DNA of 64,000 nucleotides from Zhongshania sp. (GTDB taxonomy: Bacteria > Pseudomonadota > Gammaproteobacteria > Pseudomonadales > Spongiibacteraceae): positions 1-64,000 of the forward strand of contig JAGPVP010000005.1 in the NCBI GenBank assembly GCA_018066965.1. Reading direction: 5' to 3'. This document shows positions 1-64,000 of the stretch, in pieces. Position 1 is the stretch's first letter. Every line of letters begins with the position of its first letter. The translations under genes and the position numbers were made by a program. The notes beneath the pieces were generated by a model. The model saw only the letters and a program-made list of their open reading frames with translations. It ran no database searches and was not told the DNA's origin.

Positions 1-2
1 AA

Positions 3-425
3 TCACACTTAATAATGCCACGTCTATCACTCCTCAATCCCCCGCAGTCGTCCTGCGGGCAAGTGTTACACGTGGGTCAAAATTCGATGCAAATATGGGG
101 GCTTAATGGGTCAGTATTGGATGCAAATCAACAGTTTGGCCTATTAGACGGCGGCTTAGCGACATTAAGCACTCTAGGATTGGACATTGTGCAAAACATT
201 CTAGGTGGCGGCGGTCTAAGCGAAATTCCATTACTGGGTGGTGATATTTCGGCTTTCCTCACCCCAGAGGGGCTTATTTCTGGCGCTTCAGGGCTTGCGA
301 GCTTTCGGCTACCAATAGCTATACCAGTAGTGGGCCCAGAACCGCTCAAACTTTACGCTCCCGTGGTATTAGCTATATTAGAAACCCAAGGGCTTCCTGT
401 TGGCGGCATTCCCCTACCGTTTTGA
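3..425 (+). CDS. Unrecognised protein, probably the C-terminal part of a longer gene
   Basis: I do not recognise this protein. The frame is open to the left edge of the window. The first ATG is at 15, but no ribosome binding site is visible before it, so the real start is probably outside. The visible 136 or more residues are rich in Gly, Leu, Ile and Pro, with few charged residues. Repeated GG and GGG turns alternate with hydrophobic runs, and the protein ends in GGIPLPF. This could be a secreted or outer-surface low-complexity tail, but no family can be named. It is followed by a clear terminator at 510-556, which supports a real gene ending at 425. Confidence 0.45.
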   Translation, partial: SHLIMPRLSLLNPPQSSCGQVLHVGQNSMQIWGLNGSVLDANQQFGLLDGGLATLSTLGLDIVQNILGGGGLSEIPLLGGDISAFLTPEGLISGASGLASFRLPIAIPVVGPEPLKLYAPVVLAILETQGLPVGGIPLPF

Positions 426-509
426 TTATCACTGCTAAGCGGATGCATTACCAATAACAGTCACCCAGTCATAGACCGTGACAATGCTAGAGTAGTAGTA
501 AGTTGAAAT

Positions 510-556
510 AAGCCAGAATGTGATGCGTAAACAGCCTTATATTCTGGCTTTTTTAT
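510..556 (+). terminator. Rho-independent terminator
   Basis: A perfect 10-bp stem (AAGCCAGAAT at 510-519 paired with ATTCTGGCTT at 541-550), with a 21-base loop, runs directly into T residues at 549-554. It closes the unrecognised gene upstream and insulates the monooxygenase operon. Confidence 0.8.
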
Positions 557-786
557 TTGGGCACTAAATCTGCACCATTAGCCAAAATGCCACACAAAAG
601 ACCACATATCATTTAATTCAAGACGATAAAAACCAGAGTAATAAGCGTCACAAGTAAACAATATAAATGACAAGCCACAGGTTAATATAAGAATTGAACC
701 ACACCCCTTAAATATAGCGCTCACATATAAAAGTAATTCACCAATACATCTCCACACTTTCTAACAGTAAAAAAACGACCTCGTTA

Positions 787-814
787 TTGACAAAATAATT
801 AATATCTATATCCT
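787..814 (+). promoter_or_regulatory. Probable sigma-70 promoter of the monooxygenase operon
   Basis: A perfect TTGACA (787-792) is followed after 16 bases by TATCCT (809-814, four of six matches to TATAAT) in a very AT-rich stretch. The predicted start of transcription, near 821, falls inside the inverted repeat at 813-838. I saw no sigma-54 type GG/GC element between 557 and 894. The rest of this 338-base gap shows nothing else. Confidence 0.5.
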
Positions 815-838
815 TTATTGATAATCATATCAATAAAG
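813..838. promoter_or_regulatory. Perfect 11-bp inverted repeat, operator candidate
   Basis: CTTTATTGATA (813-823) and TATCAATAAAG (828-838) are exact reverse complements separated by ATCA. The repeat overlaps the predicted transcription start of the monooxygenase operon and lies 57 bases before its first ATG. The position suits a repressor such as a TetR or GntR type. It resembles a Fur box only in the half TGATAATCAT, and its half-site spacing differs. No T-tract follows, so it is not a terminator. Confidence 0.55.
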
Positions 839-894
839 TAATTTAGCTAAATTTAGCAGCTCACACTAGTGCTAATTAGACCAAGGAGAACACA

Positions 895-1938
895 ATGGGC
901 GCAGAATCCGGCGCGAGGCCTCGCACAAGTAAAAAAACCGGTTTTGTTTACGTTAAACCAGCTAAACGCAAACCATCCCAGTACGAGGAAATTACTCTTC
1001 ACACCCAGTGGGACCCTCGCAACTTTGCTGTGGCTGGCTGGTTTAACTTAGACAAAAATGGTCAACCGCCATGGCGTGAAGATGCCACGCTACTAAAGGC
1101 CACTGATTGGTGGGAATACCGTGATCCAAACGCAGAGTGGTTCCGCCCTTTTGTAAAACGTCAAGCAGACATTGGTCGTTCAATTGAGCAGGCTATCGCC
1201 GGTGCAAAGCGCGCTAACACCTGCGCTGCTTTTGATGAGTCATGGACTGAATTCCTACAAACTCATTACGCCGCCTACCGCTTTGCAGAATACGGTCTCT
1301 TCCTGATTTTGTGTCAGGCCCAGCGTGAAGCGGGTTCAGATGTTGTCGCACAGCCGATGATATTCCAAAGCGTCGAGAAAGATCGCCACGCGCAAGATAT
1401 CACCCTGTATTGCATGGAGCTGGAATCACAAATTGAAGGCTTCAGCGATGCACGTGCAAAAGATACGTGGATGAACGCGCCAGAGTGGCAGGGCTTACGT
1501 CGAGTAACGGAGTATTTATTAGCTTGCCGCGATTGGGGTGAAATTTACCTTGTGGTGAATTGCCTACTCGAACCCCTAGTGTCAGCGCTAATTTGCCGCG
1601 AACTAATATTGCGCAATGCTGCTCGCCATGGCGATGTCATTACGTCGGTTATTGCCCAGGCCGCTGAGTCCTGCCGCGAGAACAATGCAGCAAGTAATAC
1701 CGCGTTGGTAGAAATGCTACTAAAACAAGCGCCTGAGCATAATCTAGCCGTTATTAATAGTTGGTTCGATAAGTGGCTACCACTGGTAGAGCAGGCCGCA
1801 GAAGACATTACACCTCTGTTTAGCACGCTGGCACTCTGTAAGGTTGATGGCAAAGACGCACTGACTAATGTCAAAGCGGAGTTTAAAGCATACATGGCGG
1901 ACTTGGGCCTAGCGTCAAACGTAGAGATCACAGCATGA
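895..1938 (+). CDS. Soluble diiron monooxygenase, beta (small hydroxylase) subunit
   Basis: This 347-residue protein is the structural beta subunit of a soluble diiron monooxygenase (SDIMO) hydroxylase. It belongs to the family of MmoY, AmoA of Rhodococcus alkene monooxygenase and EtnA. The family-typical tyrosine/RDP stretch (DWWEYRDPN, about residues 71-79) is present. A decayed diiron-like helix (EKDRH, about 161-165) is also visible, as usual in the non-catalytic subunit. A strong AAGGAG sits six bases before ATG 895. The stop overlaps the start of the coupling-protein gene by four bases. It is first in the order beta, coupling, alpha, reductase. That order, and the lack of a gamma-subunit gene, match the group 4 alkene monooxygenases rather than methane or phenol enzymes. 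The substrate cannot be read from sequence. Confidence 0.9.
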   Translation: MGAESGARPRTSKKTGFVYVKPAKRKPSQYEEITLHTQWDPRNFAVAGWFNLDKNGQPPWREDATLLKATDWWEYRDPNAEWFRPFVKRQADIGRSIEQAIAGAKRANTCAAFDESWTEFLQTHYAAYRFAEYGLFLILCQAQREAGSDVVAQPMIFQSVEKDRHAQDITLYCMELESQIEGFSDARAKDTWMNAPEWQGLRRVTEYLLACRDWGEIYLVVNCLLEPLVSALICRELILRNAARHGDVITSVIAQAAESCRENNAASNTALVEMLLKQAPEHNLAVINSWFDKWLPLVEQAAEDITPLFSTLALCKVDGKDALTNVKAEFKAYMADLGLASNVEITA

Positions 1939-2225
1939 GCACAATTAAAGCAAACCATACCGTATCTGCAAAACTTATGGGTGGCGAAGAGTCGGGAATC
2001 ATTTGTGACTTAATGGAAGAGCTGTTTGACCATGTCGACGTTATCGACAGCGGCGCCTATGTCTCAATTGAAACTCAGGAAGAAGAGCTGGTGTTCGAAA
2101 TGGCAGAAATTGCCGAGGTCATGGGCCATTCCTATTCGGTATCTAATTTCCTCGCCATTTTGGCCACCTACAAAGGCTTTATTGAAGTTAATGACGACAA
2201 CGTCACTATCCGCAATAACGGCTAA
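1935..2225 (+). CDS. Monooxygenase coupling/effector protein (MmoB/DmpM family)
   Basis: This 96-residue protein is the cofactor-free regulatory component of the SDIMO. Proteins of this family bind the hydroxylase next to the diiron site and tune electron transfer and oxygen activation. The length is typical of the family (about 90-140 residues). The body follows the MmoB/DmpM pattern: an acidic helix near the start, a central strand-rich part around the EEELVFEM segment, and a final strand pair. Its ATG overlaps the beta-subunit stop (ATGA at 1935-1938), which indicates translational coupling. The alpha gene begins 22 bases downstream after a GGAG site. Confidence 0.9.
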   Translation: MSTIKANHTVSAKLMGGEESGIICDLMEELFDHVDVIDSGAYVSIETQEEELVFEMAEIAEVMGHSYSVSNFLAILATYKGFIEVNDDNVTIRNNG

Positions 2226-2247
2226 ATAACCGCACAGGAGCATTCCA

Positions 2248-3759
2248 ATGAAAATGAGCGAAGCCTACGACCGCGTTAAGGCCATCGACTGGGAACCTAG
2301 CTACATAAGCCCAGAAGACAAAACCGTAGAAACCACCAAGTTTCATATTCATGACACCAAACCAAATGACCCGTTTAAAACCTTCGTTCGCGAATACTGC
2401 GAGCAAGAACAAGAGAAGGACGATCGTCACTACGCCCTGTTAGAAGCCTCTGCTCGCTTAAATACTGGCGAGCCAGATGGCCGCTGGATGGAAGGCATGA
2501 AATTTGGCCTGTCTAACTTAGTGGGCGTTGAATACGCTGCCGCACGCGCCATGGGCCGCATGGCAAGAACCGTTGCACCTGTAGAATTGCGTCAAGGTTA
2601 TATGATGCAAATGCTGGACGAAATGCGGCATTCCAATTTAGAAATGAACGTCATTCGCCATCACATGCGCTCATGGAAAGATCCTGTTGGTTTTGATGTT
2701 GCGGCCAAGGCCGGCGCAAGCAGCGTAGGTAGCGGCATCTTCCGCTCAATGGTTGAGGATCTAATCACCAGCGACCCAGTTGAAACCTCTATTGGTCTGC
2801 AAGTATTTGTAGAAACGGCCTATACCAACCTATTCTTTGTTGGCCTGTCGTCCCATGCCTCTGCGCACGGCGACGATATGCTTGCCTCTACACTGTTAAC
2901 AATCCAGTCTGACGAAGCCCGTCACATGGCCAATGGCTGGTCTACCCTGTCCTCTCTTTTACAAGATGACCGTAATCTGCCGCTGATTCAAAAGGCGATG
3001 GACAAGTGGTCATGGCGTATACACTGCAGCTTTGGCTTAGGCAATATGCTATTCGGCGACTACTTTGTGACTAAACGCACCGAGTCTGCCAAAGAAATGA
3101 CTATGCGCTGGGTGTTCGACGACTTCTACGGCGGCTTCTATCAAAAGCTAGAGAAATTTGGCATTAAGCCACCACCACACCTTGATGAAATGATCAGTGA
3201 CCTGGACTGGATGTCCCACTCCGCGGCCATCTATATCTTCGGTGCATGGCCCACATTCTTCCACCGCTACGACGGTCTAAAAGACGCTGACTTTGAGTGG
3301 TTCGAGAAAAAATACCCAGGTTTCTACGAGCATTTTGGCGGTTTCTGGGAAGCATATGGCAAGTGTAAAGACCCAGAGGAGGGACGCATCATTCTAAAAG
3401 AAATGGGTGGTCTGCCCAACTTCTGCCAGGTCTGCCAGCGGCCGACGATTTTCCCGCGCCCCGACATCAGTCAACAGCGTGCCATTAAGCTCAAAGATGA
3501 AACCTTTATTTTCTGCTCTGACGGCTGCCAGGAAATCTTCTTAGAAGAGCCTCATCACTACGTAGGCTATAAGAATTTTTACGACCTTTACGAAGGTAAA
3601 GAGCTGTCGGAAATAATCCAAGAACTTGGCTTTGTCCGTGAAGATGGTAAGACACTAATGGCGCAGCCCGAACTCGATCCCAAGCGGCTATGGACACTCG
3701 ACGATGTTCGTAAGGCTAATTATATCGTTGAGCGGCCCAAGCCACCGGCATACCGATAA
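2248..3759 (+). CDS. Soluble diiron monooxygenase, alpha (catalytic hydroxylase) subunit
   Basis: This 503-residue protein is the oxygen-activating subunit of the SDIMO. Both EXXH motifs are intact: DEMRH (E125, H128) and DEARH (E223, H226). The other two expected iron ligands sit at E95 (in GVEYAAA) and E189 (in FVETAYT). T193 matches the active-site Thr conserved in sMMO. The C-terminal part has two cysteine pairs (C393/C396 and C423/C427) in a YHS-like segment. The size is close to the group 4 epoxygenase alpha subunits (about 500 residues) and shorter than propane monooxygenase alpha. A CAGGAG site precedes the ATG. The family oxidises alkenes, alkanes or aromatic rings, and the nearby epoxide hydrolase argues for an epoxide product here. 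Confidence 0.95.
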   Translation: MKMSEAYDRVKAIDWEPSYISPEDKTVETTKFHIHDTKPNDPFKTFVREYCEQEQEKDDRHYALLEASARLNTGEPDGRWMEGMKFGLSNLVGVEYAAARAMGRMARTVAPVELRQGYMMQMLDEMRHSNLEMNVIRHHMRSWKDPVGFDVAAKAGASSVGSGIFRSMVEDLITSDPVETSIGLQVFVETAYTNLFFVGLSSHASAHGDDMLASTLLTIQSDEARHMANGWSTLSSLLQDDRNLPLIQKAMDKWSWRIHCSFGLGNMLFGDYFVTKRTESAKEMTMRWVFDDFYGGFYQKLEKFGIKPPPHLDEMISDLDWMSHSAAIYIFGAWPTFFHRYDGLKDADFEWFEKKYPGFYEHFGGFWEAYGKCKDPEEGRIILKEMGGLPNFCQVCQRPTIFPRPDISQQRAIKLKDETFIFCSDGCQEIFLEEPHHYVGYKNFYDLYEGKELSEIIQELGFVREDGKTLMAQPELDPKRLWTLDDVRKANYIVERPKPPAYR

Positions 3760-3789
3760 GTGAGCAGGCATTAGGACGGAGATTCATTT

Positions 3790-4809
3790 GTGAGCTACAA
3801 CATTACTCTGGAACCCTTTAACGTCGAATTTGAATGCGGTGAAGACGAGACTATTCTCGAAGCCGCCTTCAAAGCCGGCTTATCGCTTCGTTACGGCTGC
3901 AAACACGGCGGCTGTGGTGGCTGTAAGCATCAACTGGCAGAGGGCGAAGTTGATTATAATGACCACGCAACGGCAATATCAGAAGAAGAGCAAGAAGCCG
4001 GTATCGCCCTGCTTTGCTGTGCCTACCCTGAAGAAGATATTGTTATCGCGCTCGACGACGACTACAAACTCGAAGACCTAACACCTGAATATCCAGTGCG
4101 TGTTTTCGACGCGGAAATCGCCGGTATTAATTTTGTCACCCACGACACCGTACACTTAACAATGCGCGGCACAGGCCCAGAAATATACGGCTTTCATCCC
4201 GGCCAATATTTAGAGATTCAAGTACCCGGCGCTAATGAGCTTTGGCGCTGTTACTCGATGGCGAACCTGCCAAATGACAACGGCAATACCGAATTAGTGG
4301 TAAAGGTAATTCCGAACGGTCAGTTCAGTGAATATCTAAAATCGGCAAGTATTGGCGATGACGTGACATTCCGTGGCCCCTACGGGCAGTTCCAGCTTTC
4401 AGAAACCAATGCGGAAATCATTCTCATCGCTGGCGGTTCAGGTATGGCGCCGGTGATGTCTATGCTACGGCAATTAGTATCTGAAAAATCAGAACGCAAA
4501 GTATCATTTTATTACGGCGCCCGTGCTGTTAAAGATTTGTACTTTGTCGACGAGATAAATGCGCTAGGTAATCAACTCGCGGATTTCAGATTTATACCGG
4601 CCTTATCTGAGCCTGCCGCGGATGACGATTGGGACGGCGAATGTGGCTTTATTACCGACGTTCTGTTCCGCAATACCGATTCTCTACGCGCGGCAGAAGG
4701 TTATCTCTGTGGGCCGCCGCCAATGATAGACGCCGCGGTAGAAGTACTTAAACAAAAAGGCATGTTCAACAGCCGCATTCGCTTCGACAAGTTTGTGCAA
4801 AACAGTTAG
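3790..4809 (+). CDS. Monooxygenase NADH reductase (2Fe-2S ferredoxin, FAD, NAD domains)
   Basis: This 339-residue iron-sulfur flavoprotein passes electrons from NAD(P)H to the hydroxylase. The N-terminal plant-type 2Fe-2S domain has C37, C42 and C45, with the fourth cysteine at C76 or C77. An FAD-binding RCYSMA motif follows, then a nucleotide-binding AGGSGMAP and the terminal CGPPPM motif typical of ferredoxin-NADP reductase folds. The start is GTG after a GGACGGAG site. It is the last gene of the operon: a strong terminator lies 48 bases after the stop. The domain order is that of MmoC, DmpP and AmoD. Confidence 0.95.
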   Translation: MSYNITLEPFNVEFECGEDETILEAAFKAGLSLRYGCKHGGCGGCKHQLAEGEVDYNDHATAISEEEQEAGIALLCCAYPEEDIVIALDDDYKLEDLTPEYPVRVFDAEIAGINFVTHDTVHLTMRGTGPEIYGFHPGQYLEIQVPGANELWRCYSMANLPNDNGNTELVVKVIPNGQFSEYLKSASIGDDVTFRGPYGQFQLSETNAEIILIAGGSGMAPVMSMLRQLVSEKSERKVSFYYGARAVKDLYFVDEINALGNQLADFRFIPALSEPAADDDWDGECGFITDVLFRNTDSLRAAEGYLCGPPPMIDAAVEVLKQKGMFNSRIRFDKFVQNS

Positions 4810-4857
4810 ACCCACCACACTCTGTAGCGTTACCTCAAGCGCTAGCAGAGCTCCTTT

Positions 4858-4884
4858 GAGGGTGGTGTTACCGCCCTCTTTTTT
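4858..4884 (+). terminator. Terminator of the monooxygenase operon
   Basis: A 9-bp stem (GAGGGTGGT at 4858-4866 with ACCGCCCTC at 4870-4878, one G-T pair) has a three-base loop and is followed by six T residues. It separates the four-gene operon from the hydrolase gene at 5003. Confidence 0.88.
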
Positions 4885-5002
4885 ATTTTACAAACCCCGC
4901 GTTCCCAGCTCCGCACCCAAACTCCGTCAAATCGATTAACTACTCGCCTTAAAAAGGTACAATGTCCCGCAAATTAAAAATGACGCAACTGAGCATTAAC
5001 CT

Positions 5003-5821
5003 ATGATCAAGCTACTAATGAGCAATGGCATGAGATTAGCCATGGATTTTGCCGGGCACACCAACCATCAGCCGGTGCTTTTCTTTCACGGCGGCGGGCA
5101 AACTCGCCATGCTTGGGGCGAGGCCCTAGACGTTCTCGCATCTAACGGCTACCTGGCTGCTACCGTAGATCTGCGGGGGCATGGCAATAGTGACTGGGCA
5201 AGTGACGGCAATTACAATCTAAGCGCCTTCGCAGACGATATCATCAACCTTTGCGGCATGTTTGATCAAAAACCCATTTTGGTTGGTGCGTCCTTAGGCG
5301 GGCTTGCTTCCCTACTTGCTATTGGTGGTACTGATATAGCAAGTGCCTTGGTATTGGTCGACATCGTTCCAAAAGTTAACCACGTTGGCACAGATCATAT
5401 TAAAGACTTTATGTCGGCCAGCCCAGATGGTTTTGCGAGCTTAGAAGACGCAGCAGATGCGATCGCCGCTTACACGCCACAGCGTAAACGCCGCAAGGAC
5501 TTAAGTGGTCTCAGCAAGAATTTGCGCCTGCGCGAAAACGGCCGTTACTACTGGCATTGGGATCCGCGTTTCCTGAACGCGGGCAACCAAATTGATCCAG
5601 AAAACACGCTTAATATAGCAACAGATAAATTATCACTGCCGGTATTGCTAGTGCGCGGAGAAAAAAGTGATGTCGTTGACGATGACGGTGTTGAGGATTT
5701 TTTACGCCGCGTGCCCCATGCTGAATACGTGCAGGTCATCGGTGCCGCACACATGATTGCCGGCGATAGCAATCAGCAGTTTAATAAAGTCGTTTTGGAT
5801 TTTCTTCACAAACACCAATAG
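5003..5821 (+). CDS. Alpha/beta hydrolase
   Basis: This 272-residue cytoplasmic alpha/beta hydrolase has an oxyanion HGGGQ near residue 30 and a nucleophile elbow GASLGG. The catalytic acid lies in the VRGEKSDVV segment, and the catalytic His is probably in GAAHMIAGD near the end. It lacks a signal peptide. The cap is short and includes a basic QRKRRKD stretch. The layout resembles the esterase/haloperoxidase-like group, but the substrate is unknown. It lies between the monooxygenase terminator and the epoxide hydrolase, on the same strand. It may therefore act on an ester or lactone made from the monooxygenase product, though this is only suggested by position. Confidence 0.8.
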   Translation: MIKLLMSNGMRLAMDFAGHTNHQPVLFFHGGGQTRHAWGEALDVLASNGYLAATVDLRGHGNSDWASDGNYNLSAFADDIINLCGMFDQKPILVGASLGGLASLLAIGGTDIASALVLVDIVPKVNHVGTDHIKDFMSASPDGFASLEDAADAIAAYTPQRKRRKDLSGLSKNLRLRENGRYYWHWDPRFLNAGNQIDPENTLNIATDKLSLPVLLVRGEKSDVVDDDGVEDFLRRVPHAEYVQVIGAAHMIAGDSNQQFNKVVLDFLHKHQ

Positions 5822-5828
5822 TCACTTT

Positions 5829-5866
5829 CGTCCAGCTCAAACCCATACTTTTGATTGAGCTGGACG
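5829..5866. other. Perfect 12-bp intergenic hairpin
   Basis: CGTCCAGCTCAA (5829-5840) pairs exactly with TTGAGCTGGACG (5855-5866) around a 14-base loop, eight bases after the hydrolase stop. No T-tract follows on either strand, so it may be a transcript 3' stabiliser or a weak terminator. Confidence 0.5.
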
Positions 5867-6036
5867 GGCCATGTTACGGCTACATTCATATAGCGAAGAG
5901 AATAAACTCTGGGAAAGATAATCGCGATCATTTAGATCAAAAACCGTATGCAAGCGAACTTTAAATTATGCTTTAATCTACGCACATGCCGCTACGCCAT
6001 AGATCTAAGTCCACAAATGCAATATGGGAATTAATA

Positions 6037-7176
6037 ATGAATCCAGCAATTACACCATTTAAGGTCGATATACCCCAAACGCAACTAGATGACCTTAAAG
6101 CAAGGCTAGCCAATACTCGCTGGCCAAACCCAGAACCCGTCGATGACTGGAGTCAGGGCGCACCACTTGGCGCCGTCCAATCGCTCTGCAAATACTGGGA
6201 GCAAAGCTACGATTGGCGTCGCTGTGAATCTGAATTAAATAAATATCCCCAGTTCACAACCGAAATTGATGGTCTTGATATCCACTTTCTGCATATCCGC
6301 TCGCCGCATGAAAATGCCATGCCCATGATCATGACCCACGGCTGGCCCGGCTCAATACTCGAGTTTATCCGCGTTATAGAGCCACTCACCAATCCGACTG
6401 CCCATGGCGGTAGTGCCGACGATGCCTTTCATCTGGTTATTCCATCATTACCCGGCTATGGTTTTTCAGGTAAACCGACCTGCACCGGTTGGGGCTTAGA
6501 GCGTATTGCCAAAGCCTGGATTAGCCTTATGGAAAGACTCGAATATTCCAAATATGTCGCACAGGGCGGCGACTGGGGATCAGGTGTCACCAGCGCAATA
6601 GGTTATATACACCCAGCAGAATGTTTAGCAATACACGTCAATATGGCACTCGCACAACCCTCTGAAGAAGATATGGCGTCACTCACCGAACGTGACCAAA
6701 AGGCCTTGGCAGATATCAAGTACTATTTCGACTCAGACTCCGGCTACGCCATCATTCAAAAAACGCGTCCACAATCGCTTGGTTACGGCTTGGCAGATTC
6801 TCCCGCGGCACAAGCTGCGTGGATATATGAAAAATTTCATCGCTGGACCGATAATAACGGACGCCCAGAAGATGCCCTTACCATCGACCAGATGCTAGAC
6901 GACATCAGTATCTACTGGCTCAGCAATAGCGGTGCGTCATCTGCTCGCCTATATTGGGAAAGCTTCGACTCTATCTTTGCCAAGCCAATGACCATTCCCT
7001 GCGGTATCTCTATTTTCCCCAAAGAGTTATTCAGACCCGCGCGCAAATGGGCCGAGTGCTTATATCAAAACCTGATTCACTGGAATGAACTAGATAAGGG
7101 CGGGCATTTCGCGGCCTTTGAACAACCGGAGCTATTTGTAAACGAAGTCCGAAGCTGTTTTTCAAAAATTCGTTAG
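6037..7176 (+). CDS. Epoxide hydrolase (EHN-domain, microsomal type)
   Basis: This 379-residue protein opens epoxides to vicinal diols. It begins with the epoxide hydrolase N-terminal domain (MNPAITPFKV, then DLKARLANTRWP). The alpha/beta hydrolase core follows: HGWPGS oxyanion motif at 101-106, nucleophile D179 in GGDWGS, and catalytic His H357 in GGHFAAFEQPE. I chose ATG 6037 over the in-frame ATG 5986 because the family starts with this PFKV strand; the 17 extra residues would be unrelated. It lies 1.2 kb downstream of a monooxygenase expected to form epoxides. No coenzyme M transferase gene of the actinobacterial alkene pathway is seen in the window. It is convergent with the esterase at 7233. 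Confidence 0.92.
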   Translation: MNPAITPFKVDIPQTQLDDLKARLANTRWPNPEPVDDWSQGAPLGAVQSLCKYWEQSYDWRRCESELNKYPQFTTEIDGLDIHFLHIRSPHENAMPMIMTHGWPGSILEFIRVIEPLTNPTAHGGSADDAFHLVIPSLPGYGFSGKPTCTGWGLERIAKAWISLMERLEYSKYVAQGGDWGSGVTSAIGYIHPAECLAIHVNMALAQPSEEDMASLTERDQKALADIKYYFDSDSGYAIIQKTRPQSLGYGLADSPAAQAAWIYEKFHRWTDNNGRPEDALTIDQMLDDISIYWLSNSGASSARLYWESFDSIFAKPMTIPCGISIFPKELFRPARKWAECLYQNLIHWNELDKGGHFAAFEQPELFVNEVRSCFSKIR

Positions 7177-7184
7177 CTTGTGCA

Positions 7185-7212
7185 GACGCAGGCTTAGCCC
7201 TAACCCTGCGTC
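7185..7212. other. Hairpin between convergent genes
   Basis: GACGCAGG (7185-7192) pairs with CCTGCGTC (7205-7212) in the 56-base gap between the convergent epoxide hydrolase and esterase genes. There is no T-tract; a bidirectional terminator is possible but not proven. Confidence 0.4.
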
Positions 7213-7232
7213 ACATTCCAACTGATATAAAC

Positions 7233-8144
7233 CTACCAGTGCTTAGCGACAAATTCGCAGAACTTATCAAGCGCGATTTTGCTGTCCGGCAGCATCGACA
7301 ATATTTGCATATCGTGACAATGGCCTGGCCAAATATCGATCGCCACTGATACCCCAGCATCGCGAGCTTTTTCCGCGCCCACCACAGCCACGTCACGTAA
7401 TAGCTCGGTGCTGCTGGCGGTGAAATACATCGGTGGATAGCCCTCAAATGAATCCAACAAAGGTGATACTGCTGGGTCGCTAGCGTCATAGCCAGCCAAG
7501 TACAAACTGCGAAAAAACAAGAAGGAGCTAAGCCGAAACATCGGATCTCGCCCTTCGTTTTCATAAAGCGAAGCGCCAGATAAAGTCCAATCACCCGCCG
7601 GAGAGAACAAACTCGCCGACGTTGGCATAGGGAGTCCGGCATGTCGAATTTTTGCCAAAATAGACAAGACCAAACCACCACCGGCAGAGTCGCCGAGTAG
7701 CGCGATATGATTGGCCGGCACGCCTTTGTCCAGCAGCATTTGATAACTTTCAAAACAATCATCAATGGCCGCGGGGTGAGGATGCTCTGGCGCTAAACGG
7801 TAGTCGGGTAATACCCCGATGGACCCGAGGTTATTACAAATCCCTGCGAGCATTGCCCTATACGTATGGGGCGAACGCAAGCAATATGCACCGCCATGAA
7901 AGAAGAGCAGGTGTTTGGCGCTCAGCTGATCACCGGCAAATTCCAAGGGTTGTAAAACGTCAGCTTGGCAATGGGATAAATCTATGCGATTAATACGGCA
8001 CAGTTGCTCTGCCTTGCCGACAGCGCGCTTATCAAGGTTCGCAAAACGTGTTCGGAGCCCCCTTAACTGCGCTAAGTTCCATATCGGTCGGCGAATTAAG
8101 GTAAGTATAAAATTCAACAGGCGGCTGCGAATACTTTGCTTCAT
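7233..8144 (-). CDS. HSL-family (family IV) alpha/beta hydrolase, esterase
   Basis: This 303-residue esterase belongs to the hormone-sensitive-lipase group. It has the HGGAY oxyanion motif and the GDSAGGG nucleophile elbow. The acidic residue is expected in the STELLRD segment and the catalytic His in WPGHCHD. The first 35 residues are basic and hydrophobic and may associate with the membrane, but no clear cleavage site is seen. An AAGGATG site precedes the ATG. A TetR gene lies 102 bases upstream on the same strand, so the two may be related. The family hydrolyses short to medium acyl esters. The real substrate is unknown. Confidence 0.85.
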   Translation of the reverse strand: MKQSIRSRLLNFILTLIRRPIWNLAQLRGLRTRFANLDKRAVGKAEQLCRINRIDLSHCQADVLQPLEFAGDQLSAKHLLFFHGGAYCLRSPHTYRAMLAGICNNLGSIGVLPDYRLAPEHPHPAAIDDCFESYQMLLDKGVPANHIALLGDSAGGGLVLSILAKIRHAGLPMPTSASLFSPAGDWTLSGASLYENEGRDPMFRLSSFLFFRSLYLAGYDASDPAVSPLLDSFEGYPPMYFTASSTELLRDVAVVGAEKARDAGVSVAIDIWPGHCHDMQILSMLPDSKIALDKFCEFVAKHW

Positions 8145-8246
8145 CGATACATCCTTATAAGAACACGACTAGATAGAACCATAGTGAATACCCGCGCTAT
8201 TGCCGTCGTTGATAAGCAAAAACAGCCTTAACAGCGTAATAACCTA

Positions 8247-8879
8247 CTACGGAGTAATGTACTCAGCCACAAATGAGTTTATGGTTTTCTGCGTGGTTTT
8301 AGACGTTGCGCCGCAGAAACGCATATGCGCTATGGTATGTGCCATGCCTAAGATAGTGCGCGCGGCATCAGCTGCCTGCAGCGTTGGCTTAATGGAATTA
8401 TCTATTCGCCCTTCTAATAGCAATTTACGCAAAGCTACCGTTGTTGCGGTATAGAACTCTTTGTATAGCTCCCAAATATGGCCTTTAGTCGACCCGCTCC
8501 ACTCTAGCCAAACAGTGACGTAATTTCTGTCCGTATCTACCGCCTTCGCGAAAGAGGAAAGCATATCTTCAACACGGGTATAAACCGGAACTTCAATATC
8601 GGTGCGAACAATAACGAAGCCCTCAAGTAAAAACCGCCTAACTTCTTTTATGACCTCTGACTGCAAATCACCAATAGTCGGAAAATAATGAAACACTGTA
8701 GGGCTTGCAACACCGGCAAGTTTAGCAATATCTGCATGGGTCGCCTTCTCAATACCCTGCTCAGCAAACACCTCCACTGCACACATTAAAATTTGCTGCC
8801 GACGGGCCTCTGGAGACATCCGCTTTGCCCGGGTCTTTACTGATGTACCGCCCACGTCTGCATTTTTTGCCTTGGCCAC
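8247..8879 (-). CDS. TetR family transcriptional regulator
   Basis: This 210-residue regulator has a basic N-terminal arm, then the TetR helix-turn-helix at about residues 25-72 (RRQQILMCAVEVFAEQG, HADIAKLAGV, TVFHYFPTIGDL). A unique ligand-binding half follows. The start is GTG with a good AGAGGTAAG site. It precedes the HSL-type esterase on the same strand and is the nearest regulator gene to the monooxygenase cluster, although in the opposite direction. Its ligand cannot be told from the sequence. Confidence 0.88.
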   Translation of the reverse strand: MAKAKNADVGGTSVKTRAKRMSPEARRQQILMCAVEVFAEQGIEKATHADIAKLAGVASPTVFHYFPTIGDLQSEVIKEVRRFLLEGFVIVRTDIEVPVYTRVEDMLSSFAKAVDTDRNYVTVWLEWSGSTKGHIWELYKEFYTATTVALRKLLLEGRIDNSIKPTLQAADAARTILGMAHTIAHMRFCGATSKTTQKTINSFVAEYITP

Positions 8880-9183
8880 ACGCTTACCTCTGTTTTGTCC
8901 ACGTTACTAATTTGCACGACGTGCTTATAACAAACATCCAACTGCCTATTACCGACTTACGCGCCAATATCTAGCCGATTTTATAGCATAAACAAGTGTT
9001 TAAGCATCAATTAATCGGGATTTAGCCCATAAGATGCCAACAACATTCATACCGTAGCGCCAAAGCCTCGCCGCCAGTCTGTTACAATACCTGACGGGTA
9101 GCGCTGCCGGTTCTTTTATCAATGGCGCCCACAAATACAGCGCATTTACATACGTCACCACCCGAAAATGAGGACAATTTAGT
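8880..9183. other. Intergenic region without a recognised gene
   Basis: These 304 bases lie between the divergent TetR and arfB genes. They must hold both promoters. I could not pick out a convincing -35/-10 pair, palindrome or RNA gene. Confidence 0.5.
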
Positions 9184-9597
9184 ATGCTTAATATCTCGCC
9201 GTCTATATCAATACCTGACGACGAAATCGAGCTAGGTGCCATTCGCGCCCAGGGTTCAGGCGGGCAAAACGTCAATAAGGTGTCATCTGCGATTCACTTG
9301 CGCTTCGACATTAAAGGCTCTTCGCTGCCCGACTTTTACAAACAAAAACTGCTGGAACGAAGTGACCAACGAATCAACAAAGACGGCATCATTATTATTA
9401 AAGCCCAGCAATTTCGCACACAAGAAAAAAATCGCGACGACGCATTAAACAGGCTGCGTGAACTGATTATCGAATCGGTCAAAACACTACCACCTAGGCG
9501 CCCCACCAAGCCCACGAAAGGGTCTCAGCGACGCCGCATGGACAGCAAGTCTCAACGGGGGAAAGTCAAAGCGCTACGCGGTAAAGTTGACGATTAA
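9184..9597 (+). CDS. arfB: Alternative ribosome-rescue factor ArfB (YaeJ)
   Basis: This 137-residue peptidyl-tRNA hydrolase releases nascent chains from ribosomes stalled on mRNAs lacking a stop codon. It has the class I release-factor GGQ motif (residues 26-28, in GSGGQNVNKVSS) and the family's basic, flexible C-terminal tail (GSQRRRMDSKSQRGKVKALRGK), which enters the empty mRNA channel. The length matches E. coli ArfB (140 residues). It has no release-factor codon-recognition domain. The start is supported by a GAGGA site. It appears to be a single-gene unit, convergent with the permease gene at 9638. Confidence 0.95.
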   Translation: MLNISPSISIPDDEIELGAIRAQGSGGQNVNKVSSAIHLRFDIKGSSLPDFYKQKLLERSDQRINKDGIIIIKAQQFRTQEKNRDDALNRLRELIIESVKTLPPRRPTKPTKGSQRRRMDSKSQRGKVKALRGKVDD

Positions 9598-9637
9598 AAA
9601 GTTCTCATCGAGCGACACTAAACTAAAATACGAGCTT

Positions 9638-10402
9638 TTAAGCTTTCAACAAAGCCGCAACACTAGCTGCGACTGTCATAATAAATAAAAACCACTTAAG
9701 TCCCTTCGGGCTCGCCTTTATTGCAATGCGCACACCTATTTTGGCACCAAGCACGGTACCTACCGCGAGTATTAACCCCGGCACCCATGCAACCAAACCC
9801 TGCCAAATAAACACAATGAGCGCCGCCATAGTTAAGGCCGCAGTGCAGACCATTTTGATCGCATTAGTTTTCACTAAATCGTAGCGCAAGCTACCTGCGA
9901 GTGCGGCAATGAGTATAAAACCCACCCCTGCCTGCACAAAGCCACCGTAAACACCCGCAAAAAATAGCGTCCAGCGAGCGTGAGGCGCATCTTTCATTAA
10001 ATGTGGCTCGGTACCCAGCGGCGGCGCCACTACGCTAGGACGAATTAATATAACCAAAGCCATTGCAACCATAGCAAATAATAATGCCGGCTTGAGCCAT
10101 TCACTTGGTGCAAATGCAGCGATGACCGCACCAAGTAATGACCCCAATAAAGTCGGCTTTAAAATATTCAGAAGATCGTGGCGCGCCAACTTCCCATTTC
10201 GATCAAAATCCTTAGCGCCCGTCACTGACTGCATTAGCACTCCCAGGCGATTTGTTGCATTTGCAACGTCAGCTGGTAGGCCCATCAACATTAAGGCCGG
10301 CAATGTAAGGTTTGAGCCTCCGCCAGCAAGAGTATTTATAACTCCCGCAATAAACCCGACAACAACCAGTAATGCCGCAAAACTAAGGCTTATTGGGTAC
10401 AT
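9638..10402 (-). CDS. TauE/SafE-family permease (sulfite/anion exporter family)
   Basis: This inner-membrane protein of 254 residues has about eight hydrophobic segments. The family's N-terminal signature (GFIAGVINTLAGGGSNLTLPAL) appears once, and a similar half repeats after the cytoplasmic loop near residue 130 (FAGVYGGFVQAGVGF). Members move sulfite, sulfonates or other anions, and the substrate here is unknown. I prefer ATG 10402 to the TTG at 10441: the family starts directly with the first membrane helix, and no ribosome site supports the longer form. Confidence 0.85.
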   Translation of the reverse strand: MYPISLSFAALLVVVGFIAGVINTLAGGGSNLTLPALMLMGLPADVANATNRLGVLMQSVTGAKDFDRNGKLARHDLLNILKPTLLGSLLGAVIAAFAPSEWLKPALLFAMVAMALVILIRPSVVAPPLGTEPHLMKDAPHARWTLFFAGVYGGFVQAGVGFILIAALAGSLRYDLVKTNAIKMVCTAALTMAALIVFIWQGLVAWVPGLILAVGTVLGAKIGVRIAIKASPKGLKWFLFIMTVAASVAALLKA

Positions 10403-10643
10403 AGAATTTACATCAAACACACTCGAACTCCAGCCGCCCAAAAACCCGCAATTAAATTCATGTTCAATCTGGTGCCGCCACCGCGGGACACTTTGGATAT
10501 ATGCATTTTACACCAATTGATAGGTATATATTCGCATCGAAGTTTGCGACTACTCATCTATACTATTACTCATCATCTAGTCATTTGATTACCACGTATA
10601 AACGGGTAAATAACCTCTCTTTAAGAATAAAAAGGAGAACGCC

Positions 10644-10802
10644 ATGACAAACTCTAAAGCCATCAGCATAGGTATTCCGGTTGCAGCAAATGTTGTGTTG
10701 ATTGCCGCATCAGGTGCTGCTGCACAAGTAAGCATAGGAACACTTCCTGCGATTGCACTTATCGTTGCATTGCTATTAAGCGCAACCGCACTAAGCGCAT
10801 AA
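10644..10802 (+). CDS. Small hydrophobic protein, 52 residues
   Basis: ATG 10644 has a near-perfect ribosome binding site (AAAGGAG, six bases before) and opens a 52-codon frame. The product has one or two hydrophobic helices: about residues 9-27, rich in Val and Ala, and about 33-51, ending LLLSATALSA. It has almost no charge after Lys5, so a single-pass or hairpin membrane peptide is likely. I know no family for it. It is alone between the TauE permease (divergent) and the Hpt gene. The strong Shine-Dalgarno site is the main reason to call it real. Confidence 0.6.
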   Translation: MTNSKAISIGIPVAANVVLIAASGAAAQVSIGTLPAIALIVALLLSATALSA

Positions 10803-10963
10803 TCCAGCGCTTCACACAAATGGGAAAGCAGCTACAGCGCAGTGTGCAGCAGCTCTCCCAAAAATGCCTTGTTCGCTAGCTCTGCGCCCAACTAATACCG
10901 TTTTTACTCGGCGGCAAAGATAGTAATCACTGATCACAAAGCGTGTATTATTAGGGCTACAGC

Positions 10964-11001
10964 CCTGTATATTTGCCATATTAAATTGGCAAATATACAG
11001 G
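10964..11001. promoter_or_regulatory. Perfect 15-bp inverted repeat before the Hpt/GGDEF pair
   Basis: CCTGTATATTTGCCA (10964-10978) and TGGCAAATATACAGG (10987-11001) are exact complements around an eight-base AT-only loop, ending 25 bases before the Hpt start. There is no T-tract after it. It is either a long dyad operator or a 5' leader hairpin controlling the signalling operon. Confidence 0.6.
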
Positions 11002-11026
11002 TAGCACAGGAAAATATAGGACGCAC

Positions 11027-11371
11027 ATGATACTTGACCACGACCGAGTGCGAGACATTACTCGAAACAATAGCATGCTGATCGCATCTATATCACAACT
11101 GTTTCTTGCCGAACTTCCTGATATGATCAAATGCATTGAGGATGCATATCAGCAAACTGACCACAAAGGTTTGACAAGTGCTATCCATCGCTTAAAGAGC
11201 GCCTTAGGAAATTTTGTGACTAGTAGCTACTATCAAGAATTCTCAGGACTAGAAACCGCTGCTAGCAACAACTCGGTCACTTTGCATGACAATTGGCTCA
11301 TGAAATGGAATGTGGCGAAGCCAAAACTAGACACATTAGTCCTTGAGCTAAAAGAAATGGTAGGTAGTTAA
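11027..11371 (+). CDS. Histidine phosphotransfer (Hpt) domain protein
   Basis: This 114-residue protein consists almost only of an Hpt four-helix bundle. The phospho-accepting His is H54, in the motif AIHRLKSALGNF, which matches the usual HxLKGxxGN pattern. Such proteins relay phosphate between a hybrid kinase and response-regulator receivers. It is six bases upstream of the REC-GGDEF gene, in the same direction, so the two are surely cotranscribed and probably exchange phosphate. No histidine kinase is present in the window. A weak AGGA site precedes the ATG. Confidence 0.88.
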   Translation: MILDHDRVRDITRNNSMLIASISQLFLAELPDMIKCIEDAYQQTDHKGLTSAIHRLKSALGNFVTSSYYQEFSGLETAASNNSVTLHDNWLMKWNVAKPKLDTLVLELKEMVGS

Positions 11372-11377
11372 CCACAT

Positions 11378-12268
11378 ATGGATGTGCTTATTGTCGACGA
11401 CGACGCGATCACGCGCTTCGCGCTCTGCGCCGCGTTAGAAGAATGGGGCTTTGTTCCTATTGTCGCAGAAGACGCCGACCAAGCATTACAGCGGCTTGCC
11501 ACTGACACTACCCCTCATTTACTCATCATCGACTGGTCAATGCCCGGCATGAGTGGGCCAGATTTATGTAAAACCATTCGGAAACGAGAAGACGGGCAGT
11601 TTTTTTACATATTGATGCTCACCGGCAAAGAAGGTAACGAGGCCATTATTGAAGCCATGGAAGCTGGCGCCGATGACTTCCTCAGCAAACCATTTGACCA
11701 CCGAGTATTAAAAGTACGCATTGCCGCCGGTAGCCGTATCGTTCGCCTAGAACAAACCCTCAATCAACTAGCATCTCGCGATTCGCTTACCCAGTGCTGG
11801 AATAGGCGCATGATTGACGAGCTATTCGCAAACAGCATTGCCGAATCTACCAGAAAACATACTATTTTTTCACTCATGGTGCTGGATATTGATCACTTCA
11901 AAATAGTTAACGACACCTACGGCCACTCCGCTGGCGATGTAGCGCTAAAACATGTCGTTAATATTTTGAACACTAATCTCCGCGAATATGACCAAGTAGG
12001 CCGATACGGCGGTGAAGAATTTGTGATACTGCTGCCCGCTACAGATCAAAACGAAGCTTGGGGCGTAGCGGAGCGCATTCGCTCAGCAATCCAATTTCAA
12101 CCCACCATTGTGAGCGATGACACACACATAAACTTAACAGTGAGTATTGGCATCGCCCAGTTTGATCGCAGCCGTGATGCCAACCAAAGTGCCTTCTTTG
12201 AGCGCGCCGACAAAGCGCTTTACACTGCCAAGCAAACCGGTAGAAATCGTATTATTTGCGCAGAGTAA
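11378..12268 (+). CDS. Response regulator with diguanylate cyclase output (REC-GGDEF)
   Basis: This 296-residue protein makes cyclic di-GMP when phosphorylated. The receiver domain (1-120) has the acidic pocket D7-D9, phospho-acceptor D52 (IDWSMPG) and K104 (LSKPF). The GGDEF domain (about 130-295) has an active-site GGEEF at 211-215. Its RxxD inhibitory site at 202-205 lies five residues before, so product feedback inhibition is expected. It has a single receiver, unlike PleD. The Hpt gene immediately upstream is the likely phosphodonor. The downstream lipase has its own GTG start 74 bases away. Confidence 0.93.
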   Translation: MDVLIVDDDAITRFALCAALEEWGFVPIVAEDADQALQRLATDTTPHLLIIDWSMPGMSGPDLCKTIRKREDGQFFYILMLTGKEGNEAIIEAMEAGADDFLSKPFDHRVLKVRIAAGSRIVRLEQTLNQLASRDSLTQCWNRRMIDELFANSIAESTRKHTIFSLMVLDIDHFKIVNDTYGHSAGDVALKHVVNILNTNLREYDQVGRYGGEEFVILLPATDQNEAWGVAERIRSAIQFQPTIVSDDTHINLTVSIGIAQFDRSRDANQSAFFERADKALYTAKQTGRNRIICAE

Positions 12269-12341
12269 GCGGTTAAATAAACATCATCAAAATCCGTATC
12301 GAGTCGACACATAAAATAACAATAAAACGGAAGCTACAACT

Positions 12342-13127
12342 GTGGACAATATAAGCCCACCGCAGCTGATACATTCGTTAAGTGAAATATGGCGAGCCAG
12401 CCTTGAAGTCACTCGACTTGTGTGCAGCATTGCAAATTTGCATACCACTCCCGCTGGCGACGGCCATCCCGTAATCACTATTCCCGGCTACGGCGGTGCC
12501 GATGGCTGTATGGCCGCGCTTAGATGCTTCCTTCAATGCCGTGGCTACCAAGCTTACGGATGGGGTTTAGGCCGAAATATGCCGCAAAATCGCATGACTA
12601 GCATGACTGAAATGAACGATTTTCAAGCCGATATCCTTGATCGCTTAAGCCGACGCATAAAGAAAATTCATGTGGAGACGGGACAAAAAGTAAGCCTAGT
12701 CGGCTGGAGCTTGGGTGGCAATTACGCCAACTTACTCGCCCAAAGCCACCCTCACTTAATCCGCCAAATTATCACCATGGGTACGCCCTATGGTGACCCA
12801 CGGGGAACCGCCGCGTGGAATCTCTTAAAACGTCTCAATCGCGGAACATCAGATGAATCGCAAAATGCGAACTCATGGTCTAGAGTAAATAGCGGCAAAC
12901 GCGATGTCCCAACAACCGTTATTTATAGCCCTATTGATGGCATCGTTTCACCCCAAATTGCCAAACTGAACACTGCCAACACCTGCAATATTGCAGTTAA
13001 CTCTAGCCATATCGGCTTCACGGTAAATCGCGATGTCTATCGCATCATTGCAGAGGTATTGGCGAGAACGCCGAGATCAAATAAAGCCGCCACCCTCTCA
13101 TTCACAGCCAAACCAGAAATAGAATAA
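12342..13127 (+). CDS. Lipase-like alpha/beta hydrolase
   Basis: This 261-residue hydrolase has a GYGGADGC oxyanion region near residue 49 and the nucleophile elbow GWSLGG. A GTP-like YSPIDGIVSP acid loop and a final NSSHIGFTVN His motif follow. It starts at GTG with an acceptable AACGGAAG site. It is a clear relative of the partial gene at the right window edge (63357-64000): both share the ALR-FL-RG-AYGW-GRN block, the VGWSLGG elbow and the S-H-G-T-N ending. The family contains membrane-associated or secreted-like lipases of unknown substrate. No signal peptide is seen here. Confidence 0.8.
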   Translation: MDNISPPQLIHSLSEIWRASLEVTRLVCSIANLHTTPAGDGHPVITIPGYGGADGCMAALRCFLQCRGYQAYGWGLGRNMPQNRMTSMTEMNDFQADILDRLSRRIKKIHVETGQKVSLVGWSLGGNYANLLAQSHPHLIRQIITMGTPYGDPRGTAAWNLLKRLNRGTSDESQNANSWSRVNSGKRDVPTTVIYSPIDGIVSPQIAKLNTANTCNIAVNSSHIGFTVNRDVYRIIAEVLARTPRSNKAATLSFTAKPEIE

Positions 13128-13395
13128 AAATGGTATATACTGCAAATAAAGGAATAACAACCACAGCAGCCGACATTACGCGTATTTATTATTGCCATAT
13201 ATAACGCAAAACGTATTATTAACAAAAATTAATAAAATCCGACTAGCATTCAATCACCTCGCCAGCAATGGACTACAGCGCGGTTAATAGAAATCTACTT
13301 CAAGCGGATTATGCCTGCGTTGTCTTTTAATGGTTAATATGTTTTAACTAACGCATCGCATACATAACAATAACGATCCGACACGGAGCGCCTAA

Positions 13396-15936
13396 GTGAA
13401 AAAATTAACTCCTATAGTATCAGGACTATGTGCATTCACCGTCTCAATGAGCAACCCAGCTTTTTCCCAAACCGAGGTTAAAAAGACGGGCTACGCTTTA
13501 GAAGAAGTGATTGTAACCGCCCAAAAGAAAGCGGAGTCGCTGCAAGATACCCCTATCTCGCTAACCGCCTTTGGCGAAGAGCGCTTAGAAATTGACGGCA
13601 TCAGCAACCTTGGCGATATCGGCTCGAAAGTACCCAGCCTGACCATTGAGCCCTTCCCAATTAACAACGCCACACTACGCATATTTATTCGTGGTATTGG
13701 TCTTTCTGACGTGCAAGTAACCCAAGACCCACCAGTGGGTATTTATGTGGATGGTGTTTATATCGCTCGCTCTACCGGTACAGCGCTAGACGTGGCAGAA
13801 CTCCAGCGAATAGAGGTGCTACGAGGACCGCAAGGAACATTATACGGCCGCAATACCACCGGCGGCGCTATCAACTTGATCACTAAGCGCCCCACTACTG
13901 ACGCCTTTGAATTCAAACAAAAATTTACCGTCGGCAATCGCGGCCTATTTACCTCTAAAACCTCTGCGAACATACCGATCAGTGACACCCTCGCGGCCAA
14001 AGTCGCGTACCTCACCACTCAATCTGACGGCTTTATTGAAAATACCGGCCCTGGCGGGGACTTTGGTGATAAAGAGGTAAGCGGTTATCGCGTCGACCTG
14101 CGCTGGGACATGAGCGATAGCATGTCACTCGACTATGCTTACGACAATTCCGACTTTGAATATTACAACTACATGTATCAGTCGATTAACCCTGCAATCC
14201 AAAACAAGGGCCAAGCGGAGCCGATTCGCGAGTTTGCCGTAAGCGAATCAAAGCACAGCAACACGCGATTCAGCAGCATGGCTACGGCAAGAAACTTTGA
14301 AGCGTCAACCACGGAAATTGAAGGTCATTCATTCATCCTGACCAAAGATTTTAACAACGTGCAATTTAAATATATCGGCGCCTATCGTGAACTTAATGAC
14401 GCCTCTTACGCAGACTTAGGCGGCGGTCTCGGCTCTGAAGATTATCGCGTTGACTCCAATGAATATTGCGGCCCATCAGTGACGGCCCAAACCGGCTCCG
14501 ACTGCCTACCCTTAGTAATCCCAGTTATTAGCCAAGAACAGTTTTCACACGAATTCCAGCTTAGCGGCTCGTTATTTGATGACAGCGTAGACTACATCGT
14601 AGGGGCTTATTACTTCGAAGAAGAAGCGACTGAGAACAACGCTCCGCTTCATCACCAATTTAGCGCCAGAATCAGCGATGGTATTATCCCTATCCCAGTA
14701 TTAGGCGAAATCCTAGGCGGCGTGCTAATTGGCGCCGGTGACGTACATCTAGTCAATATGCTGTCTCAACGCTACGACATTAAAAATGAAGCCAAGGCCA
14801 TGTACGGGCAATTCACATGGACGCCCGATTTATTCGACAAGCGTATGCACTTAACCTTTGGCGCTCGCTACTCTGAAGACTCACGCGAAGCACTAAAGAA
14901 TCAAGTAGACAAAACCTACATTGAAGCTCGCAGTCTTAATCTAGCAATAGATGCAGAAGACCTTGGTCCACTAGCACCCGTGCTTGCGCAGGTTGGATTT
15001 TTACTTCCCGGCGACCGCAGTTTTGACAATGTTCTGGGTAAAAAGGATTTTGATGACACCTCGTTCAGCTTCATCGGCGAATTTGACCTGACCGATGACA
15101 TCAATATTTATGGCAAATTCGTGCAAGCCTATAAATCCGGTGGCTTTAACACCCGTGACCCGCAGCGCGGCAGCACCGGTATTGCGGCAGGCACCCCCGG
15201 CAAAGGCGATGACACCGCAGTGGCTGCGCCAGATGGCAATGTCTACGGCTTCGGTTTTGCAGACGGCTTTGACGAAGAGCGTGTTGCGTCGCTAGAGGCT
15301 GGGATTAAAAGCGAGCTGATGGATAGGCGCCTGCGTATCAACGCCAATATCTTCTATAGCGAATACACAGACATTCAGCTCAATTTTATTCTGGGCGGCA
15401 CCGTGGCGGATACAAAGGTAGCGAATGCGGGTGAAGCAGAAATGCGCGGGTTTGAAACGGATATCACCTTTCTTGCCAGCGAAAACCTTATGCTAATGTT
15501 GAACTACGCCTTCCTTGATGCAGAAGTGACATCAGCCATTGACGAATTTGGCAACGACCTCACCGACAGCTTCGGTTTCTACTCCGCACCAGGTCAGTCT
15601 TACACCGCGGCTGCCGACTACACAGTAGGCCAATATGACTGGGGCCAACTCGCGCTCAACCTAAGCTACAACTATATGGATAAACGCCGAGGAGGCGTGC
15701 GGGATGCCAACGCGAAAAACGTATATATTGGCGAGTACGGTCTAATTAACGGACGCGTCAGTTTTAGCGAAATTCAAGTCAGTAAATACGGCACACTCTA
15801 TGTCGGTTTGTGGGGTAAAAACCTTACTGATGAAGAATTTGAAATCACCGCCGTCGATAACCTACCGCACAGTGACCGTACCGTGATTTGGGGTGACCCA
15901 AGAAGCTACGGCATCGACTTAATTTACCAATACTAA
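13396..15936 (+). CDS. TonB-dependent outer-membrane receptor
   Basis: This 846-residue receptor has a signal peptide (cut near AFSQ, residues 22-25) and a TonB box (EEVIVTAQKK, about 35-44). The plug domain carries the GPQGTLYGRNTTGG signature, and a long beta-barrel ends in an aromatic residue (DLIYQY). It belongs to the large substrate-undefined group common in marine gammaproteobacteria and sphingomonads, which take up sterols, glycans or other large organics. No Fur box was found upstream, so iron is not the obvious ligand. The start is GTG after a CGGAG site. A strong terminator follows the stop. Confidence 0.92.
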   Translation: MKKLTPIVSGLCAFTVSMSNPAFSQTEVKKTGYALEEVIVTAQKKAESLQDTPISLTAFGEERLEIDGISNLGDIGSKVPSLTIEPFPINNATLRIFIRGIGLSDVQVTQDPPVGIYVDGVYIARSTGTALDVAELQRIEVLRGPQGTLYGRNTTGGAINLITKRPTTDAFEFKQKFTVGNRGLFTSKTSANIPISDTLAAKVAYLTTQSDGFIENTGPGGDFGDKEVSGYRVDLRWDMSDSMSLDYAYDNSDFEYYNYMYQSINPAIQNKGQAEPIREFAVSESKHSNTRFSSMATARNFEASTTEIEGHSFILTKDFNNVQFKYIGAYRELNDASYADLGGGLGSEDYRVDSNEYCGPSVTAQTGSDCLPLVIPVISQEQFSHEFQLSGSLFDDSVDYIVGAYYFEEEATENNAPLHHQFSARISDGIIPIPVLGEILGGVLIGAGDVHLVNMLSQRYDIKNEAKAMYGQFTWTPDLFDKRMHLTFGARYSEDSREALKNQVDKTYIEARSLNLAIDAEDLGPLAPVLAQVGFLLPGDRSFDNVLGKKDFDDTSFSFIGEFDLTDDINIYGKFVQAYKSGGFNTRDPQRGSTGIAAGTPGKGDDTAVAAPDGNVYGFGFADGFDEERVASLEAGIKSELMDRRLRINANIFYSEYTDIQLNFILGGTVADTKVANAGEAEMRGFETDITFLASENLMLMLNYAFLDAEVTSAIDEFGNDLTDSFGFYSAPGQSYTAAADYTVGQYDWGQLALNLSYNYMDKRRGGVRDANAKNVYIGEYGLINGRVSFSEIQVSKYGTLYVGLWGKNLTDEEFEITAVDNLPHSDRTVIWGDPRSYGIDLIYQY

Positions 15937-15946
15937 AAACATAATG

Positions 15947-15975
15947 TAAAAAGGCAGCCTAGGCTGCCTTTTTTT
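15947..15975. terminator. Bidirectional terminator
   Basis: The palindrome GGCAGCCTAGGCTGCC (15953-15968) is flanked by A residues before and seven T residues after. It serves the TonB receptor gene and, on the other strand, the chrR gene that ends at 16011. Confidence 0.88.
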
Positions 15976-16010
15976 GTATCTCACTGCTGTACTAAAGTCG
16001 CAAGCTCAAA

Positions 16011-16706
16011 CTACATACCTACAAACGGTTGAACCAATTTAGCCAACCAACCTTTAAAGACTAATGGCGCATCCATCCCCGCCAGACAAATACAATCCAT
16101 ATCGTCGTCGGCGAGGGGTTGGTGCTCAGTGCTACCATCCAAATCTGCTACATCGCCGGCGTTAAACTGGCCAAGCTTGTCACTATAACCGCCACTCAAA
16201 ATTAGAGTTAATTCACTGCCACGGTGACTGTGTACCGGCATTTTCTGACCGGCGGCAATCCGCAGCAACCGCGCCTGACCTTCACCGCAATCTAGTATTA
16301 TCTGCTTTAAGCCAGGCGCAATGGTCTTTTTCCAAGGCAGCGCCTCAAAATCTTGCTCATGTAACATTTTGCGCAACAGGGTCGGTACTCCAACCTTTGT
16401 ATGCGCTGATTCAGATTCCGCTATGGTCGTCACCACGTCGCCTGCCGGCACCGACTGTGCTTCACCCTGTGCCTGCTGTAAATCTAAGCGCTGTAACATG
16501 TTCGTTCTGGCCCGTTCAGACAGGGCCTTAGGTGTAAGCGCAGTTATTAATTCACCGCCCAAACTTTCACCTGCACGCACCGCCGTCCGGCACTGTGGGC
16601 AAAACTGTAAATGACACCCCACCACAAGTGCTAATGCGGCAGGCAAAGAGCCGGCGGCATAACTCAGCAAAGTGTCTTCATTGGGGTGATGCTCTATCCG
16701 GCTCAT
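16011..16706 (-). CDS. chrR: ChrR-type zinc anti-sigma factor with cupin domain
   Basis: This 231-residue anti-sigma factor holds RpoE inactive until singlet oxygen or organic peroxide appears. The N-terminal domain has the zinc ligands expected from Rhodobacter ChrR: H6, H32, C36 and C39 (motif CHLQFCPQC). A C-terminal cupin (HSHRGSELTLILSGGY, about 155-170) is the part needed for the singlet-oxygen response in that system. Its ATG overlaps the rpoE stop by four bases, as expected for a coupled sigma/anti-sigma pair. A metal role for the cupin is plausible but not proven by sequence. Confidence 0.92.
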   Translation of the reverse strand: MSRIEHHPNEDTLLSYAAGSLPAALALVVGCHLQFCPQCRTAVRAGESLGGELITALTPKALSERARTNMLQRLDLQQAQGEAQSVPAGDVVTTIAESESAHTKVGVPTLLRKMLHEQDFEALPWKKTIAPGLKQIILDCGEGQARLLRIAAGQKMPVHSHRGSELTLILSGGYSDKLGQFNAGDVADLDGSTEHQPLADDDMDCICLAGMDAPLVFKGWLAKLVQPFVGM

Positions 16707-17266
16707 AGGCCATTTTCTCCAAAATACTGACGGAAAGCTTTTATCGCCAGCCGTAAACTCGACTTCACACTACCGAGAGGCATGCCAGTTTCTTCAGCAA
16801 TTTCACTGTGGCTTTTACCCTCATAATACGATTTGTAAACTACCTGCGCCTGATTCACCGGCAAGGTATCTAATACTGCTTTTAGTCGCTCGCCATCGGC
16901 ATTCAGGCGCACGTCAGGATCAACAGCCTCCTCCAAATTCTCATCTGATTCATAAGCTATACCGCGCTGCTTACGTAATTTGTCGATCCACAGATTTCTC
17001 GCGACTCGAAATAACCAAGTACTCACGGCAGCCTTATCACGGTGATAAAGATGGGCTTTATTCCACAGCGCCAATAACGCTTCCTGCGCAAGATCCTCAG
17101 CCATTGATGCAGCCGCGCCCTGCCCCAATAAATACGCATTCACTCGGGGAGAAAAGTGGTCAAACAACAACATAAAACTGTCTTTATCACGACTTTCCGC
17201 AATACGAGCCATGCAATCAGCCCAAAACTCACCATTGCGTTCCTGCTCGGTGGCATTGTCTGCCAT
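16703..17266 (-). CDS. rpoE: ECF sigma factor of the RpoE/ChrR (ECF11) type
   Basis: This 187-residue group 4 sigma factor has region 2 (MLLFDHFSPRVNAYLLGQG, then LAQEALLALWNKAHLY and WLFRVARNLWIDKLRK) and region 4 (LPVNQAQVVYKSYYEGKSHSE, then GMPLGSVKSSLRLAIK). The coupled chrR gene identifies it as the singlet-oxygen-responsive group. A promoter of the expected own type (TGATCC, 18 bases, TATAGA) ends 22 bases before the start, so it is probably autoregulated. A second set of such sites at 49993-50038 suggests that the FAD/DUF1365/CFA operon is a target. Confidence 0.93.
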   Translation of the reverse strand: MADNATEQERNGEFWADCMARIAESRDKDSFMLLFDHFSPRVNAYLLGQGAAASMAEDLAQEALLALWNKAHLYHRDKAAVSTWLFRVARNLWIDKLRKQRGIAYESDENLEEAVDPDVRLNADGERLKAVLDTLPVNQAQVVYKSYYEGKSHSEIAEETGMPLGSVKSSLRLAIKAFRQYFGENGL

Positions 17267-17288
17267 TAAAAAACCCCTTAATTCAGCT

Positions 17289-17318
17289 TCTATACGCTGT
17301 CGGTAGACGTTCGGATCA
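17289..17318 (-). promoter_or_regulatory. Predicted RpoE-dependent promoter of rpoE-chrR
   Basis: On the minus strand TGATCC (17318-17313) is followed after exactly 18 bases by TATAGA (17294-17289). The predicted transcription start is near 17282 and the rpoE ATG is at 17266. The -35 element lies inside the end of the DoxX gene. TGATC is the known -35 core of Rhodobacter sigma-E promoters. Confidence 0.7.
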
Positions 17319-17694
17319 ATGCCCGGTCATTATCATTGGTAGACCACAATATCGCAGCAATCAACACGAATTGCAGCGGGATACGCAGCCACAGCAATTC
17401 GGGCGCGACAGGCCCACCAAAAATGGGGATGTCGCTCATTGCTTGATAAATATTGGCTGGAAGGACTACCAAACAATAAATGGCGGTTATTTTACCCGTC
17501 ACCAACCGCGAGCTCGATAATAATATCCCTATTACCAAAAGGAACTCTAAAACCCCTGTTACCCAGACAATGGCCACAGGCCAAGGTAAAAACGGTGGCA
17601 CAATACCGACAAAGTCGTCTGTAAGCACGAAATGGGCAATACCACCGAAGAAAAATACGGTGCAAACTAGCGCGCGAATAACAATTTTAAGCAT
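17290..17694 (-). CDS. DoxX-family membrane protein
   Basis: This 134-residue inner-membrane protein has four hydrophobic segments (about 2-20, 42-62, 68-88 and 105-122) and the DoxX-like GGIAHF start and GVLEFLLVIGILL middle. The function of the family is poorly known; some members relate to quinone or thiol redox stress. I chose ATG 17694 because GAGGG lies directly before it; a TTG at 17704 would lengthen it by four residues. It ends 23 bases before rpoE on the same strand, so read-through into the stress operon is possible, and the rpoE promoter overlaps its end. Confidence 0.8.
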   Translation of the reverse strand: MLKIVIRALVCTVFFFGGIAHFVLTDDFVGIVPPFLPWPVAIVWVTGVLEFLLVIGILLSSSRLVTGKITAIYCLVVLPANIYQAMSDIPIFGGPVAPELLWLRIPLQFVLIAAILWSTNDNDRALIRTSTDSV

Positions 17695-17884
17695 AAAATC
17701 CCTCAAACCACTTTCTTAGCATCCGCTCGCAGCCTTTTATTATCGGGCTACTTGGACAATAGACAGTTGACCAAGCACGCTGTTACATAGCAAGAACAAG
17801 ATTAGCACAGACAAGAGCAATAATTAGCATTGCCGCTGCCGGCTCTCAGCTATACCATTAAGACTGAAAAACACGGAGAAAAAC

Positions 17885-18895
17885 ATGCTTTTGCCTAGTG
17901 CCAAATCAATGCCAGACCTTATCGGCAACACCCCGTTGCTCCACCTTAAGCAAGTATCCGAACTCACCGGCTGTACCATTCTTGGTAAAGCAGAATTTCT
18001 TAACCCCGGCGGCTCAGTCAAAGATCGCACCGCACTGGGCATTATTCGCGATGCCGAAAAGAAAGGCACACTGCGCCCCGGCGGTACGATTGTTGAAGGT
18101 ACCGCAGGCAACACGGGCATCGGCTTAACTCTCATTGCAAACGCACTGGGCTATCGCAGCGTGGTAGTTATGCCACACAGCCAAAGCCGCGAAAAAATAG
18201 AATTACTAGACCTATATGGCGCCGACCTGCGCCTCGTTGCCGCCACCAGCTACAGCGACCCCAATCATTATATTCATACCGCTCGTCGCCTAGCCGAAAG
18301 TTTAAATGAAACCGAACCCCACGGCGCGATTTGGGCGCGCCAGTTTGATAACACTGCAAACTGTGACATTCATGAAGCCACTACGGGCCAAGAAATTTGG
18401 GAACAAACCGGTGGCAATATCGACGGATTTATATGTGCTGTGGGCACCGGCGGCACTCTCGCCGGAGTCAGTCGCGCATTAAAAGCCCATAAGCCAGATA
18501 TTACTATTGGCATTGCTGACCCCATGGGCTCATCGCTCTACAATTATTTTACCAATGGTGAACTGCGTGGTGAAGGTCGCTCCATCGCCGAAGGGATCGG
18601 CATTAGCCTAGTCACCGACAATCTGCGACGCGCGGCGGTTGACGAAGCATTTGAAATAAGCGATGCCGAAGCGCTGCCCTATATCTTTGATATGCTCCGC
18701 AATGAAGGCCTTTGCCTTGGCGGCTCGTCCGCCATCAATATTGCAGGCGCAGTGCAGCTCGCCCGCAAACTCGGCCCCGGCCACACCATTGTGACCATTC
18801 TCTGCGATTACGGCGACCGCTATAAGAGCAAATTATTTAATCCCGTTTTCTTGGAAAATATGGGCTTACCCGTCCCAGACTGGATGCGGAACTAA
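17885..18895 (+). CDS. Cysteine synthase family PLP enzyme (CysK-like)
   Basis: This 336-residue fold-type II PLP enzyme is expected to make cysteine from O-acetylserine and sulfide. The PLP lysine lies in NPGGSVKDR (about residue 47). The substrate loop reads EGTAGNTG, the variant found in the fungal/alphaproteobacterial branch, instead of the EPTSGNTG of E. coli CysK. The phosphate-binding GTGGTLAG is intact. The C-terminal LCDYGDRYKSKLFNP block fits the same branch. A GGAG site precedes ATG 17885. It may be the housekeeping cysteine synthase or a paralogue with another nucleophile; a copy elsewhere in the genome cannot be excluded. Confidence 0.88.
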   Translation: MLLPSAKSMPDLIGNTPLLHLKQVSELTGCTILGKAEFLNPGGSVKDRTALGIIRDAEKKGTLRPGGTIVEGTAGNTGIGLTLIANALGYRSVVVMPHSQSREKIELLDLYGADLRLVAATSYSDPNHYIHTARRLAESLNETEPHGAIWARQFDNTANCDIHEATTGQEIWEQTGGNIDGFICAVGTGGTLAGVSRALKAHKPDITIGIADPMGSSLYNYFTNGELRGEGRSIAEGIGISLVTDNLRRAAVDEAFEISDAEALPYIFDMLRNEGLCLGGSSAINIAGAVQLARKLGPGHTIVTILCDYGDRYKSKLFNPVFLENMGLPVPDWMRN

Positions 18896-18970
18896 GTCAA
18901 AAACGCTAGCGTAATGACAAGGCGGCACCGGCTGCCTTATTTACCCTCCTCGCCAACTGAGTTCATCACC

Positions 18971-20209
18971 ATGTCGCAATGTCCCTTTGCCAACCTGCTA
19001 AACCCAGACACTTACGCACAGGGAATGCCCTACCAAGCCCTGAAGGAAATACGCCAGCAGGGCCCCGTAGTAAAAATCGACGACCCGCTGACGGGTATTC
19101 CGTATTGGGCGGTGGTGGGCCAACAAGAGTTAGATTTTGTTAGTAAAAATCCTGCGCTGTTTTCCTCAGCGAAACGCACTGCATTCCCCATGGAGTTCCC
19201 CCAAGACGAAGTGGATTTCATTCATTGCCACACCATCATTAATATGGACCCACCCCGCCATCAAAAAGTACGGCGCATTGTGCGGGAAGCCTTCACTCCC
19301 AAGCGGGTTAATTCGTACGAGCCCGCATTTAGAGCCCACGCCAAAAATATTCTCGACCGCGTTGTACAGCGAGGTGAATGCGAATTTGTTGAAGAAGTTG
19401 CGGCGGAACTGCCACTGGTGGCTATTTTAGAATTACTGGGCGTGCCGATTGAAGATCGAAAACAGTTCTTCGAATGGACAAACACCATGATGTTTGCCGA
19501 CGACCCCGACATGATGGTAAGTACCGAAGACGGCCAAATCGCCGCAGGCGAATGTATTAATTATTCCCTCAGATTAGCGGCCCAACACCGCGAGCAACCA
19601 ATGCACAATATTACTAGCGCGCTGCTAGAAGGTGATGTTGACGGCGAGCCAATCTCAGAAGAAGACTTTGCATGGATGTTCATTCTCATTCTTGTGGGCG
19701 GCAACGAATCTACCCGCACCGTGATTTCTCACGGCATGCGATTGCTCATGGAGCATCCTGATCAACTCGACTATCTCGTGCAAAATCCTGACAAAATTAC
19801 CGCGGCCATTGACGAAATACTGCGCTACAACACCGCCTTTATTCAAATGCGCAGGACTGCCACAGAAGACATCGAACTTGGCGGTCAACATATCAGCGCC
19901 GGTGACAAAGTCATGCTGCACTACCACGCGGTGAATCATTCTGAGGACGTCTTCGGCGACGATGCCATGACGTTTGACGTGCGACGCAGCGAACGGATGC
20001 CTAAGCTCAGCCAACAATTACGCTCCTTTGGTATCGGCCAACATTTTTGTATTGGCTCACATTTGGCGAGGCTAGAGCTACAAGTAATGTTTGAAGAAAT
20101 TATTCCGCGGCTTCGTAACCCAAAACTCACACGCAATATTGCCTATACACGCTCATATTTCGTCAACGGTATAAAAAACATGCATATTAGCTTTGACGCT
20201 AATACCTAA
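18971..20209 (+). CDS. Cytochrome P450
   Basis: This 412-residue soluble bacterial P450 has the heme-thiolate Cys C360 in SFGIGQHFCIG, ExxR at E282-R285, and the I-helix oxygen motif GGNEST (243-248), with N at a normally small position. The motif set is close to CYP families acting on steroids, terpenes and fatty acids (CYP125/142/107-like), so a substrate cannot be named. I prefer ATG 18971 to 18914 because the family starts near MSQCPFANLLNPD. No ferredoxin or ferredoxin reductase gene adjoins, so redox partners must come from elsewhere. It begins 75 bases after the cysteine-synthase-like gene. Confidence 0.92.
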   Translation: MSQCPFANLLNPDTYAQGMPYQALKEIRQQGPVVKIDDPLTGIPYWAVVGQQELDFVSKNPALFSSAKRTAFPMEFPQDEVDFIHCHTIINMDPPRHQKVRRIVREAFTPKRVNSYEPAFRAHAKNILDRVVQRGECEFVEEVAAELPLVAILELLGVPIEDRKQFFEWTNTMMFADDPDMMVSTEDGQIAAGECINYSLRLAAQHREQPMHNITSALLEGDVDGEPISEEDFAWMFILILVGGNESTRTVISHGMRLLMEHPDQLDYLVQNPDKITAAIDEILRYNTAFIQMRRTATEDIELGGQHISAGDKVMLHYHAVNHSEDVFGDDAMTFDVRRSERMPKLSQQLRSFGIGQHFCIGSHLARLELQVMFEEIIPRLRNPKLTRNIAYTRSYFVNGIKNMHISFDANT

Positions 20210-20280
20210 AATCAAAAATTTCATTTTATACTTCAACCTCACACTACGTAGCAGTAACGCGAGCTAAAAGGAATAACGAT

Positions 20281-20853
20281 ATGGAAATTGGATTTATTGT
20301 CAGCCTCTGCCTTCTGGTTTTTGCTACCGCCTACCTTGTCATGCTTTACAACGGCTTAGTAAACCTCAAACATAATGTCGCCAAGCACTTAGCCAATATC
20401 GATGTATTACTCAAGCAGCGCCATGATGAGCTACCCAAACTGATCGAAACCTGCAAACAATATATGCGTCATGAGCAAGAGACGCTTACCAAGGTTATTG
20501 CTGCCAGACAGCAAGTTGCCGACGCGCAATCCAACCATGACATGAAAGCCTTGGGGCATGCGGAGACAGGGCTGCGCGCATCTATGGGGCAATTATTTGC
20601 GTTGGCAGAAAACTACCCCGAGCTAAAAGCAGACAGCACTTTCACCACTCTACAAAACCGTATTTCCGCCTTAGAAAACGCCATTGCCGATCGCCGCGAG
20701 GTCTATAACGAGGCGGTGAATAACAACAATGTTCGCATTGAACAATTCCCCGATGTCATCATCGCCCGCTGGTTTAACTTTGCCGCCTTTGACCTGCTGC
20801 AATTCAAAAAAGAAGAACTCAGCGACGTCGATGTAAAATCACTGTTTAGCTAA
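20281..20853 (+). CDS. lemA: LemA family protein
   Basis: This 190-residue protein has one N-terminal membrane helix (about 4-24) followed by a long helical coiled domain. It includes the LemA core (VNLKHNVAKHLANIDVLLKQR, then LPKLIETCKQYMRHE and YPELKAD). The end LLQFKKEELSDVDVKSLF is shorter than the usual FxxF tail. LemA proteins are inner-membrane anchored with an outward helical bundle; their role is unknown, though many adjoin membrane stress or protease genes. The partner GIDE gene follows after one base. Confidence 0.88.
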   Translation: MEIGFIVSLCLLVFATAYLVMLYNGLVNLKHNVAKHLANIDVLLKQRHDELPKLIETCKQYMRHEQETLTKVIAARQQVADAQSNHDMKALGHAETGLRASMGQLFALAENYPELKADSTFTTLQNRISALENAIADRREVYNEAVNNNNVRIEQFPDVIIARWFNFAAFDLLQFKKEELSDVDVKSLFS

Positions 20854-20854
20854 A

Positions 20855-21745
20855 ATGGAAACCGATTATTTTGCGCTAGCTATTTGTGCTGTGATCGCAC
20901 TCGTCAGCGCTGCGACTAGTATCAATCGCTTAAAGACCGCTAGGGTCATTGAAGACACCCCCACTTCCAAAATACGCTCAGCGCATCAGGGCTATGTCGA
21001 ACTCGTCGGCTTTGCCAAAACTGGGCCAGAACAAATACTGCTGAGCGCCCTCACCCAGACACCCTGCCTTTGGTATCGCTATAATATTGAGCGCTATGAA
21101 TCGTCTGGTAAAAACAGCAGCTGGCGGAGTATCGAGAGCAAAACCAGTGACCAGGCCTTTACTCTCAATGACGACAGCGGCGATTGCTATGTTATGCCCA
21201 GCCGCGCCAACGTCAGCACTGTCCGTAAACGTCGCTGGCAAGGTAATTCCCGCCACCCAACAACAATAAGTAGCAGCAGTATTTTTAGTAAACGCTATCG
21301 CTATACCGAGGAGTTACTCTGCGCCGACGACCTGCTCTATGTCATTGGACTATTCGAAACCCGCCATCCACCAAGCCCTATCGCTGTTCGCGACGCGGAA
21401 ATGGTCAAGATTCTTAGCGATTGGAAGCAAGATTACGATAAACTAACGGAGCGCTTTGATCGTAACGGCGATGGCGAGATTGATATACAAGAATGGGAAC
21501 TCGTCAGGGCAGAAGCACAACGCAAAGCAGATCGTCAGCAACGCAGCACTGCCCCGCTTAATCCGGTGCACACCATTAGCTATTCGCCCAGCCGCCGACA
21601 ACCCTATATCATTGCCAGCTCAGAACCAGAGTCGCTGAGCCGGCGCTATCGATGGCAAGCCTTTGCACTCTTACTTGTCAGCATCGTCAGTGGCACGGCA
21701 TTGGTTTGGATGCTTGTACAAAATAACGCGACCATCGCGCAATAG
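20855..21745 (+). CDS. GIDE-domain membrane protein with an EF-hand loop
   Basis: This 296-residue membrane protein is paired with lemA (one-base gap). It has an N-terminal helix (about 5-22), a GIDE domain (about 40-170; GYVELVGFAKT, PCLWYRYNIE, then a DDSGDCYV block) as in the membrane part of mitochondrial MULAN, and a C-terminal helix (about 270-290). Between them, D202 to E213 form a complete EF-hand loop (DRNGDGEIDIQE), with Asp/Asn at 1, 3 and 5, Gly at 6, Ile at 8 and Glu at 12. Calcium control of this partner is therefore a testable inference. No RING domain is present, as expected in bacteria. Confidence 0.88.
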   Translation: METDYFALAICAVIALVSAATSINRLKTARVIEDTPTSKIRSAHQGYVELVGFAKTGPEQILLSALTQTPCLWYRYNIERYESSGKNSSWRSIESKTSDQAFTLNDDSGDCYVMPSRANVSTVRKRRWQGNSRHPTTISSSSIFSKRYRYTEELLCADDLLYVIGLFETRHPPSPIAVRDAEMVKILSDWKQDYDKLTERFDRNGDGEIDIQEWELVRAEAQRKADRQQRSTAPLNPVHTISYSPSRRQPYIIASSEPESLSRRYRWQAFALLLVSIVSGTALVWMLVQNNATIAQ

Positions 21746-21784
21746 CAGAACAACATTAAAAATTAGAATGGCAAGGACAATATT

Positions 21785-22390
21785 ATGGCTAACCGCGGCA
21801 ATACCAAAGAGCGCATTATTGATATCGCTGAAGACCTGTTTGCTCAGCAAGGTTTTGGCGCAACATCGGTAAGCGAAATTGCAGCGCAAGTAGGTATCAG
21901 CAGCCCCGGCATTTACAAACACTTTAGCAATAAGTTCGACATTTATGAGCAAGTTTGCGAACGCCTATTCGCCCCCCTCGCCGATGCAACCCGCGGCATG
22001 GCTGCCGACGCGGATTTTGCTGAGACTCGCCAGCAAATTCACCAAGTAATGTCGCTGCTGGCAAATAGGCCAAATACCGCCAGAATAGTTCAGCACGCCA
22101 CCCTCGCCAGAGACGAGACCCTCGACCTGCTAAGTGACCGTTGGTATCGAAAATTCTTTTCCACCATCAGCGACCCAGCCAACAATCCCGACAAAGAGTG
22201 GATTAACGTGCCGACCGCCATGGCCTTCCACTGCATGATCCTAGGCTACGTGACACTTGCGCCCTTGCATAAATCGATCTTCGGCGTAGACCCGCTGCTA
22301 CCCGAACAGCTCGACGCCCAATTACAATTCCAGCAAGATATGGTCGATGGCTTAAGCAGCCTAGTTCAGCGACCCCTTAAGAAAAAATAA
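21785..22390 (+). CDS. TetR family transcriptional regulator
   Basis: This 201-residue regulator has a typical N-terminal HTH (KERIIDIAEDLFAQQGF, VSEIAAQVGISSPGIYKHF, NKFDIYEQVCERLF). The C-terminal half is of the TetR_C type with little specific signature. Its ATG lies 40 bases after the GIDE gene on the same strand with a weak site, so it could be read through or separate. No operator-like palindrome was found before it. It is convergent with the DUF2489 gene. Confidence 0.88.
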   Translation: MANRGNTKERIIDIAEDLFAQQGFGATSVSEIAAQVGISSPGIYKHFSNKFDIYEQVCERLFAPLADATRGMAADADFAETRQQIHQVMSLLANRPNTARIVQHATLARDETLDLLSDRWYRKFFSTISDPANNPDKEWINVPTAMAFHCMILGYVTLAPLHKSIFGVDPLLPEQLDAQLQFQQDMVDGLSSLVQRPLKKK

Positions 22391-22412
22391 GGCCCCACTG
22401 CCGCAATGTCAC

Positions 22413-22865
22413 TTACTCAAGCAAAGCGGCGGCCGCGGCTCGCAATTTCTCGCTGTATTTCCCTTCTAGAATAGCCATCTCAGTGCCGTAATTAGCCTTT
22501 TGCTCAGCGCTTAAGCCCTTCCACGCCTGATGAGTTGGGATATGTGCCAAGGCCGCTGCCATCTCGGTAAACACAGCGGTATCTTTGGTGTAGCCAGCAT
22601 CTAAAGTCGCGGTCTCTGCCAATACCGCAATGCGTAATGCAAGCTCGCTCGCCCCCAACTGACCACCCACATAGCAGCGGGCCAAAATATCAATTCCACT
22701 CTGGGCCTCTCTCCGCTCCGCAAGAGATTGCTGTTCTGCTTGCTTCAAGGCTGCATTTTCCGCCTGAGTTTGTAAGCGCAAACGCCATAGCAAGCGCCCA
22801 GCAATAATCATTAATCCCAACACAATAAGTACAGCTGGAAGTAGCCATAGCAAATAATTAGACAT
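22413..22865 (-). CDS. DUF2489 family membrane-anchored protein
   Basis: This 150-residue protein has one N-terminal transmembrane helix (about 4-28), then a charged coiled segment (33-55) and a helical domain. The domain carries the family's GIDILARCYVGGQLGASELALRI pattern. It belongs to DUF2489, known mainly from gammaproteobacteria, with no known activity. It stands alone, convergent with the TetR gene, and faces away from the mtn operon. Confidence 0.7.
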   Translation of the reverse strand: MSNYLLWLLPAVLIVLGLMIIAGRLLWRLRLQTQAENAALKQAEQQSLAERREAQSGIDILARCYVGGQLGASELALRIAVLAETATLDAGYTKDTAVFTEMAAALAHIPTHQAWKGLSAEQKANYGTEMAILEGKYSEKLRAAAAALLE

Positions 22866-23030
22866 TCAATACCCCTATATTCGAACCGCTCAATTATAAG
22901 CATTACGGTCCATGCCCATGAGCAGCGCAAAAATAAACTCAATATACCGACTATCATAGCTTTTTTAACAAGCCTAGGAGCACAGCCCACACTCGCTTAT
23001 AATTACCGCCCCAAAATATGGAGGTAATCA

Positions 23031-24083
23031 GTGGCTACTCCCAGCGCTATCATCTGGTCAAACAATCAACTGCAACTGCTGGATCAGCGTATATTGCCTG
23101 TCCAGTGTGAATACCTCCATTACCAAGATCCCTTTGCCGTTGCCGATGCGATTCGCGCCATGGTCGTAAGAGGCGCGCCGGCAATTGGCATTACCGCAGC
23201 CTACGGTATGGTTCTGGCTGCGCAGCAAGTCGAAATCGCCCCCGCCAGTGTCGCCGCGTGGTGTGCAGCGTTAGGTCCTGCGCGTGAAGCACTCGCTAAT
23301 TCCCGCCCCACTGCGGTTAATTTATTTTGGGCACTAGACCGCTGCGACCAAGTAATAGAAGAACAAGGTAATGGCGGCAAAGTCTTACAAGCCCTTACCG
23401 AGCTTGCAGTACAAATCCACGCAGAAGACATTCAGATCAATCAGCGCATTGGCGATTTCGGCGCCAGCTTAATTCCCGCCGACAGCATTGTGTACACCCA
23501 TTGCAACGCCGGCGCCCTCGCCACAGGTGGCTACGGCACAGCCTTAGGCGTTATACGCTCTGCCCACCGCGACGGCAAAATTCGCGGTGTCTTTGCCGGT
23601 GAAACCCGCCCGTGGCTGCAAGGCGCAAGGCTAACAAGTTGGGAGCTAATGCAAGACGGCATTCCCGTCACACTGGCCATTGAAGGCGCCGCGGCGCATT
23701 TGATGCGTGAACACAAACCAAGCTGGATTATTGTTGGTGCCGATCGCGTGGCAGCCAATGGCGACGCCGCCAATAAAATTGGCACCTATAATCTTGCCAT
23801 TATCGCCAAGTACCACGGCGCCAAAGTGATGGTCGCTGCACCAACCAGCACCTTTGACGCACTCATTGACGGCACGCAGATCCCTATTGAGCAACGCCCA
23901 GCCATTGAGATAAGTCATAGCTTTGGTCAGCGGATCGCACCAGAGAATGTCGTTATTAGCAATCCTGCCTTTGATGTCACACCCGCGCAATTGATCGATG
24001 CTATCGTCACCGAACACGGCATCATTCACCAGCCAGACCGCAGCAAGGTCTTAGCTCACCTCGCTGCAGGTAAAAAGAAATAG
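23031..24083 (+). CDS. mtnA: Methylthioribose-1-phosphate isomerase
   Basis: This 350-residue enzyme converts 5-methylthioribose 1-phosphate to methylthioribulose 1-phosphate in the methionine salvage pathway. Signatures: RGAPAIGITAAYG near residue 48, the catalytic Cys in THCNAGALATGG, and the catalytic Asp in GADRVAANGD. It starts at GTG with a perfect GGAGG site. It leads the mtnA-mtnB-mtnD-mtnC operon; gaps are 11, 8 and 22 bases. The isomerase family is related to eIF2B alpha, but the CNAG and GADR motifs mark true MtnA. The pathway's phosphorylase (mtnP) and aminotransferase steps are not in the window. Confidence 0.95.
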   Translation: MATPSAIIWSNNQLQLLDQRILPVQCEYLHYQDPFAVADAIRAMVVRGAPAIGITAAYGMVLAAQQVEIAPASVAAWCAALGPAREALANSRPTAVNLFWALDRCDQVIEEQGNGGKVLQALTELAVQIHAEDIQINQRIGDFGASLIPADSIVYTHCNAGALATGGYGTALGVIRSAHRDGKIRGVFAGETRPWLQGARLTSWELMQDGIPVTLAIEGAAAHLMREHKPSWIIVGADRVAANGDAANKIGTYNLAIIAKYHGAKVMVAAPTSTFDALIDGTQIPIEQRPAIEISHSFGQRIAPENVVISNPAFDVTPAQLIDAIVTEHGIIHQPDRSKVLAHLAAGKKK

Positions 24084-24094
24084 CAGGTAATAAT

Positions 24095-24718
24095 ATGATT
24101 GATAGTAAATACTTTTATCAACAGGCCATTGCCTTAGCCGCAGCCGGCGAAGATCTCTACCAACGTGGCTGGGTGCCCGCCACCAGCGGCAATTTCTCAG
24201 CGCGCCTCGATGCCGCGTCCGCGATTGTTACCGCCTCTGGCAAACACAAAGGCCGCCTTAGCCCCACGGACTTTATCGCCGTAGACTTACACGCAAATCC
24301 GATTAGCGACGGCAAACCGTCGGCAGAAACCGAACTACACACTCGTCTTTACGCTCAATTTCCTACTATCGGCGCAGTGCTGCACTGTCATTCGCCCAAG
24401 GTCACCGTCATCTCTAAAGCCCTGCCAAACGCGCAAGTCATTACGCTGGCAGACTATGAATTACTAAAAGCCTTTGACGGCGTAGATACCCACGCTACTA
24501 GCATCGACATCCCTATTTTCGACAATACCCAAGACATTAGCGTACTAGCCAAAGAAGCCGAGAATTATTTGGCCGCTCAGCCAAACTGCCCAGGCTATTT
24601 AATACGTGGACATGGCGTGTATTGCTGGGGCAAAGATTTAGATAGCTGCATGCGCAATTTAGAAGCTTTGGATTTTTTACTGCACTGCGAATTAGAGCTA
24701 ATGCGCCTTGCGCGCTAG
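24095..24718 (+). CDS. mtnB: Methylthioribulose-1-phosphate dehydratase
   Basis: This 207-residue class II aldolase-fold zinc enzyme dehydrates methylthioribulose 1-phosphate to diketomethylthiopentyl phosphate. The zinc His cluster is in AVLHCHSPK, with a further His in the IRGHGVYCWG segment. The NFSARL and ASGKHKG motifs of the family are also present. It follows mtnA with an AGGT ribosome site. Family length is about 200-210 residues, as here. The C-terminal LDFLLHCELELM fits MtnB and distinguishes it from L-fuculose aldolases. Confidence 0.93.
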   Translation: MIDSKYFYQQAIALAAAGEDLYQRGWVPATSGNFSARLDAASAIVTASGKHKGRLSPTDFIAVDLHANPISDGKPSAETELHTRLYAQFPTIGAVLHCHSPKVTVISKALPNAQVITLADYELLKAFDGVDTHATSIDIPIFDNTQDISVLAKEAENYLAAQPNCPGYLIRGHGVYCWGKDLDSCMRNLEALDFLLHCELELMRLAR

Positions 24719-24726
24719 GAGCCACA

Positions 24727-25272
24727 ATGAGTCAATTAACTATTTTTTCAGCGTCTAACGCAAACCAAGCACTGTCAAACACCCGCGATGCTAAGCAGAT
24801 TACGGAACGATTGAATAGCGTCGGCGTGCGTTTTGAGCAATGGCAAACCCGTGACGGCATTGCCGCTGGCGACAGCCAAGAAACGGTATTAGCCGCTTAC
24901 GACAGCGATGTAAAACGACTCATTGCCGAGCAGGGTTATCAAAGTGTCGATGTCATTAGCATCGCCAGTGACAATCCCCAAAAAGACGCACTACGCTTAA
25001 AATTTTTAGACGAACACCGCCACAGCGAAGACGAAGTGCGTTTCTTTGTGCAGGGCCAAGGCTTATTCGCACTGCACATTGGCGACAAGGTTTTTGAAGT
25101 CATCTGCGAAAAAGGCGACTTACTTAGCGTACCGGCCAACACCACCCACTGGTTTGATCTTGGCCCTCAGCCTGACCTCGTCGCGATTCGTTTCTTCAAC
25201 AACCCCGACGGTTGGATTGCCAATTACACCGGCGACGATATCGCTAGCCGCTATTCTCGGCTCAACGCCTAA
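24727..25272 (+). CDS. mtnD: Acireductone dioxygenase
   Basis: This 181-residue cupin oxidises acireductone to the keto-acid precursor of methionine (iron form) or to CO and formate products (nickel form). The metal ligands are in EHRHSEDEVRFF (two His and a Glu) and NTTHWFD. The length equals that of Klebsiella and Pseudomonas homologues. It starts at ATG with a TAGGAGCC site, eight bases after mtnB. The sequence cannot tell whether iron or nickel is used. Confidence 0.93.
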   Translation: MSQLTIFSASNANQALSNTRDAKQITERLNSVGVRFEQWQTRDGIAAGDSQETVLAAYDSDVKRLIAEQGYQSVDVISIASDNPQKDALRLKFLDEHRHSEDEVRFFVQGQGLFALHIGDKVFEVICEKGDLLSVPANTTHWFDLGPQPDLVAIRFFNNPDGWIANYTGDDIASRYSRLNA

Positions 25273-25294
25273 CTCTCGCCACAAGGAATATTTC

Positions 25295-25981
25295 GTGATC
25301 AAGGCTATCGTTACTGATATTGAGGGCACTACCAGCTCTATTCAATTTGTGCATGAGGTGCTGTTTCCCTACGCGACAAAAAAACTAGCTAATTTTATTC
25401 GTCAGCATCGAGGTGACTCTGCAGTCGAGACTCAATTAAGAGATGTCGCAGACCAAGCGGGACTCGATATCAACAACACCGAACAATTAATTACGCAGCT
25501 ACTGCAATGGATTGCAGAAGATAAAAAAATAACAGCATTAAAGGCGCTGCAAGGTCTAGTTTGGGAACATGGCTATCGCAATGGCGACTATCTAGCGCAT
25601 ATCTACCCAGATGCACTGACAGAGCTTATCAACTGGCATAAGCAAGGCATTGACCTCTACGTATATTCTTCCGGTTCTATTCACGCCCAAAAGCTATTTT
25701 TTGGTTTTAATGAAGGCGGTGATTTACAGTATTTATTCAAGAATTACTTCGACACCACTAGTGGCCCCAAACGCGAGTCAGAGTCTTACCGCGCGATCCA
25801 AAAAGCAATCGGTATTGCCGCTAGAGAGATTTTGTTTTTATCAGATATTGTGGAAGAACTTAACGCCGCCAACGAGGCGGGTATGCACACTGCGTGGGTG
25901 CAGCGCGAGCCAGCACCGCTAATTCGTCATCCTCAGCATCAGTGCGTTAATAACTTTGCCGATATTCAAATACCGGATTAA
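25295..25981 (+). CDS. mtnC: Enolase-phosphatase (mtnC)
   Basis: This 228-residue HAD-family bifunctional enzyme enolises and dephosphorylates diketomethylthiopentyl phosphate. HAD motif I is DIEGTTSS at the N terminus, followed by FVHEVLFPYA. Later motifs are VYSSGS (motif II) and LFLSDIVEELNAA (motif IV). I chose GTG 25295, with AAGGAAT eight bases before, because the family begins directly with the nucleophile Asp strand. An ATG at 25046 would add an 83-residue segment overlapping mtnD and unlike any MtnC. Last gene of the operon; a hairpin overlaps its stop. Confidence 0.92.
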   Translation: MIKAIVTDIEGTTSSIQFVHEVLFPYATKKLANFIRQHRGDSAVETQLRDVADQAGLDINNTEQLITQLLQWIAEDKKITALKALQGLVWEHGYRNGDYLAHIYPDALTELINWHKQGIDLYVYSSGSIHAQKLFFGFNEGGDLQYLFKNYFDTTSGPKRESESYRAIQKAIGIAAREILFLSDIVEELNAANEAGMHTAWVQREPAPLIRHPQHQCVNNFADIQIPD

Positions 25982-25994
25982 GGTAATCCGGTAT
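25970..25994 (+). terminator. Possible terminator of the mtn operon
   Basis: An 11-bp perfect stem (ATACCGGATTA and TAATCCGGTAT, three-base loop) overlaps the mtnC stop. Only a short T-poor sequence follows, so it may be an mRNA-end stabiliser rather than a strong terminator. Confidence 0.5.
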
Positions 25995-26009
25995 TCACTC
26001 CAAGGTCGC

Positions 26010-26402
26010 TTACTCGGCGGGGGTCAATCTCGATATTGATTCAATACTGCAATGGGTGGGCACGCCAGACGCCGGCACAATCACCTCATCGAATTTAGTC
26101 AGCACATTGTTTCGCGTTTCAAATAGCACCGTGTCAGTACTACTCAAACCACTACAGCGATTTTTCAAACTAATAAGATAATGCTCAGAAATACCATTGC
26201 TAAACATGAGGTGCTGGCTGTCTAAATACGTCCAGTCGGTGATTCGATAAGACTGAAGCTGAGTAATATTTTCGCCGGGCCGATAACCATATTCCGCTAA
26301 GCGTTCGTCTAAGCCCATTTTTTCGTCTTTTACATTACCGCAGGCCAGTAAAGAAAAACTCAGTAATATCAGCACGTTAAATTTTATAATTGCTGTGTTC
26401 AT
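26010..26402 (-). CDS. DUF6491-like small lipoprotein
   Basis: This 130-residue exported protein has a signal peptide and lipobox (LLAC, Cys about residue 21), so it is probably anchored to the outer or inner membrane. The body fits the DUF6491 pattern: GYRPGENITQLQSYRITDW, a DSQHLMF strand, then YLISLKNRCSGL and a final THCSIESI. The function is unknown. I chose ATG 26402 because GGAGG lies just before it. It is convergent with the mtn operon and downstream of the helicase on the same strand. Confidence 0.65.
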   Translation of the reverse strand: MNTAIIKFNVLILLSFSLLACGNVKDEKMGLDERLAEYGYRPGENITQLQSYRITDWTYLDSQHLMFSNGISEHYLISLKNRCSGLSSTDTVLFETRNNVLTKFDEVIVPASGVPTHCSIESISRLTPAE

Positions 26403-26500
26403 ATCCACCTCCGGGGGGACGAGCGCAGCATTAACACTGCGTGAGTATCAGACATTTTTACTGCTATATGGTTCGTTGTTGTCGCTGGCGACAACAAGGC

Positions 26501-28936
26501 TTATTTCTGTGATTCGATACGCGTAGCGCGAAATAAATCCCGGCGAAAGGTTTTGCTACCTTCCCGAAAACGAACATGAATAAAACGCTCATCCAGCGAG
26601 GCGACAACGCCGCGACCAAATTTATTGTGCGCAAGTACATCGCCACTCGCAAAACTACCGCTGTGTTCAGGCAGCGGGACTCCCTCATTGGGACTGTCGA
26701 TTAGCGCCAACACGTGGTCCACAAGTATCGCTGAAAAGTACAAGCGCTTACTGGCAAAATGCACTGTCACACCGTGCTCATCCATACCCATTACACGCCC
26801 GTCACCGTGCTGGCTATGACGAACCGAGGCACCAAATTCAAATTTATCTAACCACGATGCGCCAACAGTAAACTCCGCATCAACCGCCAAAGCCTCAAGA
26901 TAACTGGAGGCAATCGGCGTCAACGGCAAACGCGGCGTTTTGATATGACGCTCTTTGGCCGTTAGCAGTGCACCAAGTTCGGTGGCCACAGGAATATTCA
27001 TTTCATGCAGGAACGGGCTAGGCAGCAAATTCAATTCCGGCCGCAAACCGCCGTCCCAGCCGTGGCGGCAATCGATACCCGGCGCAAATAAATAGAGCGC
27101 ATTGATGGCGCGGGTCATGGCCACATACATCAAGCGCCGCTCTGACTCGCGCTGCTCGTCATCTGCCCGGCGCCGGTTTCCCGCCTGATACGGCATATAA
27201 TGCGCGCTTAAGCCCGGCAGTATAACGACCGGCCATTCCAAACCTTTGCTACGGTGCATGGTAGTAATAGTGACCGCATCTGTCAGTGGCGCATTGCGAT
27301 TTGGTTCGGCGTCGGCAGCGCCTAAGCCCTCAACCAAACTAATGATCGCAGCGGGGTTTTGATCCCCTTGCATGCCGACAAAGCTCACAAATGCATTGAC
27401 CGTCGCCGCCCTATTCTCTCCGTCCTCACTGCTGAGCGCATTGTCGCGAATAGATTGGAGTAAATCTAAGTCACTTAAAAACAGTGCCAGCCCTGGCCCA
27501 GCCGCACGAGATTTTGCTACTCGCTCAAAGGCGTCAGCCACACGCTGTAACCGCTGCTCTTGATACACCGACAAACTCGCCTCAGACATCTTTAAGGCCT
27601 TAAAGCCCTGCCCGCTGCTGAGCACTCGCTGAGCGTAGCCACGCAAAACTTCGTGTTTTATTTTCAGCTCGCAAAAACGTAGGCAATCGAATAATTGTTG
27701 TTCGCAGTCCGACGGACTCTGATCATAAAATTGCCCTGCCATAATACGCAGCAAAATCAGTAATACTTTGGTCTCTTGACGCTCTAATACTCGGCTTCCG
27801 CCGGTAATTCGATTAGGTATACCGCGCTGCAATAACTCCAACTCAACCGGTGCAGCCTGAGCCCAGGTTCGACATAAAAACACAATATCTCGGTAGGCTC
27901 TGCCGTTTGCGTGCTCCGCTAAACACACTTCTGCCAAAGAAAAACCGGCCGTGGTTTGCAAGCAAAGTTCAATCTTAGTGGCCGGCGCATTGTCAGCGCT
28001 GATACATAACACCGGCTCCCGTCGCTGGTTATGTGCAATAAGATGCGCTGCGGCTAGGGCTAAGGTATGCCCATAGCGAAAAGTACGCGACATTTGATAA
28101 CTGCGATGCGGAAAACTTTCGCCAAAATGGCTGAGCATATACTCTGGCCGCGCACCGCGAAATTCATAAATACATTGATCGGCGTCACCCACCACCTGTA
28201 AACGCGCTCGCTCCCCAGCAAGGGTTTTCAGTAGAAAAAATTGAATGTCATTAATATCTTGGAACTCATCAACAACAAATAGCTCAACTCGGTTCGCAAG
28301 AAACTGTGCCAGCGACGGCTTCGCCACCAACGCGCTACAAGGGTCGTAAAGATAATCTGAAAAGGTCACTCTGGCGGCCGCCTTGCGCCATTTTTCAAAC
28401 CGCGCAAAAGCCTCGATGAACAATTGATATTGATCCGGATAGCCGCCGGCAAAAAAGCTGGTTTCGGGGCTGTGTAAGCTCGACTTGGCTAAATCTACAA
28501 AACCCGCAAAAGCATCTAGCCATTGCTGCTGATCATCACGAATAGCTGCCCGCAGCGCCGAGGTACCTGCTGATGCCTGTAATGCACGCAACATTTCGAT
28601 GCCAACCTGTGCGTCCCCAAGCGGAGTCGGATCAAATGCGGGTAAATGCCCCTCCTTCGCGAGTGCGATCGCTAGCGATCGTCCCATGGCATGAAAAGTC
28701 CTCACCGGAGGCAGCGTCAACAATGGATCAGCGGCAAGCTGTAGCTTACGGCTAAAATCTTCCTGAGCCGCTTTATTAAACATCACCACCCTAACCAGAC
28801 GCGGATCCATACCCGACTTCAGACGCTCAAGTACATAGCGCACCATCGTTGTTGTTTTGCCCGCACCAGCAACCGCCGTCACGCGCGAGTGGCCGCCGGT
28901 ATGGCGAGTAACTAATCGCTGTTCGTCTGTTAGCAT
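26501..28936 (-). CDS. UvrD/Rep-family (superfamily 1A) DNA helicase
   Basis: This 811-residue ATP-dependent helicase has Walker A (AVAGAGKTTTM, about 21-31), a DEFQD Walker B and the Q-like motif LTDEQRLV at the start. It also has the QVVGDADQCIYEFRGA motif III, the TMHRSKGLEWPVV motif V/VI region and the final VAMTRA. After residue about 715 there are two Tudor-like repeats (GASVRHSQHGDGRVMGMD and GDVLAHNKFGRGVVASLD), as in UvrD and PcrA tails, but the spacing is unusual. I chose ATG 28936: the TTG at 29011 adds 25 residues unlike any helicase start. No Shine-Dalgarno site supports either. It is not UvrD itself by length of family, so it is probably an accessory helicase. Confidence 0.9.
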   Translation of the reverse strand: MLTDEQRLVTRHTGGHSRVTAVAGAGKTTTMVRYVLERLKSGMDPRLVRVVMFNKAAQEDFSRKLQLAADPLLTLPPVRTFHAMGRSLAIALAKEGHLPAFDPTPLGDAQVGIEMLRALQASAGTSALRAAIRDDQQQWLDAFAGFVDLAKSSLHSPETSFFAGGYPDQYQLFIEAFARFEKWRKAAARVTFSDYLYDPCSALVAKPSLAQFLANRVELFVVDEFQDINDIQFFLLKTLAGERARLQVVGDADQCIYEFRGARPEYMLSHFGESFPHRSYQMSRTFRYGHTLALAAAHLIAHNQRREPVLCISADNAPATKIELCLQTTAGFSLAEVCLAEHANGRAYRDIVFLCRTWAQAAPVELELLQRGIPNRITGGSRVLERQETKVLLILLRIMAGQFYDQSPSDCEQQLFDCLRFCELKIKHEVLRGYAQRVLSSGQGFKALKMSEASLSVYQEQRLQRVADAFERVAKSRAAGPGLALFLSDLDLLQSIRDNALSSEDGENRAATVNAFVSFVGMQGDQNPAAIISLVEGLGAADAEPNRNAPLTDAVTITTMHRSKGLEWPVVILPGLSAHYMPYQAGNRRRADDEQRESERRLMYVAMTRAINALYLFAPGIDCRHGWDGGLRPELNLLPSPFLHEMNIPVATELGALLTAKERHIKTPRLPLTPIASSYLEALAVDAEFTVGASWLDKFEFGASVRHSQHGDGRVMGMDEHGVTVHFASKRLYFSAILVDHVLALIDSPNEGVPLPEHSGSFASGDVLAHNKFGRGVVASLDERFIHVRFREGSKTFRRDLFRATRIESQK

Positions 28937-29175
28937 AGTGGGAAAAATGAATACATCATGACCAGAGTTCTGTGATTTCGTCTGAAGGTGATTGGCGGAG
29001 AAGGATAGCAAGATTTAATGATTTTTTCCGAATTACCCTAAGCTCGCCTAATCCCGTTACTGACGTTTCGATATCACGTAGTCATTTGTTACAATTTAAG
29101 CCAAACTAGTGACTTATCTCTCAGTTCACCTTGGCGCTTACTCTTTTATGCCAAACCAAACATTAAGGAAGACCC

Positions 29176-29769
29176 TTGGGCAGACCATCTAAACCAATAA
29201 TTTCAAAGGAGCTCGCCGCGCGTGCCGCCTTGACCGTCATTGACCAAGTCGGTGTAGATGGAATGAGCCTACAACAGGTTGCCAAAGAACTAGGGGTTAA
29301 AGCTCCGTCGCTTTATTACCATTTTAAAAACAAAGCAGAAATGCTTGCTGAAGTTGCCCGAATTATTTTAATCGACGCCTCGACTAACAAACCACACGTC
29401 GACTCAGACTGGCGCGAAGCCCAAATTGAGCTTGCCATTGCAACTCGCCGCTCAATACTGCGCCACCCTAGAGCAGCACCACTTATGCTGCAGTTTTTCC
29501 CCCGCCATCTTATGCTAAAACCCTATGATCACTGGAGCCATAAATTTGATGTGCCACCAGAGCTGCAATTACTGGTCATTGAGGGCATAGAGAAGCTGAC
29601 CTTCGGCTCGGCACTGCTCGGCGCCATGAGCCGCGCAAACGGCACCCAACCAATGCCAGAGTTTGAAGCAGAGGACTACCCTCATCTGGATATCGCAATG
29701 CAAGCCAACACCCTAGATGAAGAAGGCATGTTTGTTGAAACCTTGCGCCGCTTTCTATCCTCGTTCTAA
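29176..29769 (+). CDS. TetR family transcriptional regulator
   Basis: This 197-residue regulator starts at TTG with an AAGGAAGA site (MGRPSKPIIS). HTH: ALTVIDQVGVDGMSLQQVAKELGVKAPSLYYHFKNKAEM. The C-terminal half has the typical TetR helical ligand domain (ILRHPRAAPLML). It diverges from the UvrD-type helicase (165-base gap) and stands alone in direction. No adjacent target on its strand and no sharp palindrome in its promoter region were found, so its role is open. Confidence 0.86.
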   Translation: MGRPSKPIISKELAARAALTVIDQVGVDGMSLQQVAKELGVKAPSLYYHFKNKAEMLAEVARIILIDASTNKPHVDSDWREAQIELAIATRRSILRHPRAAPLMLQFFPRHLMLKPYDHWSHKFDVPPELQLLVIEGIEKLTFGSALLGAMSRANGTQPMPEFEAEDYPHLDIAMQANTLDEEGMFVETLRRFLSSF

Positions 29770-29988
29770 ATCCCGACATCCGATTACAACAAAGGCGCCC
29801 TCACAGGCAAAGCATTAAGCAAAAGTCGGGATTTATCCGCAAAGCCACAAAAGCGGACATGCAGCCCCCCTATATCAACACGCAAGCCTTAAGTCCGAGT
29901 TAAAATATAAACGTAATATATTGCTCTTAGTACTTGCCCAGCGAGATTCTAGTCTTTGCTGGCATGGCATTAGGTAAGAGCGCGCGCC

Positions 29989-30621
29989 TTATTTAGCCAA
30001 AATTCGCTTAAGCGCCTGATCAATAATCTGTTCTCTTTCCTGCAACTTGTGCGGATGAGCAAGCAGCCCCTCGATCACGTAAATCAGTAATTTTGCATCC
30101 AGTTGCGCCTCGTCAAGGCACACCTCGGCGTTGACCAGCTCTGACACCGATAGTTGCTCTACCATCGTATGAAACTGTTCGTGCCAGACGTGCACTTTGG
30201 TGGAATGGTTTACGCGGGAGTGAACATCAGTCATCAATGAACCTGCGTTCTCAATTTGACCAATCAGTGTCAGCACCCTTGCTCTGAACGTGTGCTCGCG
30301 TAACGTGGCCATCTCGGCTATGGCTTGAGACACCACTCGATCTAGCACGGCAATCAGGACGTCGTCCTTGTTTTCGAAGTACCAATAAATAGTATTGGCG
30401 GCCACACCGGCGCTTCTGGCAATTTCAGCCATAGAAGTATTGTCGTAGCCCTTTTTCTTAAGTAGCTCCGTGGCTACAAGCTCGATCTCTTCCTTTTTAA
30501 CCTTCGGTTCCAAGTGGCGTTTGTTGCGGGCCAAGGCAAGCTCCTGTGTGGCCGACTTATGGCCCGGTGCGTCTAGTTGTTGATTGGCATTCAAGGTACA
30601 TGATATATTCTTGAATGTCAT
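29989..30621 (-). CDS. TetR family regulator of the adjacent hydrolase
   Basis: This 210-residue regulator has a 40-residue basic lead, then HTH (VATELLKKKGYDNTSMAEIARSAGVAANTIYWYFENKDDVL). The ATG lies inside the palindromic operator at 30609-30627, and its upstream sequence is anti-Shine-Dalgarno rather than a site. The real start may therefore be a later TTG or GTG, or translation may be leaderless. It diverges from the alpha/beta hydrolase, which is the obvious target. The higher G+C of this gene pair and the repeat-filled flank to its right are compatible with acquisition. Confidence 0.85.
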   Translation of the reverse strand: MTFKNISCTLNANQQLDAPGHKSATQELALARNKRHLEPKVKKEEIELVATELLKKKGYDNTSMAEIARSAGVAANTIYWYFENKDDVLIAVLDRVVSQAIAEMATLREHTFRARVLTLIGQIENAGSLMTDVHSRVNHSTKVHVWHEQFHTMVEQLSVSELVNAEVCLDEAQLDAKLLIYVIEGLLAHPHKLQEREQIIDQALKRILAK

Positions 30622-30627
30622 TCAAGA
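30609..30627. promoter_or_regulatory. 19-bp palindromic TetR operator
   Basis: TCTTGAATG-T-CATTCAAGA is a perfect 9-1-9 palindrome covering the TetR start codon in the divergent gap to the hydrolase. An extra half-site CATTCAAG lies at 30588-30595. Form and position are typical of autoregulated TetR repressors. Confidence 0.8.
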
Positions 30628-30669
30628 GGAGAGTAAGCGCAGGGCTTGCTTACACAAAGGTGCTTACAC

Positions 30670-31563
30670 ATGACTCAGTCGAACCGCCAAAAAGGCTTAT
30701 TTACCCACCAGGAGACACGGTGCGCGGCAACACTGCATAAGCCCCAGAATGCAAACGCATCAGCCTATCCGACGATCCTAATCGTTCACGGATGGGGCGC
30801 TACCCAGCTAACGCTGATCACAAACTACATCGCCGCGTTTAACGATGCTGGATTTTGTGTCGTGACGTTTGATTACCCCGGCTGGGGAGACAGCGAGGGT
30901 CTCCCGCGTAATGTCATCAGTCCATGGCGGCGCGAAAAAGTTGTCGAGAGCGCGCTGGCATATACCAAGTCACTGCCTGATGTTGATGAGACGAATATAA
31001 TTCTGTGGGGTAGTTCATTCGGTGGCGGGCATGTTGTAAGGATCGCCTCAGAACACCCGGAATTGCGCGGAGCCATTGCGCAGGTGCCCATGCTTGATGG
31101 CTTGCTCGCCGTCAGGTCCGTGCCCTTGGCTCGTATGCTGCGATTTGGCGTCGACATCCTGCTTGATCTGTTCAACCCCTTCAGCACCCGTTATGTACCA
31201 ATTATCTCTGAGGCCGGTGGCTACTCATCGATGGATCGCGACGGAGCCTGGCGGGTGGAAGAATGGACAAGAGTCAACCTGACGCAACTTCATGACAACC
31301 GCGTCGCGGCCAGATCCTTGGCTGCGATGGCATTTTATCGCCCGTTCAAATACCTGCAGTCGATCCAGATTCCGACTCTGGTCATTGGCGCGACACGCGA
31401 TACCGTCGCGCCATTTGATGAAGATAAAGTAAAGCGAATGTCTTCAGAGACTATTGAAATTCGCACCATCGATGCCAACCACTTTGACCCCTATCTCGAG
31501 CCTTGGTTTGAGGGGAATATCAAGCTACAGCTGGATTTTGTGAACAGAGTTATTGGGCGCTGA
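30670..31563 (+). CDS. Alpha/beta hydrolase divergent from a TetR regulator
   Basis: This 297-residue hydrolase has HGWGATQ oxyanion region near residue 36, GWGDSEG, the nucleophile elbow GSSFGGGH, the acid loop GATRDTVAP and the His in DANHFDPY. It resembles the dienelactone/acyl-peptide-like hydrolases and the X-Pro dipeptidase-related group. The substrate is unknown. I chose ATG 30670 (AAAGGTG site 7 bases before) over a TTG at 30646. Its promoter must overlap the TetR operator, so repression by the divergent TetR is likely. It ends before a 990-base region of repeats. Confidence 0.83.
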   Translation: MTQSNRQKGLFTHQETRCAATLHKPQNANASAYPTILIVHGWGATQLTLITNYIAAFNDAGFCVVTFDYPGWGDSEGLPRNVISPWRREKVVESALAYTKSLPDVDETNIILWGSSFGGGHVVRIASEHPELRGAIAQVPMLDGLLAVRSVPLARMLRFGVDILLDLFNPFSTRYVPIISEAGGYSSMDRDGAWRVEEWTRVNLTQLHDNRVAARSLAAMAFYRPFKYLQSIQIPTLVIGATRDTVAPFDEDKVKRMSSETIEIRTIDANHFDPYLEPWFEGNIKLQLDFVNRVIGR

Positions 31564-31870
31564 AACCCTATAGTTACGTGGAAAATGTTGTTGCGGCGCA
31601 CAAGTATTTCTATAACGAATAGGCGTGGGATAAATATCTGGACGGTTGATAAGTCTGATCGTTTAATCTAAGAAGCTATTAAATCGTTCGCCCCTTGTAG
31701 ACCGCAGTGCATTCTCGTTGATTGTCCATAGTGAGTTGCGAGCTCTGTATCCACAGTCTGGCCACAAGATGTCCGCTTTTACCAGCACCGGCTATTTATT
31801 TCGCAGCCACAGAACTGCAATACCATAAGGTTATTAGCGCCAATTACTATACAGCCTCCCGCTCGCTACC
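31564..31870. other. Intergenic region without a recognised feature
   Basis: These 307 bases after the hydrolase show no plausible gene, terminator or palindrome. The composition does not resemble the coding neighbours. The repeat complex begins at 31871. Confidence 0.4.
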
Positions 31871-32408
31871 TCCCTTCAGCACCGCTGAGCACTAGAGCAA
31901 GTAATGGATTAAGCGGGAAACTGTTTGAGCCGAAGGCGAGTTTTTCCCGCGCCGTTACTTGTGAAGCGCGGAAGACAAAACGGCAGGATAGCCGTTTTGA
32001 ACGCCCGCAGGGGCGGCCTTTAGGCCGAGGGGCAGGACGCCCCGAGTTAACTCGATGGCGTTTTTTGCCATCGACGGTGATGTAGGGTGCCTTTTTTCTT
32101 TGCTTACTTTATTTTTGGGTCAAGCAAAAAGACAAAGTTTTCTATTTGATCGCCGCTTTTTGGCGACCCGTAGGGTGAGGCACGGAGTGCCGAATAAAGT
32201 AAGTCGTCCAGGAGGACGAAAAAGTTGCTATCAGTTAAACGCCAAAATTGAGCCATGCCTGTGGCATTCGGGGTCAGAATAAAAATTTCAAACTTGAAAA
32301 TTATTATCACGACATACTGCGAGCCCTAAAAACTAGTCGAGTATCCGGTATCTAAACAAAGGCATTCACTCCGCTCACCTGGATACCCGATCGGGATCGG
32401 GTATGACG
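31871..32408. repeat. Dispersed repeat unit A with a hairpin-rich insert and a REP end
   Basis: The left end (31871-31920: TCAGCACCGCTGAGCACTAG... GTAATGGATTAAGCGGGAAA) recurs at 36602-36651 and 36996-37045. The right end (32360-32408, AAAGGCATTCACTCCGCTCAC then the 30-base palindrome CTGGATACCCGATCGGGATC...GACG) recurs at 36701-36730 and 37102-37131. Between them unit A has about 440 bases (31921-32360) absent from the others, so it looks like a nested insertion. Confidence 0.75.
31921..32260. repeat. Hairpin-rich block
   Basis: Successive stem-loops: 9-bp CAAAACGGC/GCCGTTTTG (31976-31984 and 31991-31999); CGATGGC/GCCATCG (32053-32059 and 32067-32073); an 11-bp CTTACTTTATT/AATAAAGTAAG pair spanning 32103-32203 with inner small stems; and CGTCC/GGACG (32205-32218). 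Several G+C-rich small stems lie between. A folded RNA or a dispersed repeat would look like this; no protein is plausible. Confidence 0.55.
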
Positions 32409-32552
32409 AAACATTGCAGAATCGGCGCCATTACAAACGCAAGTATTGCTTACCGCAGTACTCTCGGCTTGTAAATCTCAACGTTGCCCCAGCCCCACAT
32501 TGGAACTATTTCCAATCGCCGAGATCGATTAATGCGCAAGTAATAGCACTAA

Positions 32553-33056
32553 GTGCCACCGGGGGTGTTTTTGTCAAAAAATTCAAGTTGCTGGCTTGGC
32601 CTAATAGAGCCCAGACGTCTACGCGCCGCGAGCATCAACAGCGCTTTGCTTGTAATGGTAATGTGCGCATTGCTGTCCTCTTTGCCGGGGTGTACTTCAT
32701 TACCGATAGAAGAAGAAAAGGTCGAGAATGAGCCTGAGCTAATCGTTGAAGAAACCCCCGCTGCCGTCATTGAGTCAGGCATTGCCTCTTATTATGGGAA
32801 TAGACACCAAAATCAAAAGACCGCGAGCGGCGAGCGCTATCAGCATGAACTAAAAACTGCAGCACATAAAACGCTACCATTAGGCAGCTACGTTAAAGTA
32901 ACAAATAAGAAGAACGGCCAAAGTGTGGTGGTTAAAATTAATGACCGTGGCCCCTTTGTAAGAGGCCGGGTTATTGATCTCTCGAAGTCCGCTTTTGCTG
33001 AGATCGGCAATACTTCATCAGGTTTAATCAAGGTCGATATCCAGGTAGTTGAGTAA
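32553..33056 (+). CDS. rlpA: RlpA-like double-psi beta-barrel lipoprotein
   Basis: This 167-residue lipoprotein of the RlpA septal-ring lytic transglycosylase family cuts peptidoglycan glycan strands stripped of stem peptides. The long N-terminal lead ends in a lipobox (LSSLPGC, Cys47). The DPBB domain follows: IASYYGNRHQNQKTASGERY, then LPLGSYVKV and NDRGPFVRGRVIDLS. It has no SPOR domain, unlike E. coli RlpA, which is common in short homologues. The start at GTG 32553 is uncertain; TTG 32571, with GGGG five bases before, is an alternative. It is separated from neighbouring genes by repeats, and no partner is nearby. Confidence 0.8.
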   Translation: MPPGVFLSKNSSCWLGLIEPRRLRAASINSALLVMVMCALLSSLPGCTSLPIEEEKVENEPELIVEETPAAVIESGIASYYGNRHQNQKTASGERYQHELKTAAHKTLPLGSYVKVTNKKNGQSVVVKINDRGPFVRGRVIDLSKSAFAEIGNTSSGLIKVDIQVVE

Positions 33057-33206
33057 CTAGATTTTATTTCGCCCTCGCTGGACGACACCAATTCCAACCG
33101 CAAGCTGACAAGATAAGTCGAAGATCAAAGGCAATTACCTCACTCACAGGGTAGCCGACGTCGCGGGTATGGCAAAATACTAAAGAGTCGTCACGCAACT
33201 CATATT

Positions 33207-33221
33207 TGATAATGATTCTCA
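33207..33221 (+). promoter_or_regulatory. Fur box upstream of the TonB/PepSY pair
   Basis: TGATAATGATTCTCA matches the 7-1-7 Fur consensus (TGATAATnATTATCA) in 13 of 14 fixed positions. It lies 81 bases before the receptor ATG at 33302, where repression of its promoter would be expected under iron sufficiency. Confidence 0.8.
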
Positions 33222-33301
33222 TATGCCATACAATTTGCGTTCGTTAATCCGCACAGTATTCTTGCGCTTAACCACAAACCCACACCGAGCTCGAGACTTC
33301 C

Positions 33302-35401
33302 ATGAATCATTTCAAACAATCATTGTCCTTGACGACATTCGCATTAATGGCCGCTAGCGGCAGCGGTATCGCGAAAGAATTCACCGAGGAAATGGTCGTC
33401 ACTGCAAGTCGCTCAGAACGCCCTCTCAGTACGATTGCCAATACTGTCACGGTTATTAACGAACAAGAGCTCATCAAGCAAATGGGCGTTACCAGTGATA
33501 TGTCCACCATACTCGGCAATCTTATTCCCAGCTTTGCGCCAAGCCGCCAAAAAATGACCAGCGCCGGAGAAAGTCTACGCGGCCGTAAGCCTTTATATCT
33601 AGTCGATGGCGTACCACAATCCAATCCCTTGCGAGACGGCGGTCGCGATGCTCACACCATCGATCCTCTGATGCTTGAACGAGTTGAAGTTATACACGGC
33701 GCCAATGCGATTCACGGTTTAGGCGCATCGGGCGGGATTATCAACTTAATCACCAAACGCCCCAGTGACACCACCGAGCAAAGCATACGTATAGAGTCCT
33801 TCTTCCAAGAAGAAGATCTCGGTGAAAGCTTAGGTTACGGCGTAAATTACAGCGCATCAGGTAGCTGGGATAATTTTGATGGTTTGGCAAGTATTGGTTA
33901 CCGCGAGAGCGGCATAGGCTATGACGCCAATGGCGACATTATCGGTTTTGATAATGCGCAGGGCGACACCCTAGATTCTGATATGGCCAATGTCTTTTTG
34001 AAGCTGGGTTACAACTGGGCCGAACAACGTCTTGAAATGACGGTGAATCACTACGATATTTCAGGAAATAATGACTGGGTTGGGGTCGACGGCGACATCG
34101 ATGCCGGTGTACCTACCACTGCAGAAAAAGGCAATGTGCAGGGTGAACCGGTCAGCAATGAAGTCACCCTACTGAGCTTTAATTACACCAACGAAAACTT
34201 TTTTGGTCATAAACTCCGCGCCCACGTATTTACTCAAGAGTTTGCCGCAACTTATGGTGGCAGTGTCGCAGCTACATTCCAAGACCCCGCCATTGGTGCA
34301 TCAATATTTGATCAATCGCAAAATAACTCTGAGAAGCAAGGCATTAAAATTACCTTGATCAAAGATGAGGTCGCTGGCCTGCCCGTGAACTTAGTTTATG
34401 GCGTGGATATTTTTACCGACACCACCTACCAAAAATTAATAACCACTGGCCGTTACTGGGTTCCTAAAACCGAGTATGAAAATTACGCGCCCTTCCTACA
34501 AGTGGAGTATGTCGGCGTTCACGACCTCACACTCACCGCCGGTGTTCGCCAAGAAAACTCAGAATTAGCCGTCGGCGATTTCACCACCCTAGCGTCGTAT
34601 AACGGCGGCCAATTTGTAAAAGGCGGCAATCCAGAGTTCGACGACACTCTATTCAATCTCGGCGCCACCTACAAAATCACTGACAACTGGCGGCTATTTG
34701 GTAATGCATCTGAAGGCTTTTCAATGGCCGATGTCGGCCGCGTACTGCGGGGCATAAACACCGCGAATCAAAGTGTCGAGACCTTCTTAGACCTTGAGCC
34801 GATTATCACCGACAACACCGAAATTGGTGCGGAGTACACCAATCACAGCTTTCAAGCACAGCTTAGCTACTACCAGTCTGACTCGGATTTTGGTCAACGC
34901 CTAGAAGCCAATGCCGACGGAATTTATACCGTTAAACGCGAAAAAACAGAAATCAGCGGCATCGAATTCCGAACCACGTGGTTTGCCAGTGAAGTCGACA
35001 CCTTAAACCTGCGCCTCGCACGTCAAGAAGGCGAATACGATTCTGACGCCGACGGCAAAGTAGATACCGACATGGCCGGCGCCAATATCGGCCCCAACCG
35101 AGCCAACGTAAGCTGGGATCGTGAATGGACCGACAAACTCAACACGCGCCTGCAACTTAGCCACGTTCAAAGCCGCAGTTTTAAAAATAGCAGCGGCCAA
35201 ACCACAACCAAGTTCAAAGGCTATACCACCATAGACACCAACTTAGATTATGCCGCTAGCTTTGGCACTATTAGCCTAGGCGTGCAAAACCTGAGTAACG
35301 AAGACTATTTCACTTACTATTCGCAAACCACAGGTTCAGATACGCGGAATTTTAAAGGCTTAGGTCGCAGTGTTAGCCTGTCCTTTGCGAAACAGTTTTA
35401 A
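33302..35401 (+). CDS. TonB-dependent ferric-siderophore receptor
   Basis: This 699-residue outer-membrane receptor has a short signal peptide (cut near SGSGIA), a TonB box (EEMVVTASRSER, about 28-39) and a plug with GVPQSNPLRDGG and VIHGANAIHGLGASGG (typical GAAS/GxxG region). The barrel ends in VSLSFAKQF with a terminal Phe. The size and plug are those of siderophore receptors of the FhuE/FpvA type, although the siderophore is not evident. A Fur box lies upstream and a PepSY reductase-like gene follows 24 bases after the stop, so the pair is a probable iron-uptake operon. No siderophore synthesis gene is present in the window. Confidence 0.9.
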   Translation: MNHFKQSLSLTTFALMAASGSGIAKEFTEEMVVTASRSERPLSTIANTVTVINEQELIKQMGVTSDMSTILGNLIPSFAPSRQKMTSAGESLRGRKPLYLVDGVPQSNPLRDGGRDAHTIDPLMLERVEVIHGANAIHGLGASGGIINLITKRPSDTTEQSIRIESFFQEEDLGESLGYGVNYSASGSWDNFDGLASIGYRESGIGYDANGDIIGFDNAQGDTLDSDMANVFLKLGYNWAEQRLEMTVNHYDISGNNDWVGVDGDIDAGVPTTAEKGNVQGEPVSNEVTLLSFNYTNENFFGHKLRAHVFTQEFAATYGGSVAATFQDPAIGASIFDQSQNNSEKQGIKITLIKDEVAGLPVNLVYGVDIFTDTTYQKLITTGRYWVPKTEYENYAPFLQVEYVGVHDLTLTAGVRQENSELAVGDFTTLASYNGGQFVKGGNPEFDDTLFNLGATYKITDNWRLFGNASEGFSMADVGRVLRGINTANQSVETFLDLEPIITDNTEIGAEYTNHSFQAQLSYYQSDSDFGQRLEANADGIYTVKREKTEISGIEFRTTWFASEVDTLNLRLARQEGEYDSDADGKVDTDMAGANIGPNRANVSWDREWTDKLNTRLQLSHVQSRSFKNSSGQTTTKFKGYTTIDTNLDYAASFGTISLGVQNLSNEDYFTYYSQTTGSDTRNFKGLGRSVSLSFAKQF

Positions 35402-35424
35402 TCGTCGCCATTCAGTATTAGGCC

Positions 35425-36546
35425 ATGCGTAGAATCTTACTAAAGCTACATAAGTACGCCGGACTGATCTTTGGCGTACTGCTTAGCCTGATTGGTATTA
35501 GCGGTAGCTTGCTGGTTTTTGATCACGCCATTGACGAAGCACTAACGCCAGCGCTGCGCAGTGATCCACAGGCTAAGATTGCAAGCTTTGACGCCGTTAT
35601 TACCTCTGCAAAAAGCGCCATGCCTCGCGACGCTACCCTCAGCCGACTTTACTTATCACGCGCACCAGGTAGCCCACACATCGCTCGCTTTCCCAGTGCC
35701 GGCAAAGATGGCAAAGCGATAGAAATTAGTGTTGCACCCGACACTGCCGAGGTCGTTGCGGTACGGATTTGGGGCAATTACCCCATGACCTGGCTTTACA
35801 GTTTTCACCACAGTCTTACCGCTGGGCAAACGGGGAAATACATCGTGGGGGCGATGGGCATTACACTGTTATTCTTTAGCCTCAGTGGCATTGTGATCTG
35901 GTGGCCCCGCCGTGGACAATGGCGCAACGCCTTACGTGTTAACCGCCATCAAGGTTCAGTACGACTAAACTACGATCTCCACAAATTCATTGGCATCGTA
36001 TTCTCAGTACTACTTGGCCTATCCGCATTTACTGGAATCGGTCTAATTTTTCACGGCCCAATGGAAGCGGCCGTGAATTTTGTTAGCCCCGTCATCGAGC
36101 TTCCGTCGCCCAACTCAACACCCAGCGATACTTCTCAAACCACGCCTATAAGCGCAGATACCGCCGTCAAAAACGCCGAGTCCATTTTCCCCGGTGCGGT
36201 GTTAAAAAGAATTTACCTACCCGCGAGCCCCACTGCCAGCTATCAATTGTTATTTGCCCAAACCGACGAGGCATGGACAAACTACGGCGCCAGTAAAGTA
36301 TGGGTTGATCAATATAGCGGCGAAATATTAGCAAGCTGGAATCCCTTGACCGCACCCGCTGGCAATAGCTTTTTGATTTGGCAATTCCCCTTGCACAGCG
36401 GCGATGCCTTAGGTCTTGGCGGGCGCTGGCTGTTGTTGCTAGCCGGCATCGCTCCCACCATTCTATTTGGCAGCGGTCTCTATCTTTGGTGGAAGAAACG
36501 CCAACGACGAGTCAATAATCAACGTCGCAACCAACAAAGACCGTGA
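35425..36546 (+). CDS. PepSY-domain membrane protein, probable ferric-siderophore reductase partner
   Basis: This 373-residue inner-membrane protein has four membrane helices: about 12-34, 140-160 (with GIVIWWPRRG), 190-210 and 335-360 (GSGLYLWWKKR). The PepSY-type domains lie between. The RKWHKYAGLIFG-type start, here LLKLHKYAGLIFGVL, is family-typical. Its position after a Fur-controlled TonB receptor fits the PiuB/FsrB-like group thought to reduce or release iron from siderophores. The activity is inferred only. It is the last gene of the operon. Confidence 0.85.
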   Translation: MRRILLKLHKYAGLIFGVLLSLIGISGSLLVFDHAIDEALTPALRSDPQAKIASFDAVITSAKSAMPRDATLSRLYLSRAPGSPHIARFPSAGKDGKAIEISVAPDTAEVVAVRIWGNYPMTWLYSFHHSLTAGQTGKYIVGAMGITLLFFSLSGIVIWWPRRGQWRNALRVNRHQGSVRLNYDLHKFIGIVFSVLLGLSAFTGIGLIFHGPMEAAVNFVSPVIELPSPNSTPSDTSQTTPISADTAVKNAESIFPGAVLKRIYLPASPTASYQLLFAQTDEAWTNYGASKVWVDQYSGEILASWNPLTAPAGNSFLIWQFPLHSGDALGLGGRWLLLLAGIAPTILFGSGLYLWWKKRQRRVNNQRRNQQRP

Positions 36547-36601
36547 GTACGTAAAAGCGTACCCGCGCCGAGCATAAGCTGGATTCTGTCTGCCACCAAA
36601 C

Positions 36602-36730
36602 CCTCTTCAACACCATTGAGTACTACAGTAAGTGACGGGGTAAGCGGGGAAATATTGTCGAACGTCAGATGTCTGGCGTAAAGGCAATCGCTCCGCTCAT
36701 CTGGATACCCGATCGGGGTCGGGTATGACG
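36602..36730. repeat. Dispersed repeat unit B
   Basis: It has the left block (36602-36651), a short middle and the palindrome CTGGATACCCGATCGG...GACG (36701-36730; stem ATACCCGA/TCGGGTAT, loop TCGGGG). It corresponds to unit C at 36996-37131 and, without its insert, to unit A. Confidence 0.75.
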
Positions 36731-36811
36731 AGGTTTTTGGTAAGCTTTTATCGCTTCGCGGATGGCAAAGTGCTTATGAGTCACCAATAAAAGCTAAAAA
36801 ACACCCACCTT

Positions 36812-36928
36812 CGTCATCCCCAACTTGATAGCGGATCCATAACCCTCGAGCTCTGAGCTACGCCGCACTTCGTAAAAGCAAACACATTCGCTGCTCGTCT
36901 GGACACCCGATCGAGGTCGAGTATGACG
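36812..36928. repeat. Paired inverted REP element (BIME-like), copy 1
   Basis: CGTCATCCCCAACTTGATAGC...GATCCA (36812-36839) and the inverted relative CTGGACACCCGATCGAGG...GACG (36899-36928) flank a 59-base middle. The end sequences are reverse-complement homologues. A second copy at 37284-37400 shares the middle almost base for base. Confidence 0.75.
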
Positions 36929-36995
36929 AAAGACTAATGCATCCTCGGCCCTACGAACGACATAGCTTTTATAAGTATCGCAGCTTAGGCCAACG

Positions 36996-37131
36996 TCCCT
37001 TCAGCGCCGCTGAGCACTGGAGCAAGTGACGGGGTAAGTGGGAAAATTATGTCGGAGGTCGGACGCCAGATGTCTGACGTAAAGGCATTCGCTCCGCTCA
37101 CCTGGATACCCGATCGGGGTCGGGTATGACG
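36996..37131. repeat. Dispersed repeat unit C
   Basis: It has the left block (36996-37045), a middle containing GGACGCCAGATGTCTGACG, and the 30-base palindrome at 37102-37131. This is the best match to unit B. Confidence 0.75.
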
Positions 37132-37283
37132 AGGTTTTTGATGTGTATCCACAAACGTCGGACGTCTGGCGCCTAAAGTCGGAAGCTAAAATCTCGCTGA
37201 GATTACATCCACCATCATCACCCTCAGCTTTCCATCCTCGTCATTCCCAACTATCCACCCTTGTCATTCCCAACACCCTCCTT

Positions 37284-37400
37284 CGTCATCCCCAACTTGA
37301 TTGGGGATCCATAACCCTCGAGCTCTGAGCTACGCCGCACTTCTTAAAAGCAAACACATTCGCCGCTGTACCTGGATACCCGATCGGGGTCGGGTATGAC
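37284..37400. repeat. Paired inverted REP element (BIME-like), copy 2
   Basis: CGTCATCCCCAACTTGATTG...GATCCA (37284-37311) opens and CTGGATACCCGATCGGGG...GAC (37372-37400) closes it, with the same middle as copy 1. Two truncated openings (GTCATTCCCAAC) precede it at 37231-37275. The whole 36547-37489 gap holds no plausible gene besides these repeats. Confidence 0.75.
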
Positions 37401-37489
37401 AAAATACCAGAGCCGCCCTCAATAACAACGACCGCTGAATAATGCTAAACTTGCGACCCGCAGCAAAGCAGTTCAAGTAAAGCCCGGCT

Positions 37490-38674
37490 ATGAACAATTC
37501 CAAATTATCATCCCTCAGCGCCGAGTCATCCTTGTTTGGGCTGGTGCCCTTATCGCTATACATTCACGTTCCTTGGTGTGTGCGCAAATGCCCTTACTGT
37601 GACTTTAATTCCCATGAGCAAAATGGCGAGCTGCCAGAGCAGGCTTATATCGAGACGATGTTAGAAGACCTCGATCAGGATTTAGGGTTTATTCAAAATC
37701 GCGAATTACAGAGTATTTTTATCGGCGGTGGCACACCGAGTTTATTTACTCCGAACGCTTACCAAACATTGTTTGCCGAATTGCGTAAGCGACTTAACTT
37801 CGCGCGCGATATTGAGATTACTCTAGAAGCTAACCCCGGCACCGTTGAGCAAGCCCGCTTTGACGGTTATCGGCAAGTGGGTATCAACCGACTTTCTATT
37901 GGCGTGCAGAGTTTTGATCCGGTGCAGCTCAAAAAGCTGGGCAGAATACACAATAGTGACGACGCCTTACGCGCCATCGCCTGCGCGCAAAATGCGGGCT
38001 TCGATAATTTTAATGTCGATCTAATGCACGGTCTAAACGATCAAACCCAAGAAGATGCTTTGCGTGATTTAGACATAGCCATAAATGCAGGTGCACCGCA
38101 TATAAGTTGGTATCAACTTACTATTGAACCCAATACCGAGTTCTTTAAACGCCCGCCAACATTGCCCGTAGAAACTGAGATGCACCGTATTCAAAGTGCG
38201 GGCTTTAATACCCTCTCGGAATCCACATTTGAGCGCTACGAAGTCTCTGCATTCGCCAAGTCCGGCCATCAATCACGCCACAATCTTAACTATTGGCAGT
38301 TTGGCGACTATCTCGCGATTGGTGCTGGCGCTCATGGCAAAATCACCCAAGCGCAGGGCGATGTTATTCGCTATCAAAAAACCCGCAAGCCGGAAGATTA
38401 TTTAAGCCGCGCGCCGTCTCGAACAAGTAAAACCGAAACCATCGCGCAGGCAGATTTACCCCTAGAATTTATGATGAATGCACTACGTTTACAGCAGGGA
38501 TTTTCAGCCGCCTTGTTTACCGCTCGCACGGGCCTTCCGTGGTCAGCCATTGCAGACAAACTTGGGCGCTTTATCGCTGATGGTCTGATTGAATACCAGG
38601 ACAATAATTACTCACCCACTGCCAGAGGCTACGATATGCTCGACAGTATGTTAGCCGAGTTTTTGCCAGAATAG
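37490..38674 (+). CDS. hemW: Radical SAM heme chaperone HemW
   Basis: This 394-residue radical SAM protein is of the oxygen-independent coproporphyrinogen oxidase group, but HemW binds and delivers heme rather than making it. The 4Fe-4S motif CxxxCxxC is C30, C34, C37 (HVPWCVRKCPYCDF). The GGGTPSLF, NPGTVE and GVQSFD motifs follow, and the C-terminal HemN-like domain ends in a winged-helix-like PTARGYDMLD. The length is as in E. coli HemW (378). The usual upstream neighbour rdgB is absent; a repeat-filled region lies there instead, suggesting rearrangement. Confidence 0.93.
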   Translation: MNNSKLSSLSAESSLFGLVPLSLYIHVPWCVRKCPYCDFNSHEQNGELPEQAYIETMLEDLDQDLGFIQNRELQSIFIGGGTPSLFTPNAYQTLFAELRKRLNFARDIEITLEANPGTVEQARFDGYRQVGINRLSIGVQSFDPVQLKKLGRIHNSDDALRAIACAQNAGFDNFNVDLMHGLNDQTQEDALRDLDIAINAGAPHISWYQLTIEPNTEFFKRPPTLPVETEMHRIQSAGFNTLSESTFERYEVSAFAKSGHQSRHNLNYWQFGDYLAIGAGAHGKITQAQGDVIRYQKTRKPEDYLSRAPSRTSKTETIAQADLPLEFMMNALRLQQGFSAALFTARTGLPWSAIADKLGRFIADGLIEYQDNNYSPTARGYDMLDSMLAEFLPE

Positions 38675-38695
38675 CGCCATCATTCATCAAGCGGC

Positions 38696-39472
38696 TTAAA
38701 CATAGCAAACCGCGCCGCCATCTATACGGATATTCTGGCCGTTGATAAAGCCCGCCAGATCACTGCAAATAAAAGCAACCAGATCCGCCACTTCCTGCCG
38801 CTCGGCAATGCGGCCGCTGGGATTAGGATATTCCGTTTCGACAATTTTTTTCACGATCTCATTCCAGTCGTCACCCCAGCCTTTTTTCTCTGCGCGCTTA
38901 CGAAAACCCGCCTCTAATTCCGCTGTGCGAATATAACCGGGGGAAATTGTATTTACGGTAATTCCCGTATGAGCTAGCTCTTTTGCTAGGCTAACACCCA
39001 TCGTCGCCAAGGCACCTTTAGATGCATAGTAATGCGGCATAATATTATTGGGTTGATGACTACCAATGGTGCCTAACTGCACTATTCGACCCCATCCGTT
39101 GTCGCGCATCGCGGGGCTAAACCCCTTAATCAATCGCACTGCCGACAGCACATTTTTCTGATACATATCCAGCCAATCGTCAGATTCACTTAGCAACCAC
39201 TTACCGGCAGTCGCCGTACCGTAGTTGTTCACCAGTATGTCTATATCGCCCACTGCCGCCTGGGTTTGCGCCAAGACCTGCTCACAGCCAGAGTCAGTCG
39301 CGATATCTCCCCACACCGAATACGTAGATTCAATGCCTGCGGCCGCAGCCTTATCATTGCTATGAAAGACAATTGTCGCGCCTTCTCTCGCCAAAGTGTG
39401 GGCAATAATCTCGCCCGTACCGCGATTACTTCCAGTCACTAATGCCGTTTTATTCTGTAATTTAAGATCCAT
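38696..39472 (-). CDS. Short-chain dehydrogenase/reductase
   Basis: This 258-residue NAD(P)-dependent oxidoreductase has TGSNRGTG cofactor motif (residues 14-21), NNYG, the catalytic YxxxK (YYASK) and the final GQNIRIDGG. The catalytic Ser position, 13 residues before the Tyr, is Thr (in VQLGTIGS), while the GS three residues later might stand in. An acidic Asp after the second strand is not evident, so NADP is possible. The substrate is unknown. It is convergent with hemW and divergent from the Nudix gene. Confidence 0.87.
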   Translation of the reverse strand: MDLKLQNKTALVTGSNRGTGEIIAHTLAREGATIVFHSNDKAAAAGIESTYSVWGDIATDSGCEQVLAQTQAAVGDIDILVNNYGTATAGKWLLSESDDWLDMYQKNVLSAVRLIKGFSPAMRDNGWGRIVQLGTIGSHQPNNIMPHYYASKGALATMGVSLAKELAHTGITVNTISPGYIRTAELEAGFRKRAEKKGWGDDWNEIVKKIVETEYPNPSGRIAERQEVADLVAFICSDLAGFINGQNIRIDGGAVCYV

Positions 39473-39607
39473 ACCAACACACCGCTTGTTTCAATTCTGA
39501 GGGCCAGCTTAGCCATAAGCATGGTCGCACACCGCTACTCTGTGGCAAAATCTCAAGATTAGCTATTTTACGCAACCATCACGCAATAATAACGACGAGG
39601 CCTCACC

Positions 39608-40090
39608 ATGAATTTCTGCCCCCAATGTGCCAGCCCCATTGCCGAAAGATTAATCGATGGCGAAATTCGCAAAGGCTGCCCAGATCCCGCCTGTGGGTTT
39701 GTACTGTGGAATAATCCAGTGCCGGTGGTTGCGATGATTGTTGAGGTCGAGGGCGGTGTGGTGATGGCCCATAACGTGAGCTGGCCAAAAAGTTTCTACT
39801 CCATTATTACTGGCTTTTTAGAAGCGGGTGAAGATCCCGGGGAATGTGCGCGCCGCGAAACCATGGAAGAGCTCAACCTTCACGCGCTAGAAACCTCACT
39901 GGTCGGCGTTTACCCCTTTGCCCAGCAAAATCAGGTCATCATTGCGTATCACGTCAAAGCAGCTGGTGAAGTTAAACTTAACCACGAATTAGACGATTAT
40001 AAAATTGTGCCGGTAGCCGAGATTAAGCCCTGGCCAATGGGCACGGGACTCGCACTAACAGATTGGATAAAAACACAAATCGGCGGTTAA
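39608..40090 (+). CDS. Nudix hydrolase with zinc ribbon
   Basis: This 160-residue protein starts with a four-Cys zinc ribbon (C4, C7, C24, C29), then a Nudix box near 69-91 (GFLEAGEDPGECARRETMEELNL). The box follows the GX5EX7REUXEEXGU pattern except that Asn replaces the late Gly. Such proteins hydrolyse nucleoside diphosphate-X substrates such as NADH (NudC-like) or sugar nucleotides. The short length and ribbon position resemble NudC's C-terminal part, but NudC itself is about 257 residues. Function is inferred from the fold only. Confidence 0.85.
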   Translation: MNFCPQCASPIAERLIDGEIRKGCPDPACGFVLWNNPVPVVAMIVEVEGGVVMAHNVSWPKSFYSIITGFLEAGEDPGECARRETMEELNLHALETSLVGVYPFAQQNQVIIAYHVKAAGEVKLNHELDDYKIVPVAEIKPWPMGTGLALTDWIKTQIGG

Positions 40091-40158
40091 TCTTAATCTG
40101 TACTTATGCATGGCGACATAGGAGCCCCGACACTTCGGGAGTTCCTATCGAAATTTAA

Positions 40159-40407
40159 TTATTTATTCTCTCGAAGCGTAATAGCGGGTGCCATATCAAC
40201 ACTGCCATCCTCTTCTAAAATACCAACATTCTCGCCAGTAGAATCAATCACTATCGCCACTACTTCTTGAAACAATGGTCTTCGGATAATATGGAGCCGC
40301 CAGCCAAAGCCTTCTATTTGGCGCAGCGCCAGAAGCTGCATTTCGTTTAGCATCTCCGCGGCATTATCCGGTACAGACACCTCGCCTTTTCGCTTGTCGT
40401 TCTCCAT
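40159..40407 (-). CDS. Small uncharacterised protein
   Basis: This 82-residue cytoplasmic protein starts at ATG 40407 with an AAGG site nine bases before; a longer start at 40434 lacks one. It has a charged N-terminal part, a central LLALRQIEGFGWRLHIIRRPLF block and a VVIDSTGENVGILEEDGSVD strand region. I do not recognise the family. It lies between the Nudix gene (convergent) and the MscS gene (same strand, 129 bases away), so it may be part of a unit with MscS. Confidence 0.55.
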   Translation of the reverse strand: MENDKRKGEVSVPDNAAEMLNEMQLLALRQIEGFGWRLHIIRRPLFQEVVAIVIDSTGENVGILEEDGSVDMAPAITLRENK

Positions 40408-40535
40408 AGCAGCTACCTTATTCAAGTAAATCATTTAAAGGTGGAATGATTTTCCGCATCGTTCCTGAAAATAAGGGCGAAACAATTCCCACTTCGCGGC
40501 GACGGCAATATCAGCAAGATCCTCTATATCGCCGT

Positions 40536-41666
40536 CTATTTTTTGCCCAGCTTATCTTCACGGGCTTCCTCTATGACCTCATCCTCTTTACCACTTCGAT
40601 CACGGGCGGCCTCTAATTTGGCATTTTCTCTTGCCTGTTCAAGCTCTTCCGTTAATGCAGACAATTCTTCTTTTATGGCCTCGCGGTCAATATCTTCCTC
40701 GCCTTCTTCCACTTCTATTTTTAACTTTTCTTTTAGTTTTTTAATTTTGGCTTCTAGGTTTTCAACAGCGCTGGCAACCTCGGCTTTGCTGAATAAAAGT
40801 TCTTCAGCGCGACCCTTTTTGTCCTCTTCTGGTTGCATGATTTTTTTGCGTTTGGGAATAAATTTAAGTTCTGGCGGCAAGGGCCGCTGATTCATAAAGC
40901 TTGGCGACACAATTTCTATGCCGGCGTCGTGCAGGGCGTCTAACATTTTGCCGCGCAGACGCGAGCGCGCACTGACGAGTAGAGCTGCTTCCTGCAACCA
41001 ACCATTGGCGCGGTAGTTAACAGAATAATCACCCAAATTGCGGATTTGCACAAAGCCGTCACCCAGTTCAGCAGCCTCAATGGCTTTTAGTAACGCGGTT
41101 TCAATATCACGCCTATCAACGTCGTAACCCAGTGAGACTTCTGCCGACACTACCGTGCCAGACGAGCGCACTACGTTATAAGGTTCTTGCACTAATAATA
41201 GGTTCGGCACGGTCACCAGTTCACTGGTTTCGTTCTGAAATTCTACGTGTAGTAAGCCGCGCTGCGAGACTCGGCCAAGCTCATTGCGAAACTCAATATA
41301 ATCGCCGGCGCGAAAACTATTCACCGTGCGCAGCATGAATCCCGCCATTAAGTTACCCATAACCGAGGTCGACGACAGCGCGATTGCCGCACTAAGTAAT
41401 AGGCCAACTAGGCTCAGTAACTGGCCGCGCAGTTCGCTGTCCATCGGAAAGGTACTGATACCCAATAACAGGCCACTCAGGCGAAATGCGAGTTTGGTGC
41501 CCTGTTCCCGATAACGGGTGTCTGCGCCATGATCTTTTTGTACTGCAAAAATTTTGCGAGTAAACATCCAAACGCCAAATAAAAGCACCATCAGTACTGC
41601 AAACGGTCCCCACTCGCCAAGCCAATCCGGCGCGACGCTATTCACTGCGTCTAATGCTTCATCCAT
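40536..41666 (-). CDS. MscS-family mechanosensitive channel with long acidic coiled tail
   Basis: This 376-residue inner-membrane channel has an N-terminal helix (about 20-40), two more near 65-110, and the pore-lining MscS block (LSSTSVMGNLMAGFMLRTVNSFRAGDYIEF). The MscS beta domain follows (TVPNLLLVQEPY). After residue about 290 there is an 85-residue coiled coil of repeated Glu and Lys, extending the cytoplasmic part. It releases solutes under osmotic downshock. ATG 41666 sits close to the divergent ilvD region. The tail is unusual in length and charge, although such tails occur in MscS paralogues. Confidence 0.85.
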   Translation of the reverse strand: MDEALDAVNSVAPDWLGEWGPFAVLMVLLFGVWMFTRKIFAVQKDHGADTRYREQGTKLAFRLSGLLLGISTFPMDSELRGQLLSLVGLLLSAAIALSSTSVMGNLMAGFMLRTVNSFRAGDYIEFRNELGRVSQRGLLHVEFQNETSELVTVPNLLLVQEPYNVVRSSGTVVSAEVSLGYDVDRRDIETALLKAIEAAELGDGFVQIRNLGDYSVNYRANGWLQEAALLVSARSRLRGKMLDALHDAGIEIVSPSFMNQRPLPPELKFIPKRKKIMQPEEDKKGRAEELLFSKAEVASAVENLEAKIKKLKEKLKIEVEEGEEDIDREAIKEELSALTEELEQARENAKLEAARDRSGKEDEVIEEAREDKLGKK

Positions 41667-41895
41667 TATTTAACTCCGCAACTAATTTGTTTTTATGTGA
41701 TGACCGAGATCACTAACAGAATTGACCCCCGTTCAAACAAGGTAGATCATTTACTTACTATACGCAGATTAGCGCATAAGCGACGCAAATTCCCCGCGTT
41801 TTACATCATGCGGGGCTGCCGCACGCTGTGTTAAACTGGCGCACTTTACACTCTATGTAAGCCTAGGCTTGGCGACGGCCCTACGAGGATTATTT

Positions 41896-43737
41896 ATGCC
41901 TGTTTATCGTTCTAAAACCACCACCGCAGGCCGCAATATGGCGGGTGCCCGCGCTTTGTGGCGCGCCACTGGCATGAAAGACGGCGACTTTGAAAAGCCG
42001 ATTATTGCCGTGGTTAACTCTTTCACCCAGTTTGTTCCCGGCCACGTCCATCTGAAAGACATGGGGCAATTAGTTGCCCGTGAAATTGAAGCCGCTGGTG
42101 GCGTTGCCAAAGAATTTAATACCATCGCCGTGGATGACGGTATCGCCATGGGCCATGACGGCATGCTGTACAGCTTGCCCAGCCGAGACATTATCGCCGA
42201 CTCCGTGGAATACATGGTCAACGCCCACTGCGCCGATGCCATGGTATGTATTTCTAACTGCGACAAAATCACCCCCGGCATGTTAATGGCCGCACTGCGC
42301 CTGAATATCCCCGTGGTATTCGTGTCTGGCGGGCCAATGGAAGCCGGCAAAACCAAGCTGTCTGAGCACAAGCTCGACTTGGTCGATGCCATGGTTATCG
42401 CTGTAGATGACACCGCCTCTGACGAAAAAGTCGCTGAATACGAGCGCTCTGCCTGCCCAACCTGCGGCTCTTGCTCTGGTATGTTCACCGCCAACTCGAT
42501 GAACTGCCTGACTGAAGCTCTGGGGCTTTCACTGCCAGGCAACGGTTCTATGTTGGCCACCCACGCCGATCGCAAGAAATTATTCTTGGAAGCCGGTCGC
42601 CGTATCGTCGAGATCGCCAAACGCTATTACGAAGAAGACGATGACAGCGTGCTGCCACGCAGTATCGCCTCGTATAACGCCTTTAAAAACGCGATGGCCT
42701 TGGATATCGCCATGGGCGGATCAACCAATACCATTTTGCACTTACTAGCGGCGGCTCAAGAAGCCGAACTCGATTTCACCCTTAAAGATATCGACAAGCT
42801 ATCTCGTGAAATACCGCAGCTGTGTAAAGTGGCCCCGAATACGCCGCTATACCATATGGAAGACGTACACCGTGCAGGTGGTGTTTTCGCTATTCTTGGC
42901 GAGCTTGATCGCGCCGGCTTACTCGAAACAGACCTTCCCACCGTACACGCCAGTACCATGGGCGCGGCAGTGGCCCAGTGGGACATCATGACCACTGACA
43001 ACGACGCCGTGAAAAACTTCTTTAAAGCTGGCCCCGCCGGTATTCCAACCCAAACGGCCTTTAGCCAAGACACGCGCTGGGGCTCACTCGACGCCGATCG
43101 TGAAGGTGGTTGCATCCGTAATATAGAACACGCCTTTTCTTTAGAAGGTGGCCTAGCGGTTCTGTACGGCAATATTGCTGAAGACGGCTGTGTAGTAAAA
43201 ACCTCTGGCGTTGATGAGAGCATTCTGGTGTTTGAAGGCCCCGCGCATATCTGCGAGAGCCAAGAAGGCGCCGTTGATGACATTCTTCACGACCGTGTTA
43301 AGGCCGGTGATGTTGTTATTGTGCGTTACGAAGGCCCCAAAGGCGGCCCCGGCATGCAAGAGATGCTTTACCCAACCAGCTATATTAAATCTAAAGGCTT
43401 GGGCAAAGTGTGTGCATTACTTACTGACGGTCGTTTCTCCGGCGGCACCTCTGGTTTATCTATCGGCCACGCCTCGCCAGAAGCTGCAGCCGGCGGCGCC
43501 ATTGGCTTGGTAGAGCAAGGCGATATTATTCGCATCGACATACCGAATCGCAGTATTAATGTGCTGATAGACGAAGGCGAACTCAACAAACGCCGCAAGG
43601 CGATGGACGCCAAAGGCGCCGATGGCTGGAAGCCGGTGAAAGAGCGCCCACGGAAAGTATCTGCGGCCTTAAAAGCCTACGCCAAAATGGTCACCAGTGC
43701 TGACACTGGCGCAGTGCGGGATATAAGCCAGCTTTAA
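41896..43737 (+). CDS. ilvD: Dihydroxy-acid dehydratase
   Basis: This 613-residue enzyme makes 2-keto acids for isoleucine, valine and pantothenate synthesis, using an iron-sulfur cluster. Signatures: [24 protein letters not shown] at the start, CDKITPGM (Cys in the cluster), [11 protein letters not shown] (two more cluster Cys), and a C-terminal [13 protein letters not shown]. The length is that of E. coli IlvD (616). ATG 41896 is preceded by GAGGA; an upstream in-frame ATG at 41869 does not fit the family. It is not next to other ilv genes. Confidence 0.97.
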
Positions 43738-43752
43738 GCTGGCGGTTTAGAC

Positions 43753-43778
43753 ACAAAAAAGGGGCCAAACGGCCCCTT
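43753..43778 (-). terminator. Terminator between ilvD and the DUF2007 gene
   Basis: AAGGGGCC (43759-43766) pairs with GGCCCCTT (43771-43778). An A-run before it (minus-strand T tract) suits the minus-strand gene best; on the plus strand the T content after is poor, though it may end ilvD too. Confidence 0.6.
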
Positions 43779-43932
43779 CAAATTTGGCATTGTCTTCACG
43801 CAACAGAAGACTGTACCTGTCCCAACATCTTTTTGCGCTCTAAACAAAAAGATCTGTAGTAACAATATAGTCCAATCTCAGCATTGCGTAGATAGGCAAT
43901 TACCCTTAATTTTTATAGTAGTATTGCGCCCA

Positions 43933-44241
43933 TCACGTCGCGCTTGGCGCCAACTCACCACAGTGCCAACAATAGTCAAAACTCGAGGCGTTCTCTTCTG
44001 TGCAGCCCGCGCAAACCCAAACAAACTCTGGCTCGCTATTTAACTTCTTTAATAGCGACTCTGCGCGCTCAATATGTTTTTCATCAATCCACAGCTCTGG
44101 CCACACTTCCGTAAACGCCAAACTACCAGAGGCGCCACCCGCGTAAACGTTGCGCAATTCGCCCACAATATCCTCAGCCTGCAGCTGGTTCTGCACATGC
44201 ACAACCAGCATGATATTGGGGTCAGTAAATATCTTTTCCAC
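43933..44241 (-). CDS. DUF2007-domain protein with zinc ribbon
   Basis: This 102-residue protein has an N-terminal DUF2007 domain (signal-transducing PII-like fold; DPNIMLVVHVQNQLQAEDI, then GGASGSLAFTEVWPELWI). A C-terminal four-Cys zinc ribbon follows (CAGC then CWHCGE, residues about 77-96). The function is unknown. It lies immediately downstream of fadE (15-base gap, same strand) and probably shares its transcript. The pair occurs in other gammaproteobacteria, by my recollection of the family context, so an indirect role in lipid metabolism is only a guess. Confidence 0.75.
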   Translation of the reverse strand: MEKIFTDPNIMLVVHVQNQLQAEDIVGELRNVYAGGASGSLAFTEVWPELWIDEKHIERAESLLKKLNSEPEFVWVCAGCTEENASSFDYCWHCGELAPSAT

Positions 44242-44256
44242 TTACGGCTCCAAGGC

Positions 44257-46698
44257 TTATGGCCTGACTGGGCGCACATCCACATCGTTTAAGTGTTCAT
44301 CAAAAGCATCGGTCAGCAAACAGTCGTAACGCCGCTCATCGTACTCAGCTAAACGCGCTGCCTGCTCCTCACTAAACAGACCTTCGCTAACCGCCAACTG
44401 TAATTTGGCAGCCATTGTCTCGCCCGGTAAGCGACCCCGATGATCGTGCTCAAGAAACGCGTCGTAGTCCTGGTCAATTTCAGTTAGCAATTGAAACGCA
44501 CGATGAATACGGCCCTGCGCATCTAAGTCATTGTCACTGACGTGCACCGCCTCCGCCAGTAAAGTACGCACGGGGTTGGGGGCCATAATCATATCGCCCA
44601 AGGCGCGAATATCATTATCTGACACTTTAAAATTAGGCATGCCCCAAGGAAAGAACAGAACTCGCAATACACTACCCAGCCAGCGTTGCGGCATATTGTG
44701 ATAAAACCCCAGCAAGGCAGTATTCACCGCCGTAAAGCTTCGTTTTAAGGCAAACTGTGCGTGTAGCGTATTTGCTTCGCTAGCAGGTTGATGGTCATGA
44801 AATTTTAGAATGGCGCAGGCAATAACCAGCTGGCTGTGAACATCACCGAGGCGCGCCGACAGTAGTTCTCGACGCTTAATATCACCGCCAAGCAGTAACA
44901 AAGCAAAATCCGCGGTCGCGGCAAACACAGCGCTATAGCGGTCTATCACCGGATACCACTGCGCCGACAACTCACTGTTGCCGCAGTGAGGTTTAGATAA
45001 TTTACCTGCCGTTAAGCCCTTTAGGAATCCGTGGCTAAAGACACCCGCGGTATGTGCTAAATGACCACTCAGCAGGCCATCAAACCGTTCAAGCGCGCCG
45101 TCGCTCTCGTCAGACAAGGCTTCAAGCTCATCGGCCAAATACGGATGGCAACGCATCGCCCCCTGACCAAAAATAATCATCGAGCGGGTGAGAATATTGG
45201 CGCCTTCTACGGTAATCGCGATGGGAATGGTCTGGTATACCAAGGCCATAAAATTGCGCGGGCCCATTTGAATGGCGCGCCCACCAAGTATATCCATGCT
45301 GTGATTAACCAGCCCACGCATAGTTTCAGTTGCATGATATTTAGCCATTGCGGTTAGCACCGACGGCGCGCCATCGGCCAGCGCGCGGGTTACTAAAGCG
45401 CGGTAGGCCTCTAGCATATAGGCGCCGGCAGCAATTTCAGCGCTGGCTTCTTGAACACCCTCAAACTTACCCACCGAGATCCCAAACTGGCGGCGAATGC
45501 GTGCAAAGGCACCGACCATTAAATAGCTCATTTCGCCACCGGCGGTAGACAGTGCGGGTAATGAAATACCCCGCCCCGCGCCCAAACACTCCACCAGCAT
45601 CATCCAGCCTTGACCAATATATTCCTGCCCGCCGATTAACATCGACATGGGAATAAAAACATCCACCCCCGTGATGGGGCCATTCATGAATGCAGAGCCA
45701 GGATAGTGACGACGACCAATTTCCACCCCCGCCAAATCCGCTGGCACTAGGGCGCAGGTAATGCCGCGCTCAACCTCGTCACCAATTAAGCCATCTGGGT
45801 CACTCAGGCGGAACGCTAAACCCACCACGGTGGCAATCGGCGCCAGCGTGATCCAACGTTTTGAGAAGTTAAGCTTTACGCCTAAGACTTTCTCACCCTT
45901 AAATTCCTGCTCACACACCACACCGGTATCGGGAATCGCGCCCGCATCTGAGCCCGCTTCTGGGCTGGTTAAACCAAAGCAGGGTAACTCTTGCCCTTTC
46001 GCCAAACGCGCCAGCCAAAAGTCTTTTTGCTCCGTCGTGCCGTACTTCATCAGCAACTCACCGGGCCCTAGAGAGTTAGGCACCATCACACTGACCGCTG
46101 CCACTGTAGAGCGACTCGCGATTTTGCTCACCACGCGGCTTTGGGCGTAAGGCGTAAATTCGAGGCCGCCGTAAGCGCGGGGAATAATCAAGCCGAGAAA
46201 GCCCTTATCTTTAATGAATTGCCAAACCGCCGGGGAAAGATCTTTATCGTGATGGTGAATTTGCCACTCATCGAGCATCTCGCATAGTTCTGCGGTTTCA
46301 TTGTCGATAAAGGCCTGCTCTGCTTCGCTAAGTGATGAAAGTTCGATTTTCTCAAACTTAGACCAATCTGGCTGACCAGAAAACACGTCTTTTTCCCACC
46401 ACGTGGTACCAGCGTCTAGCGCTTCACGCTCGGTGCTACTCATGCCGGGCATCATTTTTTTCAAGGCATTTTTTGCCGGTGCGCTAACAAATTTAATACG
46501 CAGACTATCGACAAGAATCACCGCCAATACCGCCAGTACCACTAACAACACAAGGGGATGAACAAAAAATTCGCTACAGGTTCCGGCTAGTAACCACGCA
46601 GCAACAAACACCGCGCAGCCGCTACGACGAGACAAATGAAAATAAAAGATAAACGCGGTGACAATAATTATTGCAAGAAATGCTAGTAGGCCAATCAT
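44257..46698 (-). CDS. fadE: Acyl-CoA dehydrogenase FadE
   Basis: This 813-residue membrane-bound enzyme does the first step of beta-oxidation. It has two N-terminal membrane segments (about 3-20 and 26-62), then the acyl-CoA dehydrogenase core (GLIIPRAYGGLEFT, LTSPEAGSDAGAI) and the long C-terminal FadE-specific domain (LLLGGDIKRRELLSARLGDV). The length equals E. coli FadE (814). I chose ATG 46698 with GAGAGGG before it; a longer start at 46734 adds 12 hydrophilic residues. The DUF2007 gene follows. The KAS III gene diverges from the fadE promoter. Confidence 0.95.
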   Translation of the reverse strand: MIGLLAFLAIIIVTAFIFYFHLSRRSGCAVFVAAWLLAGTCSEFFVHPLVLLVVLAVLAVILVDSLRIKFVSAPAKNALKKMMPGMSSTEREALDAGTTWWEKDVFSGQPDWSKFEKIELSSLSEAEQAFIDNETAELCEMLDEWQIHHHDKDLSPAVWQFIKDKGFLGLIIPRAYGGLEFTPYAQSRVVSKIASRSTVAAVSVMVPNSLGPGELLMKYGTTEQKDFWLARLAKGQELPCFGLTSPEAGSDAGAIPDTGVVCEQEFKGEKVLGVKLNFSKRWITLAPIATVVGLAFRLSDPDGLIGDEVERGITCALVPADLAGVEIGRRHYPGSAFMNGPITGVDVFIPMSMLIGGQEYIGQGWMMLVECLGAGRGISLPALSTAGGEMSYLMVGAFARIRRQFGISVGKFEGVQEASAEIAAGAYMLEAYRALVTRALADGAPSVLTAMAKYHATETMRGLVNHSMDILGGRAIQMGPRNFMALVYQTIPIAITVEGANILTRSMIIFGQGAMRCHPYLADELEALSDESDGALERFDGLLSGHLAHTAGVFSHGFLKGLTAGKLSKPHCGNSELSAQWYPVIDRYSAVFAATADFALLLLGGDIKRRELLSARLGDVHSQLVIACAILKFHDHQPASEANTLHAQFALKRSFTAVNTALLGFYHNMPQRWLGSVLRVLFFPWGMPNFKVSDNDIRALGDMIMAPNPVRTLLAEAVHVSDNDLDAQGRIHRAFQLLTEIDQDYDAFLEHDHRGRLPGETMAAKLQLAVSEGLFSEEQAARLAEYDERRYDCLLTDAFDEHLNDVDVRPVRP

Positions 46699-46960
46699 AG
46701 TACCCTCTCTGAGCTGTTGTCGTTTGCGAGGCAAACACTAGATCAGTGAATGTGACTCATCATGCTACGCCCTAGCTGCGACGATTGCATTACCGCATCT
46801 AAGCAGCCAAGCAAAATACGTAAAGGTGTTGTTACATGGACACCGCGGGTAGCGAAAATCTTCAATTTTGCTTTTGTTATTTCAATATGTGGACTGAATG
46901 GACGATGTCGGCCACACTCTCTCTTTATATCTAATTTGAAATAATATCGGGATTACTGAC

Positions 46961-48085
46961 ATGAACTCCTCAGTCGTTATTAGCGGGGTGGGCCTATGGA
47001 CTCCAGAAAATAGCATTAGCAACGAAGAACTAGTCGAAAGTTACAACGCTTGGGCGGAGTATTTTAACCAGCAAAACCAAGCAGCCATTGAAGCGGGAGA
47101 AATAGACGCTAAACCACCCTCCACTCCAGCCTTTATTGAAAAGGCATCCGGAATAAAAAGCCGCTATGTCTACTCTAAAGAAGGCGTTTTAGATATCCAT
47201 CGCATGCGTCCGCTGCTTGAAATACGCGACGACGGGCAAGTCTCTCATCAAGCAGAAATGGCCATTGCCGCAGCAAAAAAAGCACTCACTGCCGCAAACA
47301 AAACCGCCGCTGATATTGATATGGTTATTGTGTCCTGCGCCTATACTCAGCGCTCATACCCTGCCATTGCCATCGAAGTACAAGCCGCTTTAGGAATTGA
47401 AGGGTTTGGATTTGATATGTTAGTCGCCTGCTCTGCGGCCACCTTTGGCCTAGAACGGGCGGTTGACGCAATAAAGTGCGGTACCTCCAAGGGTGTATTG
47501 GTCATAAATCCTGAGCTTACCTCTCCACAAGTGAATTTCATGGACAGGGACTCACACTTTATCTTTGGTGATGTAGCAACCGCCGTGGTGGTAGAAAGTA
47601 GTGAATCCTGCACGTCTGCCCACGCCTTTGATGTTGTAAGCACCAAATGTGTGACCTCATACTCCAATAATATTCGCTCGAACTTTGGCTACACCACTCG
47701 CGCGACTGACGAAGACCCGTATGCGGCGGACAAACTATTTCATCAGAATGGTCGCAAAGTATTTAAAGAAGTGTGCCCCATGGCCGCTGACCACATTGAA
47801 ACTCATTTGCGCAGCAACGGCATTCAAGTCGCTGATTTAAAGCGCTGGTGGCTACATCAAGCCAATATCAATATGAATCTTTTGATCAGCAAGCGATTAT
47901 TAGGCCGTGATGCCACCCTTGAAGAAGCCCCAATTGTGCTCGACGAGTATGCCAATACCGCCTCAGCGGGTTCTATTATTGCGTTTGCTAAACACCATGA
48001 GGATTTAGCCGCCGGCGATATTGGCGTAATTTGCTCATTTGGCGCCGGTTACTCTATCGGCAGTCTCATACTTAAAAAGCGCTAA
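46961..48085 (+). CDS. KAS III-like enzyme related to P. aeruginosa PA3286
   Basis: This 374-residue ketoacyl synthase III-type enzyme has the catalytic triad C157 (VACSAATFG), H299 (LHQANINMN) and N332 (ANTASAG). The N-terminal GVGLWTPENSISNEELVESYNA and the long lead are characteristic of the PA3286 group. That enzyme is known to use octanoyl-CoA from beta-oxidation and feed it into fatty acid synthesis, bypassing FabH. Divergence from fadE fits such a shunt. It is not the FabH of this genome, which lies at 53512. No visible ribosome site other than a weak one precedes ATG 46961. Confidence 0.85.
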   Translation: MNSSVVISGVGLWTPENSISNEELVESYNAWAEYFNQQNQAAIEAGEIDAKPPSTPAFIEKASGIKSRYVYSKEGVLDIHRMRPLLEIRDDGQVSHQAEMAIAAAKKALTAANKTAADIDMVIVSCAYTQRSYPAIAIEVQAALGIEGFGFDMLVACSAATFGLERAVDAIKCGTSKGVLVINPELTSPQVNFMDRDSHFIFGDVATAVVVESSESCTSAHAFDVVSTKCVTSYSNNIRSNFGYTTRATDEDPYAADKLFHQNGRKVFKEVCPMAADHIETHLRSNGIQVADLKRWWLHQANINMNLLISKRLLGRDATLEEAPIVLDEYANTASAGSIIAFAKHHEDLAAGDIGVICSFGAGYSIGSLILKKR

Positions 48086-48140
48086 CCGCTTTGATGACCC
48101 TCTCGCGGTAGGGTCATCAGCCACACCGCCAACACTAATG

Positions 48141-48713
48141 TCACTTGTTATCAGCCAATGCCTTTCGCCATGCGGCGAGCATGGTGTCACGCTGATCTTC
48201 GCTGACCGCAGCTCGCCCCAGCCACACACTAAGAATAATCGCCGCCGACTCTGGCGATTCAATGGTTCCCAGTGGCTTGTCGTTCAGATATAAACCCAAA
48301 CCACTTTTGGGTACCCAGCTTAGGCGGTAGTGATCGCCTTTTTCGACCGGTAAATACCAACTGCTAAATCGGGCAATATCTTCAGATACTGGCGCCAGCT
48401 CTTTCTCACTAAAGGCGCCGTCCAGTGCTTTATGAGTCATTTTCTGAAACCGTTCCGCCGACACACCCACTTTATATTCGATAATAACTTGCTTGGCGTA
48501 TCTCGGGTCTAAAATATCAGCGTTTTCCGGCAGCGCTTGCTCAGGATCAACTTGCAGCTGAGTAAATGTCAGATCCTTCCACAGCAAGGTGTAGGTTTCA
48601 CTACTCACTGTGCGCCAATCGGTGGCGGATGCCACGCCGCTAAGCACTAGTAAGATCATCACCAATAGACTGCGCAGCCACACTGGCATCGCCATTTTCT
48701 TATTCCGATTCAT
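48141..48713 (-). CDS. Chalcone-isomerase-like secreted protein
   Basis: This 190-residue exported protein has a signal peptide (VMILLVLSGVASA, cut after about residue 30) and a chalcone isomerase-like body (LPENADILDPRYAKQVIIEYKVGVSAERFQKMTHKALD, later SSWYLPVEKGDHYRLSW). Bacterial members lack plant isomerase activity; their role is unclear, with a lipid-binding possibility from eukaryotic FAP homologues. ATG 48713 overlaps the transporter gene end by 14 bases, so the two are translated together. The pair faces away from the FAD/DUF1365/CFA operon. Confidence 0.75.
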   Translation of the reverse strand: MNRNKKMAMPVWLRSLLVMILLVLSGVASATDWRTVSSETYTLLWKDLTFTQLQVDPEQALPENADILDPRYAKQVIIEYKVGVSAERFQKMTHKALDGAFSEKELAPVSEDIARFSSWYLPVEKGDHYRLSWVPKSGLGLYLNDKPLGTIESPESAAIILSVWLGRAAVSEDQRDTMLAAWRKALADNK

Positions 48714-49944
48714 ATTCCTGCCTTTTTTCAATCCATGCCACGGGCGTGCGCCCAAGCATAAAGAACACCAGTAATTTCAACACCACGGGGGCGACCACAT
48801 AGACAGCCGTAATCGCCCATACCGGCGGTACCTTGATATCAACTTGGCTACCTAACCACAAATACGACACGCCCACAGCTAAACCCATGGCAGCCTTACT
48901 CAACATACTCCACAGGGCGAACATTCGCGCACCAAGTGCCGCGCCGCCCTGCTCTTGCGACAAGGCTTGCGCCAAACCCGTTTGCATCGCAGACGGTAAG
49001 GCTTGGTCTGCCCCCAAGGCGAGGCCGGTACCAACACTAATGGCGATAAACCAAGCCACATCGCCGTCGCCAAGCAAGGCCGCAAAGCTAAAAAGTATTG
49101 CCGAGCTACACAGGCCAATTCGCCATGATTTTAAATCGCCAATCTTTCTTGCCAAAAAATACCAGAACGGCACGCCGATCAATCCGGCCAAAAAATAGCT
49201 CAGCAATGCCAAGGGCACCGCGTCTTCGGCATCTAAAACTTCGCGCATAAATAGTAGTAACACCGTACCGGGAATCGCGTTGGCCAACATATTTACAAAC
49301 CAAGGTAGCGCGAGGCTCCGCACTCGGCTGTCAGCCAATATCACTTTAAAACTCAAGGTTTTATCGACTACGTCTGCCGCGCCTTGACCGCCCTGTAAAC
49401 AAACTGCGAGCAATAATACGAGCAATAGCGCCGCCAACGCCCAAGGCAGCGCAGACGGCGCTAAGATGGCGGGCACTAACATGGCCATTAGAGTGCCAAG
49501 CAACAACATCGCCTCACGACTACTGTTATAGCGCAGGCGATCAATATTGCGTCGGGAGAGGTTCACAGGCAAGGCCAACCAAGGTACAGTAACACCCGTC
49601 CAACCCAGCATGAGTAATACGAGTACAAGGCCTAGCAGTAGCGGCGGCCATGGGTGGGGGATTAACGTTAATGCCAAGGCGCTACCGGCAATAAGTGCCC
49701 ATGCACCCAGCCATAGCAAGCGATGACTACCACGACGATCAACCCACGCGCCAACCGGCAGGTCACTAACAACATCGCTGATTCGCGCCAGAAAGAAAAT
49801 AGCCCCGACTAGGGCATAGCCATAACCACCTTGCTCAGCCAGCCACAGCGGAGCATATATATAGAAAGGAAGACCTAGAGCAGCCAGCGGTAATCCCGGC
49901 AATGCATAACGAACAAATCGCCAATATTGGAAAGGACTCCGCAT
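48700..49944 (-). CDS. GPH-family (MelB-like) MFS transporter
   Basis: This 414-residue protein has about 12 membrane helices and the GPH family's LARISDVVSDLPVGAWVDRRG signature near residue 52. A WLGSQVD segment is near the end. ATG 49944, with ACGGAG six bases before, is preferred to a GTG four bases upstream. It may move lipids or a product of the divergent operon: in Rhodobacter the RpoE-regulated RSP1087-1091 operon also joins a transporter of this type to FAD oxidase and CFA-like genes. A minus-strand promoter candidate of the RpoE type lies at 50038-50009. Confidence 0.82.
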   Translation of the reverse strand: MRSPFQYWRFVRYALPGLPLAALGLPFYIYAPLWLAEQGGYGYALVGAIFFLARISDVVSDLPVGAWVDRRGSHRLLWLGAWALIAGSALALTLIPHPWPPLLLGLVLVLLMLGWTGVTVPWLALPVNLSRRNIDRLRYNSSREAMLLLGTLMAMLVPAILAPSALPWALAALLLVLLLAVCLQGGQGAADVVDKTLSFKVILADSRVRSLALPWFVNMLANAIPGTVLLLFMREVLDAEDAVPLALLSYFLAGLIGVPFWYFLARKIGDLKSWRIGLCSSAILFSFAALLGDGDVAWFIAISVGTGLALGADQALPSAMQTGLAQALSQEQGGAALGARMFALWSMLSKAAMGLAVGVSYLWLGSQVDIKVPPVWAITAVYVVAPVVLKLLVFFMLGRTPVAWIEKRQEYESE

Positions 49945-49992
49945 ACACACTCCGTAGCGGCCAAGGAAGGCCCATTACAGACCAACATAAAG

Positions 49993-50022
49993 TGATCTGA
50001 TTAAGGGCGGTATACGTAATAA
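49993..50022 (+). promoter_or_regulatory. Predicted RpoE-dependent promoter of the FAD/DUF1365/CFA operon
   Basis: TGATCT (49993-49998) is followed after exactly 18 bases by TAATAA (50017-50022), the same spacing as at the rpoE promoter (TGATCC, 18, TATAGA). The oxidase ATG is at 50050. Confidence 0.65.
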
Positions 50023-50038
50023 TTAGACTGTGAGATCA
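50009..50038 (-). promoter_or_regulatory. Overlapping reverse RpoE-type promoter candidate
   Basis: On the minus strand TGATCT (50038-50033) is followed after 18 bases by TATACC (50014-50009). The two opposite candidates overlap nearly completely, so the divergent transporter and oxidase units would share one control region. Confidence 0.45.
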
Positions 50039-50049
50039 CTGATAATTCT

Positions 50050-51396
50050 ATGCAAACACTAACACCAAGCGCGCCCCTCAATATTGCCGTCATAGGCTCA
50101 GGAATTGCTGGCTTAAGCAGCGCCTGGCTGCTTAGCAAAAATCATAAGGTCACCTTGTTTGAGCAAGACTCACGCTTGGGCGGTCACACCAATACTGTTG
50201 ATGTTATGACCAGCGCCGGCACCATTGCCGTCGACACCGGTTTTATTGTTTTCAATGAGCGCTGTTACCCCAATTTAGTCGCCTTATTTAATGAGCTAGG
50301 CGTGCGCTATCAAGGCACCGATATGTCCTTTGGCGTATCACTCGATAAAGGCCGCTTGGAATACAGCGGCTCAAATTCAATATCTACCCTATTTGCCCAA
50401 AAGCGCAATTTATTCCGGCCGCGTTTTTGGGGCATGATTCGAGACCTACTGCGTTTTTACAAACAGAGCGCAGCTTGGATGGAATCCCTACCCGACGATT
50501 TATCACTAGGTGAATTACTCAAACGCGAGAAATTTGGCCCCGGCTTTTGTGAAGACCACTTGCTGCCTATGGGCGCAGCAATATGGTCGACCCCTGTCGA
50601 AAAGTTTATGGCTTATCCAGCCAAAACCTTTCTGCGTTTTTGCGACAACCACGGCCTATTACAAGTAAACGAGCGGCCGCAATGGCAAACCGTTATTGGC
50701 GGTTCCCGCGAATATGTTAAACGTATCAGCAACTCCTTTAACGGAGACATTCGCTTAAATTGCGGCATTAGCAAGGTACATCGCTTCCCTGACCATGTGG
50801 TACTCACAGACAACAAGGGTGACAAACACCGCTTTGACCACGTCGTTATGGCCAGTCACGCCGACCAATCGCTGGCCATGCTGGACGATGCCAGTGCTGA
50901 CGAAAAGCGCCTGCTCGGCGCCTTTGCCTACGAACAAAATAACGCCGTGCTACACCGCGATGAAAGGCTGATGCCGGTCTTAGGTGAAGTGTGGTCAAGC
51001 TGGAATTACCTGGCAGACAGCAAGCAACAAGGTAGCAAAGTGTCGGTGAGTTACTGGATGAATTCGCTCCAGCACCTACCTTGCCACGAGCAATTAATTG
51101 TTACCCTAAACCCCTTGCGCAAGCCTCGTAACCATCTGGTATACCAAGAGTTTAGTTATCAACACCCGGTATTCGATGAAGCCGCCTTAAACGCACAAAA
51201 GCATCTCTGGAGCCTACAAGGTACGCAGCGTACGTGGTTTTGTGGAAGCTATTTTGGCTACGGATTCCACGAAGACGGTATTCAATCTGGGCTAGCGGTC
51301 GCCGAGCAGCTCGGCGGCGCCCTGCGTCCGTGGACCACCGACAATGCTAGCGGTCGAATTTGCCTGCCGCAAAATCACCTCCATGCGGCGGCATGA
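50050..51396 (+). CDS. FAD-dependent amine-oxidase-like protein of the CFA/furan-lipid cluster
   Basis: This 448-residue flavoprotein has an N-terminal Rossmann FAD motif (GSGIAGLSSAW, residues 17-27; acidic E35-D37), HTNTVDVM, and a C-terminal FAD-contacting block (GSYFGYGFHEDGIQSGL). It resembles flavin oxidases next to cyclopropane-synthase homologues, such as the Rhodobacter RSP1090 type. The actual reaction is unknown but acts on lipid acyl chains by context. It is the first gene of an operon; its stop overlaps the DUF1365 start (ATGA at 51393-51396), and a putative RpoE promoter lies upstream. Confidence 0.85.
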   Translation: MQTLTPSAPLNIAVIGSGIAGLSSAWLLSKNHKVTLFEQDSRLGGHTNTVDVMTSAGTIAVDTGFIVFNERCYPNLVALFNELGVRYQGTDMSFGVSLDKGRLEYSGSNSISTLFAQKRNLFRPRFWGMIRDLLRFYKQSAAWMESLPDDLSLGELLKREKFGPGFCEDHLLPMGAAIWSTPVEKFMAYPAKTFLRFCDNHGLLQVNERPQWQTVIGGSREYVKRISNSFNGDIRLNCGISKVHRFPDHVVLTDNKGDKHRFDHVVMASHADQSLAMLDDASADEKRLLGAFAYEQNNAVLHRDERLMPVLGEVWSSWNYLADSKQQGSKVSVSYWMNSLQHLPCHEQLIVTLNPLRKPRNHLVYQEFSYQHPVFDEAALNAQKHLWSLQGTQRTWFCGSYFGYGFHEDGIQSGLAVAEQLGGALRPWTTDNASGRICLPQNHLHAAA

Positions 51397-52178
51397 ACAC
51401 CGACAATCGCACCGCGATTTATCGCGGCGAGGTGATGCACCATCGCTTTTACCCGCGCAAGCATCGCTTTGTGTATCGCATGAGCAGCTTTTTATTCGAC
51501 CTAGATAAGCTGGGTGAAACCGCCCAGCGCTGTAAGCTATTTTCGGTCAATCGCTTTAATTTTTTCAGTTTCTATCATCGCGACTTTGGCAACGGCAGTG
51601 GCGAAACACCCCGCCAATACCTCGATCGCAGCCTGCGCGAACACGGCGTCGATGACATCCTCCACTCCGCCAGCCTACTCTGCTATCCACGTATTCTAGG
51701 CTTCACTTTTAATCCGCTCAGCGTGTATTACTGTTACAGGGAAGATGAGCAACTGTTTGCCATTTTGTATGAGGTAAGCAATACCTTCAAACAGCGACAC
51801 AGCTATTTAATTCCGGTCTCAGAGAGCGACCAGCGCAAAGGCATCGTCCGCCAACAATGCGATAAGAACTTTTATGTATCGCCATTTATCCCCATGGCCG
51901 TGCGCTATCATTTTCGTATGCACCTGCCCGGCGAACAGATTGGCTTAGCCATCCGCGAGACCGAGCAAGACAAGGCCCTGCTCCACGCGGTATTCCGCGG
52001 CCAACGCCGCCCATTCTCAGACACAGAACTGCTTAAAAATTTCTTCAGCCTTCCCTTAATGACCATTAAGGCCGTAGTCGGTATACACTGGGAAGCACTG
52101 AAGCTTTTTATCAAGGGTGTAAAATTAGTACCCCGCCCCCCTGAACCAAAGTCTCCAATCTCACGTATTGACCAGTAA
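51393..52178 (+). CDS. DUF1365 family protein
   Basis: This 261-residue protein belongs to DUF1365, which occurs almost only beside CFA-synthase-like and FAD-oxidase genes. Signature blocks: YRGEVMHHRFYPRKHRFVYRM at the start, then RILGFTFNPLSVYYCYRED and QCDKNFYVSPFIPMAVRYHFR. The ATG overlaps the oxidase stop by four bases, proving coupling; an upstream ATG at 51360 would run over the oxidase frame. No catalytic role is known. It is followed by the methyltransferase after 28 bases. Confidence 0.87.
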   Translation: MNTDNRTAIYRGEVMHHRFYPRKHRFVYRMSSFLFDLDKLGETAQRCKLFSVNRFNFFSFYHRDFGNGSGETPRQYLDRSLREHGVDDILHSASLLCYPRILGFTFNPLSVYYCYREDEQLFAILYEVSNTFKQRHSYLIPVSESDQRKGIVRQQCDKNFYVSPFIPMAVRYHFRMHLPGEQIGLAIRETEQDKALLHAVFRGQRRPFSDTELLKNFFSLPLMTIKAVVGIHWEALKLFIKGVKLVPRPPEPKSPISRIDQ

Positions 52179-52206
52179 TCATTAGAAAAATTGTTAAGGG
52201 TCAACT

Positions 52207-53448
52207 ATGAAGTCAGCCACTGCTGTTCTCGAAAATAATATAGGTTCTGGCTGGTGGGCAAAACGCCAGCAGCAAATGGTAGCCAAAGTACTCGCGCCCT
52301 TATCCAATGCCGCGCGAGGTGTTTTGCGCCTCACCTTGCCCAACGGTAACAGCGTCGAGTTTGGCGAGCACCCCTGTGAACATTTCAATCCCGTCATTGT
52401 GCTGCACAACTGGAAGGCCGTTCGCAAGGCCTTTACCGGTGGCTCAGTAGGCTGGAGTGACGCCTATATGGATGGCGATTGGGACAGCCCCGACCTTGCC
52501 ATGCTGGTGGAATGGATTGTCATCAACGAAGATTATTTCGGCGGTATGTTAGACAGCGGCAAAGTAGAGGGGGCCTTTCAAAAGTGGCGCCATCAGCGCA
52601 ACGCCAATAGTAAACGCGGCAGTCGGCGCAATATTTCCTACCACTACGACTTAGGCAACGAGTTCTACCAGCAATGGCTAGACCCCAGTATGACCTACTC
52701 GGCGGCGTACTTTAGCTCTGAGCATCAAACCCTCGCCGAGGCGCAAGACGCAAAATATCAGCGCATTATAGATTTACTCGACGTTAAAGATGGCGACAGT
52801 ATTTTGGAGATCGGCTGTGGTTGGGGCGGATTTGCAGAGCAAGTCTGCCAGCAAAAGTCGGTCAAACTACACGGTATTACGCTATCTGAACGCCAATTAG
52901 AATTTGCCCAGCAACGCTTAGCCAACGCCGACACCTGTGGTGAAGCGGAATTTAGCCTCACCGATTACCGAGACACCGAAGGCCAATACGACCATATTGT
53001 TTCTATAGAAATGTTAGAAGCGGTTGGTGAAAAATATTGGCCCACCTATTTCGACACAGTTTATAAACGCCTAAAACCGGGCGGCAAAGCTGCGGTGCAA
53101 ATTATTACTATCGAAGACAAACGCTTTGAGCAATACCGCAGCAGCCCAGACTTTATTCAAACCTATATATTTCCCGGCGGCATGCTGCCCACCCCCGCGA
53201 TCTTTCGGGAGCAAGCCAATCTGGCAGGACTTAGTGTTGCCGATGAAGAAGCATTCGGCCTAGGTTATGCACGCACTTTGCGTGAATGGGGCGATAAATT
53301 CCATCAGCGCTGGGATGACATCGCGCCGCTAGGATTTGATAAACGCTTTCAAAGAATGTGGCATTACTATCTAACTTATTGCGAGGGTGGCTTCCGCGGC
53401 AACTCCATTGATGTCTATCAGTTTGTGCTAGAAAAGCCTGCAAGCTAG
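52207..53448 (+). CDS. Cyclopropane-fatty-acyl-phospholipid synthase-like methyltransferase
   Basis: This 413-residue SAM-dependent enzyme modifies unsaturated phospholipid acyl chains. Family motifs: YHYDLGNEFYQQWLD (about 140-154), LEIGCGWGGFAE (SAM pocket, about 198-209), and the later MLEAVGEKYW and IFPGGMLPT. In this cluster with FAD oxidase and DUF1365, homologues make cyclopropane or methylated/furan fatty acids in Rhodobacter, so the product may differ from plain cyclopropane. A TAAGGG site precedes the ATG. It is the last gene of the operon and is followed by a strong terminator. Confidence 0.9.
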   Translation: MKSATAVLENNIGSGWWAKRQQQMVAKVLAPLSNAARGVLRLTLPNGNSVEFGEHPCEHFNPVIVLHNWKAVRKAFTGGSVGWSDAYMDGDWDSPDLAMLVEWIVINEDYFGGMLDSGKVEGAFQKWRHQRNANSKRGSRRNISYHYDLGNEFYQQWLDPSMTYSAAYFSSEHQTLAEAQDAKYQRIIDLLDVKDGDSILEIGCGWGGFAEQVCQQKSVKLHGITLSERQLEFAQQRLANADTCGEAEFSLTDYRDTEGQYDHIVSIEMLEAVGEKYWPTYFDTVYKRLKPGGKAAVQIITIEDKRFEQYRSSPDFIQTYIFPGGMLPTPAIFREQANLAGLSVADEEAFGLGYARTLREWGDKFHQRWDDIAPLGFDKRFQRMWHYYLTYCEGGFRGNSIDVYQFVLEKPAS

Positions 53449-53462
53449 TCATCAGGCACGCT

Positions 53463-53499
53463 ATATAAAAAAGGCCGCATCGTGCGGCCTTTTTTATAT
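53463..53499. terminator. Bidirectional terminator between the CFA-like gene and fabH
   Basis: A perfect 17-bp stem (53463-53479 with 53483-53499, loop TCG) has a G+C core AGGCCGCA and flanking A and T runs on both sides. It ends both convergent genes. Confidence 0.9.
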
Positions 53500-53511
53500 T
53501 TAAACCACCCA

Positions 53512-54603
53512 CTATGTCGCTTTTTTGGCCGCAGCAGCACGGCAGCCATTAACCCACGGTGTCAGTATTTCTAATGCTGTTCTATCACTTGGGGGCAATT
53601 CTTCGCTGCATTCGGACACTGGCGTGACCCGCGAACCCCACTTAAGCACTACCGCACCCCAGGTCAAACCCGCGCCAAAGGCCGCCATCAATATCTTATC
53701 ACCGGGTTTAATGCGGCCTGTCTCTAAAGCTTCGCACAGGGCAATAGGCACCGTTGCGGCCGAGGTATTCCCGTATTTTTCAATGTTCACAATCACTTTT
53801 TCTGGCGGTGCTTTTAGGCGCTTAGCCAAAGTATCGATGATTCTTATATTCGCCTGATGCGGCACCAATAAATCAATTTGCTCAGGCTCTAAAGCGAGCT
53901 TTTCTAGCACACCCGTTATCGCCTGCCCCATGCCGCGAACTGCACGCTTAAAAATTTCCTGACCTTCAAAATTCACCTCAAAGAAACCGTCAGCGCCCGA
54001 AAAGCGCTCGCGCACCGTACCTGAATCCCGCGCCGTCAAAATATCTCGGGCTTCGCCGTCACAGCCAAGTTTTTCAGCGAGTAAACCGCACTCTTCATCG
54101 CAGGCTTCCAAAACCACGGCACCGGCGCCATCGCCAAACAATACCGAGACATCACGCTGGTTATAATCCAAAAAGTAGGGAATGCGGTCTGCGCCAATCA
54201 CCAGCACCTTTTTCATGGCGCCACTGCGAATCATGGCGGTGCCAACACTTAAGCCATAAACAAAGCCTGTGCAGGCCGCATTCAAATCAAATACCGCCGC
54301 ATTCACCGCGCCGATATTAGCCTGCACCGCCGATGCCGCATTGGGTATTAAGGTGTCTGGGCAGGCAGTAGCCAATATCACCATGCCTAGTTCAGCGGCA
54401 TCTAAGCCCGCCGCGGCCAAGGCGCGCTTAGCGGCTAAACTGGCTAATTCGGCGGTCGAAACATGGGAAATTCGGCGTTCTTTAATACCCGTTCGAGTAG
54501 AAATCCATTCATCAGAGGTATCTAAGAACGTTGCCAAGTCCTCATTGCTGAGCACTGATGGCGGCAAGCATTTCCCCCAACCGGTAATATTCGCGTATCG
54601 CAT
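53512..54603 (-). CDS. fabH: 3-oxoacyl-ACP synthase III (FabH)
   Basis: This 363-residue enzyme starts fatty acid synthesis by joining acetyl-CoA to malonyl-ACP. The catalytic Cys is C111 (DLNAACTGF), the His is in VPHQANIRI and the Asn in YGNTSAAT. It is longer than E. coli FabH (317) by a C-terminal extension of about 38 residues ending in AAAAKKAT. It stands alone, whereas fabH is usually in the fab cluster, so it might be a second copy or a relocated one. It is convergent with the CFA-like gene. Confidence 0.87.
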   Translation of the reverse strand: MRYANITGWGKCLPPSVLSNEDLATFLDTSDEWISTRTGIKERRISHVSTAELASLAAKRALAAAGLDAAELGMVILATACPDTLIPNAASAVQANIGAVNAAVFDLNAACTGFVYGLSVGTAMIRSGAMKKVLVIGADRIPYFLDYNQRDVSVLFGDGAGAVVLEACDEECGLLAEKLGCDGEARDILTARDSGTVRERFSGADGFFEVNFEGQEIFKRAVRGMGQAITGVLEKLALEPEQIDLLVPHQANIRIIDTLAKRLKAPPEKVIVNIEKYGNTSAATVPIALCEALETGRIKPGDKILMAAFGAGLTWGAVVLKWGSRVTPVSECSEELPPSDRTALEILTPWVNGCRAAAAKKAT

Positions 54604-54803
54604 GACGTGCTCTAAATTTGTTTTTATTAAGCGGCATTATGCCCAGCAATGTTAGCACTGTCACCCGAGCCAAGAAGCGGATACGGGCAAAATTTACATC
54701 AAAAGTACGTACAATCCCCTATGAAATAAGCGCCTTTTGAAGGCAAACGCAAGATTACAACATGCTAAGATAGTGACAATGCCAATAAGCAAGGTGCACT
54801 AGG

Positions 54804-55382
54804 ATGAAAACGAACAAGCGCTGGGGAAACGGAGCTAGAGTTGACGACCTCGATACCGGTAAAAAAATTCTGCTTAAATCTGCAGTTGATTGTTTCATTA
54901 CCAAAGGCATCAAATCCACCACCATCGAAGATGTTGCCAAAGTAGCTAACGTGACCCGACGTACGGTGTACCGCTATTTTAATGGTAAGTCTGACATTAT
55001 CGCCGCGCTGATAGATATCGAGCGTGAGCGCATGTTCATCAAAATTCATGATATTGCCAAGCTGTACGACAATAATTTCCCCTTAATGCTAGAAGAATGC
55101 ATTTGGTTTGCTGCTAGCTACAAGCCACCTGAAGCGGGCAAATTAGATTTAGTCTCAGGGGCAAACGCCTCAGAGGCCTCCCCGCATATCGACAACGAGG
55201 AATCCGACGAGTATTGGCGCGAACTGCTCAAAGAGCCCTTAGACGCCTACAACCTCCGCAATAATCGCAATGTGAATCTCGACGATTTGATCCAAATTGT
55301 GGGGCGTTTAGTGCTATCTTACCGCCAATTACCATCCACCAAAGAGCGCTTTAAAGCTAGTCTGCTTGCACTAGCGTTATAA
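54804..55382 (+). CDS. TetR family regulator of the acyl-CoA dehydrogenase pair
   Basis: This 192-residue regulator has HTH (KKILLKSAVDCFITKGIKST, IEDVAKVANVTRRTVYRYFNGK) and a TetR ligand domain. It lies 142 bases upstream of two acyl-CoA dehydrogenase genes on the same strand, so it is a likely local regulator responding to an acyl-CoA. The start ATG has an AGGTGCACTAGG context with a poor Shine-Dalgarno site. Confidence 0.87.
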   Translation: MKTNKRWGNGARVDDLDTGKKILLKSAVDCFITKGIKSTTIEDVAKVANVTRRTVYRYFNGKSDIIAALIDIERERMFIKIHDIAKLYDNNFPLMLEECIWFAASYKPPEAGKLDLVSGANASEASPHIDNEESDEYWRELLKEPLDAYNLRNNRNVNLDDLIQIVGRLVLSYRQLPSTKERFKASLLALAL

Positions 55383-55524
55383 GCCAGGCGGGCATTTCGC
55401 CCGCACTGGCCCCATCCGCTATTCTCTTGGTCAGTTTTGCCATTGTGCCTTATTCAGCGCACGCCTAAGCTTCAACGCATCGTCATTCCGCGCCAATTCA
55501 CGGTGCGATGCCTAGGAGCAAAGT

Positions 55525-56610
55525 ATGAATTTCGACTTTTCTGACGACCAGAAAACCATCCAGGAACAAGCCCGCGCCATGCTGACCAAAGAATGTGGCA
55601 GCGCCGTGGTACGCAAAACAATTGGAAGCAATCACGGTTTTGACGTCACGCTCTGGCAGCAAATTGTTGCCCTTGGCTGGCCAGCGACAACTATTGCAGA
55701 AGAACATGGTGGACTGGGCCTTAGCTATCTTGAACTGTGTGTTATCGCCACTGAGCTAGGCCGTTCTTTGGCGCCGGTTCCGTTTATCGCCTCGGTTTAT
55801 CTCGGTACAGAATTAATCAAAGCTGCTGCCTCAAGCCAGCAACAAGCGCAATGGTTGCCAGCCCTTGCCAGCGGCGATGTCATTAGCACTGTCGCCATCG
55901 GCACAGATATGACCACCTGTCGCGTCAATAACAAGCAATTAAGTGGCCGTAAAACCGCCGTATTACATGGCATGATCGCCAATCAAGCAATTGTGGTCGC
56001 CACAAATGAACACGACGAGTTAGGGCTGTATCTGCTTGAGCTAAGTCACAGCAGCGTAAAACGCAGCCCGCAAAATAGCCTAGACCCCAGCCTGCCCCGC
56101 GCCGAACTGGTTTTTAACAATACCCCCGCCATTGCTCTTGAGGGGGGGCTGCCTGCCGCCGAAGCAGTACAAACTGTGTTCGATCGCGCTGCCGTATTGC
56201 TAGCATTTGAACAAGTCGGTGGCTGCGAAGCTGCCATCGACATGGCCAAAGCCTACACCACCGACCGCTACGCCTTTGGTCGCCAAGTCGCCTCTTTCCA
56301 AGCGATTAAACACAAACTGGCGGATATGTTTGTGGCCAAAGAGCTGGCTAAATCCAATGCCTATTACGGCGCCTGGGCGCTGTCTGCCAATGCGCCAGAG
56401 CTTGCGCTAGCGGCTGCCACTGCAAGAGTTAGCGCCATCGACGCCTACTATTTATGTAGCAAAGAGAATATTCAGGCCCACGGTGGCATGGGCTTCACAT
56501 GGGAATTCGACTGCCACCTTTATTATCGCCGCGCACAGGCCCTATCGACACTGCTTGGCGGCAACCCCTACTGGAAAAGTCTGCTTGTCGACCGGCTTCT
56601 CGCCGCTTAA
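55525..56610 (+). CDS. Acyl-CoA dehydrogenase, small partner subunit
   Basis: This 361-residue acyl-CoA dehydrogenase is of the kind that works with a second, larger subunit. N-terminal domain MNFDFSDDQKTIQEQARAM; core EEHGGLGLSYLELCVIATELGRSLAPVPF; C-terminal HGGMGFTWEFDCHLYYRRAQ. It has no clear catalytic Glu in the usual YEGT position (LLGGNP is found there), which fits an accessory half of an alpha2beta2 enzyme as in mycobacterial FadE26-FadE27. A GGAG site precedes the ATG, and the second gene begins 28 bases after the stop. Confidence 0.88.
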   Translation: MNFDFSDDQKTIQEQARAMLTKECGSAVVRKTIGSNHGFDVTLWQQIVALGWPATTIAEEHGGLGLSYLELCVIATELGRSLAPVPFIASVYLGTELIKAAASSQQQAQWLPALASGDVISTVAIGTDMTTCRVNNKQLSGRKTAVLHGMIANQAIVVATNEHDELGLYLLELSHSSVKRSPQNSLDPSLPRAELVFNNTPAIALEGGLPAAEAVQTVFDRAAVLLAFEQVGGCEAAIDMAKAYTTDRYAFGRQVASFQAIKHKLADMFVAKELAKSNAYYGAWALSANAPELALAAATARVSAIDAYYLCSKENIQAHGGMGFTWEFDCHLYYRRAQALSTLLGGNPYWKSLLVDRLLAA

Positions 56611-56638
56611 GTCGCCACCGATATGCTGAGGAATAATC

Positions 56639-57865
56639 ATGGATTTTAAAGATTCACCCGAGCAGGCCACGTTTCGTGCAGAAATACGCAGTTGGCTACA
56701 AAGCAATGCCAGACCAAAATCGGCAACTGGCGGGCGCAAAGATCAATCAGAAGCCTATGAAGACGCAAAAACCTGGTACAAAAAAGTCGCCGATGCAGGC
56801 TATGCCTGCCTGAACTGGCCCAAGCAGTACGGCGGCGCCGGCCTCAGCGATATTCACAAAGTAATCTGGTCGCAAGAAGTCACAAACTACGACGAGCCCG
56901 ATGGCTATTTTGTGATTGGCATTGGCAACTGTGGCCCCGCCATTATGCATTTCGCCACCGAAGACCAGAAACAAAAGCTACTGCCCCCCATGGCTAGTGC
57001 AGAAACCGTGTGGTGCCAAATGTTCTCGGAACCGAGTGCCGGTTCAGACGTTGCCGGCCTGCGCACCACCGCGGTTGCCGACGGTGATAAGTGGATTATC
57101 AACGGCCAAAAAATTTGGACCTCGGGCGCCCAACACTCCGACTACGGCGTGATTTTGTGCCGCACCGACCCAACAATTTCTAAATACCGCGGCATGACCA
57201 TGTTCTTTATCGACATGAATCAAGCCGGCGTTGACGTTAAGCCCATTAAACAAATGGACGGTGGTTCGCACTTTAATGAAGTGTTCTTTAATAACGCCGT
57301 TATCCCCGATGCCTACCGACTCGGCGATGTTGGTGGCGGCTGGGGCGCGGCGCTGCTGGTATTAATGAATGAGCGCTTGGCCATTGCAGGCGTTCAGCCA
57401 GATGGCTTCCCTGAGTTTTTACAATTAGTGAAAAACCTGCACATCGATGGCGAGCCCATCAGCGCAAACCCCGCCGTACGCGAACGTCTTGCCGAGTGGT
57501 ATTACAAACATGCCGGCCTTAAGGCCTCTACTAACCGAATGCTAACTGCAGTTGCCAAAGGCGGTATGCCGGGGGCAGAAGCGGCGCTGGGCAAGCTAGT
57601 CGGCGCCGTTATGAACCAAGACATTGCCGATTACGCCATTCAGCTGATGGGCGATGCCGGCGTGATTTGCGAGCCAGACTTTGCCGAGCAACAGGCGCAC
57701 TTTCAAAAAACCGTGCTGTTTTCACCCGGCATACGGTTAGCCGGCGGCACCGACGAAGTGATGCGCAATGTGATTGCCGAACAGGTTCTTGGGCTTCCGC
57801 AGGAACCTCGCGCGGACAAAGGCCTCGCCTTTAACGAAATTCCCAGTGGCAACCAAAACCGCTAA
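56639..57865 (+). CDS. Acyl-CoA dehydrogenase, large partner subunit
   Basis: This 408-residue acyl-CoA dehydrogenase has WPKQYGGAGLS near residue 57, FSEPSAGSDVAGLRTTA and the FAD-contacting WIINGQKIWTSGAQHSDY. A C-terminal GIRLAGGTDEVMRNVIAEQVLGLP follows. It is the natural partner of the preceding small subunit. This family pattern suits large or branched acyl-CoA, for example steroid or terpenoid side chains, but the substrate is not defined by sequence. Ribosome site: GAGGA before the ATG. Confidence 0.9.
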   Translation: MDFKDSPEQATFRAEIRSWLQSNARPKSATGGRKDQSEAYEDAKTWYKKVADAGYACLNWPKQYGGAGLSDIHKVIWSQEVTNYDEPDGYFVIGIGNCGPAIMHFATEDQKQKLLPPMASAETVWCQMFSEPSAGSDVAGLRTTAVADGDKWIINGQKIWTSGAQHSDYGVILCRTDPTISKYRGMTMFFIDMNQAGVDVKPIKQMDGGSHFNEVFFNNAVIPDAYRLGDVGGGWGAALLVLMNERLAIAGVQPDGFPEFLQLVKNLHIDGEPISANPAVRERLAEWYYKHAGLKASTNRMLTAVAKGGMPGAEAALGKLVGAVMNQDIADYAIQLMGDAGVICEPDFAEQQAHFQKTVLFSPGIRLAGGTDEVMRNVIAEQVLGLPQEPRADKGLAFNEIPSGNQNR

Positions 57866-58069
57866 AATCTTAACGGTGGCAGCCGATTTTACTCAGAAAC
57901 ACCAAATCGACTGCCACTGTGACACAGCAAAACCCTACCCCGTTCACAGTTTAGACACACAGGTTCACTCAGTAAGGGGTTTTCCCTATACTTCACACAC
58001 CGCTCCATCAGTACCTTGGTCACTCGGTAAGCAGCTCTTACTGGTTAACAAGAGAACGAGGGCGTCAAA

Positions 58070-58249
58070 ATGAATGGTTCAGGTAAACAAGACAGCGTTA
58101 TTTTTCAAGAAATACGTCGCAATTTAAACGCGATAAGCCAATTCGGCAGCAACCGAGCCGAGTGGTGGTTAAACGTAAATTACGCTGAAGTCATCGAAAT
58201 GCGCGATGCGGTCAGCACCAAATTCAAACCGGCACGGGTCGCCAACTAA
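58070..58249 (+). CDS. Small hydrophilic protein, 59 residues
   Basis: ATG 58070 has a GAGGG site nine bases before and gives a 59-residue product. It has a helical, charged segment (VIFQEIRRNLNAISQFG) and a WW pair (RAEWWLNVNYAEVIEMRD). It is not a membrane or secreted protein. I do not recognise the family. It lies 204 bases after the dehydrogenase and 27 bases before the nucleotidase gene on the same strand, so it may be the first gene of the yrfG-hslR unit. Confidence rests on the ribosome site and compact packing. Confidence 0.6.
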   Translation: MNGSGKQDSVIFQEIRRNLNAISQFGSNRAEWWLNVNYAEVIEMRDAVSTKFKPARVAN

Positions 58250-58276
58250 ACCCTGTGCCATCAGCAATGGCACCTT

Positions 58277-58945
58277 ATGATTGACTGGCAAGCGATAGAT
58301 ACCGTCCTCCTAGATATGGATGGCACCCTGTTAGACCTGCACTACGATAATTTTTTCTGGACCCAACATTTACCCCTTCGCTATGCGGAAATTCACGGCG
58401 GCGACCTAAATCAAGTTACCGAGCAACTCATGAACCGCATTATGGCGGAGAAAGGCTCACTCAACTGGTACTGCTTAGATTACTGGTCAGATCAGCTCAA
58501 GGTAGACATTGTTGCTCTTAAGCGCGAAGTCGCTCACCTTATTGCGCCACACCCCAGCACCAAAGATTTTCTCGATGCGCTAAGCGCAAGTCACTGCGAG
58601 ACGTGGCTGGTAACCAATGCGCATCACGGCAGCTTAAATCTCAAACTTGAACACACCGATCTTGGGAAGCACATCAGTAAAATCATTAGCTCCCACGAAT
58701 TGGGTAAACCCAAAGAAGACCCCGAATTCTGGCGCCAATTGCAGCAACACTGGCATTTTGATCCAGATCGCACGCTTCTGATCGATGACACCGCCACGGT
58801 ATTAGACGCCGCCGCCGCCTTTGGTATTCGTCATTTACTAACACTGCGCCAACCAGACAGCAAACAGGCCGTACGGAACGCCCTTAGTTACCCAGCCGTG
58901 CTCAGCTTTGCTGAGATTTTGCCCATTACTCCAACCACTCGTTAA
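58277..58945 (+). CDS. yrfG: HAD-family GMP/IMP nucleotidase (YrfG-like)
   Basis: This 222-residue haloacid dehalogenase-like phosphatase has motif I DMDGTLLDL (Asp 12 and 14), a VTNAHHG motif II and a later LLIDDTATVLDAAAAFG motif. The length and its neighbour hslR are as for E. coli YrfG, which dephosphorylates GMP and IMP. It is 14 bases before hslR, probably in one transcript. An ATG with weak context (CACCTT) is used. Confidence 0.88.
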   Translation: MIDWQAIDTVLLDMDGTLLDLHYDNFFWTQHLPLRYAEIHGGDLNQVTEQLMNRIMAEKGSLNWYCLDYWSDQLKVDIVALKREVAHLIAPHPSTKDFLDALSASHCETWLVTNAHHGSLNLKLEHTDLGKHISKIISSHELGKPKEDPEFWRQLQQHWHFDPDRTLLIDDTATVLDAAAAFGIRHLLTLRQPDSKQAVRNALSYPAVLSFAEILPITPTTR

Positions 58946-58959
58946 CGCGTAACATTGAT

Positions 58960-59355
58960 ATGACGGAATCACCCACAAGCGGTATTCGCCTCGATAAATG
59001 GCTATGGGCCGCGCGTTTCTATAAAACCCGCAGCTTAGCGAAGCAGGCCATTGAGGGCGGCAAGGTTCAATACAATGGTGATCGCTGCAAGGTCAGCAAA
59101 GAAGTACAAGTTGGCGCTAAACTAAGTCTTCGAGTTGGCTTAGACACCAAGGTCGTCACCATCATCGCCTTATCTGATCAACGCCGAGGCGCACCCGAAG
59201 CAGCGCTACTTTACGAAGAAACAGCCGACAGCATTGCCCAGCGCGAACAGCAAGCCGCCGACCGCAAAGCCCTTGGTTCAGCCTTCGCCCACCCAGAGCG
59301 ACCCAACAAAAAACAACGCCGGCAAATTCACCGCTTTCAGCGCATTACAGAATAG
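58960..59355 (+). CDS. hslR: Ribosome-associated heat shock protein Hsp15
   Basis: This 131-residue S4-domain RNA-binding protein recycles 50S subunits carrying stalled nascent chains. The S4 motif (IRLDKWLWAARFYKTRSLAKQAIEGGKVQYNGDRCKVS) spans residues 9-48. The basic C-terminal tail (NKKQRRQIHRFQRITE) is family-typical. E. coli Hsp15 has 133 residues. The gene stands between yrfG and hslO as in many gammaproteobacteria. Confidence 0.95.
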   Translation: MTESPTSGIRLDKWLWAARFYKTRSLAKQAIEGGKVQYNGDRCKVSKEVQVGAKLSLRVGLDTKVVTIIALSDQRRGAPEAALLYEETADSIAQREQQAADRKALGSAFAHPERPNKKQRRQIHRFQRITE

Positions 59356-59370
59356 CGCCCACCACAGATA

Positions 59371-59405
59371 AATAGAGGCAGAACGGGTATAATTCCGCCT
59401 CTATT
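59371..59405 (+). other. Stem-loop between hslR and hslO
   Basis: AATAGAGGC (59371-59379) pairs with GCCTCTATT (59397-59405), with a 17-base loop, 16 bases after the hslR stop and just before hslO. It is not followed by a T run, so attenuation or a heat-responsive leader is possible. Confidence 0.4.
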
Positions 59406-59428
59406 TAGTGACGGAATTCCAGACGCCC

Positions 59429-60280
59429 ATGAGCGACACTATCAACCGCTTTATTTTTGACAATACCGATGTTCGTGGTGAGCACGTTCGTTTAGAAAAA
59501 AGCTATCGCGATATTCTCAGTATTCATCATTACCCGCCGGGCGTCGCCAATTTACTGGGCGAATTTATTGCTGCCGCCAGTCTATTAAGCGCAACCATAA
59601 AATTTGAGGGGTCTTTAATCCTTCAAGTGCGTGGCGACGGTGAAGTGCCGCTCATTATGGCGGAAGCAAATTCCGAACGAGAGCTGCGCGCTATTGCCCG
59701 CGACGCCAACGAAGCCATGAGCCTCGACTTCAAAACCCTGATTGGCAATGGCCAGCTCGCCATGACCATCGACCCCAAACACGGCAAACGCTACCAAGGT
59801 ATCGTGGGGCTAGATGGCGAAAGCTTGGCGCGCTGCTTAGAAGCTTATTTTGAACAGAGCGAGCAACTGTCTACCCGTATTTGGCTTAGCGCCGATGCCA
59901 ATAGCGCCGCTGGACTCATGTTACAAGAGCTTCCCAGCAAGACCCCAGACAAAGATCGCTGGCAACACCTCACCGCCATTGCCGACACCATTCAGAACGA
60001 CGAGCTGCTCACTCTCGACGCGGATGCCCTACTCTATCGACTCTACCACCAAGACGCCGTGCGCTTATTTGAGGCAAAGCCCCTTGTCGCCCGCTGCCAA
60101 TGCAGCAGCGAACGTGTTGAAAAAGCACTGCTGTCTATTGGCCAAGCAGAGCTAAACGATATTATTCAGGAGCGCGGCCAAGTAGAGACCAATTGTGAAT
60201 TCTGCAACCGCTTATACCAATTTAGTCCGTCTGATATCGCCGCGATGTTCGATGAAAGCACCCGTATTACGCGACATTAA
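59429..60280 (+). CDS. hslO: Redox-regulated chaperone Hsp33
   Basis: This 283-residue chaperone is activated by oxidation: its zinc is released and the linker unfolds. The four zinc cysteines near the end are in CQCS and CEFC. N-terminal motif FIFDNTDVRGEHVRLEKSYRDIL fits the family. I chose ATG 59429 (MSDTINRF) over GTG 59408 because homologues start near this RF[IL]F strand; the ribosome site is weak for both. The neighbouring hslR gene and the RpoE-ChrR pair elsewhere belong to stress responses. Confidence 0.94.
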   Translation: MSDTINRFIFDNTDVRGEHVRLEKSYRDILSIHHYPPGVANLLGEFIAAASLLSATIKFEGSLILQVRGDGEVPLIMAEANSERELRAIARDANEAMSLDFKTLIGNGQLAMTIDPKHGKRYQGIVGLDGESLARCLEAYFEQSEQLSTRIWLSADANSAAGLMLQELPSKTPDKDRWQHLTAIADTIQNDELLTLDADALLYRLYHQDAVRLFEAKPLVARCQCSSERVEKALLSIGQAELNDIIQERGQVETNCEFCNRLYQFSPSDIAAMFDESTRITRH

Positions 60281-60451
60281 TTCTGCAAAATTACCCAAAC
60301 GCAGATTTATGCTAGCAAACGTTAGCGCTGCTATGGGTTTTTTGTAATAATGGCGCCCCAAATTACCAGCCAATATGGGGGTTCTCCTTGCTCTCCGACC
60401 CCGCTGCTAGACCCAGGCTGCTCTCAGGATTACGTGACAGGAAAACAGAGA

Positions 60452-62002
60452 ATGAGTGCTGAAACGACGATTTACAGAGATTTAACCCCCGCGCAATTAA
60501 TTGAGCAGGCACTGAGCCGTGGCGAAGGCCAACTGGCGGACACCGGCGCACTGGTAGTCACTACCGGCAAACGCACCGGCCGTTCACCCGGCGACCGCTA
60601 TATCGTGCAAGAGCCCTCTACTTCAGATTCTATTGACTGGACCAGCGTAAACCGTCCCTTCGACGGCGCAAAATTTGACGCCCTGTGGGATCGCGTTCAA
60701 GACTACCTCGCAGACCACGACAGCTTTGTTTCCAACCTGCACGTTGGCGCCCACGAAGATCACTACATTCCCGTTGTTGTTAACACCCAGACTGCATGGC
60801 AGGGTCTGTTTGGCCGCAATATGTTTGTACGCCCAAGCAAATACAACCCTAAAGGCAAAGAAGAGTGGACTATCCTCAACTGCGCGGGCTTTGTTTGCGA
60901 ACCTGAGCGCGACGGCACCAACTCTGACGGCTGCGTTATTATCAACTTCGCACAGCGCAAAGTATTACTGGCCGGTATGCGTTACGCAGGCGAGATGAAA
61001 AAAGCGATGTTCTCTGTGCAGAACTTCCTGCTGCCAGAAAAAGACGTTATGCCAATGCACTGCTCGGCTAACGTTGATGAAGCGGGCCAAACCACTTTAT
61101 TCTTTGGTTTGTCTGGCACTGGCAAAACTACCCTGTCAGCTGACCCTAGCTGCTACTTGATCGGCGATGACGAACACGGCTGGGCGAAAGGCTCTGTTTT
61201 CAATATTGAAGGCGGCTGCTACGCAAAAACGATTAACCTAAGCCAGAAAAACGAACCCATCATTTGGGATGCCATCCGCTTTGGCTCTATTGTAGAAAAC
61301 GTAGTGATTGGCGAAAACAGCCGCCACGCTGACTACGACGATACCAGCCTGACCGAAAATGGCCGCTGCTGTTATCCGCTAGAAAATGTTGATAAGCGCG
61401 TTATTGAAAATGCCGCTGGTGAACCGAAGACCGTTATCTTCCTCACTTGCGACGTCTCTGGTGTTATTCCACCAATTTCGATTCTGTCTAAAGAAGCTGC
61501 AGCATTCCACTTCCTCAGTGGCTACACCGCACGCGTTGGCTCTACTGAGCTTGGTGCAGAAGCGGGTATTCACCCCACGTTCTCTACCTGCTTCGGCGCA
61601 CCGTTTATGCCACGCGCAGCTGGCGAATACGCAGAACTGTTAATGAAGCGTATTGACGACTTCGATTCACAAGTCTATCTGATCAACACTGGCTGGACTG
61701 GTGGCTCAGGTGCCTCTGGCGGCACTGGCTCACGCTTCCCGATTCCAGTAACCCGCGCAGTGGTTGCCGCTGCACAAAACGGTGTACTGATCGGCGCAGA
61801 AACCGAGACGCTAGAAGCACTGAACTTAACCATTCCTAAGTCAATTCCTGGCGTAGACGACAAGTACATCAACCCACGTAAAGCGTGGGGCGATGCTGAC
61901 GCTTACGACACCGAAGCCAGTAAACTTGCTAAGCTGTTCCAAGAAAACATTAAGAAGTTTGATGTTTCTGACGCCATTATCGCAGCCGGCCCTAAAGCCT
62001 AA
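60452..62002 (+). CDS. pckA: ATP-type phosphoenolpyruvate carboxykinase
   Basis: This 516-residue gluconeogenic enzyme makes phosphoenolpyruvate from oxaloacetate. The P-loop is [11 protein letters not shown], and other motifs are [22 protein letters not shown] and the metal-binding [12 protein letters not shown] segment. ATG 60452 fits the family's [12 protein letters not shown] start; an in-frame ATG at 60350 adds 34 unrelated residues. Growth on fatty acids or other non-sugar carbon (fadE, acyl-CoA dehydrogenases) needs this step. A terminator follows the stop after 21 bases. Confidence 0.97.
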
Positions 62003-62023
62003 GCAAACCGATAGTGCTGAAGA

Positions 62024-62049
62024 GGGCAGCGCGTGGCTGCCCTTTTTTT
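62024..62049 (+). terminator. Terminator of pckA
   Basis: GGGCAGC (62024-62030) pairs with GCTGCCC (62036-62042), with a five-base loop and seven T residues after it. Confidence 0.92.
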
Positions 62050-62135
62050 CGTCTGAACAAAATACACTGCCCTTGCACTATACTGTCTGCAATTACTGTT
62101 TCAGCCCTTTGGCAAATTCCAAACTTAGGTAGCTC

Positions 62136-63335
62136 ATGTCCGTCATCAACACGCCTGAAGAGATCCAATACTTTCTTGATCAATACCAGCAGGCATTCAA
62201 TAACGGCATGCTTCAACGCCTAGTCTTGTCAAAATATCAGGGCAATGACAGCGAGCTAAAGCGCATAACCGTGCGGCCCGTGCTCATTAAAAACAACTTG
62301 CTACTGTCTTTTCTCTACGAATATCAAACCAATCACATCACCAAAAATCTCGGTCTCGACGAGTCTCTCGTACTGCTATCACAATGGCTGGGAGCGGACT
62401 TTAAAAACGCTCACCTCGTCAGCCAATCGGCAGAAATTCAGCTGCGCTTTAGCAAGAAAGGTAAGCCGCTGCTCAGTGAGCATCGCTCTGAAACCACTAA
62501 GGCGAAGCCCGAAGCCAATGCGCATTTGTCACACAACCGTGAGAAAAGCCGCTTCGTTAAGCAAGACCGTCCCTATTTAACGGTGCTAGGTGTCACCGAC
62601 GCCCAAGGCCAAATCATTCCGGCCATGTCCCGCAAATGGAAACAGATCAATAAGTTTATAGAGGTGCTATCAGGCGCGATCGAAAACACCGGCCTCACAA
62701 AGCAAGCAGAAATTCATATTGCCGACTTTGGCTCTGGCAAAGCCTATCTGACCTTTGCCGTCCACGACTATCTTAACGACAGCCTAGCCATTAAACCGCA
62801 AGTCACTGGTGTAGAGCTACGGCAGAACTTGGTCGATTTATGCAATCAAACGGCCACCAAACTAAACCTAAACGGCATCAAGTTTGAACAGGGGGATGTT
62901 CAGCATTTCGCCGCGCAAAATATCAATATCATGATTGCGCTACACGCCTGCGACACCGCCACCGACTACGCAATTAATATGGGGATTCGCAGCAAAGCCG
63001 ACATCATTATGTGCTCGCCATGCTGCCACAAACAGATTCGCCCCCAGCTGAAAAGCCCGTCAATACTCGCACCGCTATTACAACATGGCATTCATCTAGG
63101 GCAAGAAGCAGAAATGGTCACCGACGGCTTGCGCGCCTTGCTACTTGAAGCGAACGGTTACGACACCCAGGTTTTTGAGTTTATATCGCTGGAACATACC
63201 AATAAGAACAAAATGATTTTGGCTCAAAAGCGCCAGCAACCGCGTGATAACAGCGAAGTCTTAGCGCAAATCGCCGAGCTAAAACACTTTTATGGCATTA
63301 AAGAGCATTGCCTAGAGCAGCTGCTGCAAGCCTAG
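62136..63335 (+). CDS. SAM-dependent methyltransferase of the METTL25/RRNAD1-like (Methyltransf_32) type
   Basis: This 399-residue protein has a SAM motif (ADFGSGKAYLTFAVHDYL, about 196-213), ALHACDTATDYAI and the family's CSPCCHKQ box. The N-terminal third has little signature. Homologues are thought to methylate RNA or protein, but no bacterial substrate is established. It begins 133 bases after pckA with its own leader, so it is independently transcribed. It is convergent with the lipase at the edge. Start ATG 62136 has an AGGTAG context. Confidence 0.8.
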   Translation: MSVINTPEEIQYFLDQYQQAFNNGMLQRLVLSKYQGNDSELKRITVRPVLIKNNLLLSFLYEYQTNHITKNLGLDESLVLLSQWLGADFKNAHLVSQSAEIQLRFSKKGKPLLSEHRSETTKAKPEANAHLSHNREKSRFVKQDRPYLTVLGVTDAQGQIIPAMSRKWKQINKFIEVLSGAIENTGLTKQAEIHIADFGSGKAYLTFAVHDYLNDSLAIKPQVTGVELRQNLVDLCNQTATKLNLNGIKFEQGDVQHFAAQNINIMIALHACDTATDYAINMGIRSKADIIMCSPCCHKQIRPQLKSPSILAPLLQHGIHLGQEAEMVTDGLRALLLEANGYDTQVFEFISLEHTNKNKMILAQKRQQPRDNSEVLAQIAELKHFYGIKEHCLEQLLQA

Positions 63336-63356
63336 CCAATTAAGAACGACCGTGTT

Positions 63357-64000
63357 TTATACCGCCAGCGCGGGTGTTCGGCCATATACGCGGCCTCTAA
63401 CACCACTCAAATCAAAAGGCCGCCACTGACCTTCCCGCTGCGCCAAGCGTTCTGCAATCGCATACATCACCGCTAGATTATGGGTTAAACCAACGTGGCT
63501 GCCCGGCACTCGCAAGTTTTCGGTGTGGGCGCCCAGGGTTTTATCAACGCATAAATTCCAATCGACGATACCGTCACCCTCACTGTAAATAGCAGTCGAC
63601 GGTACTTTGGGGGTATCCCGCCAGCAATCGCCCCATTCCAACATGGGATCAGTCATCGCACCGGGATTCAGCATTTCATACAATTTTAAAACGGGGCCGG
63701 TTACACCGCTCATATCGGGAATATGAATTGGCGACCCTAAAGTAATCACCTGACGAATAATATCTGGATTTTTATTAGCCGCCGTTCGCGCGTAAATACC
63801 GCCCAAACTCCAGCCCACCACACTCACTTTCTTACCATAACGCGCAGCAAGGTCTTTAATATGGTGTTCAAAATTCAGATACACCTGCTCGCGCAAGCCC
63901 GTATTTCGGCCCTGTTCCCAGCCATAAGCTGCAAAACCAGAGCGCCGTAAAAATGCCCGTAAAGCGGCTGTACCACCGTCGCCCGTCATAAAGGAAGGCG
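63357..64000 (-). CDS. Lipase-like alpha/beta hydrolase, partial at the window edge
   Basis: The minus-strand frame runs open through the right edge, so the N terminus is missing. An ATG at 63989 lies within a conserved PSF-M-TGDGGT block. The visible 210 or more residues carry the nucleophile elbow GWSLGGIYAR, an acid loop YSEGDGIVDW and the His in GSHVGLTHN. It is a paralogue of the gene at 12342: both have the same ALRAFLRRxG-AYGW-GRN order and the same spacing to the elbow. The substrate is unknown. Confidence 0.85.
   Translation of the reverse strand, partial: PSFMTGDGGTAALRAFLRRSGFAAYGWEQGRNTGLREQVYLNFEHHIKDLAARYGKKVSVVGWSLGGIYARTAANKNPDIIRQVITLGSPIHIPDMSGVTGPVLKLYEMLNPGAMTDPMLEWGDCWRDTPKVPSTAIYSEGDGIVDWNLCVDKTLGAHTENLRVPGSHVGLTHNLAVMYAIAERLAQREGQWRPFDLSGVRGRVYGRTPALAV

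Follow-up and report, generated by a model that had tools for sequence, protein, structure and literature searches.

Soluble diiron monooxygenases (SDIMOs) are sorted into groups from which the substrates of bacteria that degrade hydrocarbons and contaminants are guessed. In Nocardioides JS614 and M. chubuense NBB4 the operons, which we take to be EtnABCD of group 4, have the gene order beta, coupling protein, alpha, reductase and contain no gamma subunit. AmoABCD of R. rhodochrous B-276 is a further group 4 SDIMO. The group 6 enzymes (SmoABCD/PrmABCD of Mycobacterium and Rhodococcus) also have four components, encoded in the order alpha, beta, coupling, reductase, and soluble methane monooxygenase (group 3) has a gamma subunit and another gene order. 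The idea of an SDIMO acting with an epoxide hydrolase has a precedent in Mycolicibacterium ELW1; the report describes the isobutylene enzyme IbcABCDEF as a six-gene, group 2 SDIMO with the epoxide hydrolase IbcK, reported to be active, inside one predicted operon (PMC13188929). A marine gammaproteobacterium, Halieaceae PE-TB08W, is described as carrying an amoABCD-type operon, a new branch that lies close to the terrestrial alkene monooxygenases, together with genes for the transferase EaCoMT and for coenzyme M (PMC6440738), and its likeness to the present locus is by that description.

Gene content of the operon

The window (the whole stretch of DNA analysed, 64,000 nucleotides of a Zhongshania sp. 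contig) contains an operon of this kind close to its first base. The features of this region are as follows.

15..425, + strand: final portion of a putatively secreted, Gly-rich protein, cut by the contig edge; homologues in relatives
895..1938, + strand: beta subunit, diiron hydroxylase, 347 aa (Pfam PF02332 Phenol_Hydrox, E 9.4e-51)
1935..2225, + strand: coupling/effector protein, MmoB/DmpM type, 96 aa (Pfam PF02406 MmoB_DmpM, E 3.5e-14)
2248..3759, + strand: alpha subunit, diiron site, 503 aa (Pfam PF02332 Phenol_Hydrox, E 6.9e-42)
3790..4809, + strand: NADH reductase, 339 aa, GTG start (Pfam Fer2, FAD_binding_6, NAD_binding_1)
4858..4878, + strand: strong predicted intrinsic terminator downstream of the reductase gene, 9-pair stem then T6
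5003..5821, + strand: alpha/beta hydrolase behind the terminator, 272 aa (Pfam Abhydrolase_1, E 1.6e-19)
6037..7176, + strand: EHN-type epoxide hydrolase (Pfam PF06441, E 5.1e-42; PDB epoxide hydrolase 5f4z, E 1.2e-121)
7233..8144, − strand: hormone-sensitive-lipase-type esterase, member of the EHN block (Pfam Abhydrolase_3, E 1.4e-45)
8247..8879, − strand: TetR-family regulator beside the EHN–lipase pair (Pfam TetR_N, E 7.3e-11)

The ORF list and Pfam place the beta, coupling, alpha and reductase genes next to each other on the same strand. The first 4 bases of the coupling gene are also the last 4 of the beta gene, and the ORF list of the window holds no further ORF of at least 80 aa between the four genes. 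The reductase contains 2Fe-2S ferredoxin, FAD and NAD domains. With the alpha gene accompanied by those for beta, the coupling protein and the NADH reductase, the operon is predicted to encode a complete oxygen-activating enzyme of the methane/alkene/phenol monooxygenase family. The preliminary description had located these genes correctly, in the right order, and had rightly recognized a complete SDIMO with a group-4-like arrangement in a gammaproteobacterium, whose nearest named relatives are Zhongshania; it had missed the hydrolase gene at 5003–5821 and the terminator at 4858–4878.

The beta–coupling–alpha order is kept in the window and in all 21 named loci. A reductase gene is present in 18 of the 21, directly after alpha in 17 and 2.6 kb beyond it in L051; it was not found in L053 and L054, nor in L041, where the locus is cut by the contig end. 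By GC content (49.2% in the SDIMO genes, 49.7% in the window) the operon does not look like a recent acquisition from a foreign source. No relatives from the clade defined below were found in viral contigs or in phage records, two of which gave 29% matches.

Ancestry and active site of the alpha subunit

In a tree of 56 alpha sequences (the partial L041, L120 and L127 and two duplicates being left out) the window falls in a clade of 21 rows with support of 100/99, outside the branch that holds groups 3–6. The alpha subunits of this clade are ~61–95% identical to that of the window and come, by database names, from Zhongshania, Spongiibacter, Aestuariicella, Solimonas, Nevskia, Binatia, Myxococcota and uncultured gammaproteobacteria. 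A beta tree, built separately without the eight rows lacking a recoverable beta, agrees and recovers the same clade (98/95). The AU test rejects union of the clade with group 4 (p 0.018), as it does in a second alpha tree with the long L091 row also left out, L128 added and a third group 4 row (p 0.0033). Union with group 3 (p 7e-5) and with group 6 plus relatives (p 0.0015) is likewise rejected, and group 5 as sister only marginally (p 0.047). The window alpha does not cluster with groups 1 and 2 (phenol, toluene), to which it is 25–30% identical.

Group 4 membership, as first proposed for this operon, is thus rejected by the alpha and beta trees and the AU test, and placement within the phenol, toluene or methane groups finds no support either. 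On these trees the operon has the gene order of group 4, likewise with no gamma gene, but not its ancestry, and it would represent a distinct SDIMO lineage, sister to groups 3–6 as sampled in a tree that holds neither the AmoC sequence of B-276 nor that of PE-TB08W. Gene order on its own would lead to the clade being misread as alkene monooxygenases, as happened in the first reading. No description of the clade was found in a literature search covering main texts and few subscription journals. Mycolicibacterium ANDR5 and MAG19a are reported to have an SDIMO that lies outside the known groups and is similar to one in NBB4 (PMC9213486). At their best places the two NBB4 plasmids show 39.1% and 37.7% identity to the alpha of the window, so the SDIMO of ANDR5 and MAG19a differs from that of the window.

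The diiron site is fully conserved. The ligands E95, E125, H128, E189, E223 and H226 are invariant in all six aligned orthologues and all 21 clade rows, and align with E114, E144, H147, E209, E243 and H246 of methane monooxygenase; the four Glu and two His assigned previously are therefore all confirmed by alignment. By sequence, the best solved structure for alpha is that of methane monooxygenase (PDB, E 3.9e-72), which has the same ligands and is 30% identical. Among the named references group 6 is closest (39%), and group 4 is 37% identical. Both groups share with the clade a Glu at the position of methane monooxygenase C151, whereas other pocket residues separate the clade from group 4. 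Nineteen alpha columns carry a residue that 20 or more of the 21 rows of the clade share and that none of the other 35 rows has; these include F187 and F196, which flank the ligand E189. In the clade pocket F196 replaces Leu, and Met or Leu stands at the F188 position. No NCBIfam family was found for the window alpha, nor for any of the 10 other alphas tried.

Terminator and the epoxide hydrolase block

A stem and T-run comparable to that at 4858–4878 is present in five of the seven loci inspected (the window, L034, L035, L036 and L049), with bases changed and pairing kept. It follows the reductase gene in all five Spongiibacteraceae loci examined, the window included, and probably closes the SDIMO transcription unit. 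It was not seen in the other two loci inspected, L037 and L045. L045 is also one of the loci with a close EHN. Promoter-like sites occur at chance level (13 against 12.0).

The EHN gene was correctly named in the preliminary description. The matches to PF06441 and 5f4z predict an alpha/beta hydrolase that carries the EHN domain at its N terminus, as in EHN-type (microsomal-like) epoxide hydrolases. The D of GGD and the H of GGH align with solved epoxide hydrolases and are presumably the Asp nucleophile and the catalytic His. Five of 11 homologous ORFs are exactly 379 aa, the length obtained from 6037, so that the gene may start there and not at 5986. The lipase gene adjoins EHN in G006, G013, G009 and G010. 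Two of these genomes are without an SDIMO, G009 having the EHN–lipase–TetR block and G010 the EHN–lipase pair. TetR homologues (cluster 4) are found in 12 of the 22 SDIMO loci, the window included. A homologue of the intervening hydrolase (5003–5821) follows the SDIMO only in the window, L034 and L049 (3 of 22 loci); the protein weakly resembles enol-lactonases (NCBIfam protocat_pcaD, 68 bits, cut-off 256).

The EHN family is present in all 22 carrier genomes and in 7 of 229 genomes of the class sample. Within the genus the comparison is 5/5 carriers against 8/13 (p 0.25), and within the family of G482 it is 9/9 against 23/27 (p 0.55); as neither is significant, the co-occurrence is not used as evidence. 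Excluding partial or weak matches, 3 of 22 genomes have an EHN no more than 10 kb from the SDIMO (~0.24 expected) and 6 of the 22 have one no more than 25 kb away (~0.59 expected), the former figure carrying more weight because the 25 kb cut-off was picked after the distances had been seen. The distance from EHN to alpha is 2.3 kb in the window, 2.7 kb in the Cellvibrionaceae locus L045 and 9.5 kb in the Solimonas locus L047. In the latter two the linked EHN is the only one found in the genome and runs in the opposite direction to the SDIMO genes. More distant copies are at 11.5 kb in G006, 19.7 kb in Aestuariicella (the only EHN found) and 21.5 kb in G019. The linked EHNs differ in type, that of the window being 62% identical to that of L045, 42% to L047 and 38% to G019.

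The presence of EHN in every carrier, with closeness above expectation, leaves room for a role that it may play. The earlier proposal that EHN takes the next step of the pathway is nevertheless not supported, given the conserved terminator, the EHN block in genomes without an SDIMO and the occurrence of EHN within the fetched locus in only two of the 21 named loci and the window. As a dedicated SDIMO partner it was rejected once the within-lineage comparisons had removed the co-occurrence signal; the terminator, the block and the intervening gene speak against its being an operon member, though read-through or co-regulation might still couple the two. EHN looks like a neighbour of the SDIMO rather than such a partner or an established operon member.

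Predicted reaction and substrate

It is likely that the four genes form a self-contained SDIMO operon, of the distinct lineage described above, that starts the breakdown of a hydrophobic hydrocarbon other than a gas, with EHN belonging to a separate chromosomal block. By homology, electrons from NADH would travel through the FAD and 2Fe-2S centres of the reductase to a hydroxylase of the form (alpha-beta)2. With the coupling protein as its gate, this hydroxylase would insert one O atom from O2 into the hydrocarbon. Transcription would probably end at the terminator after the reductase. The attack would more probably be a C–H hydroxylation, giving an alcohol, followed by an aldehyde or ketone, an acid and a CoA ester, than an alkene epoxidation.

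The substrate class is suggested by the neighbours in relatives. The contig starts at base 1 of the window, so upstream partners are cut off. Homologues of the Gly-rich protein (191–210 aa) are encoded directly upstream of the SDIMO in G006, G013 and G017, and the gene belongs to an upstream TonB-receptor module. In a Spongiibacteraceae–Cellvibrionaceae subclade the operon lies beside a TonB-dependent receptor and a ketosteroid-isomerase-like protein with a Tat-like signal, whose predicted structure was unusable (mean pLDDT 34.7); two subclade loci also contain an aldehyde dehydrogenase and an acyl-CoA ligase. A census of 124 neighbouring proteins from non-Zhongshania loci gave TetR regulators (11), luciferase-like proteins (7), SDRs (5), AMP ligases (3), molybdenum aldehyde-oxidase types (3) and ALDHs (2). 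It covered ORFs of at least 170 aa within 7.5 kb and left out the window, L034, L035 and L049; 139 ORFs were listed, 16 dropped (some of them locus outliers) and one added. The TonB receptor, aldehyde dehydrogenase, CoA ligase and SDR argue for hydroxylation of hydrophobic hydrocarbons at least as much as for alkene epoxidation, and the neighbourhood varies between lineages, so no single pathway is supported throughout. There is a somewhat better than even chance that the clade is a seventh major SDIMO group, sister to groups 3–6, whose members, by database names, occur in Gammaproteobacteria, Binatia and Myxococcota. Such a group would have an active-site pocket of its own. For the TonB-linked subclade at least, the substrate would be taken in through the outer membrane, and would hence exceed in size the gases and simple aromatics on which the known groups act.

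Other reactions have been considered. An alkene monooxygenase could make an epoxide that the neighbouring EHN opens to a diol, as in the isobutylene degradation described for ELW1 (PMC13188929). The gene order shared with JS614 and NBB4, the EHN of all carriers and the close pairs in the window, L045 and L047 fit such a route, but it is unlikely in view of the terminator and intervening gene before EHN, the block without an SDIMO in G009 and G010, the lack of significance within lineages and the differing types and strands of the linked EHNs. The same gene order, and the amoABCD-type operon with EaCoMT of the marine Halieaceae propene degrader (PMC6440738), would suit an ethene or propene monooxygenase of the coenzyme M type. 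This is extremely improbable, because the operon, unlike group 4, has no EaCoMT neighbour and the JS614 transferase gave no match at E 1e-10 in five carriers of the genus, G000 included. The absence of a coenzyme M transferase recorded earlier holds for the genome of the window (G000), whose 84% completeness leaves it less than certain. The one 32% match among 18 genomes of the genus is in G018, without an SDIMO, and the TonB receptor upstream in relatives would not be expected for a gaseous substrate.

A secondary or cyclic C–H hydroxylase is doubtful; its alcohol would pass to a ketone (SDR), to an ester or lactone (Baeyer–Villiger) and to opening by an esterase or lactonase. The hydrolases at 5003–5821 and 7233–8144 would fit the last step, the former by its weak enol-lactonase likeness, and SDRs are among the commonest neighbours (5/124). 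In L051 the alpha and reductase genes are separated by an SDR gene and a pentalenolactone D synthase-like gene (273 bits against a cut-off of 1100), and another SDR homologue follows the reductase; the synthase-like gene also has a homologue in L053. The Baeyer–Villiger-like cluster is, however, found in only 2 of 22 loci, which are not near the window in the tree, no Baeyer–Villiger-like gene was seen beside the window operon, and the lactonase likeness is far below the family cut-off. A biosynthetic or detoxifying oxygenase, to which the ketosteroid-isomerase-like protein beside the subclade operons might point, is very unlikely, since the census consists mostly of regulators and families usual in catabolism and Z. 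aliphaticivorans is reportedly an aliphatic hydrocarbon degrader. For hydrocarbon hydroxylation, the favoured reading, the substrate can be sought directly in named hosts of the clade: Zhongshania marina ZX-21, Spongiibacter thalassae KMU-166, Aestuariicella hydrocarbonica JCM 30134 and Solimonas soli DSM 21787. The host bacterium of the window is itself related to marine oil degraders.

Operon structure and active site

The window carries a real four-gene soluble diiron monooxygenase (SDIMO) operon, separated from the EHN-type epoxide hydrolase (EHN) by a terminator-like element and another hydrolase gene.

895-4809: SDIMO operon (beta, MmoB/DmpM coupling protein, alpha, Fer2-FAD-NAD reductase)
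4858-4878: terminator-like element with a 9-pair stem followed by T6, directly 3' of the reductase gene
5003-5821: alpha/beta hydrolase, first gene past the element and ahead of the EHN

The six iron ligands named in the preliminary description are correct, being invariant in all six aligned orthologues and in all 21 alpha rows of the window's clade. Three further positions, which we take from methane monooxygenase work to line the pocket, were compared. At the C151 position all 21 clade rows have Glu, a residue shared with the references of groups 4 and 6; the L216 position is Phe (F196) in 21 of 21 clade rows and in 0 of the 35 others; and the F188 position is Met in 17 and Leu in 4. The alpha alignment contains 19 clade-specific columns. 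The clade residues at these positions point to an altered pocket, with which the substrate would not be deducible from group membership.

The terminator scan found 8 elements in all against 9.7 in shuffles, and the case for this one therefore depends on how strong it is, where it lies and how well it is conserved. Among seven loci examined, a comparable element lies 3' of the reductase gene in the window, L034, L035, L036 and L049, with bases changed and pairing kept; none was seen in L037 or L045. In the Z. aliphaticivorans isolate BC9_2A the beta gene (L034:8647-9687) contains one in-frame stop; L035 and L049 have uninterrupted copies.

Phylogenetic position

From its gene order the operon had been assigned to group 4, but the trees and topology tests refuse this placement. 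The alpha tree contains 56 rows, with reference operons taken from plasmid records and an sMMO reference (L014) near-identical to a solved methane monooxygenase; the presumed group labels follow gene order, annotation and the literature. Each labelled reference group is recovered as a single clade. With midpoint rooting the window clade (support 100/99) falls outside the branch (100/99) that joins groups 3, 4, 5 and 6, and groups 1 and 2 lie on the opposite side of the root. AU tests reject union with group 3 (p 7e-5), with group 6 plus relatives (p 0.0015) and with group 4 (p 0.018), and marginally with group 5 (p 0.047); multiple tests share a single data set here, and the margin of rejection is not enormous for groups 4 and 5. 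In a second alpha tree, with a long branch dropped and the second NBB4 operon added (same gene order, 57% to the group 4 alpha EtnC), the p value for union with group 4 is 0.0033. EtnC is 47-49% identical to group 6 records versus about 37-38% to the window alpha. The window clade is again separate in a beta tree with 48 rows (98/95).

Excerpts of the SDIMO literature give groups 1-6 plus 'like' groups as in current use (PMC11057499) and report an SDIMO outside the groups in Mycolicibacterium (PMC9213486); the portions examined contain no description of the present clade. The lineage is apparently undescribed so far, has named strains as hosts, and its substrate is testable.

A sister lineage of the group 6 SDIMOs is also seen in the alpha tree (L115, L117, L118, L119, L124, L013); in L025 and L027 its genes run alpha, beta, small gene, reductase. 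It sits in genomes other than Mycobacterium or Rhodococcus; a figure legend describes group 6 as restricted to these two genera (PMC11057499).

Relationship to the epoxide hydrolase

The EHN had been paired with the SDIMO by position, a pairing interrupted by the two intervening features. In the genus member G006 the EHN lies 11.5 kb downstream of the SDIMO with other genes between; the corresponding stretch of the syntenic G013 locus contains polysaccharide and Kdo-transferase genes, among others. From the EHN onward G006 retains the window gene order, and in G013 the same block begins a different contig; in G017 the SDIMO and EHNs are on separate contigs. G009 (EHN-lipase-TetR) and G010 (EHN-lipase) have no clade SDIMO. 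Since the block recurs in relatives, also without the SDIMO, we assign the EHN to one block with the lipase and TetR genes, upstream of which sits the monooxygenase cassette.

An EHN is present in every one of the 22 carrier genomes, of which 5 belong to the genus and 17 do not, versus 7 of 229 genomes in a class sample, 2 of the 7 being carriers. Co-occurrence nevertheless looks mainly like a lineage trait: an EHN is present in 8 of 13 genus members without the SDIMO (Fisher p 0.25) and in 23 of 27 such members of the family of G482, a carrier from a class sample of 369 genomes (p 0.55), both on small numbers. Proximity, by contrast, exceeds chance, with 3 of the 22 genomes having an EHN within 10 kb of the SDIMO against an expectation of 0.24 (Poisson p 0.002), and 6 of 22 within 25 kb, a cut-off picked after the distances were known, against 0.59 (p 3e-5; p 4e-4 with the two Zhongshania genomes counted once), many MAGs being too fragmented for this test. 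Catabolic genes clump in general, and the linked EHNs differ in type, those outside Zhongshania being 38-62% identical to the window EHN. Of the two results, proximity is the one that still favours the pairing.

No homologue of the coenzyme M epoxide transferase EtnE was found in the window's genome (3.66 Mb assembly, 84% complete, the window at the start of contig C7), which bears out the absence noted earlier. Excerpted reports describe an amo operon with CoM genes in a marine gammaproteobacterium (PMC6440738) and the combination of an SDIMO with an epoxide hydrolase for isobutylene (PMC13188929).

Distribution and possible function

The distribution of the clade SDIMO is patchy. The closest named relatives of the window alpha are from Zhongshania (95% alpha identity). 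In the genus group 5 of 18 genomes carry the SDIMO (G000, the window's own, G006, G013, G017 and G019; 88-95%), the order sample yielded 4 of 390 genomes at E 1e-70, all from the same genus, and the class sample of 369 genomes added only G482, with a 68% copy, and three genomes with more distant SDIMOs only. A named scan gave 21 loci (61-95% identity) whose hosts are, by title, Zhongshania, Spongiibacter thalassae, Aestuariicella hydrocarbonica, a Cellvibrionaceae MAG, Nevskia, Solimonas soli, Binatia, Myxococcota, 'Deltaproteobacteria' and additional gammaproteobacterial MAGs. Three MAG contigs titled Klebsiella pneumoniae (L040, L043, L050) group with unclassified gammaproteobacteria in the alpha tree, and their titles look wrong. 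Four distinct SDIMOs, at 68, 42, 40 and 37% identity to the window alpha, are present in one genome (G482/G762). In G768 an SDIMO alpha gene 15 kb from a clade SDIMO (L116, G768:C8:373284-374762) has the bridging Glu (methane monooxygenase E209) replaced by Ala.

Of the six Spongiibacteraceae and Cellvibrionaceae loci, five (L034-L037 and L045, not L049) have a ketosteroid-isomerase-related protein near the operon (TIGR02096, 81 bits, below the cut-off of 97), with a Tat-like signal as read by eye, and all six have a TonB-dependent receptor. The A. hydrocarbonica and Cellvibrionaceae MAG loci additionally contain an aldehyde dehydrogenase and an acyl-CoA ligase, TetR genes occur at 12 of 22 loci including the window, and in L051 an SDR and a Baeyer-Villiger-like gene sit between alpha and reductase. 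Crude oil enriched Zhongshania OTUs in one study, as excerpted (PMC8478444). On the basis of the TonB receptor, the neighbouring genes and this enrichment, we favour a role for the SDIMO as a hydrocarbon hydroxylase whose substrate would be hydrophobic and imported across the outer membrane.

Close to three SDIMO loci (L035, L036, L045) lies a membrane-protein-like family of 259-279 aa (cluster 14); its L035 and L036 members match nothing in Pfam, and the L036 member nothing in NCBIfam either. In Spongiibacter thalassae a type I-F Cas3-Cas2 gene (L036:17693-20647, also seen as L022) is found downstream of the SDIMO.
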